Position numbers and translations under genes: made by a program
In this document: one piece after another, positions 1-64,000 of the stretch
How positions within the stretch are numbered: position 1 is the first letter of the stretch
How the letters are laid out: each line of letters begins with the position of its first letter
Notes under the pieces: model-generated
Seen by the model: only the letters and a program-made list of their open reading frames with translations
Database searches by the model: none
Told to the model about the DNA's origin: nothing
DNA from: Mycolicibacterium porcinum
GTDB lineage: Bacteria; Actinomycetota; Actinomycetes; Mycobacteriales; Mycobacteriaceae
DNA length: 64,000 nt
Direction: 5' to 3'
Assembly (NCBI GenBank): GCA_002086835.1
Contig: MVIG01000004.1
Location: forward strand, 310,001-374,000

Positions 1-1
1 T

Positions 2-766
2 TACCGCGAGCGGGTGCGGCCCTACGCCTCGGTGCTCATGGACGAGGCGCCAGTCATGACCGAAAACCTTGCTGAACTGGTGGATCAGGGCTTCACGGCA
101 TTCAAGATCGGCTGGTGGAAGTTCGGCCGCGTGGACAGCAAGACCGACGAGCGCACCGTGGCCGCGGCCCGCGAAGCCGTCGGCGACCACATGCTGGCCG
201 TCGACGCCGGTGGTTCTGAGGCGTTCTTCCCTGGCGGGTTGTCGTGGGCCAAGCGCACTGCCGACATGCTGGCCGATTACGGCGTCGCGTGGTTCGAAGA
301 GGCACTGGCCCCCGACGATGTCGACGGTTTCGTCGAGTTGAGGCGGCATTCCAAGGTACCCATCAGCGGCGGCGAGGTGCTGACCCGTCGGCAGACGTTC
401 CTGCCCTTTCTCGACGCGGGGGCCTTCGACATCGTGCAACCCGACACCACCAAGGGTGGCGGCCTGAGCGAGTCCCGCCGCATCGGCTGGGCCGCCCAGG
501 ACCGCGGGGTGCGGCTGATCCCGCACGGCTGGAACACCGCCGTCGGGTTGGCCGCCGATCTGCATTTGGCGTCGGCGCTGGCGGCAACCGACCTCGTCGA
601 ATACAAGACCGGATCGGCCTACATCGACGAACTGGTCAGCGGCGGATGGGCTCTCGACAGCGACGGCATGCTCGCGGTGCCGGGCGGGCCCGGGCTCGGC
701 GTCACGCTGGACCGAACCGCGCTGGAGCGGTACGGCACCCGCCCGACGTTCGCCGATGCCCCATGA
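2..766 (+). CDS. Mandelate racemase/muconate lactonizing-type enzyme (enolase superfamily), 5' truncated by window edge
   Basis: The reading frame is already open at base 2, so the N-terminal capping domain lies largely outside the window; about 254 codons are visible. The visible part is the enolase-superfamily barrel. The FKIGW segment carries the usual catalytic Lys position, VDAGG, WFEEA and SGGEVL supply the three acidic metal ligands, and IPHGWNT carries the usual catalytic His of the mandelate racemase subgroup. Such enzymes abstract a proton alpha to a carboxylate, and many are sugar-acid dehydratases. The substrate cannot be read from the sequence. It ends 20 bp before the convergent nitroreductase-like gene. 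Family assignment is firm, specificity unknown. Confidence 0.85.
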   Translation, partial: YRERVRPYASVLMDEAPVMTENLAELVDQGFTAFKIGWWKFGRVDSKTDERTVAAAREAVGDHMLAVDAGGSEAFFPGGLSWAKRTADMLADYGVAWFEEALAPDDVDGFVELRRHSKVPISGGEVLTRRQTFLPFLDAGAFDIVQPDTTKGGGLSESRRIGWAAQDRGVRLIPHGWNTAVGLAADLHLASALAATDLVEYKTGSAYIDELVSGGWALDSDGMLAVPGGPGLGVTLDRTALERYGTRPTFADAP

Positions 767-786
767 CCGCGTCGGCCGGTTTCGCG

Positions 787-1404
787 CTAGTCGAACTCCG
801 GGGCCTCCGTGCGGGAGCGCTTCAGCTCCCAGAAATGGGGGTATGACGCGAACGTCACCGACGCGTCCCAGAGCTTGCCCGCCTCTTCGCCGCGCGGGAT
901 CTTCGAGAGCACCGGCCCGAAGAATGCGACACCGTTGACGTGGATGGTCGGGGTGCCGACATCGTCGCCGACGGCGTCCATGCCCTCGTGATGGCTCTTC
1001 CGCAGTGCGTCGTCGTACTTGTCCGTGGTGGCCGCCTCGGCCAGTTCGGCGGGCAGGCCGACCTCGTCGAGCGCCTGAGCGATCACCTGGTCGAGGTCTT
1101 TGTTGTCCTGGTTGTGAATCCGGAAGCCCATCGCGGTGTAGAGCGGGCTGAGGATCTCCGGACCCTTGAGTTGCTCGGCGGCGATGGCGACCCGGACCGG
1201 GCCCCAGGCCTTCTTCATCAGTTCCTGGTAGTTCTCGGGCAGGTCGCGGCCCTCGTTGAGCACCGCCAGGCTCATGACGTGGAACTGCACGTCGATATCG
1301 CGGACCTTCTCGACCTCGAGGATCCAGCGTGAGGTGATCCAGCACCACGGGCACAGCGGATCGAACCAGAATCCCGCCGTGTCTTTCTGATCCTTCTGAG
1401 CCAT
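787..1404 (-). CDS. Mycothiol-dependent nitroreductase / DsbA-like oxidoreductase (Rv2466c homologue)
   Basis: This 205-residue thioredoxin-fold protein is closely similar to M. tuberculosis Rv2466c, the mycothiol-dependent reductase that activates nitro-prodrugs. The N-terminal segment [16 protein letters not shown] holds the CPWC active site, and the GTPTIHVNG cis-Pro loop is present. I place the start at the ATG at 1402-1404, because GAGAGGA lies about 8 nt upstream; the frame extends 13 codons further to 1443 without a ribosome site. An ECF-type promoter lies upstream at 1450-1478, as expected because Rv2466c is a strong SigH target in M. tuberculosis. It is divergent from the DUF732 gene, and the pepN gene next on is the same neighbour as in M. 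tuberculosis. Confidence 0.93.
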
Positions 1405-1449
1405 CTGTGGGTCCTCTCGATGTGGTTCAGGGCACAACTGCATTCAGCA

Positions 1450-1478
1450 CAACTCTGCACCCACAGTGAGATGTTCCC
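1450..1478 (-). promoter_or_regulatory. SigH/SigE-type ECF promoter of the Rv2466c homologue
   Basis: On the minus strand GGGAAC (1473-1478) is followed by 17 nt and GAGTTG (1450-1455). GGGAAY with GTT is the known SigH pattern in mycobacteria. Transcription would start near 1443, about 40 nt before the ATG at 1404. The -10 differs clearly from the CGACC elements found in the copper locus. Confidence 0.65.
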
Positions 1479-1525
1479 GATCCGAGTAACTATCCGCGGG
1501 CCGTTTACGACAACCTTGGTGGCCG

Positions 1526-1540
1526 GCATGTCGGACATGC
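1526..1540. promoter_or_regulatory. Perfect 15-bp palindrome between divergent genes
   Basis: GCATGTC-G-GACATGC is a perfect inverted repeat with one central base. It lies about 120 bp upstream of the minus-strand nitroreductase start and 145 bp upstream of the DUF732 start. It looks like a dimeric regulator site; no regulator is encoded next to it. The rest of 1405-1685 shows nothing else I can name. Confidence 0.4.
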
Positions 1541-1685
1541 ATGCTGAAGTCACGGCAGCAGCACAGGAAACGCATAGTGCGCGAACCTTTACCGGAACGT
1601 GTTGTTCCTGTGACCCTGGTAAACCACTGTTGCCCAAGTGAGCAGAGCGCTGTAAGGGTTCTGCGTGATAGCTGAGGAGCTCAAT

Positions 1686-2090
1686 ATGGCCGCTCGTGCC
1701 CTTCTGGCGACCGCGGGTGCCGTGGCCGCCGCCCTCGCGTTGGCAGTCCCTGCGCAGGCCGATCCGGTGCCTGCCCCCAACGATCCGACCGACAGCTCGT
1801 TCCTGAACGCGCTGAACAACGCCGGGGTGGGCTACGGCGACCCCAACAACGCCGTCCGGATGGGCCAGGACGTCTGTCCGATGCTGGTCGAGCCCGGTAA
1901 GGACTTCGCGTCGGTGGCATCCCAGATGCGCGGCGACGGCGGCATGTCCCCGCAGATGGCGTCGTTCTTCACCGGCATCGCGATCCAGATGTACTGCCCG
2001 CAGATGATGTCGTCGATCAGCGACGGTTCGATTCTGAACAACCTGGGCGCGCTGAACGGACTGGCCGGGATCGCCGGCTTCCCCCAGTAG
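1686..2090 (+). CDS. Secreted DUF732-family protein
   Basis: This is a 134-residue exported protein. The N-terminus has an Arg followed by a hydrophobic Ala/Leu/Val stretch and an AQA-DP cleavage site near residue 26, a typical Sec signal. The mature part has the DUF732 pattern: a short helical domain with FLNALNNAGV, two Cys (DVCPML and MYCPQM) that probably form a disulfide, and a conserved MxxF helix. DUF732 proteins are mycobacterial and of unknown function. I chose the ATG at 1686 because GAGGAG (1674-1679) precedes it; a GTG at 1665 gives an unlikely N-terminus. Possible promoter elements are TTGCCC-N17-TAAGGG ending about 20 bp before the ribosome site. Confidence 0.88.
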   Translation: MAARALLATAGAVAAALALAVPAQADPVPAPNDPTDSSFLNALNNAGVGYGDPNNAVRMGQDVCPMLVEPGKDFASVASQMRGDGGMSPQMASFFTGIAIQMYCPQMMSSISDGSILNNLGALNGLAGIAGFPQ

Positions 2091-2128
2091 GCCGGGTCCC
2101 GCCGACGTCCAGCCACTAGGTTGGACGG

Positions 2129-4720
<2,592 letters not shown>

Positions 4721-4730
4721 TCGCCTCTGC

Positions 4731-4797
4731 CCCGCGCGCGTGCGTGTCTGCGCCCCGACACGCCGTGTCAGAGCAGCATTCTGCGCACGCTCGCGGG
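4731..4797. repeat. Intergenic palindrome A (hairpin after pepN)
   Basis: Arms at 4731-4744 and 4784-4797 match at 13 of 14 positions (CCCGCGCGCGTGCG against the reverse complement of CGCACGCTCGCGGG), with an inner GACACG/CGTGTC pairing. Similar elements lie at 5166-5230 and 8750-8812. It may act as a terminator for pepN, but the outer-arm similarity to the other two suggests a dispersed repeat family. Confidence 0.6.
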
Positions 4798-4813
4798 CTC
4801 ATACCCTTGGTCG

Positions 4814-5152
4814 GTGGCCGTCAGCAGAACCCGCGCGGCGCGGGCCGCCCGCAAGCGCAAGCGCCGGATGGACCTCGTGGTCCACGACCTCACCGACGAG
4901 CAGTGGGAAGCCATCCAAACGGCGTGGGGCGGATGCGCCTACTGCCAGAGCGCGACGGGTCCGTTCCAGAAGGACTGCGTCATGGCCATCTCCCGCGGCG
5001 GGCGCTACACCATGGACAATGTGGTGCCGGCCTGCGCATCGTGCAATGCCAGCAAGTGCAACTTCGAGGTCAGCACCTGGATGCGGCGCAAGCGCCTTGA
5101 CGAGCGGGCGTTCTTGACGCGCTATGTGGAGATCCGCGCCGGCCTGGCGTAG
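4814..5152 (+). CDS. Small HNH endonuclease-like protein
   Basis: This is a 112-residue protein with an Arg/Lys-rich start (RTRAARAARKRKRR). It has a zinc-knuckle HNH core: CAYC near residue 41, an acidic turn with DNVVPACASCNASK, and a second CxxC. This layout (CxxC-x-HNH-CxxC) is typical of free-standing HNH nucleases, although the first His of the motif is not obvious (ISRGGRYTMDN replaces the usual DHxxP), so activity is uncertain. The start is a GTG at 4814; the upstream region is occupied by palindrome A. The gene is flanked on both sides by related palindromes. Function is unknown. Confidence 0.75.
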   Translation: MAVSRTRAARAARKRKRRMDLVVHDLTDEQWEAIQTAWGGCAYCQSATGPFQKDCVMAISRGGRYTMDNVVPACASCNASKCNFEVSTWMRRKRLDERAFLTRYVEIRAGLA

Positions 5153-5165
5153 GCATCTCGCCGGT

Positions 5166-5230
5166 CCGCGACCGTGCGCAAAACGCCGACCGCGAGCGGC
5201 GTGTCGGACAGCAGACACGCACGCTCGCGG
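5166..5230. repeat. Intergenic palindrome B
   Basis: Arms at 5166-5178 and 5218-5230 match at 12 of 13 positions (CCGCGACCGTGCG against the reverse complement of CGCACGCTCGCGG). The second arm is the same sequence as the second arm of palindrome A. It lies between the converging HNH and DUF5130 genes, so it could be a bidirectional terminator. Confidence 0.6.
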
Positions 5231-5251
5231 TGCAAAGGACCCCTGAAAAAA

Positions 5252-5942
<691 letters not shown>

Positions 5943-6000
5943 GCGCAAACCGTATCAGCCGCAATGCGTCGGCGCGCCGAGAGTGCCCAGCAAGTCGGCC

Positions 6001-6645
6001 TCACGCGGCTCCTTCGCCGAGGTAACGCACCCAGGCCGGGTCGAGCTCCTTGATCGTCGACAGCAGTCGCCAGTGCTGGCCTTTCGGCGGCATCGGCACA
6101 CAGCGCAGTGACCAGCCCAGTTCTGCGAGCAGCCGGTCCGCCTTGCGGTGATTGCACGCCGCGCACGCCGCGACGCAGTTCTCCCAGGAATGCTCGCCCC
6201 CGCGGCTCCGCGGGATGACGTGGTCGACGGTGTCGGCCCGCCCACCGCAGTACGCACACCGGAAGCGGTCACGGTGCATGAGCGCGGCGCGCGTCATCGG
6301 GATGCGGGCCCGGTAAGGCACCCGCACATAGGTGCGCAGCCGGATCACCGAGGGCACCACGATGGTGCGGGTGGCCGAGTGGATGACCGGCCCGGACGGG
6401 TCGTCGTGGACGACGTCAGCCTTGCCGCACATCACCATGATCACCGCGCGCCGCAGCGGCAGCGCGGTCAGCGGTTCATACGTGGAGTTGAGGAGCAGGA
6501 CGCGGCGGCGGCCCCACAGGGACGCGTCGGGCGCCGCGGTGGGAAGTACCTCGACGCTGTGCAGGGGGCGATTTGGCACATGGGGTCCCGATGGGCCGGG
6601 AATGTGGCCGGTCCGTCGTATATGGCCTTTTTTGCTGTGCGCCAT
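6001..6645 (-). CDS. HNH endonuclease family protein (Rv2469c homologue)
   Basis: This 214-residue protein has a low-complexity basic N-terminus, then a domain typical of actinobacterial HNH proteins (RRVLLLNSTYEPL... LRRAVIMVMCGKADVV) and a C-terminal HNH nuclease module. The module contains CAYCG, TVDHVIPRSRGG (His-containing), WENCVAACAACNHRKADR, and so holds two zinc CxxC pairs plus the HNH residues. I start at the ATG at 6643-6645 because GGAGG precedes it by about 5 nt; the longer frame to 7197 is an antisense shadow over glbO. It is divergent from glbO, as in M. tuberculosis. The target DNA is unknown. Confidence 0.88.
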   Translation of the reverse strand: MAHSKKGHIRRTGHIPGPSGPHVPNRPLHSVEVLPTAAPDASLWGRRRVLLLNSTYEPLTALPLRRAVIMVMCGKADVVHDDPSGPVIHSATRTIVVPSVIRLRTYVRVPYRARIPMTRAALMHRDRFRCAYCGGRADTVDHVIPRSRGGEHSWENCVAACAACNHRKADRLLAELGWSLRCVPMPPKGQHWRLLSTIKELDPAWVRYLGEGAA

Positions 6646-6789
6646 GGAGCCTCCGAGGAGACAGTCCACCACGGATCCAGGAGATACGCACGAAAATTCT
6701 TTGTGTGTTCGCAGGTCAGTCCAATGAACACCAGGTGACGACAGTGCCGTGACCGGCGCCGACGTGCCGTCAGGCCACAATGGACCACA

Positions 6790-7194
6790 ATGAGTGACGT
6801 GACGCAGGTGCAGCGATCTTTCTACGACGAAGTCGGTGGGCACGAGACGTTCGCGGCGATCGTGTCGCGCTTCTACCAGCTGGTGCGCGAGGACGAGATT
6901 CTGTTGCCGTTGTATCCCGAGGACGACATCGACGGCGCCGAGGAGCGGCTGCGGATGTTCCTCGAGCAGTACTGGGGCGGCCCGCGGACGTACTCCGACC
7001 AGCGCGGCCATCCGCGGCTGCGGATGCGGCACGCCCCGTTCCGGATCGGATACCTCGAGCGTGACGCCTGGCTGCGCTGCATGCACACCGCGGTGGCCTC
7101 GATCGACTCGACCACGCTGGACGACCCACACCGCCGCGCGTTGCTCGATTACCTGAACATGGCCGCGGACTCGATGGTGAACTCGGCGTTCTGA
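6790..7194 (+). CDS. glbO: Truncated hemoglobin O (group II)
   Basis: This 134-residue heme protein is closely related to Rv2470. The key residues of trHbO can be placed: Tyr29 (B10), Tyr42 (CD1), proximal His81 (F8, in RMRHAPF) and Trp94 (G8, in DAWLRC). These polar distal residues stabilise bound oxygen, and the family is linked to oxygen/NO chemistry and peroxidase activity. An ATG at 6790 is used here; GTG codons a few residues later could be the real start because the M. tuberculosis protein is a little shorter. The aglA start follows the stop after one base, so the two form an operon. Confidence 0.94.
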
Positions 7195-7195
7195 C

Positions 7196-8746
7196 ATGCG
7201 CCGGTGGTGGGCAGACGCGGTTTTCTACCAGGTCTATCCCCGCTCGTTCGCCGACAGCAACGGCGACGGGGTCGGTGACCTCGACGGGCTGAGTGCCAGG
7301 CTGGACTATCTGGCAACGCTCGGCGTCGATGCTCTGTGGCTCAACCCCGTCATGGTGTCGCCGATGGCCGACCACGGTTATGACGTCGCCGATCCGCGTG
7401 ATGTCGACGCGCTGTTCGGCGGCATCGCCGCCCTGGACCGCCTGCTCGACGCCGCGCACGCCCGCGGGATCCGGGTGACCATGGACCTGGTGCCCAACCA
7501 CACCAGTTCGGCGCACCCGTGGTTCGTCGAGGCCCTGGCCGATCCACGCCGTCGCGACCGCTACATCTTCCGTGACGGCCGCGGCCCGCACGGTGAGGCG
7601 CCACCCAACAACTGGGTCTCGGTGTTCGGCGGTCCGGCCTGGACCCGCGTCACCGAGCCCGACGGCAGCCCGGGCCAGTGGTATCTGCACCTGTTCGATC
7701 CCGCCCAGCCAGACCTGAACTGGACCCACCCGGCGGTGTTCGAGGACCTGGAGAAGACGCTGCGGTTCTGGCTGAACCGCGGGGTCGACGGGTTCCGGAT
7801 CGACGTGGCCCACGGCATGGCCAAGCCACCCGAGTTGCCCGACATGGCGGTCACCGACACCGCGCTGCTGCGCAACAGCGACGACGACCCCCGGTTCGAC
7901 AACGACAGCGTGCACGACATCCATCGCTTCATTCGCAGGGTGCTCGACGACTATCCCGACGCGGTGGCCGTCGGTGAGGTCTGGGTGCACGGCAATGAAC
8001 GCTTCGCCAGGTATCTGCGTCCCGACGAGCTCCACCTCGGCTTCAATTTCCGGCTGGTGCAAGCGGATTTCGATGCCGGCGAGGTCCACGACGCGATCGA
8101 CAACGCGATCGTCGCGGCCGATCTCGCCGGGGCGACACCCACGTGGACGTTGTCCAACCACGACGTGGAACGTGAGGTCACCCGCTACGGTGGCGGCGTC
8201 CGAGGGCTGGCGCGGGCCCGGGCGATGGCCCTGGTGATGCTGGCCCTGCCGGGCGCGGTCTTCGTCTACAACGGCGAGGAGCTCGGGCTGCCCAATGTGG
8301 ACCTGCCCGACGAGGCGCTCCAGGATCCGGTGTGGGAGCGCTCCGGCCACACCGAACGCGGGCGCGACGGATGCCGCGTGCCGATGCCGTGGTCGGGCGA
8401 TACTCCGCCGTTCGGGTTCTCCTCGAACCCCGGCACCTGGCTGCCGATGCCCGCCGAATGGGCGGCGTTGACAGTGCGGCGCCAGCAGGACGATCCGTCG
8501 TCGACGCTGGAGTTCTATCGGCGGGCCATCCAATTGCGCTCCAGCCGTGCGGAATTCACCGGAAGCAGGATCGAGCTGGAGCACTCGGGCGATGTGCTGA
8601 CGATGCGGCGCGAAGGTGGCCTGGTGTGTGTCCTCAACACCGGCGCCGGGCCGGTTCCGTTGCCGCCCGGCGAGGTGCTGTTGAGCAGTGGTGAGCTGAC
8701 GGACGCCCTGCTGCCCGCCGACACCGCCGCCTGGCTGGTCCAGTAA
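7196..8746 (+). CDS. aglA: Alpha-glucosidase, GH13 family
   Basis: This 516-residue cytosolic glycoside hydrolase is homologous to Rv2471. GH13 region I is VPNHTS, and the catalytic nucleophile is Asp203 in GFRIDVAHG. The acid/base is Glu261 in VGEVWV and the transition-state stabiliser is Asp323 in SNHDVE. The length and the RWWADAVFYQVYPRSFADSNGDGVGDL start fit oligo-1,6-/alpha-1,4-glucosidases of the oligosaccharide branch. The start ATG is one base after the glbO stop. A strong hairpin (8750-8812) follows and probably ends this operon and the convergent one. Confidence 0.93.
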   Translation: MRRWWADAVFYQVYPRSFADSNGDGVGDLDGLSARLDYLATLGVDALWLNPVMVSPMADHGYDVADPRDVDALFGGIAALDRLLDAAHARGIRVTMDLVPNHTSSAHPWFVEALADPRRRDRYIFRDGRGPHGEAPPNNWVSVFGGPAWTRVTEPDGSPGQWYLHLFDPAQPDLNWTHPAVFEDLEKTLRFWLNRGVDGFRIDVAHGMAKPPELPDMAVTDTALLRNSDDDPRFDNDSVHDIHRFIRRVLDDYPDAVAVGEVWVHGNERFARYLRPDELHLGFNFRLVQADFDAGEVHDAIDNAIVAADLAGATPTWTLSNHDVEREVTRYGGGVRGLARARAMALVMLALPGAVFVYNGEELGLPNVDLPDEALQDPVWERSGHTERGRDGCRVPMPWSGDTPPFGFSSNPGTWLPMPAEWAALTVRRQQDDPSSTLEFYRRAIQLRSSRAEFTGSRIELEHSGDVLTMRREGGLVCVLNTGAGPVPLPPGEVLLSSGELTDALLPADTAAWLVQ

Positions 8747-8749
8747 TCC

Positions 8750-8812
8750 CCGCGAGCAGACGCAAAAACCCTAAATATCAATGATTTTGGGGGGTTTCAC
8801 GTCTGCTCGCGG
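8750..8812. terminator. Perfect-arm palindrome C, probable bidirectional terminator
   Basis: Perfect 13-bp arms (CCGCGAGCAGACG at 8750-8762 and its complement at 8800-8812) are continued inward by AAACCC/GGGTTT pairing around an AT-rich loop. It sits between the convergent stops of aglA and the Rv2474c homologue. The outer GCGAGC core is shared with palindromes A and B. Confidence 0.75.
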
Positions 8813-8820
8813 AAGAAAAC

Positions 8821-9477
8821 TCAGCCCAGGATCAGCGCGGCGCTGTCACGACGGCGGTACACCGAGCCAAACCGGGCGTCGATACGCAGCCACGACGGGT
8901 GGGCGCGCACCCGGACGATCTCCTGTTCGCTGACCTCGTTACCGGTCTGCGGCAGAAACCCCATGGCGGTCAAAGCGAACACGCACCGCATCGGCACGCC
9001 GACGTTGTATTCGCCGGCACTGACGGCGATCACCTCCTGATCGAGCAGGGAGGCCGGCGGCCCGTGGGCGCTGCTGTGCTCGCGGGCCAGTGCACCGCCC
9101 TGCTGAGCCAGGTCGAGCATCACCCGCGCGGGCACGTCGTCGAGGTGGACGAAACCGTCCTCGGGCGGCAGCCCACCGCGCCACGACGAGTCCATCGGGA
9201 AGCCCGGATCGATGTATCCGCCTTCGGCAGCGGACAATCCGGTCACCAGTGCGTCGGCTCCCGCGGACAGGTCCGACGGACGCACCCGGCCGGTCACCAC
9301 GCGGCTGGCCAGCACCTCCAAGCCGGTCGCCACCCACGCCACCGCCCGTCCACCGGTGCGGTCGCGTAACCGCACCACCGCGGCATCGTCGAGCCGCAGG
9401 GCACGATCGAGGAACGTCGCGAGATCCCTACGGTCGCGCGGATCATCGATCCACAGGCCGCGCTCCGGGGCGGTCAT
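8821..9477 (-). CDS. Conserved protein of unknown function (Rv2474c homologue)
   Basis: This 218-residue soluble protein has no recognised catalytic motif. It starts with LWIDDPRDRRDLATFLDRAL and has conserved Gly/Pro-rich stretches (YIDPGFPMDSSW, VGVPMRCVFALTAMGFLP). There are no membrane segments. The ATG overlaps the thioesterase stop (ATGA at 9474-9477), so the two are translationally coupled. The gene keeps the same place beside the Rv2475c and gdh homologues as in M. tuberculosis. I cannot suggest a function beyond co-expression with a thioesterase. Confidence 0.85.
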   Translation of the reverse strand: MTAPERGLWIDDPRDRRDLATFLDRALRLDDAAVVRLRDRTGGRAVAWVATGLEVLASRVVTGRVRPSDLSAGADALVTGLSAAEGGYIDPGFPMDSSWRGGLPPEDGFVHLDDVPARVMLDLAQQGGALAREHSSAHGPPASLLDQEVIAVSAGEYNVGVPMRCVFALTAMGFLPQTGNEVSEQEIVRVRAHPSWLRIDARFGSVYRRRDSAALILG

Positions 9478-9881
9478 CGCAGATGGCTCTCCAGATAGCC
9501 ACGCTGCTCGGCCGTCAGGCGTTCCAGGCGCTGCTCGGCGATGTGCACCGCGGCGAGTTGAGTCTCGCCGATCACCGACGGCTTGGAGTCCAGAGCCGCG
9601 TTGAGCGAGCGCACCTCATAGCCGATGGTGAAGTCGACGGCGCGCACCCGCTTGGACCACATGGTCACCTGAAGCGGCGAGTCCACCAGCCGCAGCTGGC
9701 CCTTGTACTTGATGTTGACATCGGCGATCAGCAGCCCGATGGTGTCGATCGTGGCGCCGAAAGGCTCACGCAGGAACGGTATCCGGGCCTCTTCGAGGAG
9801 CGTCACCATGGTGGCGTGATTGATGTGCTGGTACATGTCGATGTCCGACCAGCGCACATGCACCGGCGTTGTAAAACTCAC
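9474..9881 (-). CDS. Acyl-CoA thioesterase, hot-dog fold (Rv2475c homologue)
   Basis: This 135-residue single hot-dog domain protein has the 4-hydroxybenzoyl-CoA thioesterase/YbgC signature near the N-terminus: [17 protein letters not shown], where the Asp is the catalytic acid. Such enzymes hydrolyse short or aromatic acyl-CoAs; the substrate here is unknown. The GTG start overlaps the gdh stop by 4 bp (GTGA, 9878-9881) and its stop overlaps the next start by 4 bp, so it is the middle of a tightly coupled gdh-thioesterase-Rv2474c operon. Confidence 0.9.
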
Positions 9882-12800
9882 GCAGTCGTTCCCGTTCCAC
9901 TCGTTCGTGTCATGCTGCGGATCTGACGCGCCGCCACAGACAGCGTCGCCAGGTCCTGCTCACCATCTTGGTATATCTCGGTCAGCGTGCGGCGGGCGCG
10001 GGTCACCCTGGAGCTGTTGGTCAGCTCCCACTCGGCGATCTTCTCCTCGCCGGTCTCGTCGGGTTCGCCGACGGCCAGCACGTCGAAGCACAGCGCCCGA
10101 AGCGAACCGTAGATGTCATCGCGAATCGCCAACCGCGCCAAGGAATGCCACCGGTCGTCGCGGCCCAGTCGCGACACCGCGGTGAGCAGCCCGTCGGCGC
10201 CGAGGCGGTCCATCAGCGCGAAGTAGGTGTCGGCCACCTCTGCCGCGTCCCGGTCGACGATGTCGGAGATGTCGATCACGTCGAGCAGGCTGTACTGGTA
10301 CAGCCCCGTCGCCACCGCGTACGCCAAATCGTCGGGCACCCCTTGCGCGGAGAACTCCCCCGCCTCTTTCTCGACGATGGCCTTGTCGTCACCGCGCAGC
10401 CACTGCGGCATCTGCGGGCGCAGGGCGGACACCTGCGCGGCGAACCGGTTGATCTCGGCGCCGACGGCCAGCGGTTGCGGACGGTAGTTGAGCAGCCAGC
10501 GCCCGGCCCGGTCCACCAGCCGGCGCAGATCCAGCGTCATCCGGTCGGTCACGGACACCGGCACCCCGTCGTCGCCGGCGGCCCGAATCTCGCGCCACAC
10601 CTTGCCGACCCCGAAGATGGCGTCCGTGGCGACGTAGCTGCGTACCGCGTCGACCGGGCCGACCCCGACGTCCTCGGTGATGCGGTAGGCGTAGCTGATC
10701 CCGCTGGTGTCGACGAGATCGTTGACCAGCATGGTGGTGACGATCTCCCGGCGCAGCTGGTGCGACCGGATCTCGCTGGTGAACTGGTCGCGCAGCTTCT
10801 CCGGGAAGTACAGCGGCAGCCGGGACGCGAACACCTCCTGATCGGGCAGGTCGCTGGCCAGCACGTCATCTTTGAGATTGAGTTTGACGTGGGCCATCAG
10901 GGTGGCCAATTCCGGTGAGGTCAAACCGATTCCGGCGTCGACGCGGCGCCGGATCTCCTTCTCCGAGGGCAACGCCTCTAGCTCGCGGTTGAGCCCGCGG
11001 TTGGCCACGAACTCCTTGATCATCCGGGCGTGCACCGTGAGCATGCTCGCGGAGTTGGCCCGGCTGGTCCCCATGAGGTCGTTCTGGTCCTTGTTGTCGG
11101 TCAGCACCAGCGCACCGACTTCGTCGGTCATCGACAACAGCAGCTCGGTGCGTTCGTCGGGACTGACCTTGCCCGCGGTGACCAGCGAGTCGATCAGGAT
11201 CTTGATGTTGACCTCGTGGTCCGAGCAATCCACGCCGGCCGAGTTGTCCAGTGCGTCAGTGTTGATCCGGCCGCCGGCCAGGTCGAATTCGATGCGTCCG
11301 AGCGAGGTCACACCGAGGTTGCCGCCCTCGCCGATGACCTTGGCCCGCACCTCGTTCCCGTTCACCCGGATCTGGTCGTTGGCGCGATCACCGACGTCGG
11401 CCTCGGTCTCGGCCTTGACGTAGGTGCCGATACCGCCGTTCCACAGCAGGTCCACCGGCGCCTTCAGAATCGCCTTCATCAGCGCGGGCGGCGTGAGTTC
11501 CGCTACGTCAGAGTCGATCCCGAGTGCCGCGCGGGCCTGCGGGCTGATCGGAATGGACTTCTGCTGACGGCTGAAGACGCCGCCGCCCTCGCTGATCAGC
11601 TTGGCATCGTAGTCCTCCCAGCTGGACCGCGGCAGCTCGAACAGGCGCTTGCGTTCCACCCACGACACCGCGGCGTCGGGATTGGGATCGACGAAGATGT
11701 GCCGGTGATCGAAGGCGGCGATCAGTCTGATGTGCTTGGACAGCAACATGCCGTTGCCGAACACGTCGCCGCTCATGTCACCGACGCCGACGACGGTGAA
11801 GTCCTGGGTCTGGGTATCCACGCCCATCTCCCGGAAGTGCCGCTTCACCGACTCCCACGCACCCTTGGCGGTGATCCCCATGGCCTTGTGGTCGTAGCCG
11901 ATCGATCCACCCGAGGCGAACGCGTCGCCGAGCCAGAAGCCGTACGACTTGGCGACCTCGTTGGCGATGTCGGAGAACGTGGCCGTGCCCTTGTCGGCCG
12001 CCACCACCAGATAGGCGTCCTCCCCGTCGCGGCGCACCACATCCGGAGGCGTGACGACGGCACCGGTCTGTTTGTCGACGTTGTCGGTCACGTCGAGTAG
12101 CCCGGAGATGAAAAGCTGGTAGCACGCAACGCTTTCGGCGCGGGTCGCCTCACGGTCGACGGCAGCGTCACCGGTCGGCTCCGGCGGTCGCTTGACCACG
12201 AACCCGCCCTTGGCGCCCACCGGCACGATGACCGCGTTCTTCACCGCCTGCGCTTTGACCAGACCGAGGATCTCGGTGCGGAAGTCCTCGCGGCGGTCCG
12301 ACCAGCGCAACCCGCCGCGGGCGACGAAACCGAACCGCAGGTGCACACCCTCCACCCGGGGCGAGTACACGAAGATCTCGAACTTGGGCCGCGGCAACGG
12401 CAGCTCGTTGATCAGGCCGGGATTCAGCTTCATCGCCAGCACACCGCGCTGCCGGGCCGAGTTGGGATGCTGCACAAAATAGTTGGTGCGCAGTGTGGCC
12501 TGGATCAGGGTCGCGAATGCCCGCAGCACCCGGTCGGTGTCCAGGCTGACCAGGGCGTCGATGTCGGCGGCCACCGCAGCGGCCGCTCCCTGGGCGTCCC
12601 GGCTGCCCGCGGTGTCCTCGGACGGGTCGAACAGCGCCTCGAACAGCTGCACCAACGACCTTGTGGTGTGCGGGTTCTCGTTGACCACCGATTCGATATG
12701 TGACTGGCTGTACGGGAACCCCGCCTGGCGCAGGTACTTCGCGTAGGCGCGCAGGATCACCACCTGCTGCCAGGTCAGGTCGGCACGCAGCACCAGCTCG

Positions 12801-14719
12801 TTGAACCGGTCCACCTCGACCGACCCGTGCCAGATCGCGGTCACCGCATCGGCGAACCGCTGGGCGGTGGCCTCGCGCGAAGCGGCGTCGGGAGCCTCGG
12901 GGATGCTGCGCTGCCGGGCCACCTTGAATTGATAGATCCAGACGGGCAGGCCGTCGGCCCTGCGCACGGTGTACGGACGCTCCTCGAGCACCACCACACC
13001 CATCGACTGCAGCATCGGCAACAGCTCGCTCAGCGAGGCCGACTGTCCGCCGAGGTACCAGGTGAGCTGAGCCAGCCCGTCGTCCCCGCCCTCGTCGAAC
13101 ACCAGCTTCACCGAATTGTCTTGCAGTCCTTCGATGATCGCGATATCGGCGATGGCATCGGCCGGGGCGACAGCTTGCTTGTAGTCCTCCGGGAACGCCG
13201 TGGCATAGTGCTCGACCGCGGCCGGGCTCAGCGCGGCGTGTGCTGCCGCACTGGTCATGCGGTCACCCCAGTTGCGGGTGGCCTCGGTCAGCAGGTTCTG
13301 GATCCGGTTCTCGTTCTCGGTGGAGGTGTCCACAGTGTGCGAGGCGGTGCCGTCGGGCAGCCGGACCGTGAAATGAACCACCGCCCAGGGCGATTCGCTG
13401 ACGCGGGCCGAGTAGTCGATGCTCTCACCGCCGAGCTCGCGGACCAGGATGTCCTGCATCTCCAGCCGCACCGCGGTGGTGTACCGGTCTCGCGGGAGAT
13501 ACACCAGGCAGGACACGAAGTGCGCCAGTTGATCCGCACGCAGGAACAGCAGGGTACGACGCCGCGAGCCCAGGTCGACCACGGTCAGCGCCATGTCCAG
13601 CAGCTGCTTGGAACTCAACGCGAACAGTTCGGGGCGCGGGATGGTCTGGACGATGTCGCGCAGCAGTTGCCCCGGATGGCTGGGGTCGCGGCGCGCCATG
13701 GCCAGCGCCTCCTCGACGCGGCGCGAGATCAACGGGATCTCCAGCACGTTGGCATTCATCGCGGCCACGGTGAACAGGCCGACAAACCGGTGCTCGATGA
13801 CCCGCTCGCCGCCCTCGCGGACGACGACGATGTAGGGGTACGCCCCGTAGCGTAGATAGCTCGGCATCGTGGCCTGGGCCAGCACCATCAGGTCGTCGGC
13901 AGCGGTCAGCGGTGGGAGCACATCCTCGCGCAGCTTGAGCACGCCGAGCCGACTGGACGGATCGACCGAGGCCCGCCCGTCGCTGATCGCGCACTGCTGA
14001 TAGCCGAGCAGCACGAAATGCCCGTCGGAGAGCCAGCGCAACAGCGCGGCGACGTCGCGGCGTTCGGTGTTGGGAAACCGCCCCTCGACATCGGTAGCGA
14101 CATCGTTGGCCAGGGCGTGCAGTGCGGCGCCCATGGCGGCGGCGTCCAGCCCGATCTGGCGGGCCTCGGCCAGGACGCCGGGCACCAGCCCGACCACCTC
14201 GGTCAATGCCGGGCCGTCAGCCGCTCCGTTGACCGGGACCAGGATCCAACATTCGTCGACGCCGTCGACACCGGTGGCCTCGGCGGCGGGCTGGAAGTCC
14301 AGCAATACCCCGTCGGCGTCGCGGTGCACCCGGAAGACCGGGTTCATGATGGCGGGATAGGCGATGCCGTGGCGGTGCAACAACACCGTCACCGAATCCA
14401 CCAGCATCGCCGCCTGCTCGGTGACGATCTGCAGGGCCGGACCGGAGTCGCTGTCTCCCGGGTAGACCATGACCTTGGTCTCCCCCGGTGCCCGCTGGCC
14501 GCCCAACGCGTAGTGGGCGGCCACCGTGGCATCGGAGACAAGGCGCTCGGCCACCGCGGCCTGAGGACCGGTGGCGGCCACTCCCGGCGCATCGGCCTGC
14601 GGAGCCCGGTAGGTGGACAGAAACGCCACAGCGAGCCGGTGGATCACGTCAGGCGGTGCCTGTGAGCGATCCCGGTCGCTAATTCCCTGTCCCCGAAGAG
14701 CTCCCGGTTCGGCCGTCAT
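9878..14719 (-). CDS. gdh: NAD-specific glutamate dehydrogenase, large (L_180) class
   Basis: This 1613-residue enzyme belongs to the 180-kDa class of NAD-glutamate dehydrogenases (Rv2476c, MSMEG_4699). It converts glutamate to 2-oxoglutarate and ammonia. The long N-terminal part carries ACT-like regulatory domains; the catalytic core is in the middle, with [33 protein letters not shown] and the Rossmann segment [17 protein letters not shown], followed by a helical C-terminal domain. I start at the ATG at 14717-14719 because AGGGAG lies about 8 nt upstream; a GTG at 14728 would leave no ribosome site. In mycobacteria this enzyme is inhibited by the FHA protein GarA, which is not encoded in this window. 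Confidence 0.95.
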
Positions 14720-14818
14720 ACGGATCACTCCCTACTCACGCCCACGCACCGGCATTGGTGCATAGCTGCGACATTAGTAGCGCCACCGAGCCCGCTGCGC
14801 TGTTTATCCCGTCACGGG

Positions 14819-16492
14819 TCAGTCGCGGGTCAGTCTCCTGTGGGTCACCCGGTGCGGACGCGCCGCTTCGGCACCGAGGCGTTGGATCTTGTTCTCCTCG
14901 TAGGCACCGAAGTTGCCCTCGAACCAGAACCACTTGGCCTCGTTGTCGTCGTCGCCCTCCCACGCCAGGATGTGCGTGCAGGTCCGGTCCAGGAACCACC
15001 GGTCGTGGCTGATCACCACGGCGCAGCCGGGGAACTGCTCCAGCGCGTTCTCCAGTGACGACAGCGTCTCGACGTCGAGGTCGTTGGTCGGCTCGTCGAG
15101 CAGGATCAGGTTGCCGCCCTCTTTGAGGGTCAGCGCCAGGTTCAGCCGGTTGCGCTCACCACCGGACAGCACGCCCGCGGGCTTCTGCTGATCCGGACCC
15201 TTGAACCCGAACGCGGACACGTAGGCCCGCGACGGGATCTCGTTCTGGCCGACCTCGATGTAGTCCAGCTTGTCGGAGACGACCTCCCACACCGTCTTCT
15301 TGGGATCGATGCCGGCGCGGCTCTGGTCGACGTACGACAGCTTGACCGTGTCGCCGACCTTGACCGTGCCGCTGTCGGGCTGTTCCAGCCCGACGATGGT
15401 CTTGAACAGCGTGGTCTTGCCGACGCCGTTGGGGCCGATGACGCCGACGATGCCGTTGCGCGGCAGCGTGAAGGACAGGTCCTTGATCAGCGTGCGGCCC
15501 TCGAAGCCCTTGTCCAGGTGCTCCACCTCGACCACGACATTGCCCAGCCGCGGCGGGGTGGGGATCTGGATCTCTTCGAAGTCGAGCTTCCGGGTCTTCT
15601 CGGCCTCGGCGACCATCTCCTCGTACCGGCCGAGGCGGGCCTTGTTCTTGGCCTGACGGGCCTTGGCTCCCGAGCGGACCCAGGCCAGCTCGTCCTTGAG
15701 CCGCTTCTGCAGCTTCTGGTCCTTCTTGCCCTGGACCTCCAGCCGCTCGGCCTTCTTCTCCAGGTAGGTCGAGTAGTTGCCCTCGTACGGGTAGGCCCGG
15801 CCGCGGTCGAGCTCGAGGATCCATTCGGCCACGTTGTCGAGGAAGTAGCGGTCGTGGGTGACCGCCAGGATGGCTCCCTTGTAGCTGGCCAGGTGCTGCT
15901 CGAGCCACAGCACGCTCTCGGCGTCGAGGTGGTTGGTGGGTTCGTCGAGCAGCAACAGGTCCGGCTTGCTCAGCAGCAGCTTGCACAGCGCGACACGGCG
16001 GCGCTCACCACCGGAAAGGTGGGTGACCGGCTCGTCCGGCGGCGGGCAACGCAGCGCGTCCATGGCCTGCTCGAGCTGGGAGTCGATATCCCACGCGTCG
16101 GCCGCGTCCAGCTCCTCCTGCAGATGGCCCATCTCTTCCATGAGCTCATCGGAGTAGTCGGTGGCCATCAGCTCGGCGACCTCGTTGTACCGGTTGAGCT
16201 TGGCCTTGATCGGCACGCCGTCCTCGACGTTCTCGCGGACGGTCTTGCTCTCGTCGAGGTGCGGCTCCTGCATCAGGATGCCGACGGTGGCGCCGGGCGC
16301 CAACAGCGCGTCGCCGTTGTTCGCCTGGTCGATGCCGGCCATGATCTTCAGCACACTCGATTTACCGGCCCCGTTGGGACCGACGACGCCGATCTTCGCG
16401 CCGGGCAGGAAGTTCAGGCTGACGTCGTCAAGGATGACCTTGTCGCCGTGCGCCTTGCGAACCTTGCGCATCGTGTAGATGAATTCGGCCAT
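14819..16492 (-). CDS. ettA: Energy-dependent translational throttle protein EttA (ABC-F)
   Basis: This 557-residue ABC-F protein is homologous to Rv2477c. It has two ATP-binding cassettes: Walker A GPNGAGKS at residues 38-45 and GPNGVGKT in the second half, signatures LSGGERRRVAL and LSGGERNRLNL, and Walker B LLLLDEPTNHLD and LILLDEPTNDLD. Between them is the charged helical linker typical of EttA (YLEKKAERLE... KARQAKNKARLGRYEEM) that reaches the ribosomal P-site tRNA. There are no membrane segments. It gates entry into elongation according to energy state. The gene order gdh-ettA-ssb is conserved. Confidence 0.95.
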   Translation of the reverse strand: MAEFIYTMRKVRKAHGDKVILDDVSLNFLPGAKIGVVGPNGAGKSSVLKIMAGIDQANNGDALLAPGATVGILMQEPHLDESKTVRENVEDGVPIKAKLNRYNEVAELMATDYSDELMEEMGHLQEELDAADAWDIDSQLEQAMDALRCPPPDEPVTHLSGGERRRVALCKLLLSKPDLLLLDEPTNHLDAESVLWLEQHLASYKGAILAVTHDRYFLDNVAEWILELDRGRAYPYEGNYSTYLEKKAERLEVQGKKDQKLQKRLKDELAWVRSGAKARQAKNKARLGRYEEMVAEAEKTRKLDFEEIQIPTPPRLGNVVVEVEHLDKGFEGRTLIKDLSFTLPRNGIVGVIGPNGVGKTTLFKTIVGLEQPDSGTVKVGDTVKLSYVDQSRAGIDPKKTVWEVVSDKLDYIEVGQNEIPSRAYVSAFGFKGPDQQKPAGVLSGGERNRLNLALTLKEGGNLILLDEPTNDLDVETLSSLENALEQFPGCAVVISHDRWFLDRTCTHILAWEGDDDNEAKWFWFEGNFGAYEENKIQRLGAEAARPHRVTHRRLTRD

Positions 16493-16601
16493 GCCGTGAT
16501 GTGCCTTTCTGAAACTCTCGGGAATGTCGGATGGGCGCTTGCGCGAAGGGTTGCGTCAAGCCCAACTCACTCGCGCCCATCCTAGGCGTGACCCCAACTG
16601 G

Positions 16602-17051
16602 TTAAGCCGACAGTGGCAGGTCGCCCTCGTCGGGCTCGGTTTCGGCGGTGTCGGAGTCGACGGGTTCGGGCTCGGCTGCCGGGGCGACCGACGGTTTGGG
16701 GAGGGGTGCGACCTTGGCCGTGCAGCGGGACAGATCCGGCCCGACCGCGCTGGCCCGGACCTCGAGCGATGACCGACGCACACCCTCTTTGTCCTCGTAC
16801 TCATTGGTGTGGACCTGCCCGACCACGATCACGGCGTCGCCCTTCGTCAGGGAGGCGCTGGTACCGGTGGCGAGATTTCCCCAGCAGTTGACCGTGACGT
16901 AGAGCGAGTTGCCGTGCTCCCAGCTGCCGTCCGGCGTGCGGCGCCGCGAATTGCTGGCCACCCGGAACTTGTACAGCTCCTGGTCGCCGAACCGCCGCCG
17001 GACAGGGTCGGTGATGATGTTGCCCACGATGGTGAACGGGGTCTCGAACAT
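16602..17051 (-). CDS. Second single-stranded DNA-binding protein (Rv2478c homologue)
   Basis: This is a 149-residue OB-fold protein. The N-terminal 110 residues carry the SSB core (FETPFTIVGNIITDPVRRRFGDQELYKFRVASNSR, then VTVNCWG and GDAVIVVGQVHTNEYEDKEGVRR). The C-terminal tail is Pro/Glu/Asp-rich (PAAEPEPVDSDTAETEPDEGD) and ends PLSA rather than the DDDIPF-like tail of the main SSB, so it probably does not recruit the usual partners. I start at the ATG at 17049-17051 with AGGAA about 8 nt upstream. A paralogous or stress-associated role is known for the second mycobacterial SSB; the role here is inferred. Confidence 0.9.
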   Translation of the reverse strand: MFETPFTIVGNIITDPVRRRFGDQELYKFRVASNSRRRTPDGSWEHGNSLYVTVNCWGNLATGTSASLTKGDAVIVVGQVHTNEYEDKEGVRRSSLEVRASAVGPDLSRCTAKVAPLPKPSVAPAAEPEPVDSDTAETEPDEGDLPLSA

Positions 17052-17207
17052 TGCTGGTTCCTTTCGCTTCATCCAGTGGCCGGCGCCGAAGCGCCGTGAC
17101 CGCCTTACGCAGCCATTGACCACCGGAACCCCGACGCGCAGCAGGCATGCGGACCCGATGCAGCCGTCGGCTGGGGATGAAACGCAGGCTGGGGATAACT
17201 CCGGTGA

Positions 17208-19238
17208 CTAGCCGGACGGGCGATCGCGGCGCGCCATCTCGGCCAGCATCGCGTTGTAGGCCGCCAGGTCGGCATCGTCGTCACGATCGGCGGCCCGGTC
17301 CAGCCTCTTGGCGGTGCGCTGGTCGCTGCGCCGCCACTGGATCAGCAGCGCCAGCATCACGATCACCAGCGGCACCTCTCCGGCCGCCCAGGCGATCGCT
17401 CCGCCGAGGTGCTGATCTCCGATCAGGTCGGTGTGCCACGGCAACTGCAACGACCGGTAGAAGCTCTCGCCGAGCACGTTCTGCATGCCCATCATCACCA
17501 CGCCGAAGAACGCATGCAGTGGCAGCGAGGCGAACACCATCCCGATCTTTACCAGGTGCGGAACGGGCCTCGGCGTCGGATCCACGCCGATGACCACCCA
17601 ATAGAACAGGTAGCCCGAGAGCAGGAAGTGCACGTTCATCAGGATGTGCGCGGCGTGGTTGCTGACGGCGGCGTCGAAGATGCCGCCGAAGTACAGGCCG
17701 TAGAAGCCGGCCACGAACAGCACGGTCGCGATGATCGGCTGGGTCAGGAACTGCGAGACCTTGGAGTGCAACGCCGCCAGCAGCCATTCCCTCGGGCCCG
17801 GTGGCGATCCGCGGCCCGCGGTGGGCAGCGCCCGCAGCGCCAGCGTCACCGGGGCACCCAGTACCAGGAGGACCGGCACCAGCATGGACAACAGCATGTG
17901 GGCGATCATGTGCATGCTGAACATCGCGGGCATGTAGCGGCCGAGCCCTGACGAGGTGGTGAACAGCAGGACCGCGCAACCAAGCAGCCAGGCAACCGTG
18001 CGGCCCAAGGGCCAGGCGTCGCCACGACGGCGCAGCCGGTACACGCCTGCCAGGTAGAGCGCCGCACCGACGATCGCCGCGGTCCCGAACAGCAGGTCGA
18101 ACCGCCAGTCGAACAGCACCCGGGCGACCGTCGGGGGCCCGGCGAAGTCGTACCCGATCGCCACCTCGGTGGCGCTGGGAATCCTCGGCTCCGGCGGCGG
18201 TGGGGTCCGTCCCAACCCGACGGCGATCCCGAACGTGACACCGAACAGCGCTGCTTCGGTCAGCGCCAACCGGATCAGCGGTGAGCGCGCCCCCGGATCG
18301 GCGGCCAGCGCGGTCAGGCTGACCCGACGCTGCCGCCAGCCCAGCACGCCGAGCAGCGTCAGGGCGACCATCTTGGCCACCAGCAACCAGCCGTAGCTGG
18401 TCCGCACCAGGTCGGGCAGCTGGATCCGCACCAGCGCGTTGAGCACGCCGCTGATGGCCATCGCGACGAAGCACCACAGCGCCAGCGCCGAGAAGCGGCG
18501 TGCCGCCAATGCGGTGTTCGGACCGTCGGCACCCGCGGCGGCGCGCATCGCGTGCGCCAGTAGCGCCAGCAGTCCCCCGGCCCACAGCGCGGCGGCCACC
18601 AGGTGGAGGAACAGGCTGTTGGTGGCCAGATCGTGGGCGCCGCCGGACGAGGAGTGTCCGGTCAGCACCAGCGGCATCAACGTCAGCAGCGACCCGGCGA
18701 AGAGCACCGGAGTCCATCCCCACCGCAACACCGGCAGGCTGGCGATGGTGACGGCGGCGGCCAGGATCGCCGTCCAGCGCCAGGCAGCAGACACGTCGAC
18801 CAGGCTGGCCGCCGACCACACATCCACCGGCCCGAGATGGTCGAGCAGCGGCTGCCCGGACACATCGGAGATGGTCAGCGGCACCAGCAGCGCCGCGCAC
18901 ACCGTCCACACACCCGAAGCCGCCGAGCCCACCCGCAGCGCCCGGTAGCCCGCGACATCGAGCACGCCGTTGGTCTGCGGAGCCACCAGGAACGCCGCGA
19001 ACAGGAACGACCCCACCGCGATGACGGCGGCGATCTCGCCGGCGGCCCGCACGAACGGCAGGCCGTACGTGGTGATCGGGCCGGGATCGGGCAGGCCCGT
19101 GGCGGTCAGCGCGTCGGCCAGCGACAGCGCGCCGATACCTGCGGCCACTGCTCCTGCCAGCAGGCCCACGCCGACCAGCAGTGGCCACACCGCGCTGTTG
19201 CGCACGCTGGATGCGGCCGCCTGGCCGGCAGAAGTCAT
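17208..19238 (-). CDS. CopD/CtaG fusion membrane protein (copper transport and cytochrome oxidase assembly), housekeeping copy
   Basis: This is a 676-residue polytopic membrane protein. The N-terminal half has CopD-like helices (DVSAAWRWTAILAAAVTI, LHLVAAALWAGGLLALLA) and the C-terminal half is a caa3-CtaG domain with His-rich helices (FSMHMIAHMLLSMLVPVLLVLGAP, NVHFLLSGYLFYWVVIGVDP, LPLHAFFGVVMMG, GDQHLGGAIAW). These His and Met residues are the likely copper ligands. The family is linked to copper delivery into the aa3 oxidase. The start is uncertain: the ATG at 19236-19238 has no clear ribosome site. A clear paralogue sits at 52059-54014 in the SigC copper locus. This copy has no SigC-type promoter and lies among core genes. 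Confidence 0.88.
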   Translation of the reverse strand: MTSAGQAAASSVRNSAVWPLLVGVGLLAGAVAAGIGALSLADALTATGLPDPGPITTYGLPFVRAAGEIAAVIAVGSFLFAAFLVAPQTNGVLDVAGYRALRVGSAASGVWTVCAALLVPLTISDVSGQPLLDHLGPVDVWSAASLVDVSAAWRWTAILAAAVTIASLPVLRWGWTPVLFAGSLLTLMPLVLTGHSSSGGAHDLATNSLFLHLVAAALWAGGLLALLAHAMRAAAGADGPNTALAARRFSALALWCFVAMAISGVLNALVRIQLPDLVRTSYGWLLVAKMVALTLLGVLGWRQRRVSLTALAADPGARSPLIRLALTEAALFGVTFGIAVGLGRTPPPPEPRIPSATEVAIGYDFAGPPTVARVLFDWRFDLLFGTAAIVGAALYLAGVYRLRRRGDAWPLGRTVAWLLGCAVLLFTTSSGLGRYMPAMFSMHMIAHMLLSMLVPVLLVLGAPVTLALRALPTAGRGSPPGPREWLLAALHSKVSQFLTQPIIATVLFVAGFYGLYFGGIFDAAVSNHAAHILMNVHFLLSGYLFYWVVIGVDPTPRPVPHLVKIGMVFASLPLHAFFGVVMMGMQNVLGESFYRSLQLPWHTDLIGDQHLGGAIAWAAGEVPLVIVMLALLIQWRRSDQRTAKRLDRAADRDDDADLAAYNAMLAEMARRDRPSG

Positions 19239-19288
19239 GGTCCAAGGGTATGGCGTGCCCGCCACCACACCCGCTCCGGCAGCCGGGT

Positions 19289-21664
19289 CTAGTCCGGCCC
19301 GACCTGCTCCCCGCGACGTTGCTTCTCCCGGAAGTAGAACTGCTCACGGGCGATCTCGTCGACTTTGTCCATGTCGGCGACGATCCCGCGCAGTTCGTCG
19401 CGGAAGGCATTGCGGCGCGCCTGCAGATCGGGGCCGTTGACCAGCAGGTCCTGATCGGCGGCCACCTGACGCGCGGTGGCGAACAGCAACGCCGACACCG
19501 ACTCGTTGCTGCCGACCCGGCCCTGGGCCACGTACTGACGCCCGACCCCGAGCGCCCGCCTGGTCAGGTCCCGCTCACTGATCTCGGCCGGCGCATCGCG
19601 CAACACGTCGGCCACGATCCCGTAGGCCTCGAAGAACGGGCGCAGCATGGCGCCTACCAACAGCGGTCGCTTGCTGCGCAACATCTGGTAGATGTCGTCG
19701 CCGCCGGCGGAGACCTTCGCTTCCCAGCCCCCCGCCGCCTGTCCTTCCGGCGTGCGGTCGTACCACGACAGCTCCTCGGCGACGTTGTCGCGGAAGGCCG
19801 CCGAATCCGCGAAGTAGAAATCGAACTTGAGCAGATCGCGCAGCCGCATCACCTGATCCCAGAACGCCTGCAGCGGGTCGTCGGTGGCGCGGGCGGCATA
19901 TGCCAGGGCCAGCTCGACGATCGAGGTCTCCTGGAAGGCATGGATGAGCGAGTTGCGGTAGAACGCCGCCTCCAGCTCGTCCTCGGGCGCGATCCGCCAC
20001 ACCGGTTCACGCCCGCTGTCGACGAGCGTCACCGGGTGCCCGCCGGAGAGGGCGTCGACGGCCGAGCGCACCCCCTCGGCGGTCCGCAGCCGCAGCGCGC
20101 TGTTGGTCATCGGGGTGTTCTTGCGCTCCAGGTAGTCCAGCGAGTCCTGCAGCGTGTGATGCAGCTGATCCAGCGTCAGGGCCACTCCACGGGCGCCCAG
20201 CAGCAGCGCCGAGACCAGGTTGGTCGCGTTGACCGGCGTGACGCGCAGGATGCGCCAGGCCACCTCGAAGGCCATCTTCTGCATCGCCAGGCGTTTGGCC
20301 GCTTCGTCGTGGGCCATCTCGCCGCCGGGCTCGCCCAGATGCTCGCGCATCGAAACCGCTTCGGGGAACCGGACATAGATCTTGCCGTAGTTGCGTTCGC
20401 CCTGCGCCTTGATGAAGTTGTACAGCCAGCTCAGACCCTCGGGCGTCTTCTCACCGCCACGGGCGTACGCCGCGTACTCGGCCGTCTCGTGCAACTGGTC
20501 GAAGCTGATCGACACCGGCTGCAGCAGGATGTCGTCACTGCGGCCGTCGAGGTACGCGTTGGCGACGTAGGCGAGCAGTCCGAGCTTGGGCGGCAACATC
20601 TTTCCGGTCCGGGACCGGGTGCCCTCGATGGACCAGTTGAGGTTGAACCGCTTCTCCACGATGTAGCCGACGTACTGCCGCAGCACGTATTTGTACAGCG
20701 GGTCATCGAGTTTGCGGCGCAGGAAGATCACGCCGGAATGCCGGAACAGCGGACCCATCAGGCCGAACGACAGGTTGATCCCGGCGAAGGTGTAGACCGG
20801 CGGGAGCCGGTTCTCCTGCATGGCCACCGGGACGATGACGCCGTCGAGATAGGACCGGTGCGAGAAGAGCAGCACCGCCGGATGTTGTTCCAGGGCATGG
20901 CGCATCGACTCGATCTCGCTGCGGTCGTAGTCGATGCGCGGGTCGAACCCGCGGCTGAAGATGGCGCGGCCCAGGGTCGGGATCAGGTCCACCGAAAACC
21001 GGCTCCACCCCGTGGACAGCTCGTCGAGCATCTCCCCGGCCTTCTCGACCGTCGCCCCAGGAATCTGCTCCAGGCCCTGCCGGAAACGCGCCGAGTCGAG
21101 CATCTCCGGCTTGACCAGCCGTGGCGACTTGTATTCGGGGCCGAGCAGGCGAAGCTCGACCCGCTCGATCGCCAGCACCGCCCGGCGCAGGACGAATCGT
21201 GCGAATTCCCGGGGGTTTTCCGCGACCGTTGTCTCGCTCCACTGCTTGCGCAGTTCCGATACCTTGGCCGGTTCGCCTGCGACGATCCGTGCGCGCGCCG
21301 GGTCCTTGCGCAGGATGCGGCGCTGCAGGATCTCCGGCGGCCGGTAGGTGTCGCGACCGGAGATCAACCCGACCACCTTCAGCCGGGTGGGCAGCCCGCC
21401 GGGCACCCAGAACACCCGGACCGGGACCACCAGCCGGTCCTCGTCCGATTCCAACTCCTCGACCAGGCGGGCCACCACGCCGGGTGCGGGTTCGTCGGTG
21501 GCCGGCAACTGCAGTACCTCGACAGTCGTGTCGGGGTGTTCGCGCCGCTGCGCCCTGAGCCAGTCGTTGAGCAATTCGAGTTCAGCCGGTGACGACACCG
21601 AGGCGAGCACCAGGGCATCGTCAGTGGTGCTGAAGCTCGGGTAGTCGTCGATGCCCGCGGTCAC
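19289..21664 (-). CDS. plsB2: Glycerol-3-phosphate acyltransferase
   Basis: This 791-residue membrane-associated enzyme matches Rv2482c in sequence and length. It acylates glycerol-3-phosphate at the first step of phospholipid and triacylglycerol synthesis. The catalytic HxxxxD box is His269-Asp274 in [10 protein letters not shown], followed by further family blocks ([32 protein letters not shown]). The GTG start overlaps the plsC stop by 4 bp (GTGA at 21661-21664), so it is the last gene of a coupled operon WS/DGAT-plsC-plsB2. Confidence 0.95.
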
Positions 21665-23292
21665 GGTCGGCCCTTGGGAGTCGACCGCTCCGACGCGGTA
21701 TCCGATTTGGGCGCAGCCTTTTTCGCGGGCGCCTTCTTGGCCGGCGCCTTCTTGGCGGCCCGGCGCGGTGCGGCTTTCTTGACCGGCGCGGTGCGGGAGT
21801 ACACGTCGAATGTGGGCAGCTCGTCCTGCGGCCAGGATCTGAGCGTGTCGAGGTAGATCTGTCGGACCTCGGCGATGCGGTCGGACAGGTTGTCCACCGT
21901 CCAGTCCGCCACCGATATCGGCGGATACACCGCGACGTCCACCTTGCCGGGGTTGAAGGTGCTGGAATCGCGGTGCGCGATCACCTCGGCGTTGCGGATC
22001 ACGATCGGCACGATCGGAACACCCGCGGCCATCGCGATGCGGAACGGTCCCTTCTTGAACGGGCCGACCTCGGTGGTGTCGAGCCGGGTGCCCTCGGGCG
22101 CGATCAGGATCGACAGGCCTTTGCGGGCAAGCTCTTCCACCTTGTGCAGGCCCTCGACGGCTTTCTCCGGGTCGTCGCGGTCGATGAATGCCGCATCCAT
22201 CACCTTACCCAGCGGGCCCATCAACGGATTCTTCTCGAGCTCCTTCTTCCCGACGCCGGTGAAGTCCACCCCCACCAGCCGGCCCGCGATCATCGGGTCG
22301 GCCTGGTTGCGGTGATTGAAGATGAACACCGCGGGCCGTTGCGCGGTCAGATTCTCCTCGCCGAGCACATTGAGCTCGATGCCCGTGGTGAGCATGAGCA
22401 GCTTGCTCCAGTTCGAGGTGAAGAAGTTGACCCCGGTGCGTTTGTTGCGGGTGAGCAGACCGAGCCCGATGGCACCGGCGGCGACCGTCGGGATGGTGGC
22501 CAGGCTGGCCAGGGTGCGCAACTGCGCGACGGGACTGCTGCCGCTGCGGCTGCTGAACTTCAGCACCGGCCATCCACGTTTGGCGGCGACGGCGGCCAAC
22601 TTGCCCGCGGGGTTCGTCGGACGTGGGTTACCGACCAGGTACATCAGGGCGACGTCCTCGTCGCCGTCGGCATAGAAGTAGCTCTTGGCCAGGTCAACCC
22701 CGTTGGCCGCCGAGAAGTTCTGCACCGCACGGGCTTTGCCGGGGCCCCAGATGACCGGTCTCATCACCTCTCCGGTGATCAGGCCGTCCTCGTCGGTCTC
22801 GAACTTGTTGCACAGCACGTTGTCGATGCCGAGAAAGCGCGCCACGGGCTCGACCTGAACCGTCAGGGCCGACGAGCTCAGCACCACGGTGTGCCCACGG
22901 GCCATGTGGGCACGCACCATCGCGCGCATCTCCGGGTACATGCGGCCCTGCACGTGCTGGACGAACAGGCGCTCGCCCAGCTCGTCGAGATCGCTGAGCG
23001 AGTTGCCGCGCAGCATCCGGGCGCCCTTGCCGATCAGGTCCTCGAACTCCGAGCGCCCCAGCTGGTGGTTGAGCCCGGCCTGCACCATCCCGATGAACTC
23101 ACCGACACCCATCTGGCCGCGGCGCAACCGGTCCCTGGTCATGATCACCCCGGTGAACCCGGCGACGAGGGTTCCGTCCAGGTCGAAGAACGCGCCGATC
23201 TCGGGGCCCTCCGGGCTCCCCTCGATCTCGGCGAGGGTGCCGGGTAGCCGCATCTGCCTGGTTCCGCGTGCCCCGGAGTCTTTCGAAGTCAC
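21661..23292 (-). CDS. plsC: HAD phosphatase / 1-acylglycerol-3-phosphate acyltransferase fusion
   Basis: This 543-residue two-domain protein is homologous to Rv2483c. The N-terminal HAD domain has the DxD phosphatase motif at Asp37 and Asp39 (FFDLDGTLV) and a second motif with SSSAL. The C-terminal acyltransferase domain has HxxxxD at His327-Asp332 (NHRNQADP) and PEGTRLD. It ends in a Lys/Ala/Pro-rich tail with repeated AKKAP units that may bind membranes or nucleic acid. The HAD part may act as a lipid phosphatase, which would let one protein take lysophosphatidate towards diacylglycerol; that is inference. The start is a GTG at 23290-23292, overlapping the upstream stop by 4 bp. Confidence 0.92.
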
Positions 23293-24758
23293 TGTGCAGC
23301 ACTCCCGTTCGTCGCCGACGTGTCGCTGCTGAAGGAGGCCGGCTCGGCCCGGCCATCGCCGCCGAGCACCAGTACCTCGTCGAAGCCCGCCAGTAGACAC
23401 TGCGCGAACAGCTTCTCGTCGGCGATGGCGGCCCGGTCGTAGCGCGCGGTGACGGTGATGTATCCCGATCGCGAGATCAGCACCACCATCATCGCCACCC
23501 CGGGCAGCGGACCTATTCCGTAGTGGCGCAAGATCTTCGCCCCGGCGATGAAGGTGTCCCCCGGGTAGACCGGCACATTGCTGGCTTGCACGTCGGAGTT
23601 CACCACCGAGCCGGCCACCGTCTCGAGCACGGCGTCGGGCAGCAGGCCCAGCACGGGCGCGATCGAGCCGACGATGTCGATGGCGCGCTCCTCGCGCTTG
23701 CTCATCATCTGTGAGCGAACGGCTTTGATCCGGGTCTCCGCGTCGACGATTCCGACGGGCGCGGCAAGGTTGACCCCGGCGAAGCGGTTGCCGCCGGCCG
23801 GATCGTCCTCGGAGCGCAGGTTGACAGGCACCGCCATCGGCAGCGTCTCGATCGAGATGCCTTTGGCTTCGTGGTAGAGCCGGAGCGCGCCGCAGAGCCC
23901 GGCCAGATAGGCATCGTTGATCGAACCGCCTGCGGCCTTGGCCGCCCGGTGCAGATCGGAGAACGGGATGTCGATCGCTTCCGTGCGTGACGACAGGCTC
24001 CGTCGGCGAAGCAGCGGCGACGGGTGCGCGGCCGGCCCCATCACCCGGGCCCCGGACATCGCGTAGTCGACCACACCGTTGACCGCGGAGACCGGGTCGC
24101 GCACCACCTTGGTCACTGTGCGGGCCGCCTGCCCGAGGGCACCGAGCACGCCGCCCGCGATCGATCCGGGGAGGCGGCTGATTCCCTCCCGCATCAGGTC
24201 GTTGGGCGAGAGGTCCTGCGGGATGGGCAGGGGCGCCGGACCGGTCGGTTCGGGATCGCGTTCGAGGTCGTAGATGTTGGCGAACATCTCGACGATGCCG
24301 ACGCCGTCGGACACCGCGTGGCTCAGGTGCAGGATGGTCGCCGCGCGCCCACCGGCCAGGCCTTCGACCAGGGTGGCGCTCCACAGCGGGCGGCTGATGT
24401 CCATCGGGGACTGCAACGCGATCTCGGCCAGATCGAACACGTCACGCAGCGTTCCCGGCTCCGGGACGCGCACCCGCCGGACGTGGTAATCGAGGTTGAA
24501 GTCAGGGTCGACGACCCAGCGCGGAGCGGCCGTCGGCAGGGTGGGCATCACGACTTTCTGGCGTAACCGCAAGACTTTGCGCGACGCGTGGTCCAGGCGG
24601 GCCCGGAATCGTTCCCAATCCGGTGTGGTGTCGAGGATCTCGACGCCGAGGATCCCGGACCGGGTGCGCGGGTTTGCCTCTCCCCGATGCAGCAGCTGAT
24701 CGACTGCGCTCAGCTCTTCGGGCAGTCCTGCCGCATCCAACTCCGGCACGTCGCTCAT
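23289..24758 (-). CDS. WS/DGAT-family O-acyltransferase (Rv2484c homologue)
   Basis: This 489-residue member of the wax ester synthase/diacylglycerol acyltransferase family makes storage lipid from acyl-CoA. The active-site HHxxxDG motif is present as SHAVSDG (Ser146, His147, Asp151, Gly152), so the first His is replaced by Ser while the catalytic second His remains. The C-terminal half has the family blocks SNVPVYPGDTFIAGAKILRH-like and PLPGVAMMVV. I start at the ATG at 24756-24758 with GAGAGGGA upstream. It is the first gene of the acyltransferase operon with plsC and plsB2, which together can build triacylglycerol. Confidence 0.9.
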   Translation of the reverse strand: MSDVPELDAAGLPEELSAVDQLLHRGEANPRTRSGILGVEILDTTPDWERFRARLDHASRKVLRLRQKVVMPTLPTAAPRWVVDPDFNLDYHVRRVRVPEPGTLRDVFDLAEIALQSPMDISRPLWSATLVEGLAGGRAATILHLSHAVSDGVGIVEMFANIYDLERDPEPTGPAPLPIPQDLSPNDLMREGISRLPGSIAGGVLGALGQAARTVTKVVRDPVSAVNGVVDYAMSGARVMGPAAHPSPLLRRRSLSSRTEAIDIPFSDLHRAAKAAGGSINDAYLAGLCGALRLYHEAKGISIETLPMAVPVNLRSEDDPAGGNRFAGVNLAAPVGIVDAETRIKAVRSQMMSKREERAIDIVGSIAPVLGLLPDAVLETVAGSVVNSDVQASNVPVYPGDTFIAGAKILRHYGIGPLPGVAMMVVLISRSGYITVTARYDRAAIADEKLFAQCLLAGFDEVLVLGGDGRAEPASFSSDTSATNGSAAQ

Positions 24759-24893
24759 AGCGTGGTCCCTCTCCCCTCCCCTGGCCGCCAGTGCAGCGTC
24801 CACGCTAGTCCGCCACCGGCCCCGCGGGTCCGCTTTGCCGCTGACACGGTTTGCGTGGTTTTGGGCACAGGCAAGATAGACTGTCCGCGCGTT

Positions 24894-24967
24894 GCCTCCG
24901 TAGCTCAGTTGGATAGAGCAAGAGCCTTCTAATCTCTAGGTCGCAGGTTCGATTCCTGCCGGGGGCG
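24894..24967 (+). tRNA. tRNA-Arg (anticodon UCU)
   Basis: A full cloverleaf can be drawn. The acceptor GCCTCCG pairs with CGGGGGC (one G-U), the D stem is GCTC/GAGC, the anticodon loop CTTCTAA gives UCU, and the T arm is GCAGG-TTCGATT-CCTGC with a G discriminator. The CCA end is not encoded. The last base pair of the anticodon stem is mismatched. Its 3' half is the left repeat of a small island. Confidence 0.97.
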
Positions 24968-24972
24968 CTTTT
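24929..24972 (+). repeat. Left attachment-type repeat (attL) in tRNA-Arg 3' half
   Basis: This 44-bp segment runs from the anticodon loop to just past the tRNA end and recurs at 27039-27082 with 42 of 44 bases identical, including an exact 26-bp core (24936-24961). This is the signature of site-specific integration into a tRNA gene. Confidence 0.85.
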
Positions 24973-25129
24973 GTTTGCATGACGTCGGGTAATGCTTGAC
25001 GTTTTGTCCCCGGTTGGTGAGTGACGGTGTTTCGGCTGATGCGTAACAGCTACTTCGGTTGATCCTTGACACTCCCTGGATGACGGGATTGAGCGTGGTC
25101 GAGCAGAGGTATCAGGTGAACTACCCCCA

Positions 25130-25302
25130 GGTTTCTTCCTATGTATTCCTGTGTGGTTGCCAGGGTCGGCGGCCGGCTGACTCGCATCGTGCGAGGGCGC
25201 GGTCAGGGCGGCCTGGTATTCGGCTGGGGTGAGGTAGCCGAGGGCTTCGTGCAGGCGTTCCTGGTTGTACCAGGTCACCCATTGAGCGGTTGCCAGCTCG
25301 AC
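25130..25302 (-). pseudogene. C-terminal remnant of IS3-type transposase (integrase core)
   Basis: Minus-strand translation from 25302 to 25204 gives ATAQWVTWYNQERLHEALG followed by YLTPAEYQAAL, the typical end of an IS3-family rve transposase. No upstream catalytic DDE part is present, and the frame runs on without the usual stop, so it is a fragment. The terminal boundaries of the IS cannot be fixed. Confidence 0.7.
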
Positions 25303-25567
25303 CCGTCGACGCCGCGCCAGAGCCGGCCTCGGCATGCTCGGAACTCGTCGCACCGAGACGCTCACCGGAATCGATCTGTGACCTCGCCGCCAACGACGCA
25401 CCGACTGCTCGGTTAGGCCGCCCGCTGGGTCGTGGCTGGATCAACAGTCAGCCGATGTCGACAACCGCGGGTCGAGTAGAGCTCAGACTTTGGCAACCGC
25501 CCCCGCCCAATCTCCAGTTGCCGGGATGAGCCTGTGGGCTCCGCCCGACGGTGGCGGCAAGCTGAAC

Positions 25568-26767
25568 TCAGCTTCGCCGCCCGGCGCGTTCGGCGAAAGC
25601 ATCAAGCGCAGCAAGCACTTCAGGTGCGCGCCAGGCGCGATTTCGTGACTGGTCTGTGAATTCGACGATGATCCCTGCCTTGATCAATGGGTCCAGATAG
25701 CGGTAGACGTTGCTCATCGGGATGTTCAGTTCACGAGTCACTAGTTTTGCGTTGATGACAGGACGTTTGATCAGTAGGTCGGCAATACGGTGTACAGCGG
25801 AATCCCGGCGAGCGGTGATCTTCGATGCCCAGAATTGCCTGATGGTTCGTAAGTCGCTCACGAGGTGGCGGCCGTTGTCGACTGCGAGTATCGATGCAGC
25901 AGAGAGCCTTTCGACGATCGGGCTAGGGTCACCCTCGCGGTATGCGGTCAGCGCTTGGAAATAGGAATCGGTATCAGTAAGCAGGCCCGCCGAGACTGGG
26001 ACCGTGACCTGACGAGTCAGCCGCTTGTTGCGCAACATCGCCTGGATGAGCGCTCTGCCGGTGCGGCCATTTCCGTCCGGGAACGGGTGAATAGTCTCGA
26101 ACTGCGCGTGCGCGATAGCGATCTGGGGAAGAACGGGGATATCGTCGCGCCCGGCGAACCGGATCAAGTCGTCGATGGCGCCTGGGACCCGACTGTGCTG
26201 CGGTGCGATGAAGTCTGCGCCACGCGGACCGAAGTCGCCGCCACCAATCCATACCTGCTCGGTTCGCCACCTGCCGGCGATGTCCGGATTGCTGGCGTTC
26301 ATCAGCGCAGCATGCATCGCAAGGATGGCGGTACCGTCGATGCGATCGGCTAGTGCAACGGCGGCCTGCATGGCCTCGGTGTTCGCGACGATCACCGAGG
26401 CATTGCGACGGCGAGAATGTCCGAGAGTCTCGGCTTCGGCGATGGCGCGCGCTGAAGCGGTCAGATTCTCGATCTTGGAGCTGGCAGCCGATTCTGACCG
26501 GAGCAGCACCGAGGCGAAGGGTGCAATTTCGTCACCGAGTTCCGCGTCGAAGCGGGCGATCTCCTGGCTGGCCTCCTCTGCATCGGCAAGGATGCGAGAG
26601 GGAAGGGAGACCTCAAGATTTTCGACCTCGGCAGGAATCGCTGCCTGGTAATCACCAGACTGCCGCAGCGCTGCCCGCACATTCTGGCGCCCGTATCCAG
26701 CCTCGGTCGGCATACCCCATATCAGGGTCTCGTACCCGACGGCGGTTGTAGCGCCATGTGATGACAC
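25568..26767 (-). CDS. Fic-domain protein (probable AMP-transferase) with built-in inhibitory motif
   Basis: This 399-residue protein has the full Fic active site HPFPDGNGRTGR at residues 227-238. An N-terminal inhibitory helix carries the class II motif S-S-K-I-E-N (Ser96, Glu100, Asn101), matching (S/T)xxxE(G/N), so activity is expected to be held off until released. The C-terminal 80 residues look like a winged helix (VINAKLVTRELNIPMSNVYRYLDPLIKAGIIVEF). Such enzymes usually transfer AMP from ATP to a target protein; this target is unknown. The start is a GTG at 26765-26767 with no ribosome site; an ATG at 26711-26713 is the alternative. It is the only intact gene in the tRNA-Arg island. 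Confidence 0.9.
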   Translation of the reverse strand: MSSHGATTAVGYETLIWGMPTEAGYGRQNVRAALRQSGDYQAAIPAEVENLEVSLPSRILADAEEASQEIARFDAELGDEIAPFASVLLRSESAASSKIENLTASARAIAEAETLGHSRRRNASVIVANTEAMQAAVALADRIDGTAILAMHAALMNASNPDIAGRWRTEQVWIGGGDFGPRGADFIAPQHSRVPGAIDDLIRFAGRDDIPVLPQIAIAHAQFETIHPFPDGNGRTGRALIQAMLRNKRLTRQVTVPVSAGLLTDTDSYFQALTAYREGDPSPIVERLSAASILAVDNGRHLVSDLRTIRQFWASKITARRDSAVHRIADLLIKRPVINAKLVTRELNIPMSNVYRYLDPLIKAGIIVEFTDQSRNRAWRAPEVLAALDAFAERAGRRS

Positions 26768-26775
26768 CCGATCAG

Positions 26776-26825
26776 GTTATCATCACTTAGATGCTTAACT
26801 GATAATAAGGAGATCTTTGTTATCA
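26776..26825. promoter_or_regulatory. GTTATCA/TGATAA repeats upstream of the Fic gene
   Basis: GTTATCA occurs at 26776-26782 and 26819-26825, and TGATAA at 26800-26805 in the opposite sense. The cluster lies directly before the Fic start in an AT-rich stretch. It could be the operator for self-control by the Fic winged helix. Nothing else is seen in 26830-27038. Confidence 0.35.
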
Positions 26826-27038
26826 CTTCGCGTGGTCCTCACCCGTCAGCCCGCAACGTATCGCTGCAGCCATGGAAGCGTCGTAGGTGGAGACGTTCGA
26901 CGTGCTGTTCATTCGCCGCTTATGACCACGAATCGACCCGGCATTGGCCAGCCTGAGGCTGAAAACAGCCAGGAGCCAAGACAACCATCTACCAGAACAA
27001 GCAAGCACCTAACCGGAACAGGCGGGAGGCCCCGATTC

Positions 27039-27082
27039 CTAATCCCTAGGTCGCAGGTTCGATTCCTGCCGAGGGCGCTTTT
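27039..27082 (+). repeat. Right attachment-type repeat (attR), partial tRNA-Arg copy
   Basis: This is a 44-bp copy of the tRNA-Arg 3' half and adjoining bases with two substitutions. The 5' half of a tRNA is missing, so no functional tRNA is made. Similarity to the left side continues loosely past the repeat (GACGTCGGG and CGGTTGATCC blocks). The remaining bases to 27217 hold only the probable promoter region of the universal stress protein. Confidence 0.85.
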
Positions 27083-27217
27083 CGTGTCAGACGTCGGGCG
27101 ATGCTTCACACCTGTGTCGGTTGATCCCCGACGCGGCGCTCACCCAAATCTCCACCGACGGAAGATTGACGTGCATTAAGGTCTGTTTGTCCTGGTAGCC
27201 GACAGTTCGGAGACAAC

Positions 27218-27706
27218 ATGAGCACGTATCGGACGATCCTTGTCGGGACCGACGGCTCCGACTCGTCGCTACGCGCGGTCCACCGCGCCGGCGAGATCGC
27301 CGCGCAGGAGAACGCGAAGCTGATCGTCGCGAGCGCGCATCAACCCGTGGCCGAAAAGGGCGGCTGGTCGCGAGCGCCGTCGCCTGATCACGTGGTCGAC
27401 ACCCGCGCGGAGGACAGCCTCAAGCGCGAGGGCTACCGGATGCACGGCGCCGCCCCGGTCTACGAGATCCTCCAGGCGGCGCGCGATCGGGCCAAGGCCG
27501 CCGGCGCCACGGACATCGTCGAGCGGGCGGTCGAAGGCGCCCCGGTCGACGCCCTGGTGAGACTCGCCAAAGAGGTCGATGCGGATCTGATCGTGGTCGG
27601 CGACATCGGGCTGGACTCGGTCGCCGGGCGCCTGTTGGGCTCGGTGCCCGCCACGATCGCGCGGCGCGTGAAGATCGACATCCTCATCGTCCACACCGCC
27701 GACTGA
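27218..27706 (+). CDS. Universal stress protein, single UspA domain
   Basis: This 162-residue USP starts with the conserved YRTILVGTDGSDSS. The ATP-binding motif G-x2-G-x9-G-S is intact near the C-terminus (GDIG then GS in VGDIGLDSVAGRLLGSVPA). ATP-binding Usps act as cytosolic stress signalling or stabilising proteins; the trigger cannot be told from sequence. There is no DosR-type box that I can recognise upstream. It stands alone just outside the tRNA-Arg island and converges on the MBL-fold hydrolase gene. Confidence 0.92.
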   Translation: MSTYRTILVGTDGSDSSLRAVHRAGEIAAQENAKLIVASAHQPVAEKGGWSRAPSPDHVVDTRAEDSLKREGYRMHGAAPVYEILQAARDRAKAAGATDIVERAVEGAPVDALVRLAKEVDADLIVVGDIGLDSVAGRLLGSVPATIARRVKIDILIVHTAD

Positions 27707-27716
27707 ACGACACGCT

Positions 27717-28550
27717 CTAGACCGGCACCCACATCAGCCTGTCGTCGTCGGCGACGACGGTGCCCGCGGTCGGGGCCGCGAAATGGGTTCCGAAAAGCAG
27801 TGCCTGCTCATCGGCGACATCCCGCAACAGCCGGGCACGGGTCACCGCGGCCGCGGCCGGATCGTCATCGGGCAAAGCCCGCACCTCGGGGTGCGTGATC
27901 TGGACCGGATGATGGATGACATCCCCGCTGATGATCGCCACGTCCCCGCCGGATTCGATCCGGACCGCGGCGTGGCCCGAGGTGTGGCCCGGCGTCGCGA
28001 GCAGGCGGATCTCGTCGGTGATCGCGTGGTCCATCTCTGTCAGCCGCAGAACATCGTGTGCGACAAGCGGTTCGACGGCTTCGGCGGCAGCCCGGTTCGG
28101 TGCCGAGGAATCCCGCCACGACGTGTACTCCTCGGCGGTGACCAGGTAGGTGGCGTTGGGATAGGTGGGAACCCACGCACCGTCGCGGCGGGAGGTGTTG
28201 CGCCCGGCATGGTCGAGGTGAAGATGGGTGCACACGACGGTGGTCACATCGGCGGGGCCGAAACCGGCCTCGGCCAAGGACTGTCGGTACTGATCGGGGT
28301 CCATCGGGATCTGATACGGCAGGTCGTGGCCTTCCCCGAAGCAGCAGTCCACCACCACGAGCTCGTCACCGGATTCGATGAGGAACGACTGGATGGCCAC
28401 CAGCAGATTGCCCGCGTCGTCGACGTAGTGCGGGTGGAGCCAGCTTCCGAGCTCGGACGGAAGCCCACGAAACAGCCGGTCAGGCCGGGTCGGCACGACC
28501 GTTTCCAGGACGGAGTGAATCGTCAATGCGCCGATGGTCCACTTCTGCAT
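27717..28550 (-). CDS. MBL-fold metallo-hydrolase
   Basis: This 277-residue protein has the complete metallo-beta-lactamase-fold metal site: HLHLDHAG (HxHxDH), a later GHTSGHA His, the ISGDVIHH Asp and a C-terminal GTHFA His. Two metal ions should be bound. The family includes lactonases and thioester hydrolases; the N-terminal part with SFLIESGDELVVVDCCFGEG resembles quorum-quenching or esterase-type members. The gene is divergent from a GntR regulator, with a perfect CAAATCATTTG palindrome between them, so it probably belongs to the same catabolic regulon as the genes at 29-34 kb. Confidence 0.88.
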   Translation of the reverse strand: MQKWTIGALTIHSVLETVVPTRPDRLFRGLPSELGSWLHPHYVDDAGNLLVAIQSFLIESGDELVVVDCCFGEGHDLPYQIPMDPDQYRQSLAEAGFGPADVTTVVCTHLHLDHAGRNTSRRDGAWVPTYPNATYLVTAEEYTSWRDSSAPNRAAAEAVEPLVAHDVLRLTEMDHAITDEIRLLATPGHTSGHAAVRIESGGDVAIISGDVIHHPVQITHPEVRALPDDDPAAAAVTRARLLRDVADEQALLFGTHFAAPTAGTVVADDDRLMWVPV

Positions 28551-28566
28551 GGCTCACCGTATGAGA

Positions 28567-28577
28567 CAAATCATTTG
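28567..28577. promoter_or_regulatory. Candidate GntR operator, CAAAT-C-ATTTG
   Basis: A perfect 11-bp palindrome sits between the divergent MBL hydrolase and GntR genes, 17 bp upstream of the hydrolase ATG. A near copy (CATAT-G-ATTTG) overlaps the promoter of the CoA ligase at 29462-29472. Confidence 0.6.
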
Positions 28578-28633
28578 GATACAAGGCTCGGCGCGACCCC
28601 CTCAAACGTCCGACCGTCTGGCACACTCGATGC

Positions 28634-29416
28634 GTGGCGCAGCCAAACGTCCGGTTCCAGCGACTTGCCGAACAGGTCGCCGACCAGTTGCGGCGACAGA
28701 TCCTGACCGGGGAACTGCCCGACGGCACGATCCTGCCCAAAGAAGACGAACTTCTGGTCGAGTATCCGATCAGCAAACCATCCTTGCGTGAGGCGATGCG
28801 CATTCTCGAGGCCGAGGGGCTGTTGACGGTGCGGCGCGGCAAGCTCGGCGGCGCGGTGGTCCACCGCCCCGACTCGGCAAACCTCGCCTACACCATGGGA
28901 TTGGTCCTCGGCGCCGGGCAGGTCGGTCTCGCCGACGTGGGTACGGCACTGCTCCAGGTCGAGCCGGCCTGCGCCGCCCTCTGCGCCCAGCGCGCGGACC
29001 GGAAGCGCACGGTGGTGCCCATTCTCCGGGAGTTGCACGAGGAATCGGTCAGAGCGGTATCGGATCTGCAGCAGGCCACCTCGGCCAGTCGCCGGTATCA
29101 CGAAGCGCTGGTGCGTCACTGCGGAAACGAGACCATGATCATCCTGGCCGGCGCCCTGGAGGCCCTGTGGTCTGCCCACGAGCAAAACTGGTCGGCTCAG
29201 GTGACGGACCACTCGACCGTACCCGTCGAGGAGCGCCGAGCCGTCCTGGAAGACCACCGGCAGGTGATCGACGCGATCGATATGGGCGACGCACAACGGG
29301 CCCGGGATCTGGCCGCAGCCCATCTGGTCAACGCTCAGCAGTACCCGGGTGTCGACGGGGTCGTCGATCCGACGATGGTGCGCACCTGGGCGCAGTCCGT
29401 CCCCCGGCGACCGTGA
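28634..29416 (+). CDS. GntR-family transcriptional regulator, FadR/FCD type
   Basis: This 260-residue regulator has an N-terminal winged helix with the GntR signature (LRRQILTGELPDGTILPKEDELLVEYPISKPSLREAMRIL split over residues 18-57) and RRGKLGGAVV in the wing. The C-terminal part is a helical FCD effector domain with conserved His and Asp metal or ligand positions (YHEALVRHCGNETMI, EDHRQVIDAID). It is divergent from the MBL gene and precedes the catabolic genes, so it probably represses both transcripts and is released by a pathway acid. The start is a GTG at 28634. Confidence 0.9.
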   Translation: MAQPNVRFQRLAEQVADQLRRQILTGELPDGTILPKEDELLVEYPISKPSLREAMRILEAEGLLTVRRGKLGGAVVHRPDSANLAYTMGLVLGAGQVGLADVGTALLQVEPACAALCAQRADRKRTVVPILRELHEESVRAVSDLQQATSASRRYHEALVRHCGNETMIILAGALEALWSAHEQNWSAQVTDHSTVPVEERRAVLEDHRQVIDAIDMGDAQRARDLAAAHLVNAQQYPGVDGVVDPTMVRTWAQSVPRRP

Positions 29417-29441
29417 GCCCAGGACGCCCGCCACGACGCCG

Positions 29442-29472
29442 TTGACACCCAATCTTATTTTCATATGATTTG
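29442..29472 (+). promoter_or_regulatory. Consensus SigA promoter overlapped by GntR operator; leaderless start
   Basis: TTGACA (29442-29447), a 16-nt spacer and TATGAT (29464-29469) make a near-perfect housekeeping promoter. Transcription should begin at about 29476, which is the ATG of the CoA ligase, and there is no ribosome site, so the mRNA is probably leaderless. The operator-like CATATGATTTG (29462-29472) covers the -10, which suits repression. Confidence 0.75.
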
Positions 29473-29475
29473 GTG

Positions 29476-31065
29476 ATGAAGGCTGGCGACGCCGCCCACG
29501 CTGCAGACGCAGCCCACTACCGCGCGGCTGGGTGGTGGTCGGACCGCACCCTCTCGCAGACCGTGCGCGAACACGCCATCGCCCATCCCGGCAAGCCGGC
29601 CTATGTCGACTACCCCGACACCACGTTCACCTGGAGCGAATTCGACTGCGCCGCATCACTACTCGCCGCACAGCTGGCGGGCCTTGGCATCAGGCCGGGC
29701 GACCGCGTGGCGGTCTGGCACGGCGACACCGCCGCCATCCATGTGCTGTTCGTGGCGATCGAGCGCTGCGGTGCGGTGGTGGTGGGGATCGGCGCCCGCG
29801 CCGGGACCCGCGAGGCCACGCAGATCCTGCGGACCACCGAGCCGCGTCTGCTGATCAGCGACCCGGCTCGGCAGTCATCGGCACTGGTCACCGTGTCGGG
29901 CCTGCCGCCCGCGATCAGTGCGCTGGTGTTGGATGGTCTGGCCCTGGACGTCAACACCCCGTCGCGCCCACCGGCGGCCGGTGTCGGGGCCGACGACGTG
30001 TTCCTGATCAACTCGACCTCTGGGACCACAGGCCTGCCCAAATGCGTTGTGCACACCCAGAACCGGTGGCACTACTTCCATCAGCAGGCAGTCGCCAACG
30101 GGGCGCTGAGTTCCGAGGACGTGTTCCTGCCCGTCATCCCGGCGCCGTTCGGGTTCGGCATCTGGACCGCCCACACCACCCCGATCTACCTCGGAGCCAC
30201 CACCATCCTGCTCGAGAAGTTCGATGCGGCGGCCGCGTGCAAGGCGATCGCCCGCCACCGGGTCAGCGTGTTGTGCTGTGTCAGTACCCAATTGATGATG
30301 ATCATGGCCGACCGGGCATCGCGCGAGCACGACCTGAGCTCGCTGCGCGTGGTGTTCACCGGCGGTGAGGCGCTGCCGTATCGACGGGCCGCCGACTTCG
30401 AAGAGCTCACCGGCGCCACCATCCTGCAGTTCTACGGCTCCAACGAGACGGGCCTGTTGAGCGGGACGACGCTGCAGGACTCCCGGGAACGCAGGCTGCG
30501 TACCGCCGGGCGACTGGTGCCGGAGATGACGGTGCGCCTGTTCGACGGCGACGACGACGTGACCGCGACGGGCCGTGGGCAGCCGGCCTGCCGCGGACCG
30601 GCCACCAGCCTGGGCTATCTCGGCGGCGTGGACCACGACAAGCTCTACACCCCCGACGGCTGGATGCGGATGGGCGATGTCTGCGAGGTCGACGCCGACG
30701 GCTACCTGTCCGTCACCGGCCGCACCTCGGACTTCATCGTCCGCGGCGGCAAGAACATCAGTGCGGGTGAGGTCGAGGATGCGGTGACGACGCATCCGGC
30801 GGTGGCCGTGGCAGCCGCGGTGGCGATGCCGGACCCGGTCTTCGGCGAGAAGGTGTGCCTCTACATCGAGCCCGCCAATGGGCGGGCGATCGACCTTCCG
30901 GGGCTGGTCGAGCACCTCCTGGCCCACGGCGTGTCGAAGGAACTTCTTCCCGAGCGGCTCATCGTGCTCGACGAGCTGCCCCGGTCCTCGGGCGGGAAGA
31001 TCGCCAAAGGGCAACTCCGCGAAGATATCCGGACGCGGTTGGGAGAGGGATATGAGCGTCGGTGA
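29476..31065 (+). CDS. Acyl-/aryl-CoA ligase (AMP-binding family)
   Basis: This 529-residue ATP-dependent CoA ligase has the AMP-binding motif STSGTTGLPK, the aromatic/acyl motif YGSNETG, the hinge GRTSDFIVRGGKN and the C-terminal lysine in SSGGKIAKGQL. It activates a carboxylic acid as CoA thioester. Similarity is to benzoate- or cyclohexanecarboxylate-type ligases, but the substrate is not determined. I use the ATG at 29476, which matches the predicted transcription start; the frame extends two codons upstream. Its end overlaps the aldolase gene by 14 bp. It is the first gene of the GntR-controlled catabolic operon. Confidence 0.9.
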   Translation: MKAGDAAHAADAAHYRAAGWWSDRTLSQTVREHAIAHPGKPAYVDYPDTTFTWSEFDCAASLLAAQLAGLGIRPGDRVAVWHGDTAAIHVLFVAIERCGAVVVGIGARAGTREATQILRTTEPRLLISDPARQSSALVTVSGLPPAISALVLDGLALDVNTPSRPPAAGVGADDVFLINSTSGTTGLPKCVVHTQNRWHYFHQQAVANGALSSEDVFLPVIPAPFGFGIWTAHTTPIYLGATTILLEKFDAAAACKAIARHRVSVLCCVSTQLMMIMADRASREHDLSSLRVVFTGGEALPYRRAADFEELTGATILQFYGSNETGLLSGTTLQDSRERRLRTAGRLVPEMTVRLFDGDDDVTATGRGQPACRGPATSLGYLGGVDHDKLYTPDGWMRMGDVCEVDADGYLSVTGRTSDFIVRGGKNISAGEVEDAVTTHPAVAVAAAVAMPDPVFGEKVCLYIEPANGRAIDLPGLVEHLLAHGVSKELLPERLIVLDELPRSSGGKIAKGQLREDIRTRLGEGYERR

Positions 31066-31825
31066 GGTACGTCAGGGTGGGTTGAAGGTGTGGTCGCCTT
31101 CGGTGAGCCCACCTATCGGGGTCGACCTGTCCGAAGAGCAGACGCTGGCGGTGGCGTTCCGGCACCTGGCGGCCATCGGGTTCGCCGAGAACATGGCCGG
31201 CCACATCACCTGGCAGCCCGAAGGCCGCACCGAGATGCTGGTCAACCCGTGGGGGCTCTGGTGGCAGGAGCTCACAGCCTCCGACATCTGCCTGGTGGAC
31301 GAGAACGCCACGGTGGTGCGCGGCCGCTGGGACGTCACTCCGGCCATCCACATCCACACCGAACTGCACCGTCTGCGCGACGATGCCCGCGTCGTGATCC
31401 ACAACCATCCCTACTACGTGAGCCTCATCGCGGCGCTGGGAAAGTTGCCGGACCTGGTGCACCAGACCGGGTCGCTGTTCCTCGACGACATGTGCTTGGT
31501 CGAAACCTATGACGGCGAGGTCGATTCGGCGCCGCGCGCACGCGAGCTCGCCGAGCGGATCGGCCCGGCTAATCTCACCATCCTGGCCAATCACGGCGTC
31601 ATCACCACGGGAGGCACCGTGGCCGAGGCCGTGTATCGCGCCGCGTCGATCGACCGGGTGTGCAAGCTCGCCTACCAGGTGATGCTGACCGGCCGCGAGC
31701 CGACGGCGATGAACCGTGCCGACATGTACGGCATGAAGGCCTCGCTGATCGAGCGGGCCGCCGACGTGTATTGGGCCGGCGCGGCCCGCATGACCATCAA
31801 GGCCGACCCCGACGTGCTGACCTAG
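31052..31825 (+). CDS. Class II aldolase/adducin family protein
   Basis: This 257-residue zinc enzyme has the aldolase ligands HIHTELH, IHNHPYY and a C-terminal ANHG. The family includes fuculose-phosphate aldolase, and relatives that decarboxylate aromatic acids. Here the setting, after a CoA ligase and before an amidohydrolase-type decarboxylase, points to a carbon-carbon bond cleaving or decarboxylating step, which is inference. The ATG at 31052 has GGGAGAGGGA upstream and overlaps the ligase gene by 14 bp, so translation is coupled. Confidence 0.88.
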   Translation: MSVGEVRQGGLKVWSPSVSPPIGVDLSEEQTLAVAFRHLAAIGFAENMAGHITWQPEGRTEMLVNPWGLWWQELTASDICLVDENATVVRGRWDVTPAIHIHTELHRLRDDARVVIHNHPYYVSLIAALGKLPDLVHQTGSLFLDDMCLVETYDGEVDSAPRARELAERIGPANLTILANHGVITTGGTVAEAVYRAASIDRVCKLAYQVMLTGREPTAMNRADMYGMKASLIERAADVYWAGAARMTIKADPDVLT

Positions 31826-31840
31826 GAGGAGACTGCCCCC

Positions 31841-33109
31841 ATGAAGTCCATCGACGAGCTCGCCGGCAATCTCGACTTCACCACCGCCCAGAAGGGCGCC
31901 GAACGTACGGTCACCTTTCTGCCGGAACCCGAACGGTCCGAACGGATGTACACCGTGATCTCCGTCGACGATCACATCGTCGAGCCACCGGACACCTTCA
32001 CCGACCGGGTGCCGCGCAAGTTCGCCGATCGCGCCCCGAAGGTCGTCGACACCGACAACGGCGGGCAGACCTGGATGTACGACGGCCAGTCGCTGCCCAA
32101 TGTCGGCTTCAACGCCGTGGTCGGCAGGCCGGTCTCCGAATACGGTTTCGAGCCGGCGCGGTTCGACGAGATGCGCCGCGGTGCCTGGGACATTCACGAA
32201 CGCGTCAAGGACATGGATCTCAACGGCGTGTACGCGTCGCTCAACTTCCCGTCGTTCCTGCCCGGTTTCGCCGGTCAGCGGCTGCAGCAGGTGACCAAGG
32301 ACCGCGAGCTCGCGATGGCCGCGGTGCGCGCCTGGAACGACTGGCACCTCGAAGCCTGGGCCGGCGCCTACCCCGAGCGGATCATCCCTTGTCAACTGCC
32401 GTGGCTGCTCGACCCCGAGGTCGGCGCCCAGATGATCTACGAGAACGCCGAACGTGGTTTCCACGCCGTGACGTTCAGTGAGAACCCGGCCATGCTCGGG
32501 TTGCCGACCATCCACTCCGGCTACTGGGAACCGATGATGGCGGCGTGCGCCGAGACGGGCACGGTGGTGAACTTGCACATCGGGTCCTCGGGTTCGGCAC
32601 CGTCCACCACCGACGACGCCCCGCCGGACGTGCAGGGTGTGCTGTTCTTCGCCTATGCCATCACCGCGGCGGTCGACTGGCTGTATTCGGGTCTGCCCAG
32701 CCGGTATCCGGACCTGAAGATCTGTCTGTCCGAAGGTGGAATCGGTTGGGTGGCAGGGCTGCTCGATCGCCTCGACCACATGCTCAGCTACCACCAGATG
32801 TACGGAACGTGGAAGTCGCTGGGCGAAACCCTCTCCCCCGCGGAGGTGTTCACCCGCAACTTCTGGTTCTGCGCGGTCGAGGACCAGTCGTCGTTCGTGC
32901 AGCACGAGCGGATCGGCACCGGCAACATCCTGCTCGAAGCCGACTACCCGCACTGCGATTCGACCTGGCCGCACACCCAGCGCACCATTCACGAACAGAT
33001 ACAGGGCCTGCCCGCCGACGTGATCCGGAAGATCACCTGGGAGAACGCCTCCCGGCTCTATCGGCATCCGGTGCCCGTCGCGGTGCAGAACGACCCGAAC
33101 GCCTACTGA
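31841..33109 (+). CDS. Amidohydrolase-2 family protein (ACMSD/LigW-like, hydrolase or decarboxylase)
   Basis: This 422-residue TIM-barrel protein has family blocks VISVDDHIVEPPDTF near residue 40 (metal-binding His), NLHIGSSG, and LLEADYPHCDSTWP near the C-terminus with the catalytic acid. The family contains metal-dependent decarboxylases of aromatic acids and C-C hydrolases. A ribosome site (AGGAGG) precedes the ATG at 31841. It lies 15 bp after the aldolase gene and 3 bp before the dehydrogenase gene, in the same operon. The substrate is unknown. Confidence 0.88.
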   Translation: MKSIDELAGNLDFTTAQKGAERTVTFLPEPERSERMYTVISVDDHIVEPPDTFTDRVPRKFADRAPKVVDTDNGGQTWMYDGQSLPNVGFNAVVGRPVSEYGFEPARFDEMRRGAWDIHERVKDMDLNGVYASLNFPSFLPGFAGQRLQQVTKDRELAMAAVRAWNDWHLEAWAGAYPERIIPCQLPWLLDPEVGAQMIYENAERGFHAVTFSENPAMLGLPTIHSGYWEPMMAACAETGTVVNLHIGSSGSAPSTTDDAPPDVQGVLFFAYAITAAVDWLYSGLPSRYPDLKICLSEGGIGWVAGLLDRLDHMLSYHQMYGTWKSLGETLSPAEVFTRNFWFCAVEDQSSFVQHERIGTGNILLEADYPHCDSTWPHTQRTIHEQIQGLPADVIRKITWENASRLYRHPVPVAVQNDPNAY

Positions 33110-33112
33110 GCG

Positions 33113-34072
33113 ATGACCGAACCGCTACGCGTCGCCGTCCTCGACGACTACCAGGGCATCGCCGACACCGTCGACTGGTCACCGATTCCGCGGCCGGCCG
33201 AGATCACGTCACTGCGTGAGCACATCGCGCCCGGTCCGGCACTGGCCGAAAAGCTGGCCGGCCACGAGGTCGTCGTCGCGATGCGGGAACGCACCCCGAT
33301 CGACGCAACGCTGCTGGCTCAGTTGCCCACCCTGAAGCTCCTCGTGACGACCGGGCCGTTCAACGCCGCCATCGATGTCGCCGCCGCACACCGCATCGGT
33401 ATCACCGTTTCCGGCACCGGCGGCGCCGTCACCCCGACGGTGGAGCACACGTGGGCCTTGATCCTGGGCCTACAGCGGCACCTGGTCACCGAGGATCTGC
33501 GCATCCGGAATGGGCTGTGGCAGAGCACCATCGGCAGCGATCTGCACGGGGCGACGCTGGGACTGGTCGGGGTGGGCCGGATCGGTAGCCGGGTCGCCGC
33601 GATCGGCAAGGCGTTCGGCATGAACGTGATCGCGTGGAGTCCCAACCTCACCGACGAGCGTGCCGCCAAGGCCGGCGTGGTCCGCGTGGACCGGGAGGCA
33701 CTGTTCGCGGCCGCCGACGTGGTGTCGCTGCACATGGTGCTCGCCGAGACCACCCGCGGCCTGATCGGCGCCGCCGAGTTGGCCGCGATGAAGCCGTCGG
33801 CGATTCTGGTGAACACCTCACGGGGCGGCCTCATCGATGAAGCTGCGCTGCTGGAATCCCTGCGCGGCAAGCAGATTCGTGGTGCGGCCCTCGATGTCTT
33901 CCAGCAGGAGCCCCTGCCCCCGGCGCACCCGCTGGCCACCCTGCCCAACACGCTGCTGACGCCGCACCTGGGCTACGTCACCGAGGGCGTGATGGACATC
34001 TTCTACCGTGACATCGTCGAGGACATCGCGGCCTACTGCGCGGGGTCTCCGCTGCGCCTGCTCACCGGGTAG
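33113..34072 (+). CDS. D-2-hydroxyacid dehydrogenase (NAD-dependent)
   Basis: This 319-residue protein has the Rossmann motif GLVGVGRIGSRVA around residue 145. The catalytic residues of the family are present: Arg in NTSRGGLID, Glu in FQQEPLPP and His in TPHLGY. It interconverts 2-keto and D-2-hydroxy acids. Lineage resembles phosphoglycerate dehydrogenase-like catabolic members rather than SerA, since there is no ACT domain. It ends the catabolic operon, 3 bp after the amidohydrolase. Confidence 0.9.
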   Translation: MTEPLRVAVLDDYQGIADTVDWSPIPRPAEITSLREHIAPGPALAEKLAGHEVVVAMRERTPIDATLLAQLPTLKLLVTTGPFNAAIDVAAAHRIGITVSGTGGAVTPTVEHTWALILGLQRHLVTEDLRIRNGLWQSTIGSDLHGATLGLVGVGRIGSRVAAIGKAFGMNVIAWSPNLTDERAAKAGVVRVDREALFAAADVVSLHMVLAETTRGLIGAAELAAMKPSAILVNTSRGGLIDEAALLESLRGKQIRGAALDVFQQEPLPPAHPLATLPNTLLTPHLGYVTEGVMDIFYRDIVEDIAAYCAGSPLRLLTG

Positions 34073-34107
34073 GTGACGAAAAAATTCCGTTTCGCAAACA
34101 ACTGTGA

Positions 34108-34121
34108 GGTATCTCTACCTT
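34108..34121. promoter_or_regulatory. Inverted repeat AGGTA-N4-TACCT upstream of mmpS
   Basis: Perfect 5-bp arms with a 4-nt centre lie about 110 bp before mmpS. It could be the operator of the TetR regulator encoded after mmpL. It also shows weak similarity (about 10 of 19) to the IdeR box, not enough to call. Confidence 0.35.
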
Positions 34122-34232
34122 CCTTAATGGAACGTTGAAGATCCACTAAGGGCCTGTTACGTTCAGCCGATCAAACGCAGGTCGGATGGGGTTTCCGTTG
34201 GCATGCGCCGATCCGGAGAGGGTGGAATTGCC

Positions 34233-34673
34233 GTGGCAGCGGTGTTTCGACTGGCGAGTCGCTTCTGGATTCCGTTGGTGCTCGTGGCCGCATTGGCGAT
34301 CAGCGGATTCGCGATGAACCGGATGCACGGGATCTTCGGTACCCACATCAACACCGAGCCGGGACAGTCCGCAGGCGACGACATCGTCGAGTTCAACCCG
34401 AAGCGGGTCGTCTATGAGATCGAGGGGCCCAGCGGCACCAGCGGCCACGTCAGCTACCTGGACGCCGACGCCCAACCCCACACCGAGCCTTTCACGTCGC
34501 TGCCGTGGCGGCACGAGGTTGTCACGACCCTGCCGACGGTGTTCGCCAACGTGGTTGCCCAAGGAGATAGCGAAGTGATCAGCTGCCGGATCGTCGTCAA
34601 CGGCGAAGTCCGCGACGAGCAAACCGTGAATCAGCACGACGCCCAGGCCTTCTGCTTGGACAAGGCCGCATGA
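34233..34673 (+). CDS. MmpS-family membrane-anchored periplasmic accessory protein
   Basis: This 146-residue protein has a short N-terminus, a single membrane helix ([18 protein letters not shown]) and an MmpS domain with the block [21 protein letters not shown] and two Cys (ISCRIVV, AFCLD) near the end. MmpS proteins partner MmpL transporters. I prefer the GTG at 34233 because GGAGAGGGTGG lies just upstream; an ATG at 34203 would add ten residues. The stop overlaps the mmpL start (ATGA). With MmpL4/5-type partners this pair may export siderophore. Confidence 0.88.
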
Positions 34674-37549
34674 TGGGTAACCACGAGCTCAACGGCGCCG
34701 TAATGCAGAGCGCCAACCACAAGGGAATCGCCCGCGTCATCCGCGTCGGCGCCATCCCGATCATCCTGGCGTGGGTCGTCCTCGTCGTCGTCCTCAACGC
34801 CCTCATCCCCCAACTCGAGGTAGTCGGGCACGAGCACGCCGTGTCGCTGTCACCGCAGGACGCGCCGGCGCTGGTGGCGATGAAGAAGATCGGCGAGCGC
34901 TTCGACCAATTCGACTCCGACACCATCGCGATGGTCGTGCTGGAGGGAGAACAGCCACTCGGCACCGAGGCCCATCGCTACTACGACGAACTGGTCCGCA
35001 CCCTGCAGGCCGACACCGAACACGTTCAGCACGTCCAGAATTACTGGGGCGACCTGATCACCGCCGCGGGGTCGCAGAGCACCGACGGCAAGGCCGCCTA
35101 CGTCCAGGTCAACCTCGCAGGCAACCAGGGCGAGACGCTGGCCAACGAATCCGTCGCAGCGGTCCGCAAGATCATCGACGAATCCCACCCGCCCGCGGGC
35201 GTGAAAGCCTATGTCACCGGCCAAGGTCCGCTCACCACGGACATGAACGAAGCCGGCGACAAGAGCATGGTCAAGATCACCTTCGTCACCATCGCGGTGA
35301 TCGCGGTGATGCTGATCGTCGTCTACCGGTCGATCGCCACGATGCTGCTGATGCTGATCGTGGTGCTGCTGGAGATGTCGGCGGCTCGTGGTGTCGTGGC
35401 GGCCATCGGCCACGCCGGTCTACTCGGTCTGTCGACATTCTCGGTGAGCCTGCTGACCTCGTTGGCCATCGCCGCCGGAACCGACTATGCGATCTTCCTC
35501 GTCGGCCGATATCAGGAAGCTCGACAGAAAGGCCAGGAACGAGAAGACGCCTACTACACCGCATTCCACGGTGTCGGGCACGTCATCCTCGGCTCCGGCC
35601 TCACCGTCGCAGGCGCGATGCTGTGCCTGCACTTCACCCGGTTGAACTACTTCAGCTCGATGGGCATCCCGAGCGCCATCGGCATGTCCGTGGTGGTGCT
35701 GGCCTCGCTCACCCTGGCCCCGGCGATGTTGGTCGTGGGCAGCCGGTTCGGCCTGCTCGACGCCAAACGCGAGATCCGCTCGCGCGGTTGGCGCAAGGTC
35801 GGCACCTCCGTGGTGCGCTGGCCGGTTCCCATCCTGGCGGCGGCCATCTCCATCGCGCTCATCGGTCTGCTGGCCCTGCCCGGCTACCAGACCTCCTACA
35901 ACGAGCGGCTCTACATCCCCAAGGATCTGCCGTCCAACGTCGGATACGCCGCCGCCGAAAGGCATTTCACCGCCGCGCGGATGAACCCCGACCTGCTGCT
36001 GGTGGATGCGGGGCGCGACCTGCGCAACCCGGCCGACATGATCGTGCTGGACAAGATCGCCAGGGAGCTGATCCGGGTGCCCGGCGTCGCGCGCGTGCAG
36101 AGCATCACCCGACCACTGGGCCGGCCCATCGCACACAGTTCCGTGCCGTTCCAGGTGAGCATGCAATCGGTGTCGATGACCGAGAACCTGCAGTTCCTGC
36201 GGGAGCGCATGGGCGACATGAACACGCTCACCGACGATCTCGGCCGCATGATCGCGATCATGGAGAACATGCTGGGCCTGATGAACCGGATGACCGACAT
36301 CACCCACGAACTGACCTCCAGCATGAACGACATGCAGGTGAGCACCAACGAAATGCGAGACCACATGGCTGATTTCGACGATTTCATGCGGCCGATGCGG
36401 AACTATCTGTACTGGGAACCGCACTGCTACGACATCCCGATGTGCCAGTCCATGCGGTCGCTGTTCGACGGCCTGGACGGCATCGACACCATGACCGAGA
36501 CCCTGTCGGAATCGGTGAAGAACATGAACGAGATGGACCAGCTGATGCCGCAGCTGGTGGCCCAGTTGCCTCCGATGATCGCCATCTCGAAGTCGATGCA
36601 GGGCACGATGAAGACGATGTTCAGCACGTTCAACGGGCTGGTGGACCAGATCGGCAAGATGACCGACACCGCGTCCGTGATGGGTCAGGCGTTCGACGAC
36701 GCCCGCAACGACGACTCGTTCTATCTGCCGCCCGAGGCATTCGACAACCCTGACTTCAAACGCGGGCTCGCCCTGATGGTCTCGCCGGACGGCCAGGCCG
36801 CGCAATTCATCATCACCCACGATGTGGATCCGGCTACCTCCGAAGGCATTTCGCATGTCGACCCGATCCTCAAGACGGCCAGGGAGGCGATCAAGACCAC
36901 GCCGCTGGCCGATGCCAAGATCTACCTCGGCGGTACGGCAGCGACGTACAAGGACATCCAGGTCGGCGCGCAGTGGGATCTGCTGATCTCGGCGTGCGGC
37001 GCAATCACGTTGATCTTCATCGTGATGCTGTTGATCACCCGCGCGCTGATCGCGTCCTTCGTCATCGTCGGCACCGTGATCCTGTCCCTGGCCGCGTCGT
37101 TCGGCCTGTCGGTGCTGGTGTGGCAGTACCTGCTCGGGATCGATCTGCACTGGATGACGCTGGCGTTCTCGGTCATCATCCTGTTGGCGGTGGGATCGGA
37201 CTACAACCTGTTGGTGGTCTCGCGAATGAAGGAAGAGATCGGCGCTGGCATCAACACCGGCATCATCCGGGCCATGGGCGCCACCGGCGGCGTGGTCACC
37301 GCGGCCGGCCTGGTGTTCGCGTTCACGATGGCGTCGATGGCGACGAGCGATCTGATCGCCATCGGGCAGGGCGGCACCACCATCGGTCTGGGCCTGCTGT
37401 TCGACACGCTCGTCGTTCGCTCGCTGATGACACCGACGATTGCCGCGATCCTCGGCCGCTGGTTCTGGTGGCCGCTGCCGGTGCGTCAGCGTCCGGCGCG
37501 TTTCCTCTCCGATCGGACCGCACCGATACCGGTGGCGAGATCGTCGTGA
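34670..37549 (+). CDS. MmpL-family RND transporter, MmpL4/MmpL5 type
   Basis: This 959-residue inner-membrane transporter has about 12 helices. The proton-relay motifs are [15 protein letters not shown] in the first half and [16 protein letters not shown] in the second. Between them is a long Met-rich helical hairpin (about residues 505-690, [15 protein letters not shown] through [15 protein letters not shown]) as in MmpL4/5, thought to span the periplasm. MmpL4 and MmpL5 export mycobactin-type siderophores in M. tuberculosis; the mbt genes 1.3 kb beyond the tetR gene support that role here, as inference. There are two Cys in [14 protein letters not shown] of the hairpin tip. Confidence 0.92.
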
Positions 37550-37571
37550 CCCGCGTCGATACCATCGACGG

Positions 37572-38138
37572 ATGAGCACAGGCGAGCTCTCGGCCACCCA
37601 GGCGCGTACCCGTGGTGCGATCATCGAGGCTGCCGCCGCAGTCCTAGCTGACGACCGGACCGCCACGTTGCCTGATATCGCCAAGGCGGCCGGGGTCGGC
37701 CGCACCACGGTGCACCGTTACTTTCCCGATCGGGAAAGCCTGATCAACGCGACGATTCTCGATTCGGTGCAGGTCGTGACCAACGCCGTGGCCGCCGCTG
37801 CGCCGGAGGACGGCTGCCCGATCGAGGCGATGCGGCGCGTCATCAACGCGATGATCTCGGTCGGCAACCGCCTGTTGTTCCTTTTCGACGACCCCAACGT
37901 CCTTCGTGGCCTGCCACCCGAAGCGGTGCCCGACAACAGCTATCTCACCAGCCTGATCGAACGCGGCCAGGCCGAGGGCGTGTTCGATCCGGAATCGAGC
38001 ACCCGGTGGCTCGAACATGCGCTCTACGGTTTGGTCATGTGGGCCTGCCAGGACTCCAAGGACGGCCTCATGCCGCAGCACGCGGCCGCCCCGGCCGTCA
38101 TCCGCACGTTCGAGCGCGGGGTGCGCTGCCGCGACTGA
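37572..38138 (+). CDS. TetR-family transcriptional regulator
   Basis: This 188-residue regulator has an N-terminal TetR helix-turn-helix (IIEAAAAVLADDRTATLPDIAKAAGVGRTTVHRYFPDRESL, residues 16-57 approximately) and a variable ligand domain. It starts 22 bp after mmpL on the same strand, so it probably controls the mmpS-mmpL unit it sits in. A candidate operator lies at 34108-34121. The M. tuberculosis mmpS5-mmpL5 unit is instead controlled by a MarR protein, so this is a different arrangement. Confidence 0.88.
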   Translation: MSTGELSATQARTRGAIIEAAAAVLADDRTATLPDIAKAAGVGRTTVHRYFPDRESLINATILDSVQVVTNAVAAAAPEDGCPIEAMRRVINAMISVGNRLLFLFDDPNVLRGLPPEAVPDNSYLTSLIERGQAEGVFDPESSTRWLEHALYGLVMWACQDSKDGLMPQHAAAPAVIRTFERGVRCRD

Positions 38139-38158
38139 CGCCACGAGTCGGTCGCTGC

Positions 38159-38809
38159 TCACCGCCGCCAGAACAGGTGATGGGTGACCGCGCCACCGGG
38201 GCTGGGCACCACATCGTGGTGATAGCGGTCGTTCAGCTCATCGGGCGACTCCCAGAGCCGAGACCCACTGCCCAACTCGGTCGGGGACACCGCCACGTGC
38301 AGGGTGTCGATCAGATCGGCGTCGAGGAACTCCCGGACGGTGCTCGCTCCCCCACCCAGGCGCACGTCCTTGCCCTGCCCAGCGGCCCGGGCCTGCTCCA
38401 GCACCGTCGCGGGATCGGCGTTGACGAAGTGGAACGTGGTGTCGGACAGGGTCAATGACGGCCGAGGGTGGTGGGTCAGCACGAACACCGGTGTGTGGAA
38501 CGGAGGCTCGTCACCCCACCAGCCCTGCCAGTCGGGGTGGTCCTCCCAGGCGCCGCGGTACGGACTGAACTTGTTGCGACCCATGATCTCGGCACCGATG
38601 TTGTGATGAAAGTCCCGGGTCAGGTAGTCGTCGAGGCCGCGACTGCCGCCGGGCTCGGTGCGGTTGGGCCAGCTCGCCGTGGCGCCGGCCCAGGCGAACA
38701 TCGTCCCCGGGTCGGCGTGGCCGAAGGGGCGTTCAAAGCTCTGGTTCTCGCCGGCGCCGAATCCGTCGCTGGAGACATTGAAATTCTGGACTTTGAGCAG
38801 CTGGGCCAC
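38159..38809 (-). CDS. RibD/dihydrofolate reductase-like domain protein
   Basis: This 216-residue protein has the DHFR-like reductase fold of the RibD C-terminal family: QNFNVSSDGFGAG at the start, IMGRNKFSPYRG, PVFVLTHHPRPSL and the NADPH-loop block DVRLGGGASTVREFLDADLID. Many such free-standing actinobacterial proteins are of unknown substrate and are not true riboflavin enzymes. It converges with tetR over only 20 bp. There is no operon partner. Confidence 0.85.
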   Translation of the reverse strand: MAQLLKVQNFNVSSDGFGAGENQSFERPFGHADPGTMFAWAGATASWPNRTEPGGSRGLDDYLTRDFHHNIGAEIMGRNKFSPYRGAWEDHPDWQGWWGDEPPFHTPVFVLTHHPRPSLTLSDTTFHFVNADPATVLEQARAAGQGKDVRLGGGASTVREFLDADLIDTLHVAVSPTELGSGSRLWESPDELNDRYHHDVVPSPGGAVTHHLFWRR

Positions 38810-38888
38810 GTGTTCTCTCCCGTTCGGTCAGCAGTGGATGCTGATAGGACTCCGGACGAGGGTAGAACTCATCGCGCGGCCCGGGCAG

Positions 38889-40454
38889 CTAGCGCGCGGA
38901 CTCCAGTTGGCGCCGGACCTCGAGGCGCCGCAGTTTTCCCGACGACGTGCGGGGCAGCGATCCCGGCGACATCAGCACGACGTCGGCGGGCGTCACGCCA
39001 CACACCGAAACGATCCGCCGGATCACGGCACTGCGGGTGGTGTCCTGCTCGGTGCCGACGAACTCCGCCGCCACCAGCAGTCGCGATTGCGCGGCGCCGG
39101 ATTCCGTGCCGACAGCGACGACGGCTCCTTCGCGGACGCCGTCCACCTCCCCCGCGACCTGTTCGATCTCGGTGGGGAAGATATTGCGTCCGGCGATGGT
39201 GATCATCTCCTTGGACCGCCCGCAGATCACCAGGGCGCCGTCGACGAGATAGCCGATGTCGCCGGTCGGGAACCACTGTCCGTTGCTCCCCGCGTCGACA
39301 GGTTCATCGCCGAGGTATGCCGTCATCATCGACGAGCCCCGAATCTCGACCTCGCCGGCTGCGCCGGTCTCGTCGTGTGCAGAAGGGACGATGCGGATCT
39401 CCATCCCCGGCACCGGCCTGCCCAGCAAGGCAAGGCGCCGGTCGGTGTCGGCAGCATCCGGAATGTCGATGCGCAGACCCTCGCCGGGCGCTGGAATGGT
39501 GACCGCGCACGTGGACTCCGCCATCCCGTAGCTGGGCGCCATCGCCCCCGCGTCGAAGCCGAATCTGCTCATGCCGATGGCGAATCGATCGACGCCGGCG
39601 CAGTCGACGGGCTCACCCCCGTTGATCGCGATCCGCACCGCGCCGAGGTCGACGTCGGATACGCGGTTGGCGAAGCGGCCGAGCACCGAGTATCCGAAAT
39701 TCGGCCCGGCGGTGAAGGTCGCCGACGATTCGGACAGCCATTCGGCCCAGCGCAGCGGCGCCGCCGAGAAGGCACCCGTCGGCGCCAGCCACAGCGGCAT
39801 CCCCGACATCGTCGACGCCAGCAGCATCGCCAGCCCCATGTCGTGATAGATCGGCAACCAGGAACAGCAGACATCGTTGCGGCTCAGGGACAATCGCTGC
39901 GTGACGGCCAGCATGTTGTTGAGCACGGCCTCCGGGGCCAGCATCGCGGTGCGTGGAGAGCCGGTGGACCCGGCCGTGCCCTGCAGGATCGCGACGTCGG
40001 CATGGTCGGGGTACATCAGCTGTGCCGATGTGGGTGTGCGTGCGGCATCGGCGATGTCGCACACCGTCAGCGACGAGTCCACGGTCCGCAACAGTTCCAG
40101 CGTGCTTCCGTAGCTGAACACCGTGGTCACGCCGATTCCGGCGAACCTGGACAACGTGGCGTGTGCCCATTCGGACGGCTCGGCGCGCCGCTGCGGACGC
40201 GGAAGGATCGACACTCCCACACCGGCCAGCCACGAACCCTGAATGGCGGCAACGATTTCCACGGTCGGCTCACCGACCAGACCTACCGCACCGGGCCGAT
40301 CCCGGCCCAGCAGATATGCCGCGATGTGTTCGGCGATGCCGTGCACCTCGGGCCACGGGCGACGACGCCAGCAATCGGTGTCGCGGTCCAGTACCAGCAG
40401 GTCGTGCGGCGAGCCGACCATCGCCTCGCGCAGGGCGCCTGCGAGCGGGTTCAC
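38889..40454 (-). CDS. mbtM: Acyl-ACP/AMP ligase of mycobactin acyl chain synthesis (MbtM/FadD33-like)
   Basis: This 521-residue adenylating enzyme has a short ATP loop (LQGTAGSTGSPR), the SYGMAES motif and the C-terminal LPRTSSGKLRR lysine. In M. tuberculosis MbtM loads the long acyl chain onto the carrier MbtL. The direct 4-bp overlap with an mbtL-like carrier gene (GTGA at 40451-40454) supports that role strongly. It is somewhat shorter than FadD33. No mbtN-like acyl-ACP dehydrogenase follows it here. Confidence 0.85.
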   Translation of the reverse strand: MNPLAGALREAMVGSPHDLLVLDRDTDCWRRRPWPEVHGIAEHIAAYLLGRDRPGAVGLVGEPTVEIVAAIQGSWLAGVGVSILPRPQRRAEPSEWAHATLSRFAGIGVTTVFSYGSTLELLRTVDSSLTVCDIADAARTPTSAQLMYPDHADVAILQGTAGSTGSPRTAMLAPEAVLNNMLAVTQRLSLSRNDVCCSWLPIYHDMGLAMLLASTMSGMPLWLAPTGAFSAAPLRWAEWLSESSATFTAGPNFGYSVLGRFANRVSDVDLGAVRIAINGGEPVDCAGVDRFAIGMSRFGFDAGAMAPSYGMAESTCAVTIPAPGEGLRIDIPDAADTDRRLALLGRPVPGMEIRIVPSAHDETGAAGEVEIRGSSMMTAYLGDEPVDAGSNGQWFPTGDIGYLVDGALVICGRSKEMITIAGRNIFPTEIEQVAGEVDGVREGAVVAVGTESGAAQSRLLVAAEFVGTEQDTTRSAVIRRIVSVCGVTPADVVLMSPGSLPRTSSGKLRRLEVRRQLESAR

Positions 40455-40714
40455 GCTGCGTTCCTGCCGTCGATCGCGGCCTGCAGATCGCCCACGGTGC
40501 GGCAGCTGATGAGGTCTTCCTCACTGAGCTGCACGCCGAACTTCTCCTCGATCGCCACCAGTCCGACGGCGAACGAGACGGAATCCATGCCGAGGTCATC
40601 GACCAGACGGGTACCGGCACTGAGTGATTGGCAGGGAAGTTCGAGATCGTCACGCAGAATGGCGGCCAGCCCGTCGGACACGGTGGGCGCTGTGGATGAA
40701 TCTGTCGCGGTCAT
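40451..40714 (-). CDS. mbtL: Acyl carrier protein of mycobactin synthesis (MbtL-like)
   Basis: This 87-residue acyl carrier protein has its phosphopantetheine serine at Ser45 in LGMDSVSF, within a four-helix ACP pattern. It carries the fatty chain between MbtM and MbtK. The ATG is at 40712-40714 and the gene overlaps mbtM by 4 bp. A partial IdeR-like site lies about 23 bp upstream. Confidence 0.87.
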   Translation of the reverse strand: MTATDSSTAPTVSDGLAAILRDDLELPCQSLSAGTRLVDDLGMDSVSFAVGLVAIEEKFGVQLSEEDLISCRTVGDLQAAIDGRNAA

Positions 40715-40736
40715 ATGTGCATACCCGGCTGGCCAA

Positions 40737-40755
40737 CAGGACCAGCCTCACCTTT
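40737..40755 (-). promoter_or_regulatory. Weak IdeR-box-like site upstream of mbtL
   Basis: The right half AGCCTcACCT matches 9 of 10 positions of the IdeR consensus half, but the left half is poor, about 10 of 19 overall. Mycobactin genes are IdeR-repressed in M. tuberculosis, so context helps. Confidence 0.35.
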
Positions 40756-40825
40756 CGTTTCCGGTACGAGATCAGTTGATTTCATTGGGACCAGCTGTCA
40801 GACAGCAGGTTTGGTCGGCCTGAAC

Positions 40826-41452
40826 TCAGGCCATCCATTTCCGGGCGGTGTCCCGGTCGAGTTGATAGAGCGCCATCGTCCGGTTGGGCATCTCGTGCTC
40901 ACCGAGGAATCGACACCCGGCGAACTCACACAACCCGCGCACGGTGGTGTTGCGGTGGTCAGGATCGAACATGATCCGCTGGCAATTCGGATCGGCAGCA
41001 AGCACACTCGCAACGATCTTCGGCAGCAGCATCGGGCCCAGACCGCGGTTGACCAGCTCTTCATCGGCGATCGCCCCGTGCAGACCCAGATCGTGCGGTT
41101 CACTGTCGTACCGGCCCGCGATGGAATCTTTGGCGGCACGGTAGATTTCGAGGTACCCGCGATCAACTCCGCCGATACTCAAGACCAGCGGAAGCGAGTA
41201 GTGACCGTCCAGCTGAGCTTTCACATGCTTGCGCCAACGCTCGACCGGCCAGTCATACTCCCAGGTTCTCGCCAGGTGCGGCCGGTTCATCCACTCGGCG
41301 ATCAGCGCGGCGTCATCATCGGAGGCCACCCGGATGGCGCTCGGCCGCAACAGTTGCGGCACCGGTGGACCTGGCGTGCGGCGCACCTCATCGGAAATTT
41401 CCTTGAGTTCTCGTGGAAGGACCGGATAGGCCGCGGTTGACGTGTTCGTCAC
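40826..41452 (-). CDS. mbtK: Mycobactin lysine N-acyltransferase
   Basis: This 208-residue GNAT-fold protein matches Rv1347c (MbtK), which transfers the acyl chain from MbtL to the N6 of lysine in mycobactin. Diagnostic segments are [33 protein letters not shown] and the C-terminal [21 protein letters not shown], shared with IucB-like siderophore acyltransferases. It lies 111 bp upstream of mbtL on the same strand, so K-L-M run in one direction, unlike M. tuberculosis where mbtK is opposite to mbtL-mbtM. An IdeR-like box is at 41607-41625. Confidence 0.92.
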
Positions 41453-41952
41453 GTCGCCCGCTGCGTTCGAGCCTCCACAACACCAGTTGCGCTGTACTGC
41501 AACAGTTCATCCCACGTCAAAGCCACATCCCCCTGTCTCCGGCGCAGATCGGGGGCGCCACCTACGTGTGGGCGCCGCACTCAGATCCGCAGCCTCCTTC
41601 GACCAGCGACGTGAGACTAACCAAAACTTCTCTGATGATGGGGCGTCCCTTTCGACACACAAACCGGCCGCACATGCGACCCACAACTGCCGTCGATATC
41701 TGGGCAAGGTTCAAACACGCATTACAACAGCATTTTTGGTGCCACATCGGGATACCGAAGGCTTCGGACCAAGCCGCAGCACACCTTGACTCGCGGCGCC
41801 GGCCGAGACCATGCGATCGCGGTATCTCCGCGAACGCCTCTGTCAACGCAGCGCGGTGATTGTGGTCGCGTTTCTCCGCCAGCGGCACGTCTCAGCCAAT
41901 TCCGCACCGATGCACCCGCCTCAGACGTGGGCTATCCCACACTCGCGGCGCG
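41453..41952. other. 500-bp intergenic region without a recognisable gene
   Basis: Between mbtK and the 3' end of pyc there is no reading frame with a domain I recognise. Open frames here have no ribosome site and no codon bias. Apart from the IdeR-like box I see no repeat, tRNA or clear terminator. The AT content in 41620-41760 is higher than in the flanks. Confidence 0.6.
41607..41625 (-). promoter_or_regulatory. IdeR-box-like site upstream of mbtK
   Basis: TTTGGTTAGTCTCACGTCG on the minus strand matches the IdeR consensus at 13 of 19 positions, with a perfect GGTTAG half. It lies about 155 bp before mbtK. Confidence 0.45.
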
Positions 41953-44900
41953 CTAACCCACGACGACGAGGAGGTCGCCACCTTCGACTTGCGCAGTCGT
42001 AGCGACCGCGATTCTGGAGACGGTGCCGGACGCGGGCGCGGTGATGGCTGCTTCCATCTTCATCGCCTCGATGGTCGCAATTGACTGACCGGCCTCGACC
42101 ACGTCGCCTTCGGCGACAATTACCGTGACCACCCCGGCGAACGGAGCGCCGACGTGCGCCGGGTTCGTCCGGTCAGCCTTCTCCGCGATCGGGACCTGGC
42201 CGGCGATGCTGCGATCGCGCACCACGATCGGCCGTAGCTGCCCGTTGAGGATGCACATCACTGTCCGCATGCCGCGCTCGTCGGCTTCGGAGATCGCCTC
42301 GAGTCCGATCAGCAACTCGACGCCGGGCTCCAATTCGACCCGGTGTTCTTCGCCGTGCCGGAGACCGTAGAAGAACTGATTGGCGCTCAGTCGTGAGGTG
42401 TCGCCGTACTCGTCGCGATGCGCTTCGTACTCCGCGGTGGGTCCGGGGAACAACAGCCGGTTGAGCGCCGCCTGCCGCTTGGGACCTGGTGCAGCCAAGA
42501 CGGATTCGTCCTCAGCGGACAGATCCGGTACCCGTCTGGCCGCGCCCCTGCCGTCGAGCGCCTTGGTGCGTAGAGGCTCCGGCCAGCCGCCCGCGGGATC
42601 TCCGAGTTCGCCGCGCAGGAAGCCGATCACACTGTCGGGGATGTCGTAGCGGGCTGGATCCGAGGCGAACTCCTCGGCCCCGATGCCTGCCCCGACCAAT
42701 GCCAATGCCAGATCCCCCACCACCTTGCTCGACGGGGTGACCTTGACCAGTCGGCCCAACATCCGGTCAGCGGCAGCGTAATTCGCTTCGATGTCCTCGA
42801 ATCGGTCGCCCAATCCCAGTGCGTTGGCCTGCTGTCGCAGGTTACTCAGCTGGCCACCGGGGATCTCGTGGGTATAGACACGTCCGGTCGGGCACAGAGG
42901 ACCCGACGCCGCGACGTCGAACGGCGCATAGACCTTACGGAGCGCCTCCCAGTACGGCTCGAGGCCACACACGGCGTCCAGTGACAGGCCGGTGTCGAAC
43001 CGGCTGTGGGCGGCAGCTGCCACGATCGATGACAGCGAAGGCTGACTCGTCGTGCCTGCCAACGGGGCTGCGGCGCCGTCGACAGCGTCGGCACCAGCGG
43101 TCCACGCCACGACGTAGGTGGCCAGTTGCCCGCCCGGAGTGTCATGGGTGTGTAGATGCACCGGGAGGTCGAACCGCGATTTCAAGGCGGTCACCAGGGT
43201 GGCCGCGGCGGGCGCACGCAGCAATCCGGCCATGTCCTTGATCGCGAGTACATGCGCACCGGCGTCGACGATCTCCTCGGCAAGACGCAGGTAGTAGTCC
43301 AGGGTGTAGAGGTTTTCGGCCGGGTCGGACAGATCACCGGTGTACGACATCGCGACCTCCGCGATGGTCGTGCCGGTATCGCGGACCGCGTCGATGGCCG
43401 GTCGCATCGAATCCACGTTGTTGAGCGCATCGAAAATCCGGAAGATGTCGATCCCGGTTGCCGCTGCCTCATCGACGAACGCCCGGGTCACGTTCTCCGG
43501 ATATGGCGTGTAGCCGACTGTGTTCCGGCCGCGCAACAACATCTGCAGGCATATGTTGGGCAGTGCTTCGCGCAAGGCCGCCAGCCGCTCCCAGGGATCC
43601 TGCTTGAGGAATCGCAGCGAGACGTCATAGGTGGCACCGCCCCAGCACTCGACGGACAGGAGTTGCGGCATCGTCCGGGCGATGTAGGGCGCGACCCGCA
43701 GGAGCCCACTGGTGCGCACTCGAGTGGCCAGCAGGGACTGATGGGCATCGCGAAAGGTGGTGTCGGTGATGCCGATAGCACGACTGTCGCGCAGCCAGGC
43801 GGCGAACCCGTCCGGCCCGAGCTCGGTCAGGCGCTGCTTTGACCCCGAAGGCGGGACCACGCTCAAGTCGCACGCGGGGAGCTTGTCCCGGGGGTACACC
43901 GCCGACGGTCGTGAACCGTGGGGCTGGTTGACGGTGACATCGGCCAGATAGTTGAGGATCCTGGTGCCCCGGTCAGCGCTGCCGCGTGCGGTGAGCAGCT
44001 CGGGACGTTCTTCGATGAAGGAGGTCGTCACCCGCCCCGCGACAAAGTCGGGGTCCTCCAGAACAGCGGCCAGGAACGGAATGTTGGTCGATACTCCACG
44101 AATCCGGAATTCCGCGGCCGCGCGTCGTGCCCGCGCTACTGCCGTCGAGAAGGCACTCCCGCGGCAGGTCAGCTTCACCAGCATCGAATCGAAATGCGCC
44201 CCTACCTCGGCGCCGAGGTGGGTTCCGCCGTCCAGGCGGACGCCGGCCCCGCCCGGTGACCGATATCCGGTGATACGTCCGGTGTCGGGACGGAAGCCGT
44301 TCGACGGGTCCTCCGTGGTGATCCGGCACTGCAACGCAGCGCCGCGAATCTTCACCGCGTCCTGAGTGAGTCCGAGATCGGACAGCGACTCCCCGTCCGC
44401 GATGCGCAGCTGACTCGACACCAGGTCGACATCGGTGACCTCCTCGGTCACCGTATGCTCGACCTGTATCCGCGGGTTGCACTCGATGAAGACGTGCTGC
44501 CCCAGCTCATCGAGCAGGAACTCGACCGTACCGGCACACGAGTACCCGATCTGACGGGCAAACGCCACCGCGTCGGCACAGATCCTTTCCCGCAGTCCGG
44601 GATCCAGATTTGGGGCGGGCGCCACCTCGATGACTTTCTGGTGACGCCGTTGCACACTGCAGTCACGCTCGAACAGGTGGATCACGTTGCCCTGCGTGTC
44701 GGCCAGGATCTGCACCTCGATGTGGCGCGGGTTGATCACCGCCTGCTCGAGGAACACTGTGGGATCCCCGAACGCCGACTGCGCTTCCCGGCTGGCAGCC
44801 TCGATCGCCTCCCGCAGTTCGACCGGCTCGCTGACCCGCCGCATCCCGCGGCCGCCGCCACCGGCGACCGCTTTGACGAATACCGGGAAACTCATCGATT

Positions 44901-45345
44901 CGGCGGCGGCCAGTAGTTCCTCGACCGAACTCGACGGGGCCGACGACGCAAGAACTGGAAGCCCGGCCTTGCGGGCCTCGGCGATGGCGCGGGCCTTGTT
45001 GCCGGTCAGCTCCAGCACGTCGGCCGAAGGCCCCACGAACGCGATACCGGCCCGGTCGCATGCCCGAGCCAGCTCGGGGTTCTCCGAGAGAAACCCGTAG
45101 CCGGGATAGACCGCGTCGGCGCCCGCATGTAGAGCAACCCGGACGATCTCGTCGACCGAGAGATAGGCCCGGACCGGATGTCCTTCCACACCTATCTGAT
45201 ACGACTCATCGGCCTTCAGCCGGTGCTGAGAATTGCGGTCCTCGTACGGATAGACCGCTACCGTTGCGAGACCGAGCTCATAGGCCGCGCGAAACGCGCG
45301 GATCGCGATCTCACCTCGGTTGGCGACCAGAACCTTGTCGACCAC
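41953..45345 (-). CDS. pyc: Pyruvate carboxylase, linked to the methylcitrate operon
   Basis: This 1130-residue biotin enzyme makes oxaloacetate from pyruvate, bicarbonate and ATP. In order it has biotin carboxylase (KVLVANRGEIAIRAFRA start, KAVAGGGGRGMR ATP loop, ECNPRIQVEHTVTE), carboxyltransferase (ITDTTFRDAHQSLLATRVRT, VECWGGATYDVSLRFL) and a biotin carrier domain with the biotin lysine at 1096 in EAMKMEA, 34 residues from the end. I start at the GTG at 45343-45345 with AAGGAA upstream; the frame extends 21 codons further. It begins 25 bp after prpC and is probably part of the prp operon. Odd: pyc is normally a separate gene in mycobacteria. Confidence 0.93.
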   Translation of the reverse strand: MVDKVLVANRGEIAIRAFRAAYELGLATVAVYPYEDRNSQHRLKADESYQIGVEGHPVRAYLSVDEIVRVALHAGADAVYPGYGFLSENPELARACDRAGIAFVGPSADVLELTGNKARAIAEARKAGLPVLASSAPSSSVEELLAAAESMSFPVFVKAVAGGGGRGMRRVSEPVELREAIEAASREAQSAFGDPTVFLEQAVINPRHIEVQILADTQGNVIHLFERDCSVQRRHQKVIEVAPAPNLDPGLRERICADAVAFARQIGYSCAGTVEFLLDELGQHVFIECNPRIQVEHTVTEEVTDVDLVSSQLRIADGESLSDLGLTQDAVKIRGAALQCRITTEDPSNGFRPDTGRITGYRSPGGAGVRLDGGTHLGAEVGAHFDSMLVKLTCRGSAFSTAVARARRAAAEFRIRGVSTNIPFLAAVLEDPDFVAGRVTTSFIEERPELLTARGSADRGTRILNYLADVTVNQPHGSRPSAVYPRDKLPACDLSVVPPSGSKQRLTELGPDGFAAWLRDSRAIGITDTTFRDAHQSLLATRVRTSGLLRVAPYIARTMPQLLSVECWGGATYDVSLRFLKQDPWERLAALREALPNICLQMLLRGRNTVGYTPYPENVTRAFVDEAAATGIDIFRIFDALNNVDSMRPAIDAVRDTGTTIAEVAMSYTGDLSDPAENLYTLDYYLRLAEEIVDAGAHVLAIKDMAGLLRAPAAATLVTALKSRFDLPVHLHTHDTPGGQLATYVVAWTAGADAVDGAAAPLAGTTSQPSLSSIVAAAAHSRFDTGLSLDAVCGLEPYWEALRKVYAPFDVAASGPLCPTGRVYTHEIPGGQLSNLRQQANALGLGDRFEDIEANYAAADRMLGRLVKVTPSSKVVGDLALALVGAGIGAEEFASDPARYDIPDSVIGFLRGELGDPAGGWPEPLRTKALDGRGAARRVPDLSAEDESVLAAPGPKRQAALNRLLFPGPTAEYEAHRDEYGDTSRLSANQFFYGLRHGEEHRVELEPGVELLIGLEAISEADERGMRTVMCILNGQLRPIVVRDRSIAGQVPIAEKADRTNPAHVGAPFAGVVTVIVAEGDVVEAGQSIATIEAMKMEAAITAPASGTVSRIAVATTAQVEGGDLLVVVG

Positions 45346-45370
45346 TGTTTCCTTCCAGAGCTTCTGCGTG

Positions 45371-46504
45371 CTATGCCAAGGCCCGCTGCGGATGCCCGCT
45401 GTAATCACTGAGCGGCCGAATCAGCGCGTTGGACGCTGCCTGTTCCATGATGTGAGCGGTCCACCCAGTGATTCGGCTCATCACGAAAAGTGGTGTGAAG
45501 CTGGGGATGTCGAAGCCCATCAGGTAGTAGGCCGGCCCGGTCGGAAAGTCGAGATTCGGCTTGATCTTGGTGGCCGCGAACATCGCGCTCTCCAACACGT
45601 TGTAGATATCCAGCCACTGCTGTCCGTCGCGCACCGCCGCGACCTGTCGCAGGGCCGCCTTCATGGTGGGCACCCGGGAGTCGCCGTTCTTGTAGACCCG
45701 GTGACCGAACCCCATCACCTTGTCCTTGCGGGACAGCTTGCCGTGCAGCCATTGTGCGGCCCGGTCGGCCGAACCGATCTCGAGCATGTCGTGCATCACG
45801 GCCTCGTTGGCGCCGCCGTGCAACGAGCCCTTCAACGCACCGATGGCAGCCGTGACCGCGCTGTAGATGTCGGACTGCGTCGAGGTGACCACGCGCGCCG
45901 CGAACGTGGAGGCGTTGAAGCTGTGCTCGGCGTAAAGCACCATCGACTGCTCGAAGGCGTTCACGATCACCGGATCCGGCACCTCGCCGAAGCACATGTG
46001 CAGGAAATTCTCCGCGTAGCCCATGTGGCTGTGCGGGCCGATCGGTTCCAGCCCGCGCCGCCGGCGCATATCGGCAGCGACGATGGTCGGGAGAACCGCG
46101 AACATCCGCAGCGACTTGGCGAAGTTGGCCGACGGACTGCTGTCGTCTTCCTCCGGGTCCTCTGCACCCAAGTAGCTGATCGCCGTGCGCACCACGTCCA
46201 TCGGGTGACAGTTGTCCGGCAGCTTGGCCAGCAGCGACTGCATCGAACGGTCGATGCGACGCGAGGCTCGCTCCCGCTGGGTGAACAGGGCCAGTTCCTG
46301 ATCGGTGGGCAACTCGCCGTGCCACAGCAGGTAGGCCACCTGCTCGAAGCTGCAGTGGGCAGCGAGGTCCTGCACCGGGTAGCCGCGGTAGGTCAGGGTG
46401 TTGGTCTCCGGCACGACCTTGGAGATGGCGGTGGTGTCGACCACTACGCCGGCCAGGCCTTTGTAGATTCGGGGCGCGGTCGAGTCGTTGGCGGTAACGG
46501 TCAT
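45371..46504 (-). CDS. prpC: 2-methylcitrate synthase/citrate synthase
   Basis: This 377-residue citrate synthase-family enzyme condenses propionyl-CoA with oxaloacetate. Catalytic blocks are LHGGANEAVM, MGFGHRVYKNGDSR and the C-terminal acid region with PAYYLMGFDIPSFTPLFV. Length is that of methylcitrate synthases rather than the longer GltA. Its ATG overlaps the prpB stop (ATGA, 46501-46504). It is the third gene of the prp operon and sits 25 bp before pyc, which regenerates its oxaloacetate. Confidence 0.93.
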   Translation of the reverse strand: MTVTANDSTAPRIYKGLAGVVVDTTAISKVVPETNTLTYRGYPVQDLAAHCSFEQVAYLLWHGELPTDQELALFTQRERASRRIDRSMQSLLAKLPDNCHPMDVVRTAISYLGAEDPEEDDSSPSANFAKSLRMFAVLPTIVAADMRRRRGLEPIGPHSHMGYAENFLHMCFGEVPDPVIVNAFEQSMVLYAEHSFNASTFAARVVTSTQSDIYSAVTAAIGALKGSLHGGANEAVMHDMLEIGSADRAAQWLHGKLSRKDKVMGFGHRVYKNGDSRVPTMKAALRQVAAVRDGQQWLDIYNVLESAMFAATKIKPNLDFPTGPAYYLMGFDIPSFTPLFVMSRITGWTAHIMEQAASNALIRPLSDYSGHPQRALA

Positions 46505-47418
46505 GACGTCGCCCCCTGCAGCGAGAAGTTGTAGATATCGGAATCGAACTGGTTGTAGTCGGTGTAACGCAGCAGCTCGTAGAGCCGGCTGCGGTGTTGC
46601 ATCTGATCGACGAGCCCGGATTGGGTTCCTGCCGAGGCGATTTCACGTAGTCCGAGTTCGACGGCGTGCATCGCCAGGCGCAGCGTGGTAACCGGGTAGA
46701 TCACCGCGTTGTAGCCGATGTCGGACAACTGTGCAGCGGTGAGTAGTTCGGACTTGCCGAACTCGGTCATGTTGGCCAGCAGCGGAATGTCGACGGCCTC
46801 CCGGAACTGCTCGAAGTCCGCAGGAGTGTGCAGTGCCTCGGTGAAGATCAGGTCCGCACCGGCGTCGGCATAGGCCTTCGCGCGGTCGATCGCCGCTGGG
46901 ATCCCCTCGATACCAGCGGCATCGGTGCGGGCGCAGATGATGAAGTTCGGATCTCTGCGGGCGGTAACGGCCGCCCGCAGCCGCTTGATCATCTCCGAGG
47001 TCTCGACCACGGCCTTGCCGTCGAGATGCCCGCACCGCTTGGGATTGACCTGGTCTTCGAGGTGCAGTCCCGCCAAGCCCGCGTCTTCGAGCAGCGTCAC
47101 GGTGCGCGCCGCGCTCATCGGCTCGCCGAACCCCGTGTCGGCATCGATGAACGTCGGAAGGTCGGTGGCCGAGGCGATCTGGGCGCCGCGGCCCGCCACT
47201 TCGGTCAGCGTCGTCAACCCGATGTCCGGAAGGCCCAGATCTGCGGACAGGACCGCGCCGGATACATAGACGCCGTCGAAGCCGATCTCGGCGACGAGCT
47301 TGGCCACCAGCGGAGCGAACGCACCGGGCAGGCGCAGCAGCCGGCCGGACTCCAGCCCGCGGCGGAACGTTCGCCGTTTCTCGGCGGCCGGCGTGGCCGC
47401 GCCCAGCAGCCCTGTCAT
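46501..47418 (-). CDS. prpB: Methylisocitrate lyase
   Basis: This 305-residue PEP mutase/isocitrate lyase family enzyme cleaves 2-methylisocitrate to succinate and pyruvate. It has the active-site loop PKRCGHLDGK, the metal site DADTGFGEP and ICARTDA. M. tuberculosis lacks a dedicated prpB and uses isocitrate lyase, so this is the fuller pathway seen in fast growers. The start ATG at 47416-47418 has AGAGAGGG upstream, inside a 32-bp tandem duplication whose tiny reading frame ends on the prpB start. Confidence 0.94.
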   Translation of the reverse strand: MTGLLGAATPAAEKRRTFRRGLESGRLLRLPGAFAPLVAKLVAEIGFDGVYVSGAVLSADLGLPDIGLTTLTEVAGRGAQIASATDLPTFIDADTGFGEPMSAARTVTLLEDAGLAGLHLEDQVNPKRCGHLDGKAVVETSEMIKRLRAAVTARRDPNFIICARTDAAGIEGIPAAIDRAKAYADAGADLIFTEALHTPADFEQFREAVDIPLLANMTEFGKSELLTAAQLSDIGYNAVIYPVTTLRLAMHAVELGLREIASAGTQSGLVDQMQHRSRLYELLRYTDYNQFDSDIYNFSLQGATS

Positions 47419-47478
47419 CGCAAGCCCTCTCTCTTCGCGCAAGCGCTCATCGCAAGCCCTCTCTCTTCGCGCAAGCGC
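47415..47478 (-). repeat. Two perfect 32-bp tandem copies forming coupled mini-ORFs between prpD and prpB
   Basis: Units 47415-47446 and 47447-47478 are identical and a third partial copy begins at 47479. Each unit read on the minus strand is an 11-codon frame ([11 protein letters not shown]) with its own AGAGAGGG ribosome site. Starts and stops overlap as ATGA: prpD stop/mini-ORF 1, mini-ORF 1/mini-ORF 2, mini-ORF 2/prpB. Confidence 0.8.
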
Positions 47479-48984
47479 TCATCGGAAAATCCCCGAGGGG
47501 ACCGTCGGTGCCTTGTCCAGCACCCTCGGATCGACCCGGATATTGAGGGCGCCGAGGCCGCCGGACTTGGTCGCCGAAACATGCTGGACAGCGTTCAGGA
47601 ACCGTTGCTGCTCTTCGGCTTCGACGACACCGTCGGCCAGGTCGGCGAACTTGCCGACGTACTGGTCGCGTTCGAAGGGACGAGCGCCCAGCGGGTGGGC
47701 GTCGGCGACAGCGAGTTCGTCGACGATCGTCTCACCGCTCTTGAGGGTGACGACGGCCTTGGCTCCGAATGCCTTCTCGGCCGGGTCGTCCGAGTGGTAG
47801 CGCCGCGTCCATTCCGGATCCTCGACCGTGGAGATCTTGCGCCACAGCTCGATGGTGTCGGGTCGGTGCGCTCGCTCGGGGGCATAGGACCGCTCGTGGT
47901 GCCAGGTTCCGTCCTGCAGCGCGACGGCGAAGATGTACATCACCGAGTGGTCCAGCGTTTCGCGGGACGCGTCGGGGTCGAACTTCTGCGGATCGTTCGA
48001 CCCCGTGCCGATCACCACATGGGTGTGGTTGCTGGTATGCAGCACGATCGTGGCGATCTGGTCCAGATCACCGATGCGCTCGCGCATCCGGCGGGCCAGG
48101 TCGATCGGCGCCTGGCTCTGGTACTCGGCCGAATGCTCCTTGGTGTAGGTGTCCAGGATGGCGCGTTTCGGCTCGCCCGGTCCGGGCAGCGGAACCCGGT
48201 ACGTGTGCTCGGGCCCGGCGAGCATCCAGGCGATCACACCGTCCTCACCCTCCCAGATCGGGGCCGGCGAGCCCTCGCCGCGCATCGCCCGGTCCACGGC
48301 CTCGATGGCGACCTTGCCTGCCCACGCCGGGGCGTAGGCCTTCCAGCTGGAGATCAGTCCCTTGCGCGACTGTCGGGTGGCGGTGGTCAGGTGCAGGGCC
48401 TGACCGATTGCGGCGTAGATGGTTTCGGGGTCGAGCCGCAGCATGGTGCCCAGACCGGCGGCGACGGAGGGCCCCAGATGGGCGACGTGGTCGATCTTGT
48501 GCCGGTGCAGGCATATTCCCTTGACCAGGTCGACCTGCACCTCGTAGGCGGTGGCGATGCCGCGGATCAGGTCGGCGCCGCTTACGCCGAGCTGCTGGGC
48601 CACGGCGACCAATGCGGGGATGTTGTCACCCGGGTGGGAGTACTCGGCGGCCAGGAAGGTGTCGTGGAAGTCCAGTTCGCGCACAGCGACGCCGTTGGCC
48701 CAGGCCGCCCATTCGGCTGAGACCGTGCCGTCGACACCGAACACTCCTGCGCCGCGGTGTGTCTTGTGCGCGAGCGCTTGGGCGCGGGCCACGGTCACCG
48801 GGCGGCGGATCACCGACGCGGCCGACACGGCGGCGTTGTCGATGATGCGGTTGATCACCATCGCCTCGGTTTCGGGCGGGACGGCTACCGGGTCGGCGGC
48901 AATCTCGGCGATCTTCCAAGCCAAGTGCTCGGTGCGCGGAAAGTCCTCGGCGCTGCGGCGTGTTCTGACGTCGTGTTCAAGCAT
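47479..48984 (-). CDS. prpD: 2-methylcitrate dehydratase
   Basis: This 501-residue MmgE/PrpD-family enzyme dehydrates 2-methylcitrate. Family blocks are [42 protein letters not shown], and [28 protein letters not shown]. It is the first gene of prpD-prpB-prpC-(pyc), and divergent from prpR. I use the ATG at 48982-48984; no ribosome site precedes it and the mRNA leader may be very short. Its stop overlaps the first mini-ORF. Confidence 0.94.
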
Positions 48985-49061
48985 GATCCGCACGGTACGC
49001 AGCCGTAGGAACCGGCGAAACCACCTGTAAATGCGTATTTTTGTGTCCTTTGGCGGCGGCT

Positions 49062-49069
49062 TTTGCGAA
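49062..49069. promoter_or_regulatory. PrpR/RamB-type site TTTGCGAA in the prpD-prpR intergenic region
   Basis: One base away from the TTTGCAAA core bound by PrpR and RamB in actinobacteria, and placed between the divergent prpD and prpR genes. A single short match, so only a candidate. Confidence 0.4.
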
Positions 49070-49101
49070 TCTTGTGAAAGCAGATCGGGGTAGCCTCGTC
49101 A

Positions 49102-50511
49102 GTGGTGAGCAAGACATTCGCCGGCGCCCGTCTGCGGCGGCTGCGCGACGAGAGAGGCCTGACGCAGGTCGCACTGGCGCGCGCGCTGGGACTGTCGACG
49201 AGCTACGTCAACCAGCTGGAGAACGACCAGCGGCCGATCACCGTCCCGGTCTTGTTGGCCCTGTCCGACCGCTTCGACCTGCCGACCCAGTATTTCGCCC
49301 CCGACGCCGATGCCCGGCTGGTGTCCGATCTGCGCGAGATCCTGGCCGACGGGGCCACCAGCGCCCAGATCGAAGAGCTGGTCGCGCGCATGCCGGAGAT
49401 CGGTCAGACGATGGTGAACATGCATCGCCGGCTGCACGATGCCACCGCCGAACTGGAGGCGGTGCACGCTCGCGCCAACCTGGATGCGCAGGCGGGTGCG
49501 CAGCAGCCGATGCCGTTCGAAGAGGTACGCGACTTCTTCTACGACCGGCGCAATTACGTCGATCCGCTCGACCGCGCGGCCGAAGACCTGTTCACCCGTC
49601 ACCGCCTGCGGATCGGTGGTCTCGACCGGCAGCTCAGCGAGCTCCTGTCCGCCGAGTACGGGATCACTGTGATCGTTGACGACGGAGATGCCCTGGGCCC
49701 CAGCGTAAAACGTCGATACCTGCCCGAGGCAGGCACCCTGTACGTGGCGCGGTGGCTGCTGCCCGGCCAGCGCGCATTTCAGCTCGCGACCCAGATCGCC
49801 TTGGTGACGCAGTCCGATCTGATCAGTGCCATCGTCGCCACCGATGACCAATTGAGCTCAGAGGCAAGGCAGGTGGCGCGGATCGGGCTGGCCAATTACT
49901 TCGCCGGAGCCCTGCTGCTCCCCTACCGGATGTTCCTGTCCGCCGCCGAGAACCTGCGCTATGACATCGACCAGCTCGCCCGTCGCTTCGAGGTGGGGTT
50001 CGAGACGATCTGCCACCGCCTGTCAACTCTGCAGCGCCAGGACGCCCGCGGCATCCCGTTCATCTTCGTCCGTACCGACAGCGCGGGGAACATCTCGAAA
50101 CGCCAGTCCGCGACGGCTTTTCACTTCTCCCGGGTAGGCGGAAACTGTCCGCTCTGGGTGGTGCACCACGCGTTCTCGCGGCCCGGAGAGTTCCTGACCC
50201 AGGTGGCGCAGATGCCTGACGGTCGCAGCTACTTCTGGCTCGCGAAGACGTCGGCCGCTGCCCCGGGCCGATACCTGGGAACGCCCAAGAGTTTCGCCAT
50301 CGGCCTCGGTTGCGACCTGGGCCACGCAGACAAGCTGGTCTATTCGGTGGGCATCGACTTGAGCGACCCCGAAGCCACGGTGCCCATCGGCGCGGGTTGC
50401 CGGATCTGCGACCGCCCGGCCTGCCCGCAGCGCGCCTTCCCGTATGTGGGCCGGCCGGTCCACGTCGACCCGCAGACCAGCACCAATCTGCCCTATTCAC
50501 CGACAGCCTGA
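49102..50511 (+). CDS. prpR: Methylcitrate-cycle regulator PrpR (short-chain fatty acid sensor)
   Basis: This 469-residue regulator is homologous to Rv1129c. The N-terminal XRE-type helix-turn-helix is clear (LRRLRDERGLTQVALARALGLSTSYVNQLENDQRPI, residues 11-46). The central and C-terminal parts match the ScfR/DUF2083 acyl-CoA sensing family, with a Cys cluster GAGCRICDRPACPQRAF near residue 435 that could hold an Fe-S cluster. It activates prp genes on propionyl-CoA. GTG codons at 49102 and 49105 are both possible; TAGCCT at 49091-49096 would place the transcript start on them, so the mRNA may be leaderless. Confidence 0.92.
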   Translation: MVSKTFAGARLRRLRDERGLTQVALARALGLSTSYVNQLENDQRPITVPVLLALSDRFDLPTQYFAPDADARLVSDLREILADGATSAQIEELVARMPEIGQTMVNMHRRLHDATAELEAVHARANLDAQAGAQQPMPFEEVRDFFYDRRNYVDPLDRAAEDLFTRHRLRIGGLDRQLSELLSAEYGITVIVDDGDALGPSVKRRYLPEAGTLYVARWLLPGQRAFQLATQIALVTQSDLISAIVATDDQLSSEARQVARIGLANYFAGALLLPYRMFLSAAENLRYDIDQLARRFEVGFETICHRLSTLQRQDARGIPFIFVRTDSAGNISKRQSATAFHFSRVGGNCPLWVVHHAFSRPGEFLTQVAQMPDGRSYFWLAKTSAAAPGRYLGTPKSFAIGLGCDLGHADKLVYSVGIDLSDPEATVPIGAGCRICDRPACPQRAFPYVGRPVHVDPQTSTNLPYSPTA

Positions 50512-50535
50512 GCAGGTGTGCAATCCGGCACGTCA

Positions 50536-51261
50536 ATGCGGGACAATGGCGCGGTGGACTGCGTGGTGGCACGAGAGGCGCTTTCGGCGCGCCTCGACGG
50601 GGAGCGGGAGCCGGTCCCCTCTGCACGCGTCGACGAGCATCTGCGCGGTTGCCGCGATTGTGCCGCCTGGTACGGCAAGGCGGAATCGCAAGCCCTGCTG
50701 CTCCGCGATCTGGCCAACACCGGATTGATCGGCACGGTGAGCGGGACTCCCGACAGCGGGAGTACGGCGCTGGGCAGGCTCGGACATCGGCTCGGCAGGC
50801 AGTGGCTGACCATCGCAATCGTCGTCTTCGGGGTCGCCCAGGTGGTCCTGGCGGTCGCCCAGGCCGTCGGCATCAATTTCGGAATGGTCGCCGCGCATCA
50901 TGGATCGGCCAGCGGAGCCCATCTGCTCAACGAGTCCACGGCATGGTCGGCCGCACTCGGAATCGCCACCGTGGCAATGGCTTTCCGTCGGCGTATCGCT
51001 CCGGGCCTGGCCTGCGTGCTGGTGATCTACTGCGGGTTTCTCGCCTATTACGTGGTATCCGACGCGATTGCCGGTCAGGTGACACCGGTCCGCGTCCTGA
51101 GCCATCTGCCGGTGGCGGTGGCGGCGGTCCTCTCGCTCCTGGCCTCGCGTGCCGCCCGTCCCGATGATCCGTCGCCCAGGGCGCGTGGAGACGACGACGA
51201 AGCAGGTCCGGCCGCACCCACCCGTCGCCATCTGCGCGCAGCCGACGATCCCGCCGCCTGA
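50536..51261 (+). CDS. Zinc-finger (zf-HC2) membrane protein, candidate anti-sigma factor
   Basis: This protein of up to 241 residues begins with the anti-sigma style block DCVVAREALSARLDGERE and the zinc motif HLRGCRDCAAWY (HxxxCxxC), as in ZAS anti-sigma factors. It is followed by about four membrane helices (TIAIVVFGVAQVVLAVAQAV, AWSAALGIATVAMAF, GLACVLVIYCGFLAYYVV, LPVAVAAVLSLLA) and an acidic tail. A GTG at 50554 gives the usual MDC start; the ATG at 50536 adds six residues. It is not adjacent to sigC (5.9 kb away), but sits in the same copper locus. An anti-SigC role is inference only; a copper-responsive release would be expected. Confidence 0.8.
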   Translation: MRDNGAVDCVVAREALSARLDGEREPVPSARVDEHLRGCRDCAAWYGKAESQALLLRDLANTGLIGTVSGTPDSGSTALGRLGHRLGRQWLTIAIVVFGVAQVVLAVAQAVGINFGMVAAHHGSASGAHLLNESTAWSAALGIATVAMAFRRRIAPGLACVLVIYCGFLAYYVVSDAIAGQVTPVRVLSHLPVAVAAVLSLLASRAARPDDPSPRARGDDDEAGPAAPTRRHLRAADDPAA

Positions 51262-51265
51262 ACCG

Positions 51266-51907
51266 CTACAACATGACGCCGAACATGATCGCCATACCTG
51301 CGGCCATCATCGCCCGGCACAACATGCCGAACTGAGCGAACGGCGACGTTCCGAGATGCCGCTGCCGCGCCGCGAAGTAGTGGTACAGCCAGATGGCGGC
51401 AGCGATCACGAAGCCGATCGTCAAGAGCCAGTTGACGGCTGAGATCCACGGCGGCTGCACCGACATCGGCTCCATGGCCATCGCCGTCCCGCCGCCGTGG
51501 TGCCCGGCCGAGTGCATCGCGGCCATGTCGTGGCCACCCCCGGCCGCCGTGGCCCGACCGCGCGGCAGCACATTGCCGTTCATCGCGGCATACATCCACG
51601 CCATCGCCAGCATCATCGCGGCGTGATAGCCGTCGACCAGGCGGCTGCGGGTCTCGGCAGCGCGCAACACGCCGACCACGAACCAGACGGCGGCAGCCAG
51701 AAAGAAGAACATCGGGCCGACGGTCGGTAGCTGTGCCCCGCGCGGCCAGGCCATCACCACCATTGCGACGGCCATCGTCAGGTGAAGCACCTGGCTCACC
51801 GCAGCGGCCGGCCTGCCCCGGGAGTGCACCAGGGCGTAGGCGCATTCGGCGGCGCTCAGGGCGAACAGCACCGTTACCACCCACCGGAGCGCGAGATCGG
51901 CGATCAT
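51266..51907 (-). CDS. DUF5134-family membrane protein with Met/His-rich loop
   Basis: This 213-residue protein has about five membrane helices. It contains a His/Met-rich stretch (GGGHDMAAMHSAGHHGGGT then MAMEPMS) and other Met-His patches (YHAAMMLAMAWMYAAM), typical of copper-handling membrane proteins. DUF5134 is otherwise uncharacterised. The ATG at 51905-51907 has AGGA upstream. A SigC-type promoter (51944-51972) ends about 30 bp before the start. It converges with the zf-HC2 gene over 4 bp and diverges from the CopD/CtaG gene. Confidence 0.85.
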   Translation of the reverse strand: MIADLALRWVVTVLFALSAAECAYALVHSRGRPAAAVSQVLHLTMAVAMVVMAWPRGAQLPTVGPMFFFLAAAVWFVVGVLRAAETRSRLVDGYHAAMMLAMAWMYAAMNGNVLPRGRATAAGGGHDMAAMHSAGHHGGGTAMAMEPMSVQPPWISAVNWLLTIGFVIAAAIWLYHYFAARQRHLGTSPFAQFGMLCRAMMAAGMAIMFGVML

Positions 51908-51943
51908 TCCAAGTCCTGTCTGCCAGCGTCGGCCATCGTCATT

Positions 51944-51972
51944 TGGTCGGGGGCGGCGGCGCCAAAGTTCCC
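51944..51972 (-). promoter_or_regulatory. SigC-type promoter 1 (DUF5134 gene)
   Basis: GGGAAC (51967-51972), 17-nt spacer, CGACCA (51944-51949) on the minus strand. It has the same form as the promoters before the 54281 membrane gene, ctpB, the PepSY gene and the HMA gene. The start ATG is 37 bp downstream of the -10. Confidence 0.75.
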
Positions 51973-51985
51973 GCACCCATCACTA

Positions 51986-52004
51986 CTACGACACATTGTC
52001 GTAG
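51986..52004. promoter_or_regulatory. Perfect operator palindrome CTACGACA-N3-TGTCGTAG
   Basis: The 19-bp site CTACGACACATTGTCGTAG has perfect 8-bp arms. It lies between the divergent DUF5134 and CopD/CtaG genes, 55 bp before the latter, and resembles BlaI/MecI/CopY-family operators (ACA-TGT core). No such regulator is encoded in the window. Confidence 0.65.
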
Positions 52005-52058
52005 ACTCACCTGGCCGCGACGTTTCGTTCGGTTCCGCGGCGGAAGGCCGGTTCGACT

Positions 52059-54014
52059 ATGGCGCGTGTGCAAATACCCGGTGAGACCAGCGTGTGGCGG
52101 GAACGCTCGACGCTGGCGGGCGCCGCCGTAGGGTGCGCAGTGGTGCTGTTTCTGTGCGCTTTGCGGCTGGGCGAACAGCGGCTGGCCGCCGCGGGGATCG
52201 CCGACCCTGGAACGGCCACCAACGCAGCCCGGTTGCTCGGACACTGGGCCGCCACCCTCGCCGGTGCCGTGTGCACCGGTGCGCTCGTCTGGATCGTGAC
52301 GACCGCAACACCGCGCGACGACGGGCGGATCGACGCGGGCTCGTTTCCAGCGCATCTTCTCGTCGAGCGCATCGCGATCGCGTGGACCGGTTGCGCCACC
52401 GCCATGGTCATCATCTCCGCATCCGCCGACGCGGGAATCCCCGTCGGCCGGCTCGTCGCGGGCCCCGGCCTCGGTAGCGCCATCGCGGCCTCGGAGGTCG
52501 CACGTGGCTGGTGCGTAGCGGCCATCTGCGCGCTGGTGCTGGCCGTCGGCATCCGTTTCACCCTCCGGTGGTTCGGGCACTGTGTGGCGCTACTCCCCGC
52601 GCTGATCGGAGTGATCGCGGTCCCGGTCACCGGCAACGCCGGGCAGGGCCCGGACCATGACATCGCCACCGGTGCGGTGATCGTCTTCTCGGTGGTGATC
52701 GCGGTGTGGGCCGGGACCAAGATCGCCACGGCCGGACTGCGCGACGTCGTCGTCCCACGACGCGTCCAGAAATTGCACGTCGCCTGCGGAGCGGTCGCCG
52801 TCGTCTACGGCGCCCTGCTGGCCACGCTGATGTTGGGCGGGTTGCCGATCCTGGGGTCGACCTACGGGCTGGCCGTGCTCGTCGCCGGGGTGCTGCTGGT
52901 GCTGGTGTGGGTTGGCGACGGCATTTTTCTGCTGAGGCGCCGTACCTCGTCGCGGTTGACGAACACCCTGTCTGCGGCTGCGATGATCGTCGTCACCGCC
53001 GCGGTGGCCGTCGCCGCGACGAGTGTGCCGCCCCGGTTCACCGTCCACGAGTTCTCTACGTGGGACGTCTTTTTGGGCTACCAGCTCGATGCGCCTCCAA
53101 GTCCGGTCACCTTGATCACCGAGTGGCGGTTCGACCCGCTGATCGGAACGGCCGCCATCGTGCTGGCACTGGGCTACCTCGTCGCCGCGGCGCGGCTGCG
53201 ACGACGGGGCGACCATTGGCCGGTCGGCCGCACGATCGCCTGGTCCCTCGGTTGCGCGGCCTTGCTGCTCACCACCAGCTCCGGGGTACGCGCCTACGGA
53301 TCGGCGATGTTCAGCGTGCACATGGGTGAACACATGGCGCTGAACATGTTCGTCCCGGTGCTTCTGGTCCTCGGCGCACCGGTGACCCTCGCCCTACGCG
53401 TCCTGCCGGCCGCACCAAAGGGCGGAACGCCGGGACCTCGTGAATGGTTGACGTGGTTCGTGCATGCACCGGTGACGCGGTTCCTGTCGCACCCGGTGAC
53501 GGCTTTCGTCTTGTTCGTCGGGTCGCTGTACCTGGTCTACTTCACGCCCCTGTTCGACACCCTGATCCGGTATCACTGGGGCCACGAGTTCATGACCGTG
53601 CACTTCCTGCTGACCGGCTACCTGTACTACTGGGGAATCATCGGCATCGACCCGGGGCCGCGCCGGCTCCCCTTCCTGGGGCGGCTCGGGCTGCTGTTCG
53701 CCGTGATGCCGTTCCACGCCTTCTTCGGGATCGCCACGATGACGATGACCTCGTCGCTCGGCGAGAGTTTCTACCGGTCCGTCAATCTGCCGTGGCTGCA
53801 GAGCATCTCGGATGACCAGCACCTGGGCGGCGCCATCGCGTGGGGCTCGAGCGAGGTGCCGGTGATCATCGTCGTGGTCGCCCTGGTGGCCCAGTGGGCA
53901 CGCCAGGACCGCCGGGCGGGTGCCCGGGAGGACCGCCACAGCGATCGTGGGTATGACGACGAACTGGACGCCTACAACGCGATGCTGCAGGAACTTTCCC
54001 GCACCCGACGCTGA
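52059..54014 (+). CDS. CopD/CtaG fusion membrane protein, copper-locus copy (Rv0102 homologue)
   Basis: This 651-residue polytopic protein has the Rv0102 architecture: N-terminal CopD-like helices and a C-terminal CtaG domain with FSVHMGEHMALNMFVPVLLVLGAP, TVHFLLTGYLYYWGIIGIDP, MPFHAFFGIATMTM and DDQHLGGAIAW. It should move or donate copper for oxidase assembly at the membrane. It is a clear paralogue of the protein at 17208-19238. No GGGAAC-type promoter precedes it; instead the palindrome at 51986-52004 does, so its control may differ from its neighbours. It converges on the metallothionein-like gene. Confidence 0.9.
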   Translation: MARVQIPGETSVWRERSTLAGAAVGCAVVLFLCALRLGEQRLAAAGIADPGTATNAARLLGHWAATLAGAVCTGALVWIVTTATPRDDGRIDAGSFPAHLLVERIAIAWTGCATAMVIISASADAGIPVGRLVAGPGLGSAIAASEVARGWCVAAICALVLAVGIRFTLRWFGHCVALLPALIGVIAVPVTGNAGQGPDHDIATGAVIVFSVVIAVWAGTKIATAGLRDVVVPRRVQKLHVACGAVAVVYGALLATLMLGGLPILGSTYGLAVLVAGVLLVLVWVGDGIFLLRRRTSSRLTNTLSAAAMIVVTAAVAVAATSVPPRFTVHEFSTWDVFLGYQLDAPPSPVTLITEWRFDPLIGTAAIVLALGYLVAAARLRRRGDHWPVGRTIAWSLGCAALLLTTSSGVRAYGSAMFSVHMGEHMALNMFVPVLLVLGAPVTLALRVLPAAPKGGTPGPREWLTWFVHAPVTRFLSHPVTAFVLFVGSLYLVYFTPLFDTLIRYHWGHEFMTVHFLLTGYLYYWGIIGIDPGPRRLPFLGRLGLLFAVMPFHAFFGIATMTMTSSLGESFYRSVNLPWLQSISDDQHLGGAIAWGSSEVPVIIVVVALVAQWARQDRRAGAREDRHSDRGYDDELDAYNAMLQELSRTRR

Positions 54015-54047
54015 CATGCCGCCGAGTGGACGGGCGAGGCGTTCAGA

Positions 54048-54158
54048 TCATTCAGCCGCGTCGGCACCGCAGGTGCAGTTGGCCCCGCAGTTGCAGTTCT
54101 CGCACGTACAGTTCGGGTTGTCGCACTTCGTCGATCCGGCTGTTTCATTGCTGGTCAT
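54048..54158 (-). CDS. 36-residue Cys-rich metallothionein-like peptide
   Basis: A small frame on the minus strand encodes 36 residues with seven Cys (12, 17, 19, 22, 24, 28, 30). The core is CDNPNCTCENCNCGANCTC, built on three N-C-x-C units, with no aromatic residues and an acidic tail. This is the composition of a Cu(I) metallothionein, comparable in idea to mycobacterial MymT but different in sequence. The ATG is at 54156-54158; no ribosome site is visible, so it may be leaderless. It lies among copper genes, between the Rv0102-like gene and a SigC-type promoter. Expression is unproven. Confidence 0.75.
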   Translation of the reverse strand: MTSNETAGSTKCDNPNCTCENCNCGANCTCGADAAE

Positions 54159-54199
54159 GCATATGAGGTTACGCCCGATACCTGCTGATCAGGCCACAA

Positions 54200-54228
54200 C
54201 GGAACTAATCCCGACGTGCCGCCGACCA
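54200..54228 (+). promoter_or_regulatory. SigC-type promoter 2 (membrane protein gene)
   Basis: CGGAAC (54200-54205), 17-nt spacer, CGACCA (54223-54228) on the plus strand, 52 bp before the GTG at 54281. The -10 is identical to those of the DUF5134 and PepSY genes. Confidence 0.72.
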
Positions 54229-54280
54229 ATCAGTGGGGCCATCGAGATCGACACCACAGGACTATCCGAAAGGTACTTCA

Positions 54281-54769
54281 GTGACTTCTCAGGAGATGGC
54301 CGCGACGGTCGAGACCGAACTGCGGGCCATCGAGCGCCGGGTGTTCGAGGACGTGTGGATCAGCGCGTCGCGCGCCCGTGTCCTGGCAACACTGGCCGCC
54401 GGTTTGACCGCGGCGGCCGTCGCGTTGCGCGCAACTGGCGAAGTCTCCGACGGCGCGACCCGCAACGGGCACTGGATATCACTCGTGGCCTTCACCCTGT
54501 TCACCCTGGCGGCGGTGGCCTCGGCTTTCGCCCTGGTACGTCGGAGGTTTCGGTGGTGCTGCATGGCCACCTGTACGTCGGCCGTCGCCACCGTGGCCGG
54601 CGCCGGGACGTTCTGGTGGCATCACACCGCGCATACCGCTTCCTGGGTGCCTGCGGCGCTGGGCACGCTCACCGTCGCCGCGCTGACCGCGGGATGGCTG
54701 GGTGTGTGCCTGGCCCCGCTGGACGCGTCTCAGCCGGATATGCGGGCCGCCGCGCGCTCCTGCGATTGA
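54281..54769 (+). CDS. Small four-helix membrane protein of unknown function
   Basis: This 162-residue protein has a soluble N-terminal helix ([29 protein letters not shown] in part) and about four membrane helices ([77 protein letters not shown]). Two Cys pairs (RWCCMATC) and His residues (WWHHTAH) face the membrane surface and could bind copper. I use the GTG at 54281 with AAAGG upstream. Its 3' end overlaps the convergent ctpB by 40 bp. The SigC-type promoter links it to the copper locus. I do not recognise the family. Confidence 0.75.
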
Positions 54770-57027
54770 GCATCGCGGAACGTATTCGGTTGGACCGTGC
54801 CGTAATTGCGCAGCCGTAGGCTGTTCGACACCACCAGGAACGACGACACCGCCATCGCCGCCCCCGCGATCAGCGGGTTCAGCAGGCCGGCCGCGGCGAT
54901 CGGAATCGCCGCGACGTTGTAGCCGAAGGCCCAGATCATGTTGACCCGGATGGTCCGCATCGTCGCGCGGGCCAGACCCAGCGCCTGCGGGACCGAATCG
55001 AGGTTGTCCCGGAGCAGGATGATGTCGGCCGCGCCGATGGCGACGTCGGTCCCCCTGCCGATGGCGAGGCCCAGGTCGGCGCAGGCCAAGGCGGGACCGT
55101 CGTTGATCCCGTCACCGACCATGGCCACCACCCGGCCCTGCTCGCGCAGTTTCTCGATGGCGCCGACCTTGTCCTCGGGCAGCACCTCGGCCACCACGTC
55201 GTCGATGCCGACGGCGGCCCCGATCGCGGCGGCCGTCGCCGCGTTGTCGCCGGTCAACAACATGGTCTTCATGCCCTCGGCATGCAGGTGTGCGATGGCC
55301 CCGGCCGCCGACTCCTTGACGGCGTCGGCGATGCAGATGGCTCCGCACACAGTGTCGCCGTGCGCGACGAATACCACCGTCTGGCCCTGTGCCTCACCCG
55401 CTTTGCGGGCCGCGGCGAGGTCGGCCGGTACCACGCGGTCCCGGGTCACCCAGGCGGGGCGACCGACGGCCACTGCCACACCGTCCACCGAGCCGGCCAC
55501 ACCGTGGCCCGCGAACGCCTGGAAGTTCTCGACGTCGGCGATGTCACGACCCGCTCGGGCGGTGACGATCGCATGCGCCACCGGGTGTTCGGATGCCGAT
55601 TCGACGGCCGCCGCATGTCCGAGCACCTCGTCCTCGGTCCATCCGTCGGCCACAGCGACGGTGATGACCTGAGGCTGTCCGGTGGTGAGGGTGCCGGTCT
55701 TGTCGAACACAACGGTGTCGACCGCACGGATCGCCTCAAGCGCCCGGTGGCCCTTGAGGAAGATGCCCAGCTGAGCGCCGCGTCCCGAGGCCACCATCAT
55801 CGCCGTCGGGGTGGCCAGTCCCAGCGCGCACGGGCAGGCGATCACCAGGACCGCCAGGGCCGCCGATACCGCTCGGTTGACGTCGCCGTCGGCCAGCAGC
55901 CAACCGATCGCGGTGGCCGCGGCGATGACGAGTACGCACGGCACGAACACCGACGCGATGCGGTCCGCGAGCCGCTGCGCGTCGGCCTTCTGTGCCTGCG
56001 CCTGCTCGACCAGGCGGACCATCCCGGCGAACCGGGTGTCTGGTCCGACCGCGGCTGCCTCGACGATCAACCGGCCGTCGAGGACGACGGTGCCACCCAC
56101 GACGCTCGAACCTTCGTGTGTCTGTACCGGTTTCGACTCTCCGGTCATCGCGCTGACGTCGACAGCGGCCGCCCCGGACACCACGAGACCGTCGGCCGCG
56201 ATGGCTTCGCCGGGACGGACGACGAAACGCTGGCCTTCTTTGAGCTCGTCGGCGGGCAGCACGAGTTCGCCGCCGTCGGACAGCAGCACCGTCACCGACT
56301 TGGCGCCGAGTGCCGCCAGCGCCCGCAGCGCTCCCCCGGCGCGCGAGCGGGCCCGCGCCTCGAAATACCGGCCGGCGAGCACGAAAACCGTGACCCCCGC
56401 AGCGACCTCGAGGTAGATGGCGTCGCTGCCCAGCAGCGCCTGCCAGACACCCGCCGCGTGGTAGGTCTGGTGATCGAAGAAGATCGTGTACATCGACCAC
56501 ACGGTGGCGGCCGTGACGCCGATGGAGATCAAGGTCTCCATGGTCGAGGTTCCGTGCCGGGCATTTCGCAGTGCGGTGCGGTGGAACGGCCATGCGGCCC
56601 AGGTGACGATCGGAGCCGCCAACGCGGTGAGCACCCACTGCCACCCGGTGAACCGCGTATCGGGCACCACGGCAAACATGACCGAGAGATCGGCCAGCGG
56701 GATGAACAACACCGCGGCGATCGCGAGGCGACGGAGCAGGCTGCGGGCGTGGTCGGCATCGGGGTCGACGTCGGTCGTGGCGCGTTCGGTGCGGGGGGCC
56801 GCCTGATACCCGGCGCGCTCGATGACCGCACACAACTGCTCGACGCCGACGTCCGGGGTGGCTTCGACAGTGGCGACGCGTGTGGCGAAGTTCACTGACG
56901 CGCGGACGCCTTCGATCTTGTTGAGTTTGTTCTCCACGCGGGCGGCGCAGGCCCCGCACGACATTCCTGTGACGTCGAGCGCAATACGCTGGGTCACCTC
57001 ATCGTCGGGGACAGTTGCTGTCGTCAC
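54730..57027 (-). CDS. ctpB: Copper-transporting P1B-type ATPase
   Basis: This 765-residue ATPase is closely similar to CtpB (Rv0103c). The N-terminal heavy-metal domain has GMSCGAC (Cys24, Cys27); the membrane metal site is CPC at 398-400 ([11 protein letters not shown]); the phosphorylated residue is Asp442 in DKTGTL, and [11 protein letters not shown] is the hinge. Eight membrane helices are expected. CPC ATPases of this class move Cu(I) across the membrane, here probably into the periplasm for cuproenzymes. The start is a GTG at 57025-57027 with GGAG upstream. A SigC-type promoter lies at 57093-57121, and sigC is divergent. Confidence 0.95.
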
Positions 57028-57092
57028 CAGTACTCCAATTGCTCACTCACCACGCCGGTGGCCTACATCACCGACATTCGTCACCGAATATG

Positions 57093-57121
57093 TAGTCGCT
57101 CCGGCCCGATGCCGAGTTCCC
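57093..57121 (-). promoter_or_regulatory. SigC-type promoter 3 (ctpB)
   Basis: GGGAAC (57116-57121), 17-nt spacer, CGACTA (57093-57098) on the minus strand, 66 bp before the ctpB GTG. The element lies within the ctpB-sigC intergenic region. Confidence 0.75.
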
Positions 57122-57136
57122 GGGCGGCATCGAATA

Positions 57137-57703
57137 ATGTCGAGGACCGTGACTACCGAACGCGGCGAGGGCCACGTTACGCGGCTGGCCTTCGCCGCCG
57201 GCCGCGGTGATTCGGCAGCACTCGAGCAATTCATCCGGGCCACCCAGACCGATGTCTGGCGAACCGTCGCCTACCTCGGTGACGCCGGGTCTGCCGACGA
57301 CCTGACGCAAGAGACGTTCATGCGCGCCATCACCGCGCTGCCCCGGTTCAGCGGCCGGTCGTCTGCACGTACCTGGCTGCTGTCGATCGCTCGGCGCGTG
57401 GTGGTCGACCAGATCCGGCACAAGCAGAGCCGCCCGCGGACCCAGCACGGAGTCGACGTCGAGCAGGTCCTGGAGACCTACCGCCCGGTCGGTGGCTTCG
57501 AGAAGATGGTGGAGATCCGGCTCTTGCTGGACGGACTCGACCCCGACCGGCGGCACGCGCTGTTGCTGACCCAGGTTCTCGGCTTGTCCTACGCAGAAGC
57601 GGCCGAGGTGTGCGGGTGTCCCGTCGGCACGATTCGGTCCCGGGTGGCACGAGCCCGGGAAGATCTGATCGCCGCGGCCGAGCGGGACGATCTGACCGGC
57701 TAG
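57137..57703 (+). CDS. sigC: ECF sigma factor SigC
   Basis: This 188-residue ECF sigma factor closely matches M. tuberculosis SigC (Rv2069). Region 2 contains [27 protein letters not shown] and [20 protein letters not shown]; region 4 contains [33 protein letters not shown]; the tail ERDDLTG is conserved. Two Cys in VCGCP of the region 4 helix are notable. In M. tuberculosis sigC sits beside blaC, whereas here it lies between ctpB and the chalkophore genes. The ATG at 57137 is used; a GTG at 57149 is possible. Its stop overlaps that of the PepSY gene (CTAG). Confidence 0.93.
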
Positions 57704-59154
57704 CGCCGCCGGTGGTGCTGTCGCCATCCCACCGCGACATCGACCGCCGCGAACACGAGCAGGCTGGCACCCAGCAACGGGATGAACCAGCCGAGCACTG
57801 CCGCCGCGACGACCAAGGCCACCGCTGCCACGGGCGGTATGCCGGTGAGAACTCCGCGCCGCGGCGCAGGGCCCACCGGCCGGCCACCGGCAGAGGGGCG
57901 TCGCCGCCACCAGAGCAGGTACCCGCGCACGATGACCGTGACCAACGCGAGCGCCAGACCCACCAGCACAAGCTGATTGGCGATCCCGAACAACAGCCCC
58001 ATGTGCAGTTGAATGCCCCAGGCAGACAGCTTCGCCGCCAGCGGCCAGTCGGCGAACCACGAGGTGTCGGTCACCGTCGCGGATGCACCGTCGACGGCCA
58101 CCGCGTTGTTCGACATCACCCAGGGCTGCCGGGTCTGGGCCACGGTGAACGCGGTGTGAGAGTCCGAGGGAATGCTGACCTCGACCTTGCCGCCGACCCC
58201 GGCCTCGCGTGCCACGTTCAGCACCCGGTCGATGTCACCGACCAATGGCGCGCCGTTCTGGTGAGTGGCCGTCGCGGCGCTGTGATGCCCCTGATGCCCG
58301 TCATGGCCGGATATTTCGCCGCCGGCGGTGCCACCGAGCGCCGTCGACACCGCCGGTGTGGCCCACGACAGCGCGGCACGCAGTTCGGTGACGTTGTCGC
58401 CGGCGAACCGTGACCACGTGAGTCCCGTCGCCGACAGGAACAGCAATCCCACGGCGATCCAGATCCCTACCACCCCATGCCAGTTCAGCGTCCTGGGCCG
58501 GCCCTGGACAGAGCGATCGAGGGTCAGCAGTCTGGGCTTCGGGTCACCGGGCCGCGGTGTGCGCCGGGATCTGGCCCACCACAGGAAAACCCCGGCCAGC
58601 GCGATCAGCCACAGCCACGAGGCTGCCAGTTCGCTGTACAGCCGACCCGGCTCCCCGAGGTGCAGACTGCGGTGCAACTGATCGATCCAGGTTCGCAGCG
58701 GCAACGCACCGCTGCTGCCGTAGACCGTCAGTTCACCGTGCGAGGCCGCGGTCACCGGGTCGACGAACACGGCTCGACGTTCGGACTCACCCAACCCCGG
58801 ATCGTCGAACAAGACGCGGGTGGTCTCACCTGCCCCGGTCGCCGGACGGACCGCGGTGACCGCCAGGTCGGGCCGAATCGCCTGGGCCGCCCGCACCTGA
58901 TCGGCGACCGGCAGCAGGTCCCCGCTGCTGTGGGATTCGAGCTGGTCGCGGTAGACGACCTGCTCGACGCTGGGCGCGATGGCGTACAACCCGCCGGTGA
59001 CGGCCGCGATCAGCAGGAAGGGACCGACGAATATCCCCGCGTAGAAGTGCAGGCGCAGCAGGAAGGCGCGATAGTGCGCGGTCCGCACCGGTGAGGCGGC
59101 CACTGGCTCCGGCGCCGCGCTCTCTTCGGTGACTGTCGACGGGTTCTCGCCCAT
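57700..59154 (-). CDS. PepSY-domain membrane protein with His-rich loop
   Basis: This 484-residue protein has four main membrane helices around two PepSY domains, with the family block [27 protein letters not shown] at the start and [30 protein letters not shown] in the middle. A periplasmic loop carries the His-rich stretch [19 protein letters not shown], which suggests copper binding. Related PepSY membrane proteins act as reductases or uptake partners in siderophore and copper systems. The ATG at 59152-59154 follows GAGGAG. A SigC-type promoter lies at 59189-59217. It could reduce or receive chalkophore-bound copper; that is inference. Confidence 0.87.
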
Positions 59155-59188
59155 GGCTCCTCAGTGGTCGAACGGTCCTCGATAGAAG

Positions 59189-59217
59189 TGGTCGTTCGCG
59201 CCACGCCGACAGTTCCC
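59189..59217 (-). promoter_or_regulatory. SigC-type promoter 4 (PepSY gene)
   Basis: GGGAAC (59212-59217), 17-nt spacer, CGACCA (59189-59194) on the minus strand, 35 bp before the ATG, in the 73-bp gap after the HMA gene. Confidence 0.78.
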
Positions 59218-59227
59218 GACAGAAATT

Positions 59228-59578
59228 TCAGCCGCCCATGTGCCCCACGGTCACCCACCGGATGGCCCTCGCCACCATCGAGGTGCTGTTCTGGGCCGGC
59301 GCGTCCGGCGAGGCTTGGTCGCCGTTGGCCGCGGTGCGCTCTTCTGCGCGGTAGCCGGCCTCTTCAACTGCCGCACAAAGGTCGGCGACACTGATGTCGT
59401 AGCGGGCGTCGACGGTCGCGATCTTGGTGGAGATGTCGACGGTGGCGGATACTCCGTCGATCTTGTTCAACTTGCTCTCCAGCCGACGCGAGCATGCTCC
59501 GCACGACATGCCCGTCACGTCGAGTCGGATGCGCCTGGCTTGTGATGTCTCTTCGCTGGATGCGGCTACTTCTGTCAC
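59228..59578 (-). CDS. CopZ-like heavy-metal-associated (HMA) copper chaperone
   Basis: This 116-residue protein has one HMA domain (about residues 16-80) with the copper site GMSCGAC (Cys26, Cys29). It is strikingly similar to the N-terminal domain of CtpB in the same locus: both share [20 protein letters not shown] and the LC-x-V-E-AGY end, so it looks like a duplicate of that domain turned into a free chaperone. The C-terminal 30 residues are of low complexity and end VGHMGG. It should hand Cu(I) to CtpB. The GTG at 59576-59578 follows GGGAGGG; a SigC-type promoter precedes it inside the nrp 3' end. Confidence 0.88.
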   Translation of the reverse strand: MTEVAASSEETSQARRIRLDVTGMSCGACSRRLESKLNKIDGVSATVDISTKIATVDARYDISVADLCAAVEEAGYRAEERTAANGDQASPDAPAQNSTSMVARAIRWVTVGHMGG

Positions 59579-59613
59579 TGCCGTCCCTCCCTGTGTCGTG
59601 GTGTCTGACCAAT

Positions 59614-59642
59614 AGGTCGTCAGACGGCCGGTATGAGTTCCC
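59614..59642 (-). promoter_or_regulatory. SigC-type promoter 5 (HMA gene)
   Basis: GGGAAC (59637-59642), 17-nt spacer, CGACCT (59614-59619) on the minus strand, 36 bp before the GTG of the HMA gene. The -35 lies in the last codons of the NRPS gene and the stop codon falls in the spacer. Confidence 0.75.
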
Positions 59643-62600
59643 GGGCCGCTCGGGCGAGCAGTGCCTGCACCGGCGGCGGCTGCGCCACGAGTTCACCGAC
59701 GGACCCGATATCCAGCGGGATGGCCGGGCGGTCGGCCAGGTACTCGGAGTAGGAGCGGGCACCGAGCTTGAGGCCAAGCCCGATCCAAGCGTCGATCACC
59801 GACCAGCGCCGCGGATCGGCCTTCGCCCACGCACTGTCATCCAGGCGCCGCTTCCACTCGCGGCTGTCGACCTCATCTCGGGCAACCGCGCCGAGCACCT
59901 CCCGATACGACACTGCCTGACCACGCACCAGATCGATGCCACGGCCAAGCTGCTCCGGTCCACCGAACTCCGGCATTCTGCGCAGGATGCCGGCGGCCGC
60001 CGCGCGGCCGGTCGTCACCTCTTCGGTCAATTCGATTGCCGGATACGCCTGTAGCGCATGGCAGGCCTCGACAACCGCCAGCAGAATGTCGGCGGACCCA
60101 CGCAGCTGTCCGGGTGTCCCCAGGACCCTGGGCAGGCGCACGATCGTGAAGTCGAGCTCCCGGTCTGCCCGGCTCACCGCCAGTTCGGCGAGCGCTTTCG
60201 AGGCCGCGTACGGGTACGGACCGTGACGAGGGTCGACCACTTCTGCCGCGGTGACATCCCCGTTGACGACATAGGTCGACAAATGGACCAGCCTGACACC
60301 GGAAGCCGCGCACATCTGAGCCATGGCCGCCACCAATTCCACATTGGCACAACGCAGTTCCCGATAAGGCACCACCACATTCGTGTTACCGATGCAATTG
60401 ATGAGGGTCCGCGGCGCGGTTCGGCGGATCAGCGCCTCCAACTCGGCCGGCCCGAACCCGGGCACCAGGGGCTCGATCCGCACGCCGGGTGCGTCCCGAA
60501 GCGCCGTCCACGTTCGATCACCGGACGGCACCGATCTGGCGGCCAGCACCACGTCGGGGCGCGGTACCGCTGACCGCGTCAGGTCCAGAATCGCCTCGGC
60601 GAACCCGGTGCCCAGAATTCCTGACGCGCCGAGCACCAGGATCGGCCCGGTATTCGGGCCGTGCGACGAGCGCCCGGGATCGGATACCGCAGCGCGCCGC
60701 GTCGACACTGCGGCGAGATCATGGTCGACGTCTGCCGCGGTGGCACGGTCCATCCAGCCGTTTCCGACCGATGCGTCGGCCACCAGGTTCGCCGCCGTAT
60801 CGGCACCGATGATGTCGAGCATCGAAACGTGCCGGTCGAGATATGCCCGCGTATCGGGCAGGATTCGCACCACGTCCAGCGACCCGACGCCTTCGCACAG
60901 CAGCGAGGTGGTGGGCGTGATCGGCCGGCCGAGTCGGGCAGACCAGATTTCGGCGAGGCCGGTGGCCCGCGTGCCGCCTTCACCGTCGACCTGCTGCCAC
61001 AGCCCGGAACCGGCCGATGTGGGCAGCCTTGCGGTGTCGGTCTTTCCGTTGGGTTTCCGGGGAATGCGCACGACGCCCGCGATGATGAACGCCGGGACAC
61101 GCAGACCGACCAGGATGGTGCTGATGCGTGCCGCCACGGTGGAGTCTTCCCCACCCGCACGGGTCTGCGCAGTCTCGAACCACACCCCAAGGCGACCGTT
61201 GTGAAGCTCCACGGCGACATCACGCACCGCGGGATCGGCCACGATGCGCCTGGTGATCTCAGCGATGTCGACCCGCTTGCCCGAGACCTTGACGAGCGCG
61301 TCTTTTCGCCCGGCGAACACTGGGTAGCCCTGGCCGTCGACCGTTACCCGGTCCGCAGTCGCATAGGCTCGCCGCCGTCGCCCGTCGGGCATGGCGATCA
61401 ACGCGAAATCGGCATTGTCCACACCGAGGTAGCCGTCGGACACCACCTCGCCCACCACGACAACTTCACCGAATGCGATCACCACCGTGTTGGGAACCAC
61501 CGGTGCTCCCAGGCGCCGACGCGCTCCGCGCTCGAGCACCTGACCGCCGGCAATGACCGGCACATGGCTCACCACCACCGTGGTCTCCGTGGGGCCATAG
61601 CTCGACACCACCGAGATGTCATCGGCACCGGTGGCATTGACCCATTTGTCGACGGCCGCGGGACGGACGGGCTCGCCCCCGATGACAATCTGTCTCAGCT
61701 GAGAGCGGCGCACCCCGGCGATCGCATCGACGTCCTCGCACCACAGATGCCACAGGGCGGTCGGCATGTCCACGACGGTCGCCCCGCACGCCGTCAGCTC
61801 CGAGCTGAACGCCTGCAGGTCACCGGCTCTCAGCGCGGAGGACCGGACGAGCGTCGCCCCAGCCAGAGCGGCGCCGAAGACTTCTTCGACACTGATGTCC
61901 GAAGTCAGCGGCGCGCATTGAAGGATGGTGTCGTCCGGCCCCCAGCCATACGCCCGGATCATCCCGGCACAGAACGCCGCCAGCGACCCGTGACTGACGC
62001 GCACGAGCTTGGGTTCCCCGGTCGATCCGGACGTCGGCATCACGTAAGCGGTCGTGCCCGCAAGGCGCGGGTCTGTCGCGGCCTGTTCGACGCGAGCTTC
62101 CACCCGGCCACGGTGCTGCGGGTCCAGGCTCGACGGGATGTCTGCCGAGGCGACGTCGACGACGTGTGCCGCCATGCCGTCGCCGTACTGGTTGATCGTC
62201 AAGGCCCGTGATCGCACCTCGTCATCGCGGTCACAGACGCTGTAGCCACAACCTGCGAGGTGCGACGCGATCATCAGGTCGATGGTCCTGTCTGTGCCGT
62301 CATCGGTGAAGACCACCACATCGCCTGGCGCCACGTTCGTTTCGAGCATCCAGGCGATCCAGGAGTCGACGTTGGGGTGGCGTCGACGGCATTCGGTGAC
62401 CGCCACGGGCCGATCGAGAAACCACGCGGGCGCCGACCGCTGCTCCGGTTCGCGCTCGTCCGAAACCGCATGCAACGTTCCGTCACTGGCGATCGTGCGC
62501 CAGTCGTCGACGGTCATCGCGATCGGCGAATCCCACATCGCCGTCATTGCTTTCAGGGCCCTGGCTACCCGTTCTGCCACATTGAGACCGCGCCGCGACC

Positions 62601-63804
62601 GATCTGGCCTGTCCCAGAAGTTGAGGGTGAGCACGCGCCGCTGCTCGTCGAGCACCGCCGCCACGGTCATCCCCTCGACCGGTCCGATGTGCGACGTCAC
62701 GGGTGCCTCGACCAGGAAAGGCGCCAGCTCGGGCGCGCAGGGCTCGCGCAGAAAATTGAGGGTCAAGGTCTCGACGGATGTGGTCCGGTTGATCGCGAGA
62801 TACATCCGGCGGTAGTGCTCCTCGCGCAACCAACGGCGGCGCCCGGCCCTCACGTAGCCTCGGTCCACCGCACACACCACATCCGCCACCGAGGCATGCG
62901 GTGCGAACCGGACCGGCTGTGCCATCGAGTTGACCAGACACGTCACGACGTCGAGTTCATGGTCCCCGAAGCGATTGTCGACCGCGTGCACCAGCAGACC
63001 CTCGGTGGTGTGACGCAGGCTGGAGTCCACGGCTGTCGCCGCTGTCGCCACCAGTACGTTGATCGGGACATTCTCCCGGCCGGCCAGCTGGCGGATCGCA
63101 TCGTAATCCGCGCCACGAAGCTGTGCGGACTCGACGAGAACCCCCTGGCCGACAGTTGCCGGGGTTTCCGCGGCAGGTCCATGGCTCCCAGCCAGGACGG
63201 AAGCGGTGAGCTCCTGTCGCACGACCGAGGTGAGGCGCTCCAGCGAGTCGGCGATCCGGGTTGCCTCTCGGCGGTGCGCGGTGGCGACCCGCGTCAAACC
63301 CTCGCGGATACCGGCGCTTTCGACCGAGTCGCCGTCGGTGAGGGCCCGGCCCAGATGCGCTTCGATGATGCCGATCGCGCCACCGTCGAGCAGGATGTGG
63401 TGCGCTTGAGCATCGAGGCCGCACACCCATCCGTTGCCGTCGACCCGCACGGTGTAGCGCACCAGCGGCCTCTCGAGGATGCCAGGCCTCCATTCGTCGG
63501 CCAGCTCGGCGCTTCGGTCGTCGCCGCACACCTGCACGATGTCGTCCACATCAAGCCGGGGTACGAGATCCGGGTAACCGTCAGCGTCCGAAGCTGATGT
63601 CAGCACGCACAATTGAATGGGGTTGGCACGGATGGTCTTCCGTAGCGCGGCCAAGAACTCCGGCTGCGATATCGGCTGGAACCGGTAGCGCCTTCCGATC
63701 AGATACAGCTGCGGATCCGTATCCTGCAGCGCCCCGTTGTAGATGTTGCGCTGTGCGCGGCTCAGCGGAACCCGTTGCACGCGTTGACCTTCAGACAGGT
63801 TCAC
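59620..63804 (-). CDS. nrp: Single-module NRPS with terminal reductase (isonitrile lipopeptide/chalkophore synthetase, Rv0101-related)
   Basis: This 1394-residue enzyme has four domains: condensation with HHILLDG (His135, His136, Asp140); adenylation with PTSGSTGEPK (590-599) and YGPTETT (Tyr736); a thiolation domain with Ser975 in EGVGSLDVV; and a thioester reductase with GASGILG (from Gly1059) and YAASK (Tyr1199, Lys1203). It would join an acyl group to an amino acid and release it reductively. Rv0101 is, from memory, about 2500 residues with two modules, so this is a shorter C-A-T-R form. The thiolation motif has Gly where Asp or His is usual before Ser. The GTG start overlaps the carrier protein gene by 14 bp. 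Confidence 0.9.
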   Translation of the reverse strand: MNLSEGQRVQRVPLSRAQRNIYNGALQDTDPQLYLIGRRYRFQPISQPEFLAALRKTIRANPIQLCVLTSASDADGYPDLVPRLDVDDIVQVCGDDRSAELADEWRPGILERPLVRYTVRVDGNGWVCGLDAQAHHILLDGGAIGIIEAHLGRALTDGDSVESAGIREGLTRVATAHRREATRIADSLERLTSVVRQELTASVLAGSHGPAAETPATVGQGVLVESAQLRGADYDAIRQLAGRENVPINVLVATAATAVDSSLRHTTEGLLVHAVDNRFGDHELDVVTCLVNSMAQPVRFAPHASVADVVCAVDRGYVRAGRRRWLREEHYRRMYLAINRTTSVETLTLNFLREPCAPELAPFLVEAPVTSHIGPVEGMTVAAVLDEQRRVLTLNFWDRPDRSRRGLNVAERVARALKAMTAMWDSPIAMTVDDWRTIASDGTLHAVSDEREPEQRSAPAWFLDRPVAVTECRRRHPNVDSWIAWMLETNVAPGDVVVFTDDGTDRTIDLMIASHLAGCGYSVCDRDDEVRSRALTINQYGDGMAAHVVDVASADIPSSLDPQHRGRVEARVEQAATDPRLAGTTAYVMPTSGSTGEPKLVRVSHGSLAAFCAGMIRAYGWGPDDTILQCAPLTSDISVEEVFGAALAGATLVRSSALRAGDLQAFSSELTACGATVVDMPTALWHLWCEDVDAIAGVRRSQLRQIVIGGEPVRPAAVDKWVNATGADDISVVSSYGPTETTVVVSHVPVIAGGQVLERGARRRLGAPVVPNTVVIAFGEVVVVGEVVSDGYLGVDNADFALIAMPDGRRRRAYATADRVTVDGQGYPVFAGRKDALVKVSGKRVDIAEITRRIVADPAVRDVAVELHNGRLGVWFETAQTRAGGEDSTVAARISTILVGLRVPAFIIAGVVRIPRKPNGKTDTARLPTSAGSGLWQQVDGEGGTRATGLAEIWSARLGRPITPTTSLLCEGVGSLDVVRILPDTRAYLDRHVSMLDIIGADTAANLVADASVGNGWMDRATAADVDHDLAAVSTRRAAVSDPGRSSHGPNTGPILVLGASGILGTGFAEAILDLTRSAVPRPDVVLAARSVPSGDRTWTALRDAPGVRIEPLVPGFGPAELEALIRRTAPRTLINCIGNTNVVVPYRELRCANVELVAAMAQMCAASGVRLVHLSTYVVNGDVTAAEVVDPRHGPYPYAASKALAELAVSRADRELDFTIVRLPRVLGTPGQLRGSADILLAVVEACHALQAYPAIELTEEVTTGRAAAAGILRRMPEFGGPEQLGRGIDLVRGQAVSYREVLGAVARDEVDSREWKRRLDDSAWAKADPRRWSVIDAWIGLGLKLGARSYSEYLADRPAIPLDIGSVGELVAQPPPVQALLARAARELIPAV

Positions 63805-64000
63805 CGAGCTTCTCCAACTCGTGGACCCATCCCGCCAACGACAGGTTCCCGGCCAGTCGCCGCGGAACGTCGGATTCCCGATCGATGCCGAGTCGCTTCA
63901 TCAGCAGGACGAATCGAACCGAGTCCAGCCCGAGATCCCTGAGGTCTGTGGCATCTCCGTCGACCAGATCAGTCTCGTCGACGTACAGCACCTCCGCGAG
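63791..64000 (-). CDS. Carrier protein of the isonitrile lipopeptide cluster (Rv0100 homologue), 5' truncated by window edge
   Basis: About 69 codons are visible, open at the right edge. The protein matches Rv0100: EVLYVDETDLVDGD, then the phosphopantetheine serine in DLGLDSVRFVLLMKRLGI, and a C-terminal SLAGWVHELEKLGE. In M. tuberculosis it carries the fatty acyl unit loaded by FadD10 for the NRPS. The gene overlaps the NRPS start by 14 bp. The isonitrile-forming oxygenase, thioesterase and ligase genes would lie beyond the window on the right. Confidence 0.92.
   Translation of the reverse strand, partial: LAEVLYVDETDLVDGDATDLRDLGLDSVRFVLLMKRLGIDRESDVPRRLAGNLSLAGWVHELEKLGEPV

What the first reader, a model, noticed from the sequence alone, without database searches (positions are those of the whole stretch)
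50536..64000. Self-contained SigC copper-acquisition locus joined to a chalkophore NRPS cluster
Within 13.5 kb the sequence groups the Rv0100/Rv0101-like lipopeptide genes, a CopZ-like HMA chaperone, a His-rich PepSY membrane protein, sigC, ctpB, a metallothionein-like peptide, an Rv0102-like CopD/CtaG protein, a Met/His-rich DUF5134 protein and a zf-HC2 membrane protein. In M. tuberculosis sigC lies elsewhere (next to blaC) although SigC is reported to affect copper acquisition genes. Physical linkage here suggests the complete low-copper scavenging system: chalkophore, import or reduction, chaperone, pump and oxidase insertion.
Basis: partly seen in the sequence, partly recalled or inferred. 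Interest (0 to 1): 0.9.

Follow-up and report, generated by a model that had tools for sequence, protein, structure and literature searches.

The report
Copper-scavenging regulon with its sigma factor
A mycobacterium keeps, in one stretch of DNA, genes for making a copper-catching molecule and handling copper together with the switch protein SigC, which probably turns most of them on through one shared promoter sequence.

Summary
New here: a promoter motif, GGAACY-N16-CGACY, derived from pump upstreams (82 of 86), stands before the pump, copZ, pepSY, DUF5134, a small membrane-protein gene, scoE and a PPE gene (probably PPE1). The strict form occurs 14 times in the 6.96-Mb genome, 6 of them in this 15-kb stretch. 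So a SigC locus holding most of its own targets is well supported by sequence; expression is untested. It is no strain oddity: sigC is divergent from the pump in 86 of 105 genomes with the pump. Corrections: this SigC is a sister lineage of M. tuberculosis SigC, not its displaced orthologue; the pump lies outside the CtpB clade; CtaG and the metallothionein-like gene lack the motif. The zf-HC2 membrane protein (putative RscA, proposed before as anti-SigC) co-occurs with SigC (191 both, 102 neither, 4 mismatches of 297; fusions count for both). Best reading: a copper-starvation regulon under SigC, probably restrained by this zf-HC2 protein. A new variant of a known kind.

The parts
50518..51261 (+). 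zf-HC2 plus membrane domain protein, putative anti-SigC (RscA/Rv0093c-like)
   Evidence: Pfam zf-HC2 2.5e-08 and DUF2275 24.7 bits, cutoff 24.6; invariant C15, H41, C45, C48 and H135, E139, W143, D182, R192 in 38 sequences; co-occurrence with SigC
51266..51907 (-). DUF5134 membrane protein, Met/His-rich (probable start at 51907; ORF open to 51976)
   Evidence: Pfam PF17197 9.2e-35
51944..51971 (-). SigC-type promoter motif of DUF5134 gene
   Evidence: motif in 18 of 43 DUF5134 upstreams
51986..52004 (.). perfect palindrome CTACGAC-N5-GTCGTAG before CtaG gene, a likely operator
   Evidence: only copy in the genome; in 31 of 39 CtaG upstreams
52059..54014 (+). CopD/Caa3_CtaG copper-protein assembly factor (Rv0102-like, label recalled)
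   Evidence: Pfam PF09678 6.5e-90; no SigC motif upstream (0 of 39)
54048..54158 (-). 36-aa Cys-rich metallothionein-like peptide
   Evidence: conserved in L010-L014 and L018, more distant matches in L036 and L043; no Pfam or NCBIfam match
54201..54228 (+). SigC-type promoter motif of the small membrane protein gene
   Evidence: 16 of 28 upstreams
54281..54769 (+). small membrane protein, weak match to Rv2732c family
   Evidence: NCBIfam NF050115 1.8e-06, 27.7 bits, below cutoff 60
54730..57027 (-). CtpA/CtpB-type copper P1B-ATPase with HMA domain
   Evidence: tree
57093..57120 (-). SigC-type promoter motif of the pump gene
   Evidence: 82 of 86 pump upstreams
57137..57703 (+). sigC, ECF sigma factor, pump-linked lineage
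   Evidence: NCBIfam NF007231 266 bits above cutoff 219; PDB 2o7g/2o8x; trees
57700..59154 (-). PepSY_TM membrane protein with His-rich loop
   Evidence: Pfam PF03929 5.2e-71; best PDB sequence match 7abw, E 0.011
59189..59216 (-). SigC-type promoter motif of pepSY
   Evidence: 30 of 43 upstreams
59228..59578 (-). CopZ-like HMA copper chaperone
   Evidence: Pfam HMA 1e-11; NCBIfam CopZ models match below their cutoffs
59614..59641 (-). SigC-type promoter motif of copZ, overlapping the 3' end of the NRPS gene
   Evidence: 23 of 25 upstreams
59620..63804 (-). one-module NRPS with thioester-reductase end (nrp/ScoA-like)
   Evidence: a one-module frame of 1367-1492 aa in 61 of the 64 genomes with a match (G026 2563 aa, G045 1232 aa, G249 in two pieces)
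63791..64000 (-). acyl carrier protein (Rv0100-like), start lies 36 bases past the window; operon continues with FadD10, FcoT, ScoE and a PPE gene

Best explanation
The stretch is a copper-starvation regulon whose sigma factor, probable anti-sigma factor and most targets lie together. Shown from sequence: an isonitrile-lipopeptide operon (PPE, ScoE, FcoT/ScoD, FadD10, ACP, NRPS), a copper chaperone, a PepSY_TM protein, a Cu-type P1B-ATPase, DUF5134 and a small membrane protein, in seven transcription units each preceded by the same ECF-type promoter motif, with sigC among them. Inferred: when copper is ample the zf-HC2 membrane protein holds SigC; copper lack frees it; SigC turns on the units; the chalkophore binds copper outside, PepSY_TM helps to strip or reduce it, CopZ and the pump hand Cu(I) on for insertion into oxidases, helped by CtaG, which has a palindrome of its own upstream and is probably not under SigC.
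For: Core motif GGAAC-N17-CGAC[TC] in 82 of 86 distinct pump upstreams (shuffles 0.36 on average). The strict form gives 14 hits in the genome, 6 in this 15.2 kb (chance 3e-13) plus one 43 nt before a PPE gene on contig C47. Tally for genes other than the pump: CopZ 23/25, PepSY 30/43, ScoE 18/35, small membrane protein 16/28, DUF5134 18/43; SigC 0/131, zf-HC2 1/74, NRPS 0/36, CtaG 0/39; reversed pattern 0 in each class. All 64 of 64 genomes with the NRPS have SigC. sigC divergent from the pump, 74-281 bp apart, in 86 of 105 genomes. In M. [quoted passage not shown] Biosynthetic identity: ScoE equivalog above cutoff, PDB 9p9n family 4.8e-172, FadD10 1.1e-241. In two genomes with sigC beside PepSY (G092, G050) the motif also precedes a PCu(A)C copper-chaperone gene (Pfam for the first).
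Against: No expression data for this organism. The NRPS lies within 20 kb of a sigC in only 32 of 64 NRPS genomes (16 farther on the same contig, 16 on different contigs). The reversed pattern occurs 24 times in the genome, more often than the motif (14), so hits outside the locus carry little weight. Two genomes (G074, G091) have the pump with the motif and the zf-HC2 protein but no SigC match. CtaG and the Cys-rich peptide lack the motif. Motif counts are higher in SigC-bearing genomes (78 in 16) than in SigC-less ones (11 in 14), but the reversed control is higher there too (87 against 47). Tallies are not corrected for relatedness. The anti-sigma role rests on domain, co-occurrence and fusion, not on binding.
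Confidence: 0.77

Rival explanations
1. A copper-resistance (efflux) island: the pump, chaperone, metallothionein-like peptide, PepSY and DUF5134 export or bind excess copper, and the chalkophore operon is merely next door.
For: Pump and HMA chaperone resemble CopA/CopZ export pairs; a Cys-rich peptide is present; SigC induction in M. tuberculosis also raised copper-toxicity genes after 48 h (PMC7924339 passages).
Against: The same motif stands before scoE and the PPE gene and before the pump, copZ and pepSY. In M. [quoted passage not shown]
Confidence: 0.12
2. SigC here is controlled without an anti-sigma factor (by conformation or by its own transcription), and the zf-HC2 protein only travels with it.
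For: A review files M. tuberculosis SigC (ECF36) under conformational control (PMC8999054 passages); Grosse-Siestrup et al. write that no anti-SigC factor had been identified (PMC7924339 passage).
Against: Close co-occurrence, one open frame zf-HC2-membrane-sigma in 19 of 44 loci listed (Pfam domain order in the three scanned), invariant zinc-binding residues, profile match to RsiW 8.6e-04.
Confidence: 0.2
3. The cluster serves zinc or several metals rather than copper.
For: An M. [quoted passage not shown]
Against: The accompanying genes are of copper families (HMA chaperone, Cu-type pump, Caa3_CtaG), and SigC or nrp loss in M. tuberculosis gives copper phenotypes (PMC7924339 and PMC9600254 passages).
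Confidence: 0.08
4. Plain synteny without shared control.
For: Neighbouring genes can be inherited together in a clade.
Against: Motif evidence and groupings kept in distant lineages, e.g. Williamsia L075 and, in other order, Amycolatopsis L078, L079, L081, L084, L088.
Confidence: 0.03

Closest known systems
M. tuberculosis SigC regulon (ctpB and ppe1-nrp)
   Same: Same kind of sigma factor, same chalkophore operon content, a copper pump as target
   Different: There sigC lies apart from rscA/Rv0093c (PMC6917791 passages) and is of the sister lineage. Here they are linked, and copZ, pepSY, DUF5134 and a small membrane protein carry the motif. The NRPS has one module (4185 bp), against 7539 bp in M. 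tuberculosis and 4250 bp in M. marinum (PMC7924339 passage).
Isonitrile lipopeptide clusters (ScoA-E of Streptomyces, MmaA-E of M. marinum; names recalled)
   Same: ScoE-like synthase, FcoT/ScoD, acyl ligase, ACP, NRPS with reductase end
   Different: Joined to its sigma factor and to copper-handling genes; product not known
Putative RscA (Rv0093c) anti-SigC
   Same: zf-HC2 membrane protein near sigC; proposed before, and noted close to sigC in the M. mucogenicum clade and M. marinum (PMC6917791 passages) and fused to SigC in the M. avium complex (PMC7563442 passage)
   Different: Here examined over 297 genomes; linked to copper genes; invariant membrane H, E, D and R residues pointed out
PepSY_TM reductases such as FoxB (PDB 7abw)
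   Same: PepSY_TM family; best PDB sequence match
   Different: Match is weak (E 0.011); substrate here presumed a copper chelate; the name FoxB and its role are recalled, the PDB entry is listed only as PepSY domain-containing protein

Membership tests
SigC (ECF36) sigma factors | NCBIfam SigC equivalog above curated cutoff | tested here: met
   266.4 bits, cutoff 219
SigC (ECF36) sigma factors | same clade as M. tuberculosis SigC | tested here: not met
   Mtb falls in the fused-type clade (100/99); the window's SigC in the pump-linked lineage (support 68/82, 89/88)
Isonitrile lipopeptide (chalkophore) cluster | ScoE-type oxygenase/decarboxylase | tested here: met
   NF049937 483 bits, cutoff 400; 9p9n 4.8e-172
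Isonitrile lipopeptide (chalkophore) cluster | ScoD/FcoT, FadD10-type ligase, ACP, NRPS with A, carrier and reductase domains | tested here: met
   Pfam FcoT 2.9e-55, PP-binding, FadD10 1.1e-241, NRPS A domain and thioester reductase. Against: the NRPS carrier domain scores 18.8, under Pfam's cutoff of 20.8, and no condensation domain was reported; NCBIfam ScoD scores 125, cutoff 250
Isonitrile lipopeptide (chalkophore) cluster | makes a copper-binding diisonitrile | not testable with these tools
   needs chemistry
Zinc-binding anti-sigma factors | H-x3-C-x2-C zinc motif in a zf-HC2/anti-sigma domain | tested here: met
   zf-HC2 2.5e-08; H41, C45, C48 invariant in 38; RsiW profile match 8.6e-04
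Zinc-binding anti-sigma factors | fold of the N-terminal domain | tested here: inconclusive
Zinc-binding anti-sigma factors | binds and inhibits SigC | not testable with these tools
   the model of a natural fusion packs its domains with low confidence, pTM 0.47
CtpB (Rv0103c) | member of the CtpB clade | tested here: not met
   window pump lies outside the 19-row CtpB-position clade (100/100); no M. tuberculosis pump was in the tree, and the labels ctpA/ctpB come from the M. tuberculosis gene order as recalled
MymT metallothionein | sequence family match | tested here: inconclusive
   no Pfam or NCBIfam match for the 36-aa peptide
PepSY_TM family | Pfam PF03929 above cutoff | tested here: met
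   240 bits, cutoff 28.8

The most novel reading that the evidence does not exclude
The zf-HC2 membrane protein is the copper-starvation sensor of SigC: its invariant membrane residues H135, E139, D182 and near-invariant H196 hold a copper ion (or a copper-dependent haem) and its loss lets SigC go; in some mycobacteria sensor and sigma factor are one polypeptide. The regulon includes a chalkophore-stripping PepSY_TM reductase and, in several lineages, type VII secretion (ESX-3-like) and a PCu(A)C chaperone.
Probability: 0.3. Interest if true: 0.8.

Novelty: new variant of a known kind. Interest (0 to 1): 0.62.

Why it matters
How M. tuberculosis senses copper lack, and what restrains SigC, was stated as open (PMC7924339 passage). 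The compact locus points to a testable partner (the zf-HC2 protein), offers a candidate promoter sequence by which SigC regulons can be sought in other mycobacterial genomes, and adds copZ, pepSY, DUF5134 and a small membrane protein as likely parts of bacterial copper scavenging. It also qualifies a published view that CtpB occurs only in the M. tuberculosis complex, the M. marinum/ulcerans clade and M. leprae (PMC9147137 passage): pumps of the CtpB-position clade were found in 19 sampled genomes, of which G113 and G215 have the contig lengths of the M. szulgai and M. angelicum records, and 105 of 297 genomes carry a pump at 65% or more identity to the window's, 86 of them beside sigC.

Tried and rejected
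The idea that M. tuberculosis sigC is simply this gene moved elsewhere was rejected by the trees and by G236, which carries both lineages (G160 does too, but one of its rows has a long branch). The name ctpB was dropped. ctaE, with one GGAACC-type hit in this genome, had no strict motif in 30 other genomes; one, G155, has the bare core: probably chance. ESX-3-like eccA: strict motif within 400 nt in 6 of 18 SigC-bearing loci tested and 0 of 12 SigC-less ones, two more at 573 and 590 nt; in the window's own group it overlaps the coding end of the gene before it and is lost in G296 and G049, so it stays a lead. AlphaFold of a natural zf-HC2-SigC fusion did not settle the packing (pTM 0.47); its Foldseek list is headed by sigma domains; the zf-HC2 protein alone gave no significant Foldseek match. 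The NRPS amino-acid specificity was not attempted. Literature: only an open-licence library was searched (10 searches). The paper with the published SigC promoter elements was not looked up by id, and Harris et al. 2017 is not held, so the motif was not compared with a published one, and 'not in print' is not claimed.
Full report
What is there. The window's last 13.5 kb hold, in order on the + coordinate: zf-HC2 membrane protein (+), DUF5134 (-), CopD/Caa3_CtaG (+), a 36-aa Cys-rich peptide (-), a small membrane protein (+), a heavy-metal P-type ATPase with HMA domain (-), sigC (+), PepSY_TM protein (-), CopZ-like HMA protein (-), a one-module NRPS with reductase end (-) and an ACP (-). The window is G000:C37:310001-374000 of a 6.96-Mb draft genome in 102 contigs; the named records nearest at sigC are M. 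senegalense, M. septicum and M. peregrinum (96-98% SigC identity), so it is probably of the M. fortuitum group (label recalled). The contig ends 3661 bases past the window and there continues the operon: FadD10 (PDB 4ir7, 1.1e-241), FcoT/ScoD-like, a ScoE-like isonitrile synthase (NCBIfam equivalog above cutoff; PDB 9p9n family 4.8e-172) and the end of a PPE protein. This is the order of the M. tuberculosis ppe1-nrp operon (gene names recalled; the operon is described in PMC7924339, passages).

The promoter motif. Distinct sequences upstream of the pump gene from fetched loci (86) share GGAAC-N17-CGAC[TC] in 82, always with the same spacing; Markov shuffles gave 0.36 on average, at most 2 (the four misses are L015, L035, L148 and L194). 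It has the shape of an ECF promoter (recalled). In the window the form GGAACY-N16-CGACYW occurs 5 times, all between 51944 and 59641, against a mean of 0.10 in shuffles: before DUF5134, the small membrane protein, the pump, pepSY and copZ, ending 34-65 nt before the start codons I assigned. A sixth lies before scoE past the window. In the whole genome there are 14 matches: these 6 within 15.2 kb, a seventh 43 nt before a PPE gene that runs off a short contig (C47; probably PPE1, since C37 ends inside a PPE gene), and 7 others. The chance of 6 of 14 in that fraction of the genome is 3e-13. The reversed pattern, as control, has 24 matches in the genome, so single hits elsewhere mean little by themselves.

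Which genes carry it elsewhere. Over loci L009-L199, distinct upstreams with the motif: pump 82/86 (not independent, as the motif came from them), CopZ 23/25, PepSY 30/43, ScoE 18/35, small membrane protein 16/28, DUF5134 18/43; zf-HC2 1/74, SigC 0/131, CtaG 0/39, Cys-rich peptide 0/6, NRPS 0/36, ACP 0/36, FadD10 0/36, FcoT 0/35; reversed pattern 0 in each class. That inner operon genes lack it is what one expects of an operon; a further core site before the window genome's own FcoT gene appeared. In 12 of the 14 loci L180-L193 another motif lies 1.4-1.7 kb before the scoE start, where a PPE gene would begin (the PPE gene was not annotated there). Counts per genome of the form GGAACT-N16-CGACYA: 78 in 16 SigC-bearing and 11 in 14 SigC-less genomes, but the reversed control is also higher in the first set (87 against 47), so this contrast is only partly telling. 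CtaG instead has a perfect palindrome, CTACGAC-N5-GTCGTAG, the only copy in the genome, kept in 31 of 39 CtaG upstreams; the protein that reads it is unknown.

Conservation of the linkage. Of 297 genomes of the genus (drawn by the tool, the window's own included), 192 have SigC at E <= 1e-20, 64 the NRPS at E <= 1e-150, and 105 the pump at 65% identity or more, after which identities drop to 55%. sigC lies within 2 kb of the pump in 86 of the 105, always divergent, 74-281 bp apart. Of the 19 others, three have no SigC match (G074, G091, G257), three (G029, G218, G221) had no sigC coordinates printed, and G142 has an uncounted second SigC beside its pump, so 86 is a lower bound. All 64 NRPS genomes have SigC; the NRPS lies within 20 kb of a sigC in 32 of 64, farther on the same contig in 16, and on another contig in 16. 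Outside the genus, Amycolatopsis loci such as L078 group PepSY, DUF5134, zf-HC2, SigC, CtaG and pump.

Two SigC lineages. In a 130-row tree mycobacterial SigCs form a pump-linked lineage (74 rows, support 89/88; 68 of them pump-adjacent) and a second one (32 rows, 96/89) with PepSY-adjacent, zf-HC2-fused and solitary genes. M. tuberculosis SigC (from PDB chains) falls in the second (100/99 for fused type plus Mtb; pump-linked rows 68/82) and is 66% identical to the window's. G236 carries both. The pump tree has a 19-row clade (100/100) of pumps not beside sigC, the CtpB position; the sigC-adjacent pumps, the window's included, lie outside it, as do the pumps next to zf-HC2, the ctpA position. 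The window pump may be co-orthologous to both. In two 3.3-Mb genomes a sigC-like sequence (34-40% identity) remains beside the ctpA-position pump.

How it most likely works. Shown: gene content, shared motif, conservation. From the literature on M. tuberculosis: SigC drives ctpB and ppe1-nrp (PMC7924339 passages) and supports growth in copper-starved medium, and ctpB is induced by chelation (PMC9147137 passages). Inferred here: the zf-HC2 protein restrains SigC; copper lack frees it; chalkophore, PepSY_TM, CopZ and pump then collect and pass on copper, with CtaG for oxidase assembly under separate control. The direction of the pump is unsettled even for M. tuberculosis CtpB (PMC9147137 passages).

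Verdict. A new variant of a known regulon, of interest mainly because it makes the copper-sensing question testable.

Noticed in passing
L214:7858-7885 (own genome C15:367857), L219, L229, L232, L253-L256: The SigC-type motif stands before eccA of an ESX-3-like type VII secretion operon (label from gene order) in several SigC-bearing lineages (6 of 18 loci within 400 nt; 0 of 12 SigC-less), but overlaps coding sequence in the window's own group and is lost in G296 and G049.
   Followed up: partly
L220:8930-9403, L223:8549-9013: In G092 and G050 (M. abscessus-like is my label) the motif lies just before a PCu(A)C copper-chaperone gene (Pfam PF04314 scanned in L220 only).
   Followed up: partly
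L222:8887-9681, L225:9014-9805: In the same two genomes the motif precedes a phosphorylase-superfamily gene (Pfam in L222 only; looks like methylthioadenosine phosphorylase, recalled).
   Followed up: no
window 51986-52004: Palindrome CTACGAC-N5-GTCGTAG before CtaG: only copy in the genome, in 31 of 39 CtaG upstreams; binding protein unknown (BlaI/CopY type is a guess).
   Followed up: partly
L217, L218, L226: PPE-type genes with the SigC-type motif in G276, G142 and G227 (Pfam PPE scanned in L217 only); in the first two they lie before the ESX-3-like eccA.
   Followed up: no
L227:3995-4921: G276 has a further TauD-family, ScoE-like gene with the motif 28 nt before its ORF, perhaps a second isonitrile cluster.
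   Followed up: no
L307, L308 (G074, G091): Genomes with pump plus motif and zf-HC2 protein but no SigC match: exceptions to the co-occurrence.
   Followed up: partly
L291:5079-5597, L292:764-1192: Degraded sigC-like sequence beside the ctpA-position pump in two 3.3-Mb genomes.
   Followed up: partly
window 49102-50511: Next gene upstream is an HTH / IrrE-like / ScfRs regulator, not part of the locus.
   Followed up: no
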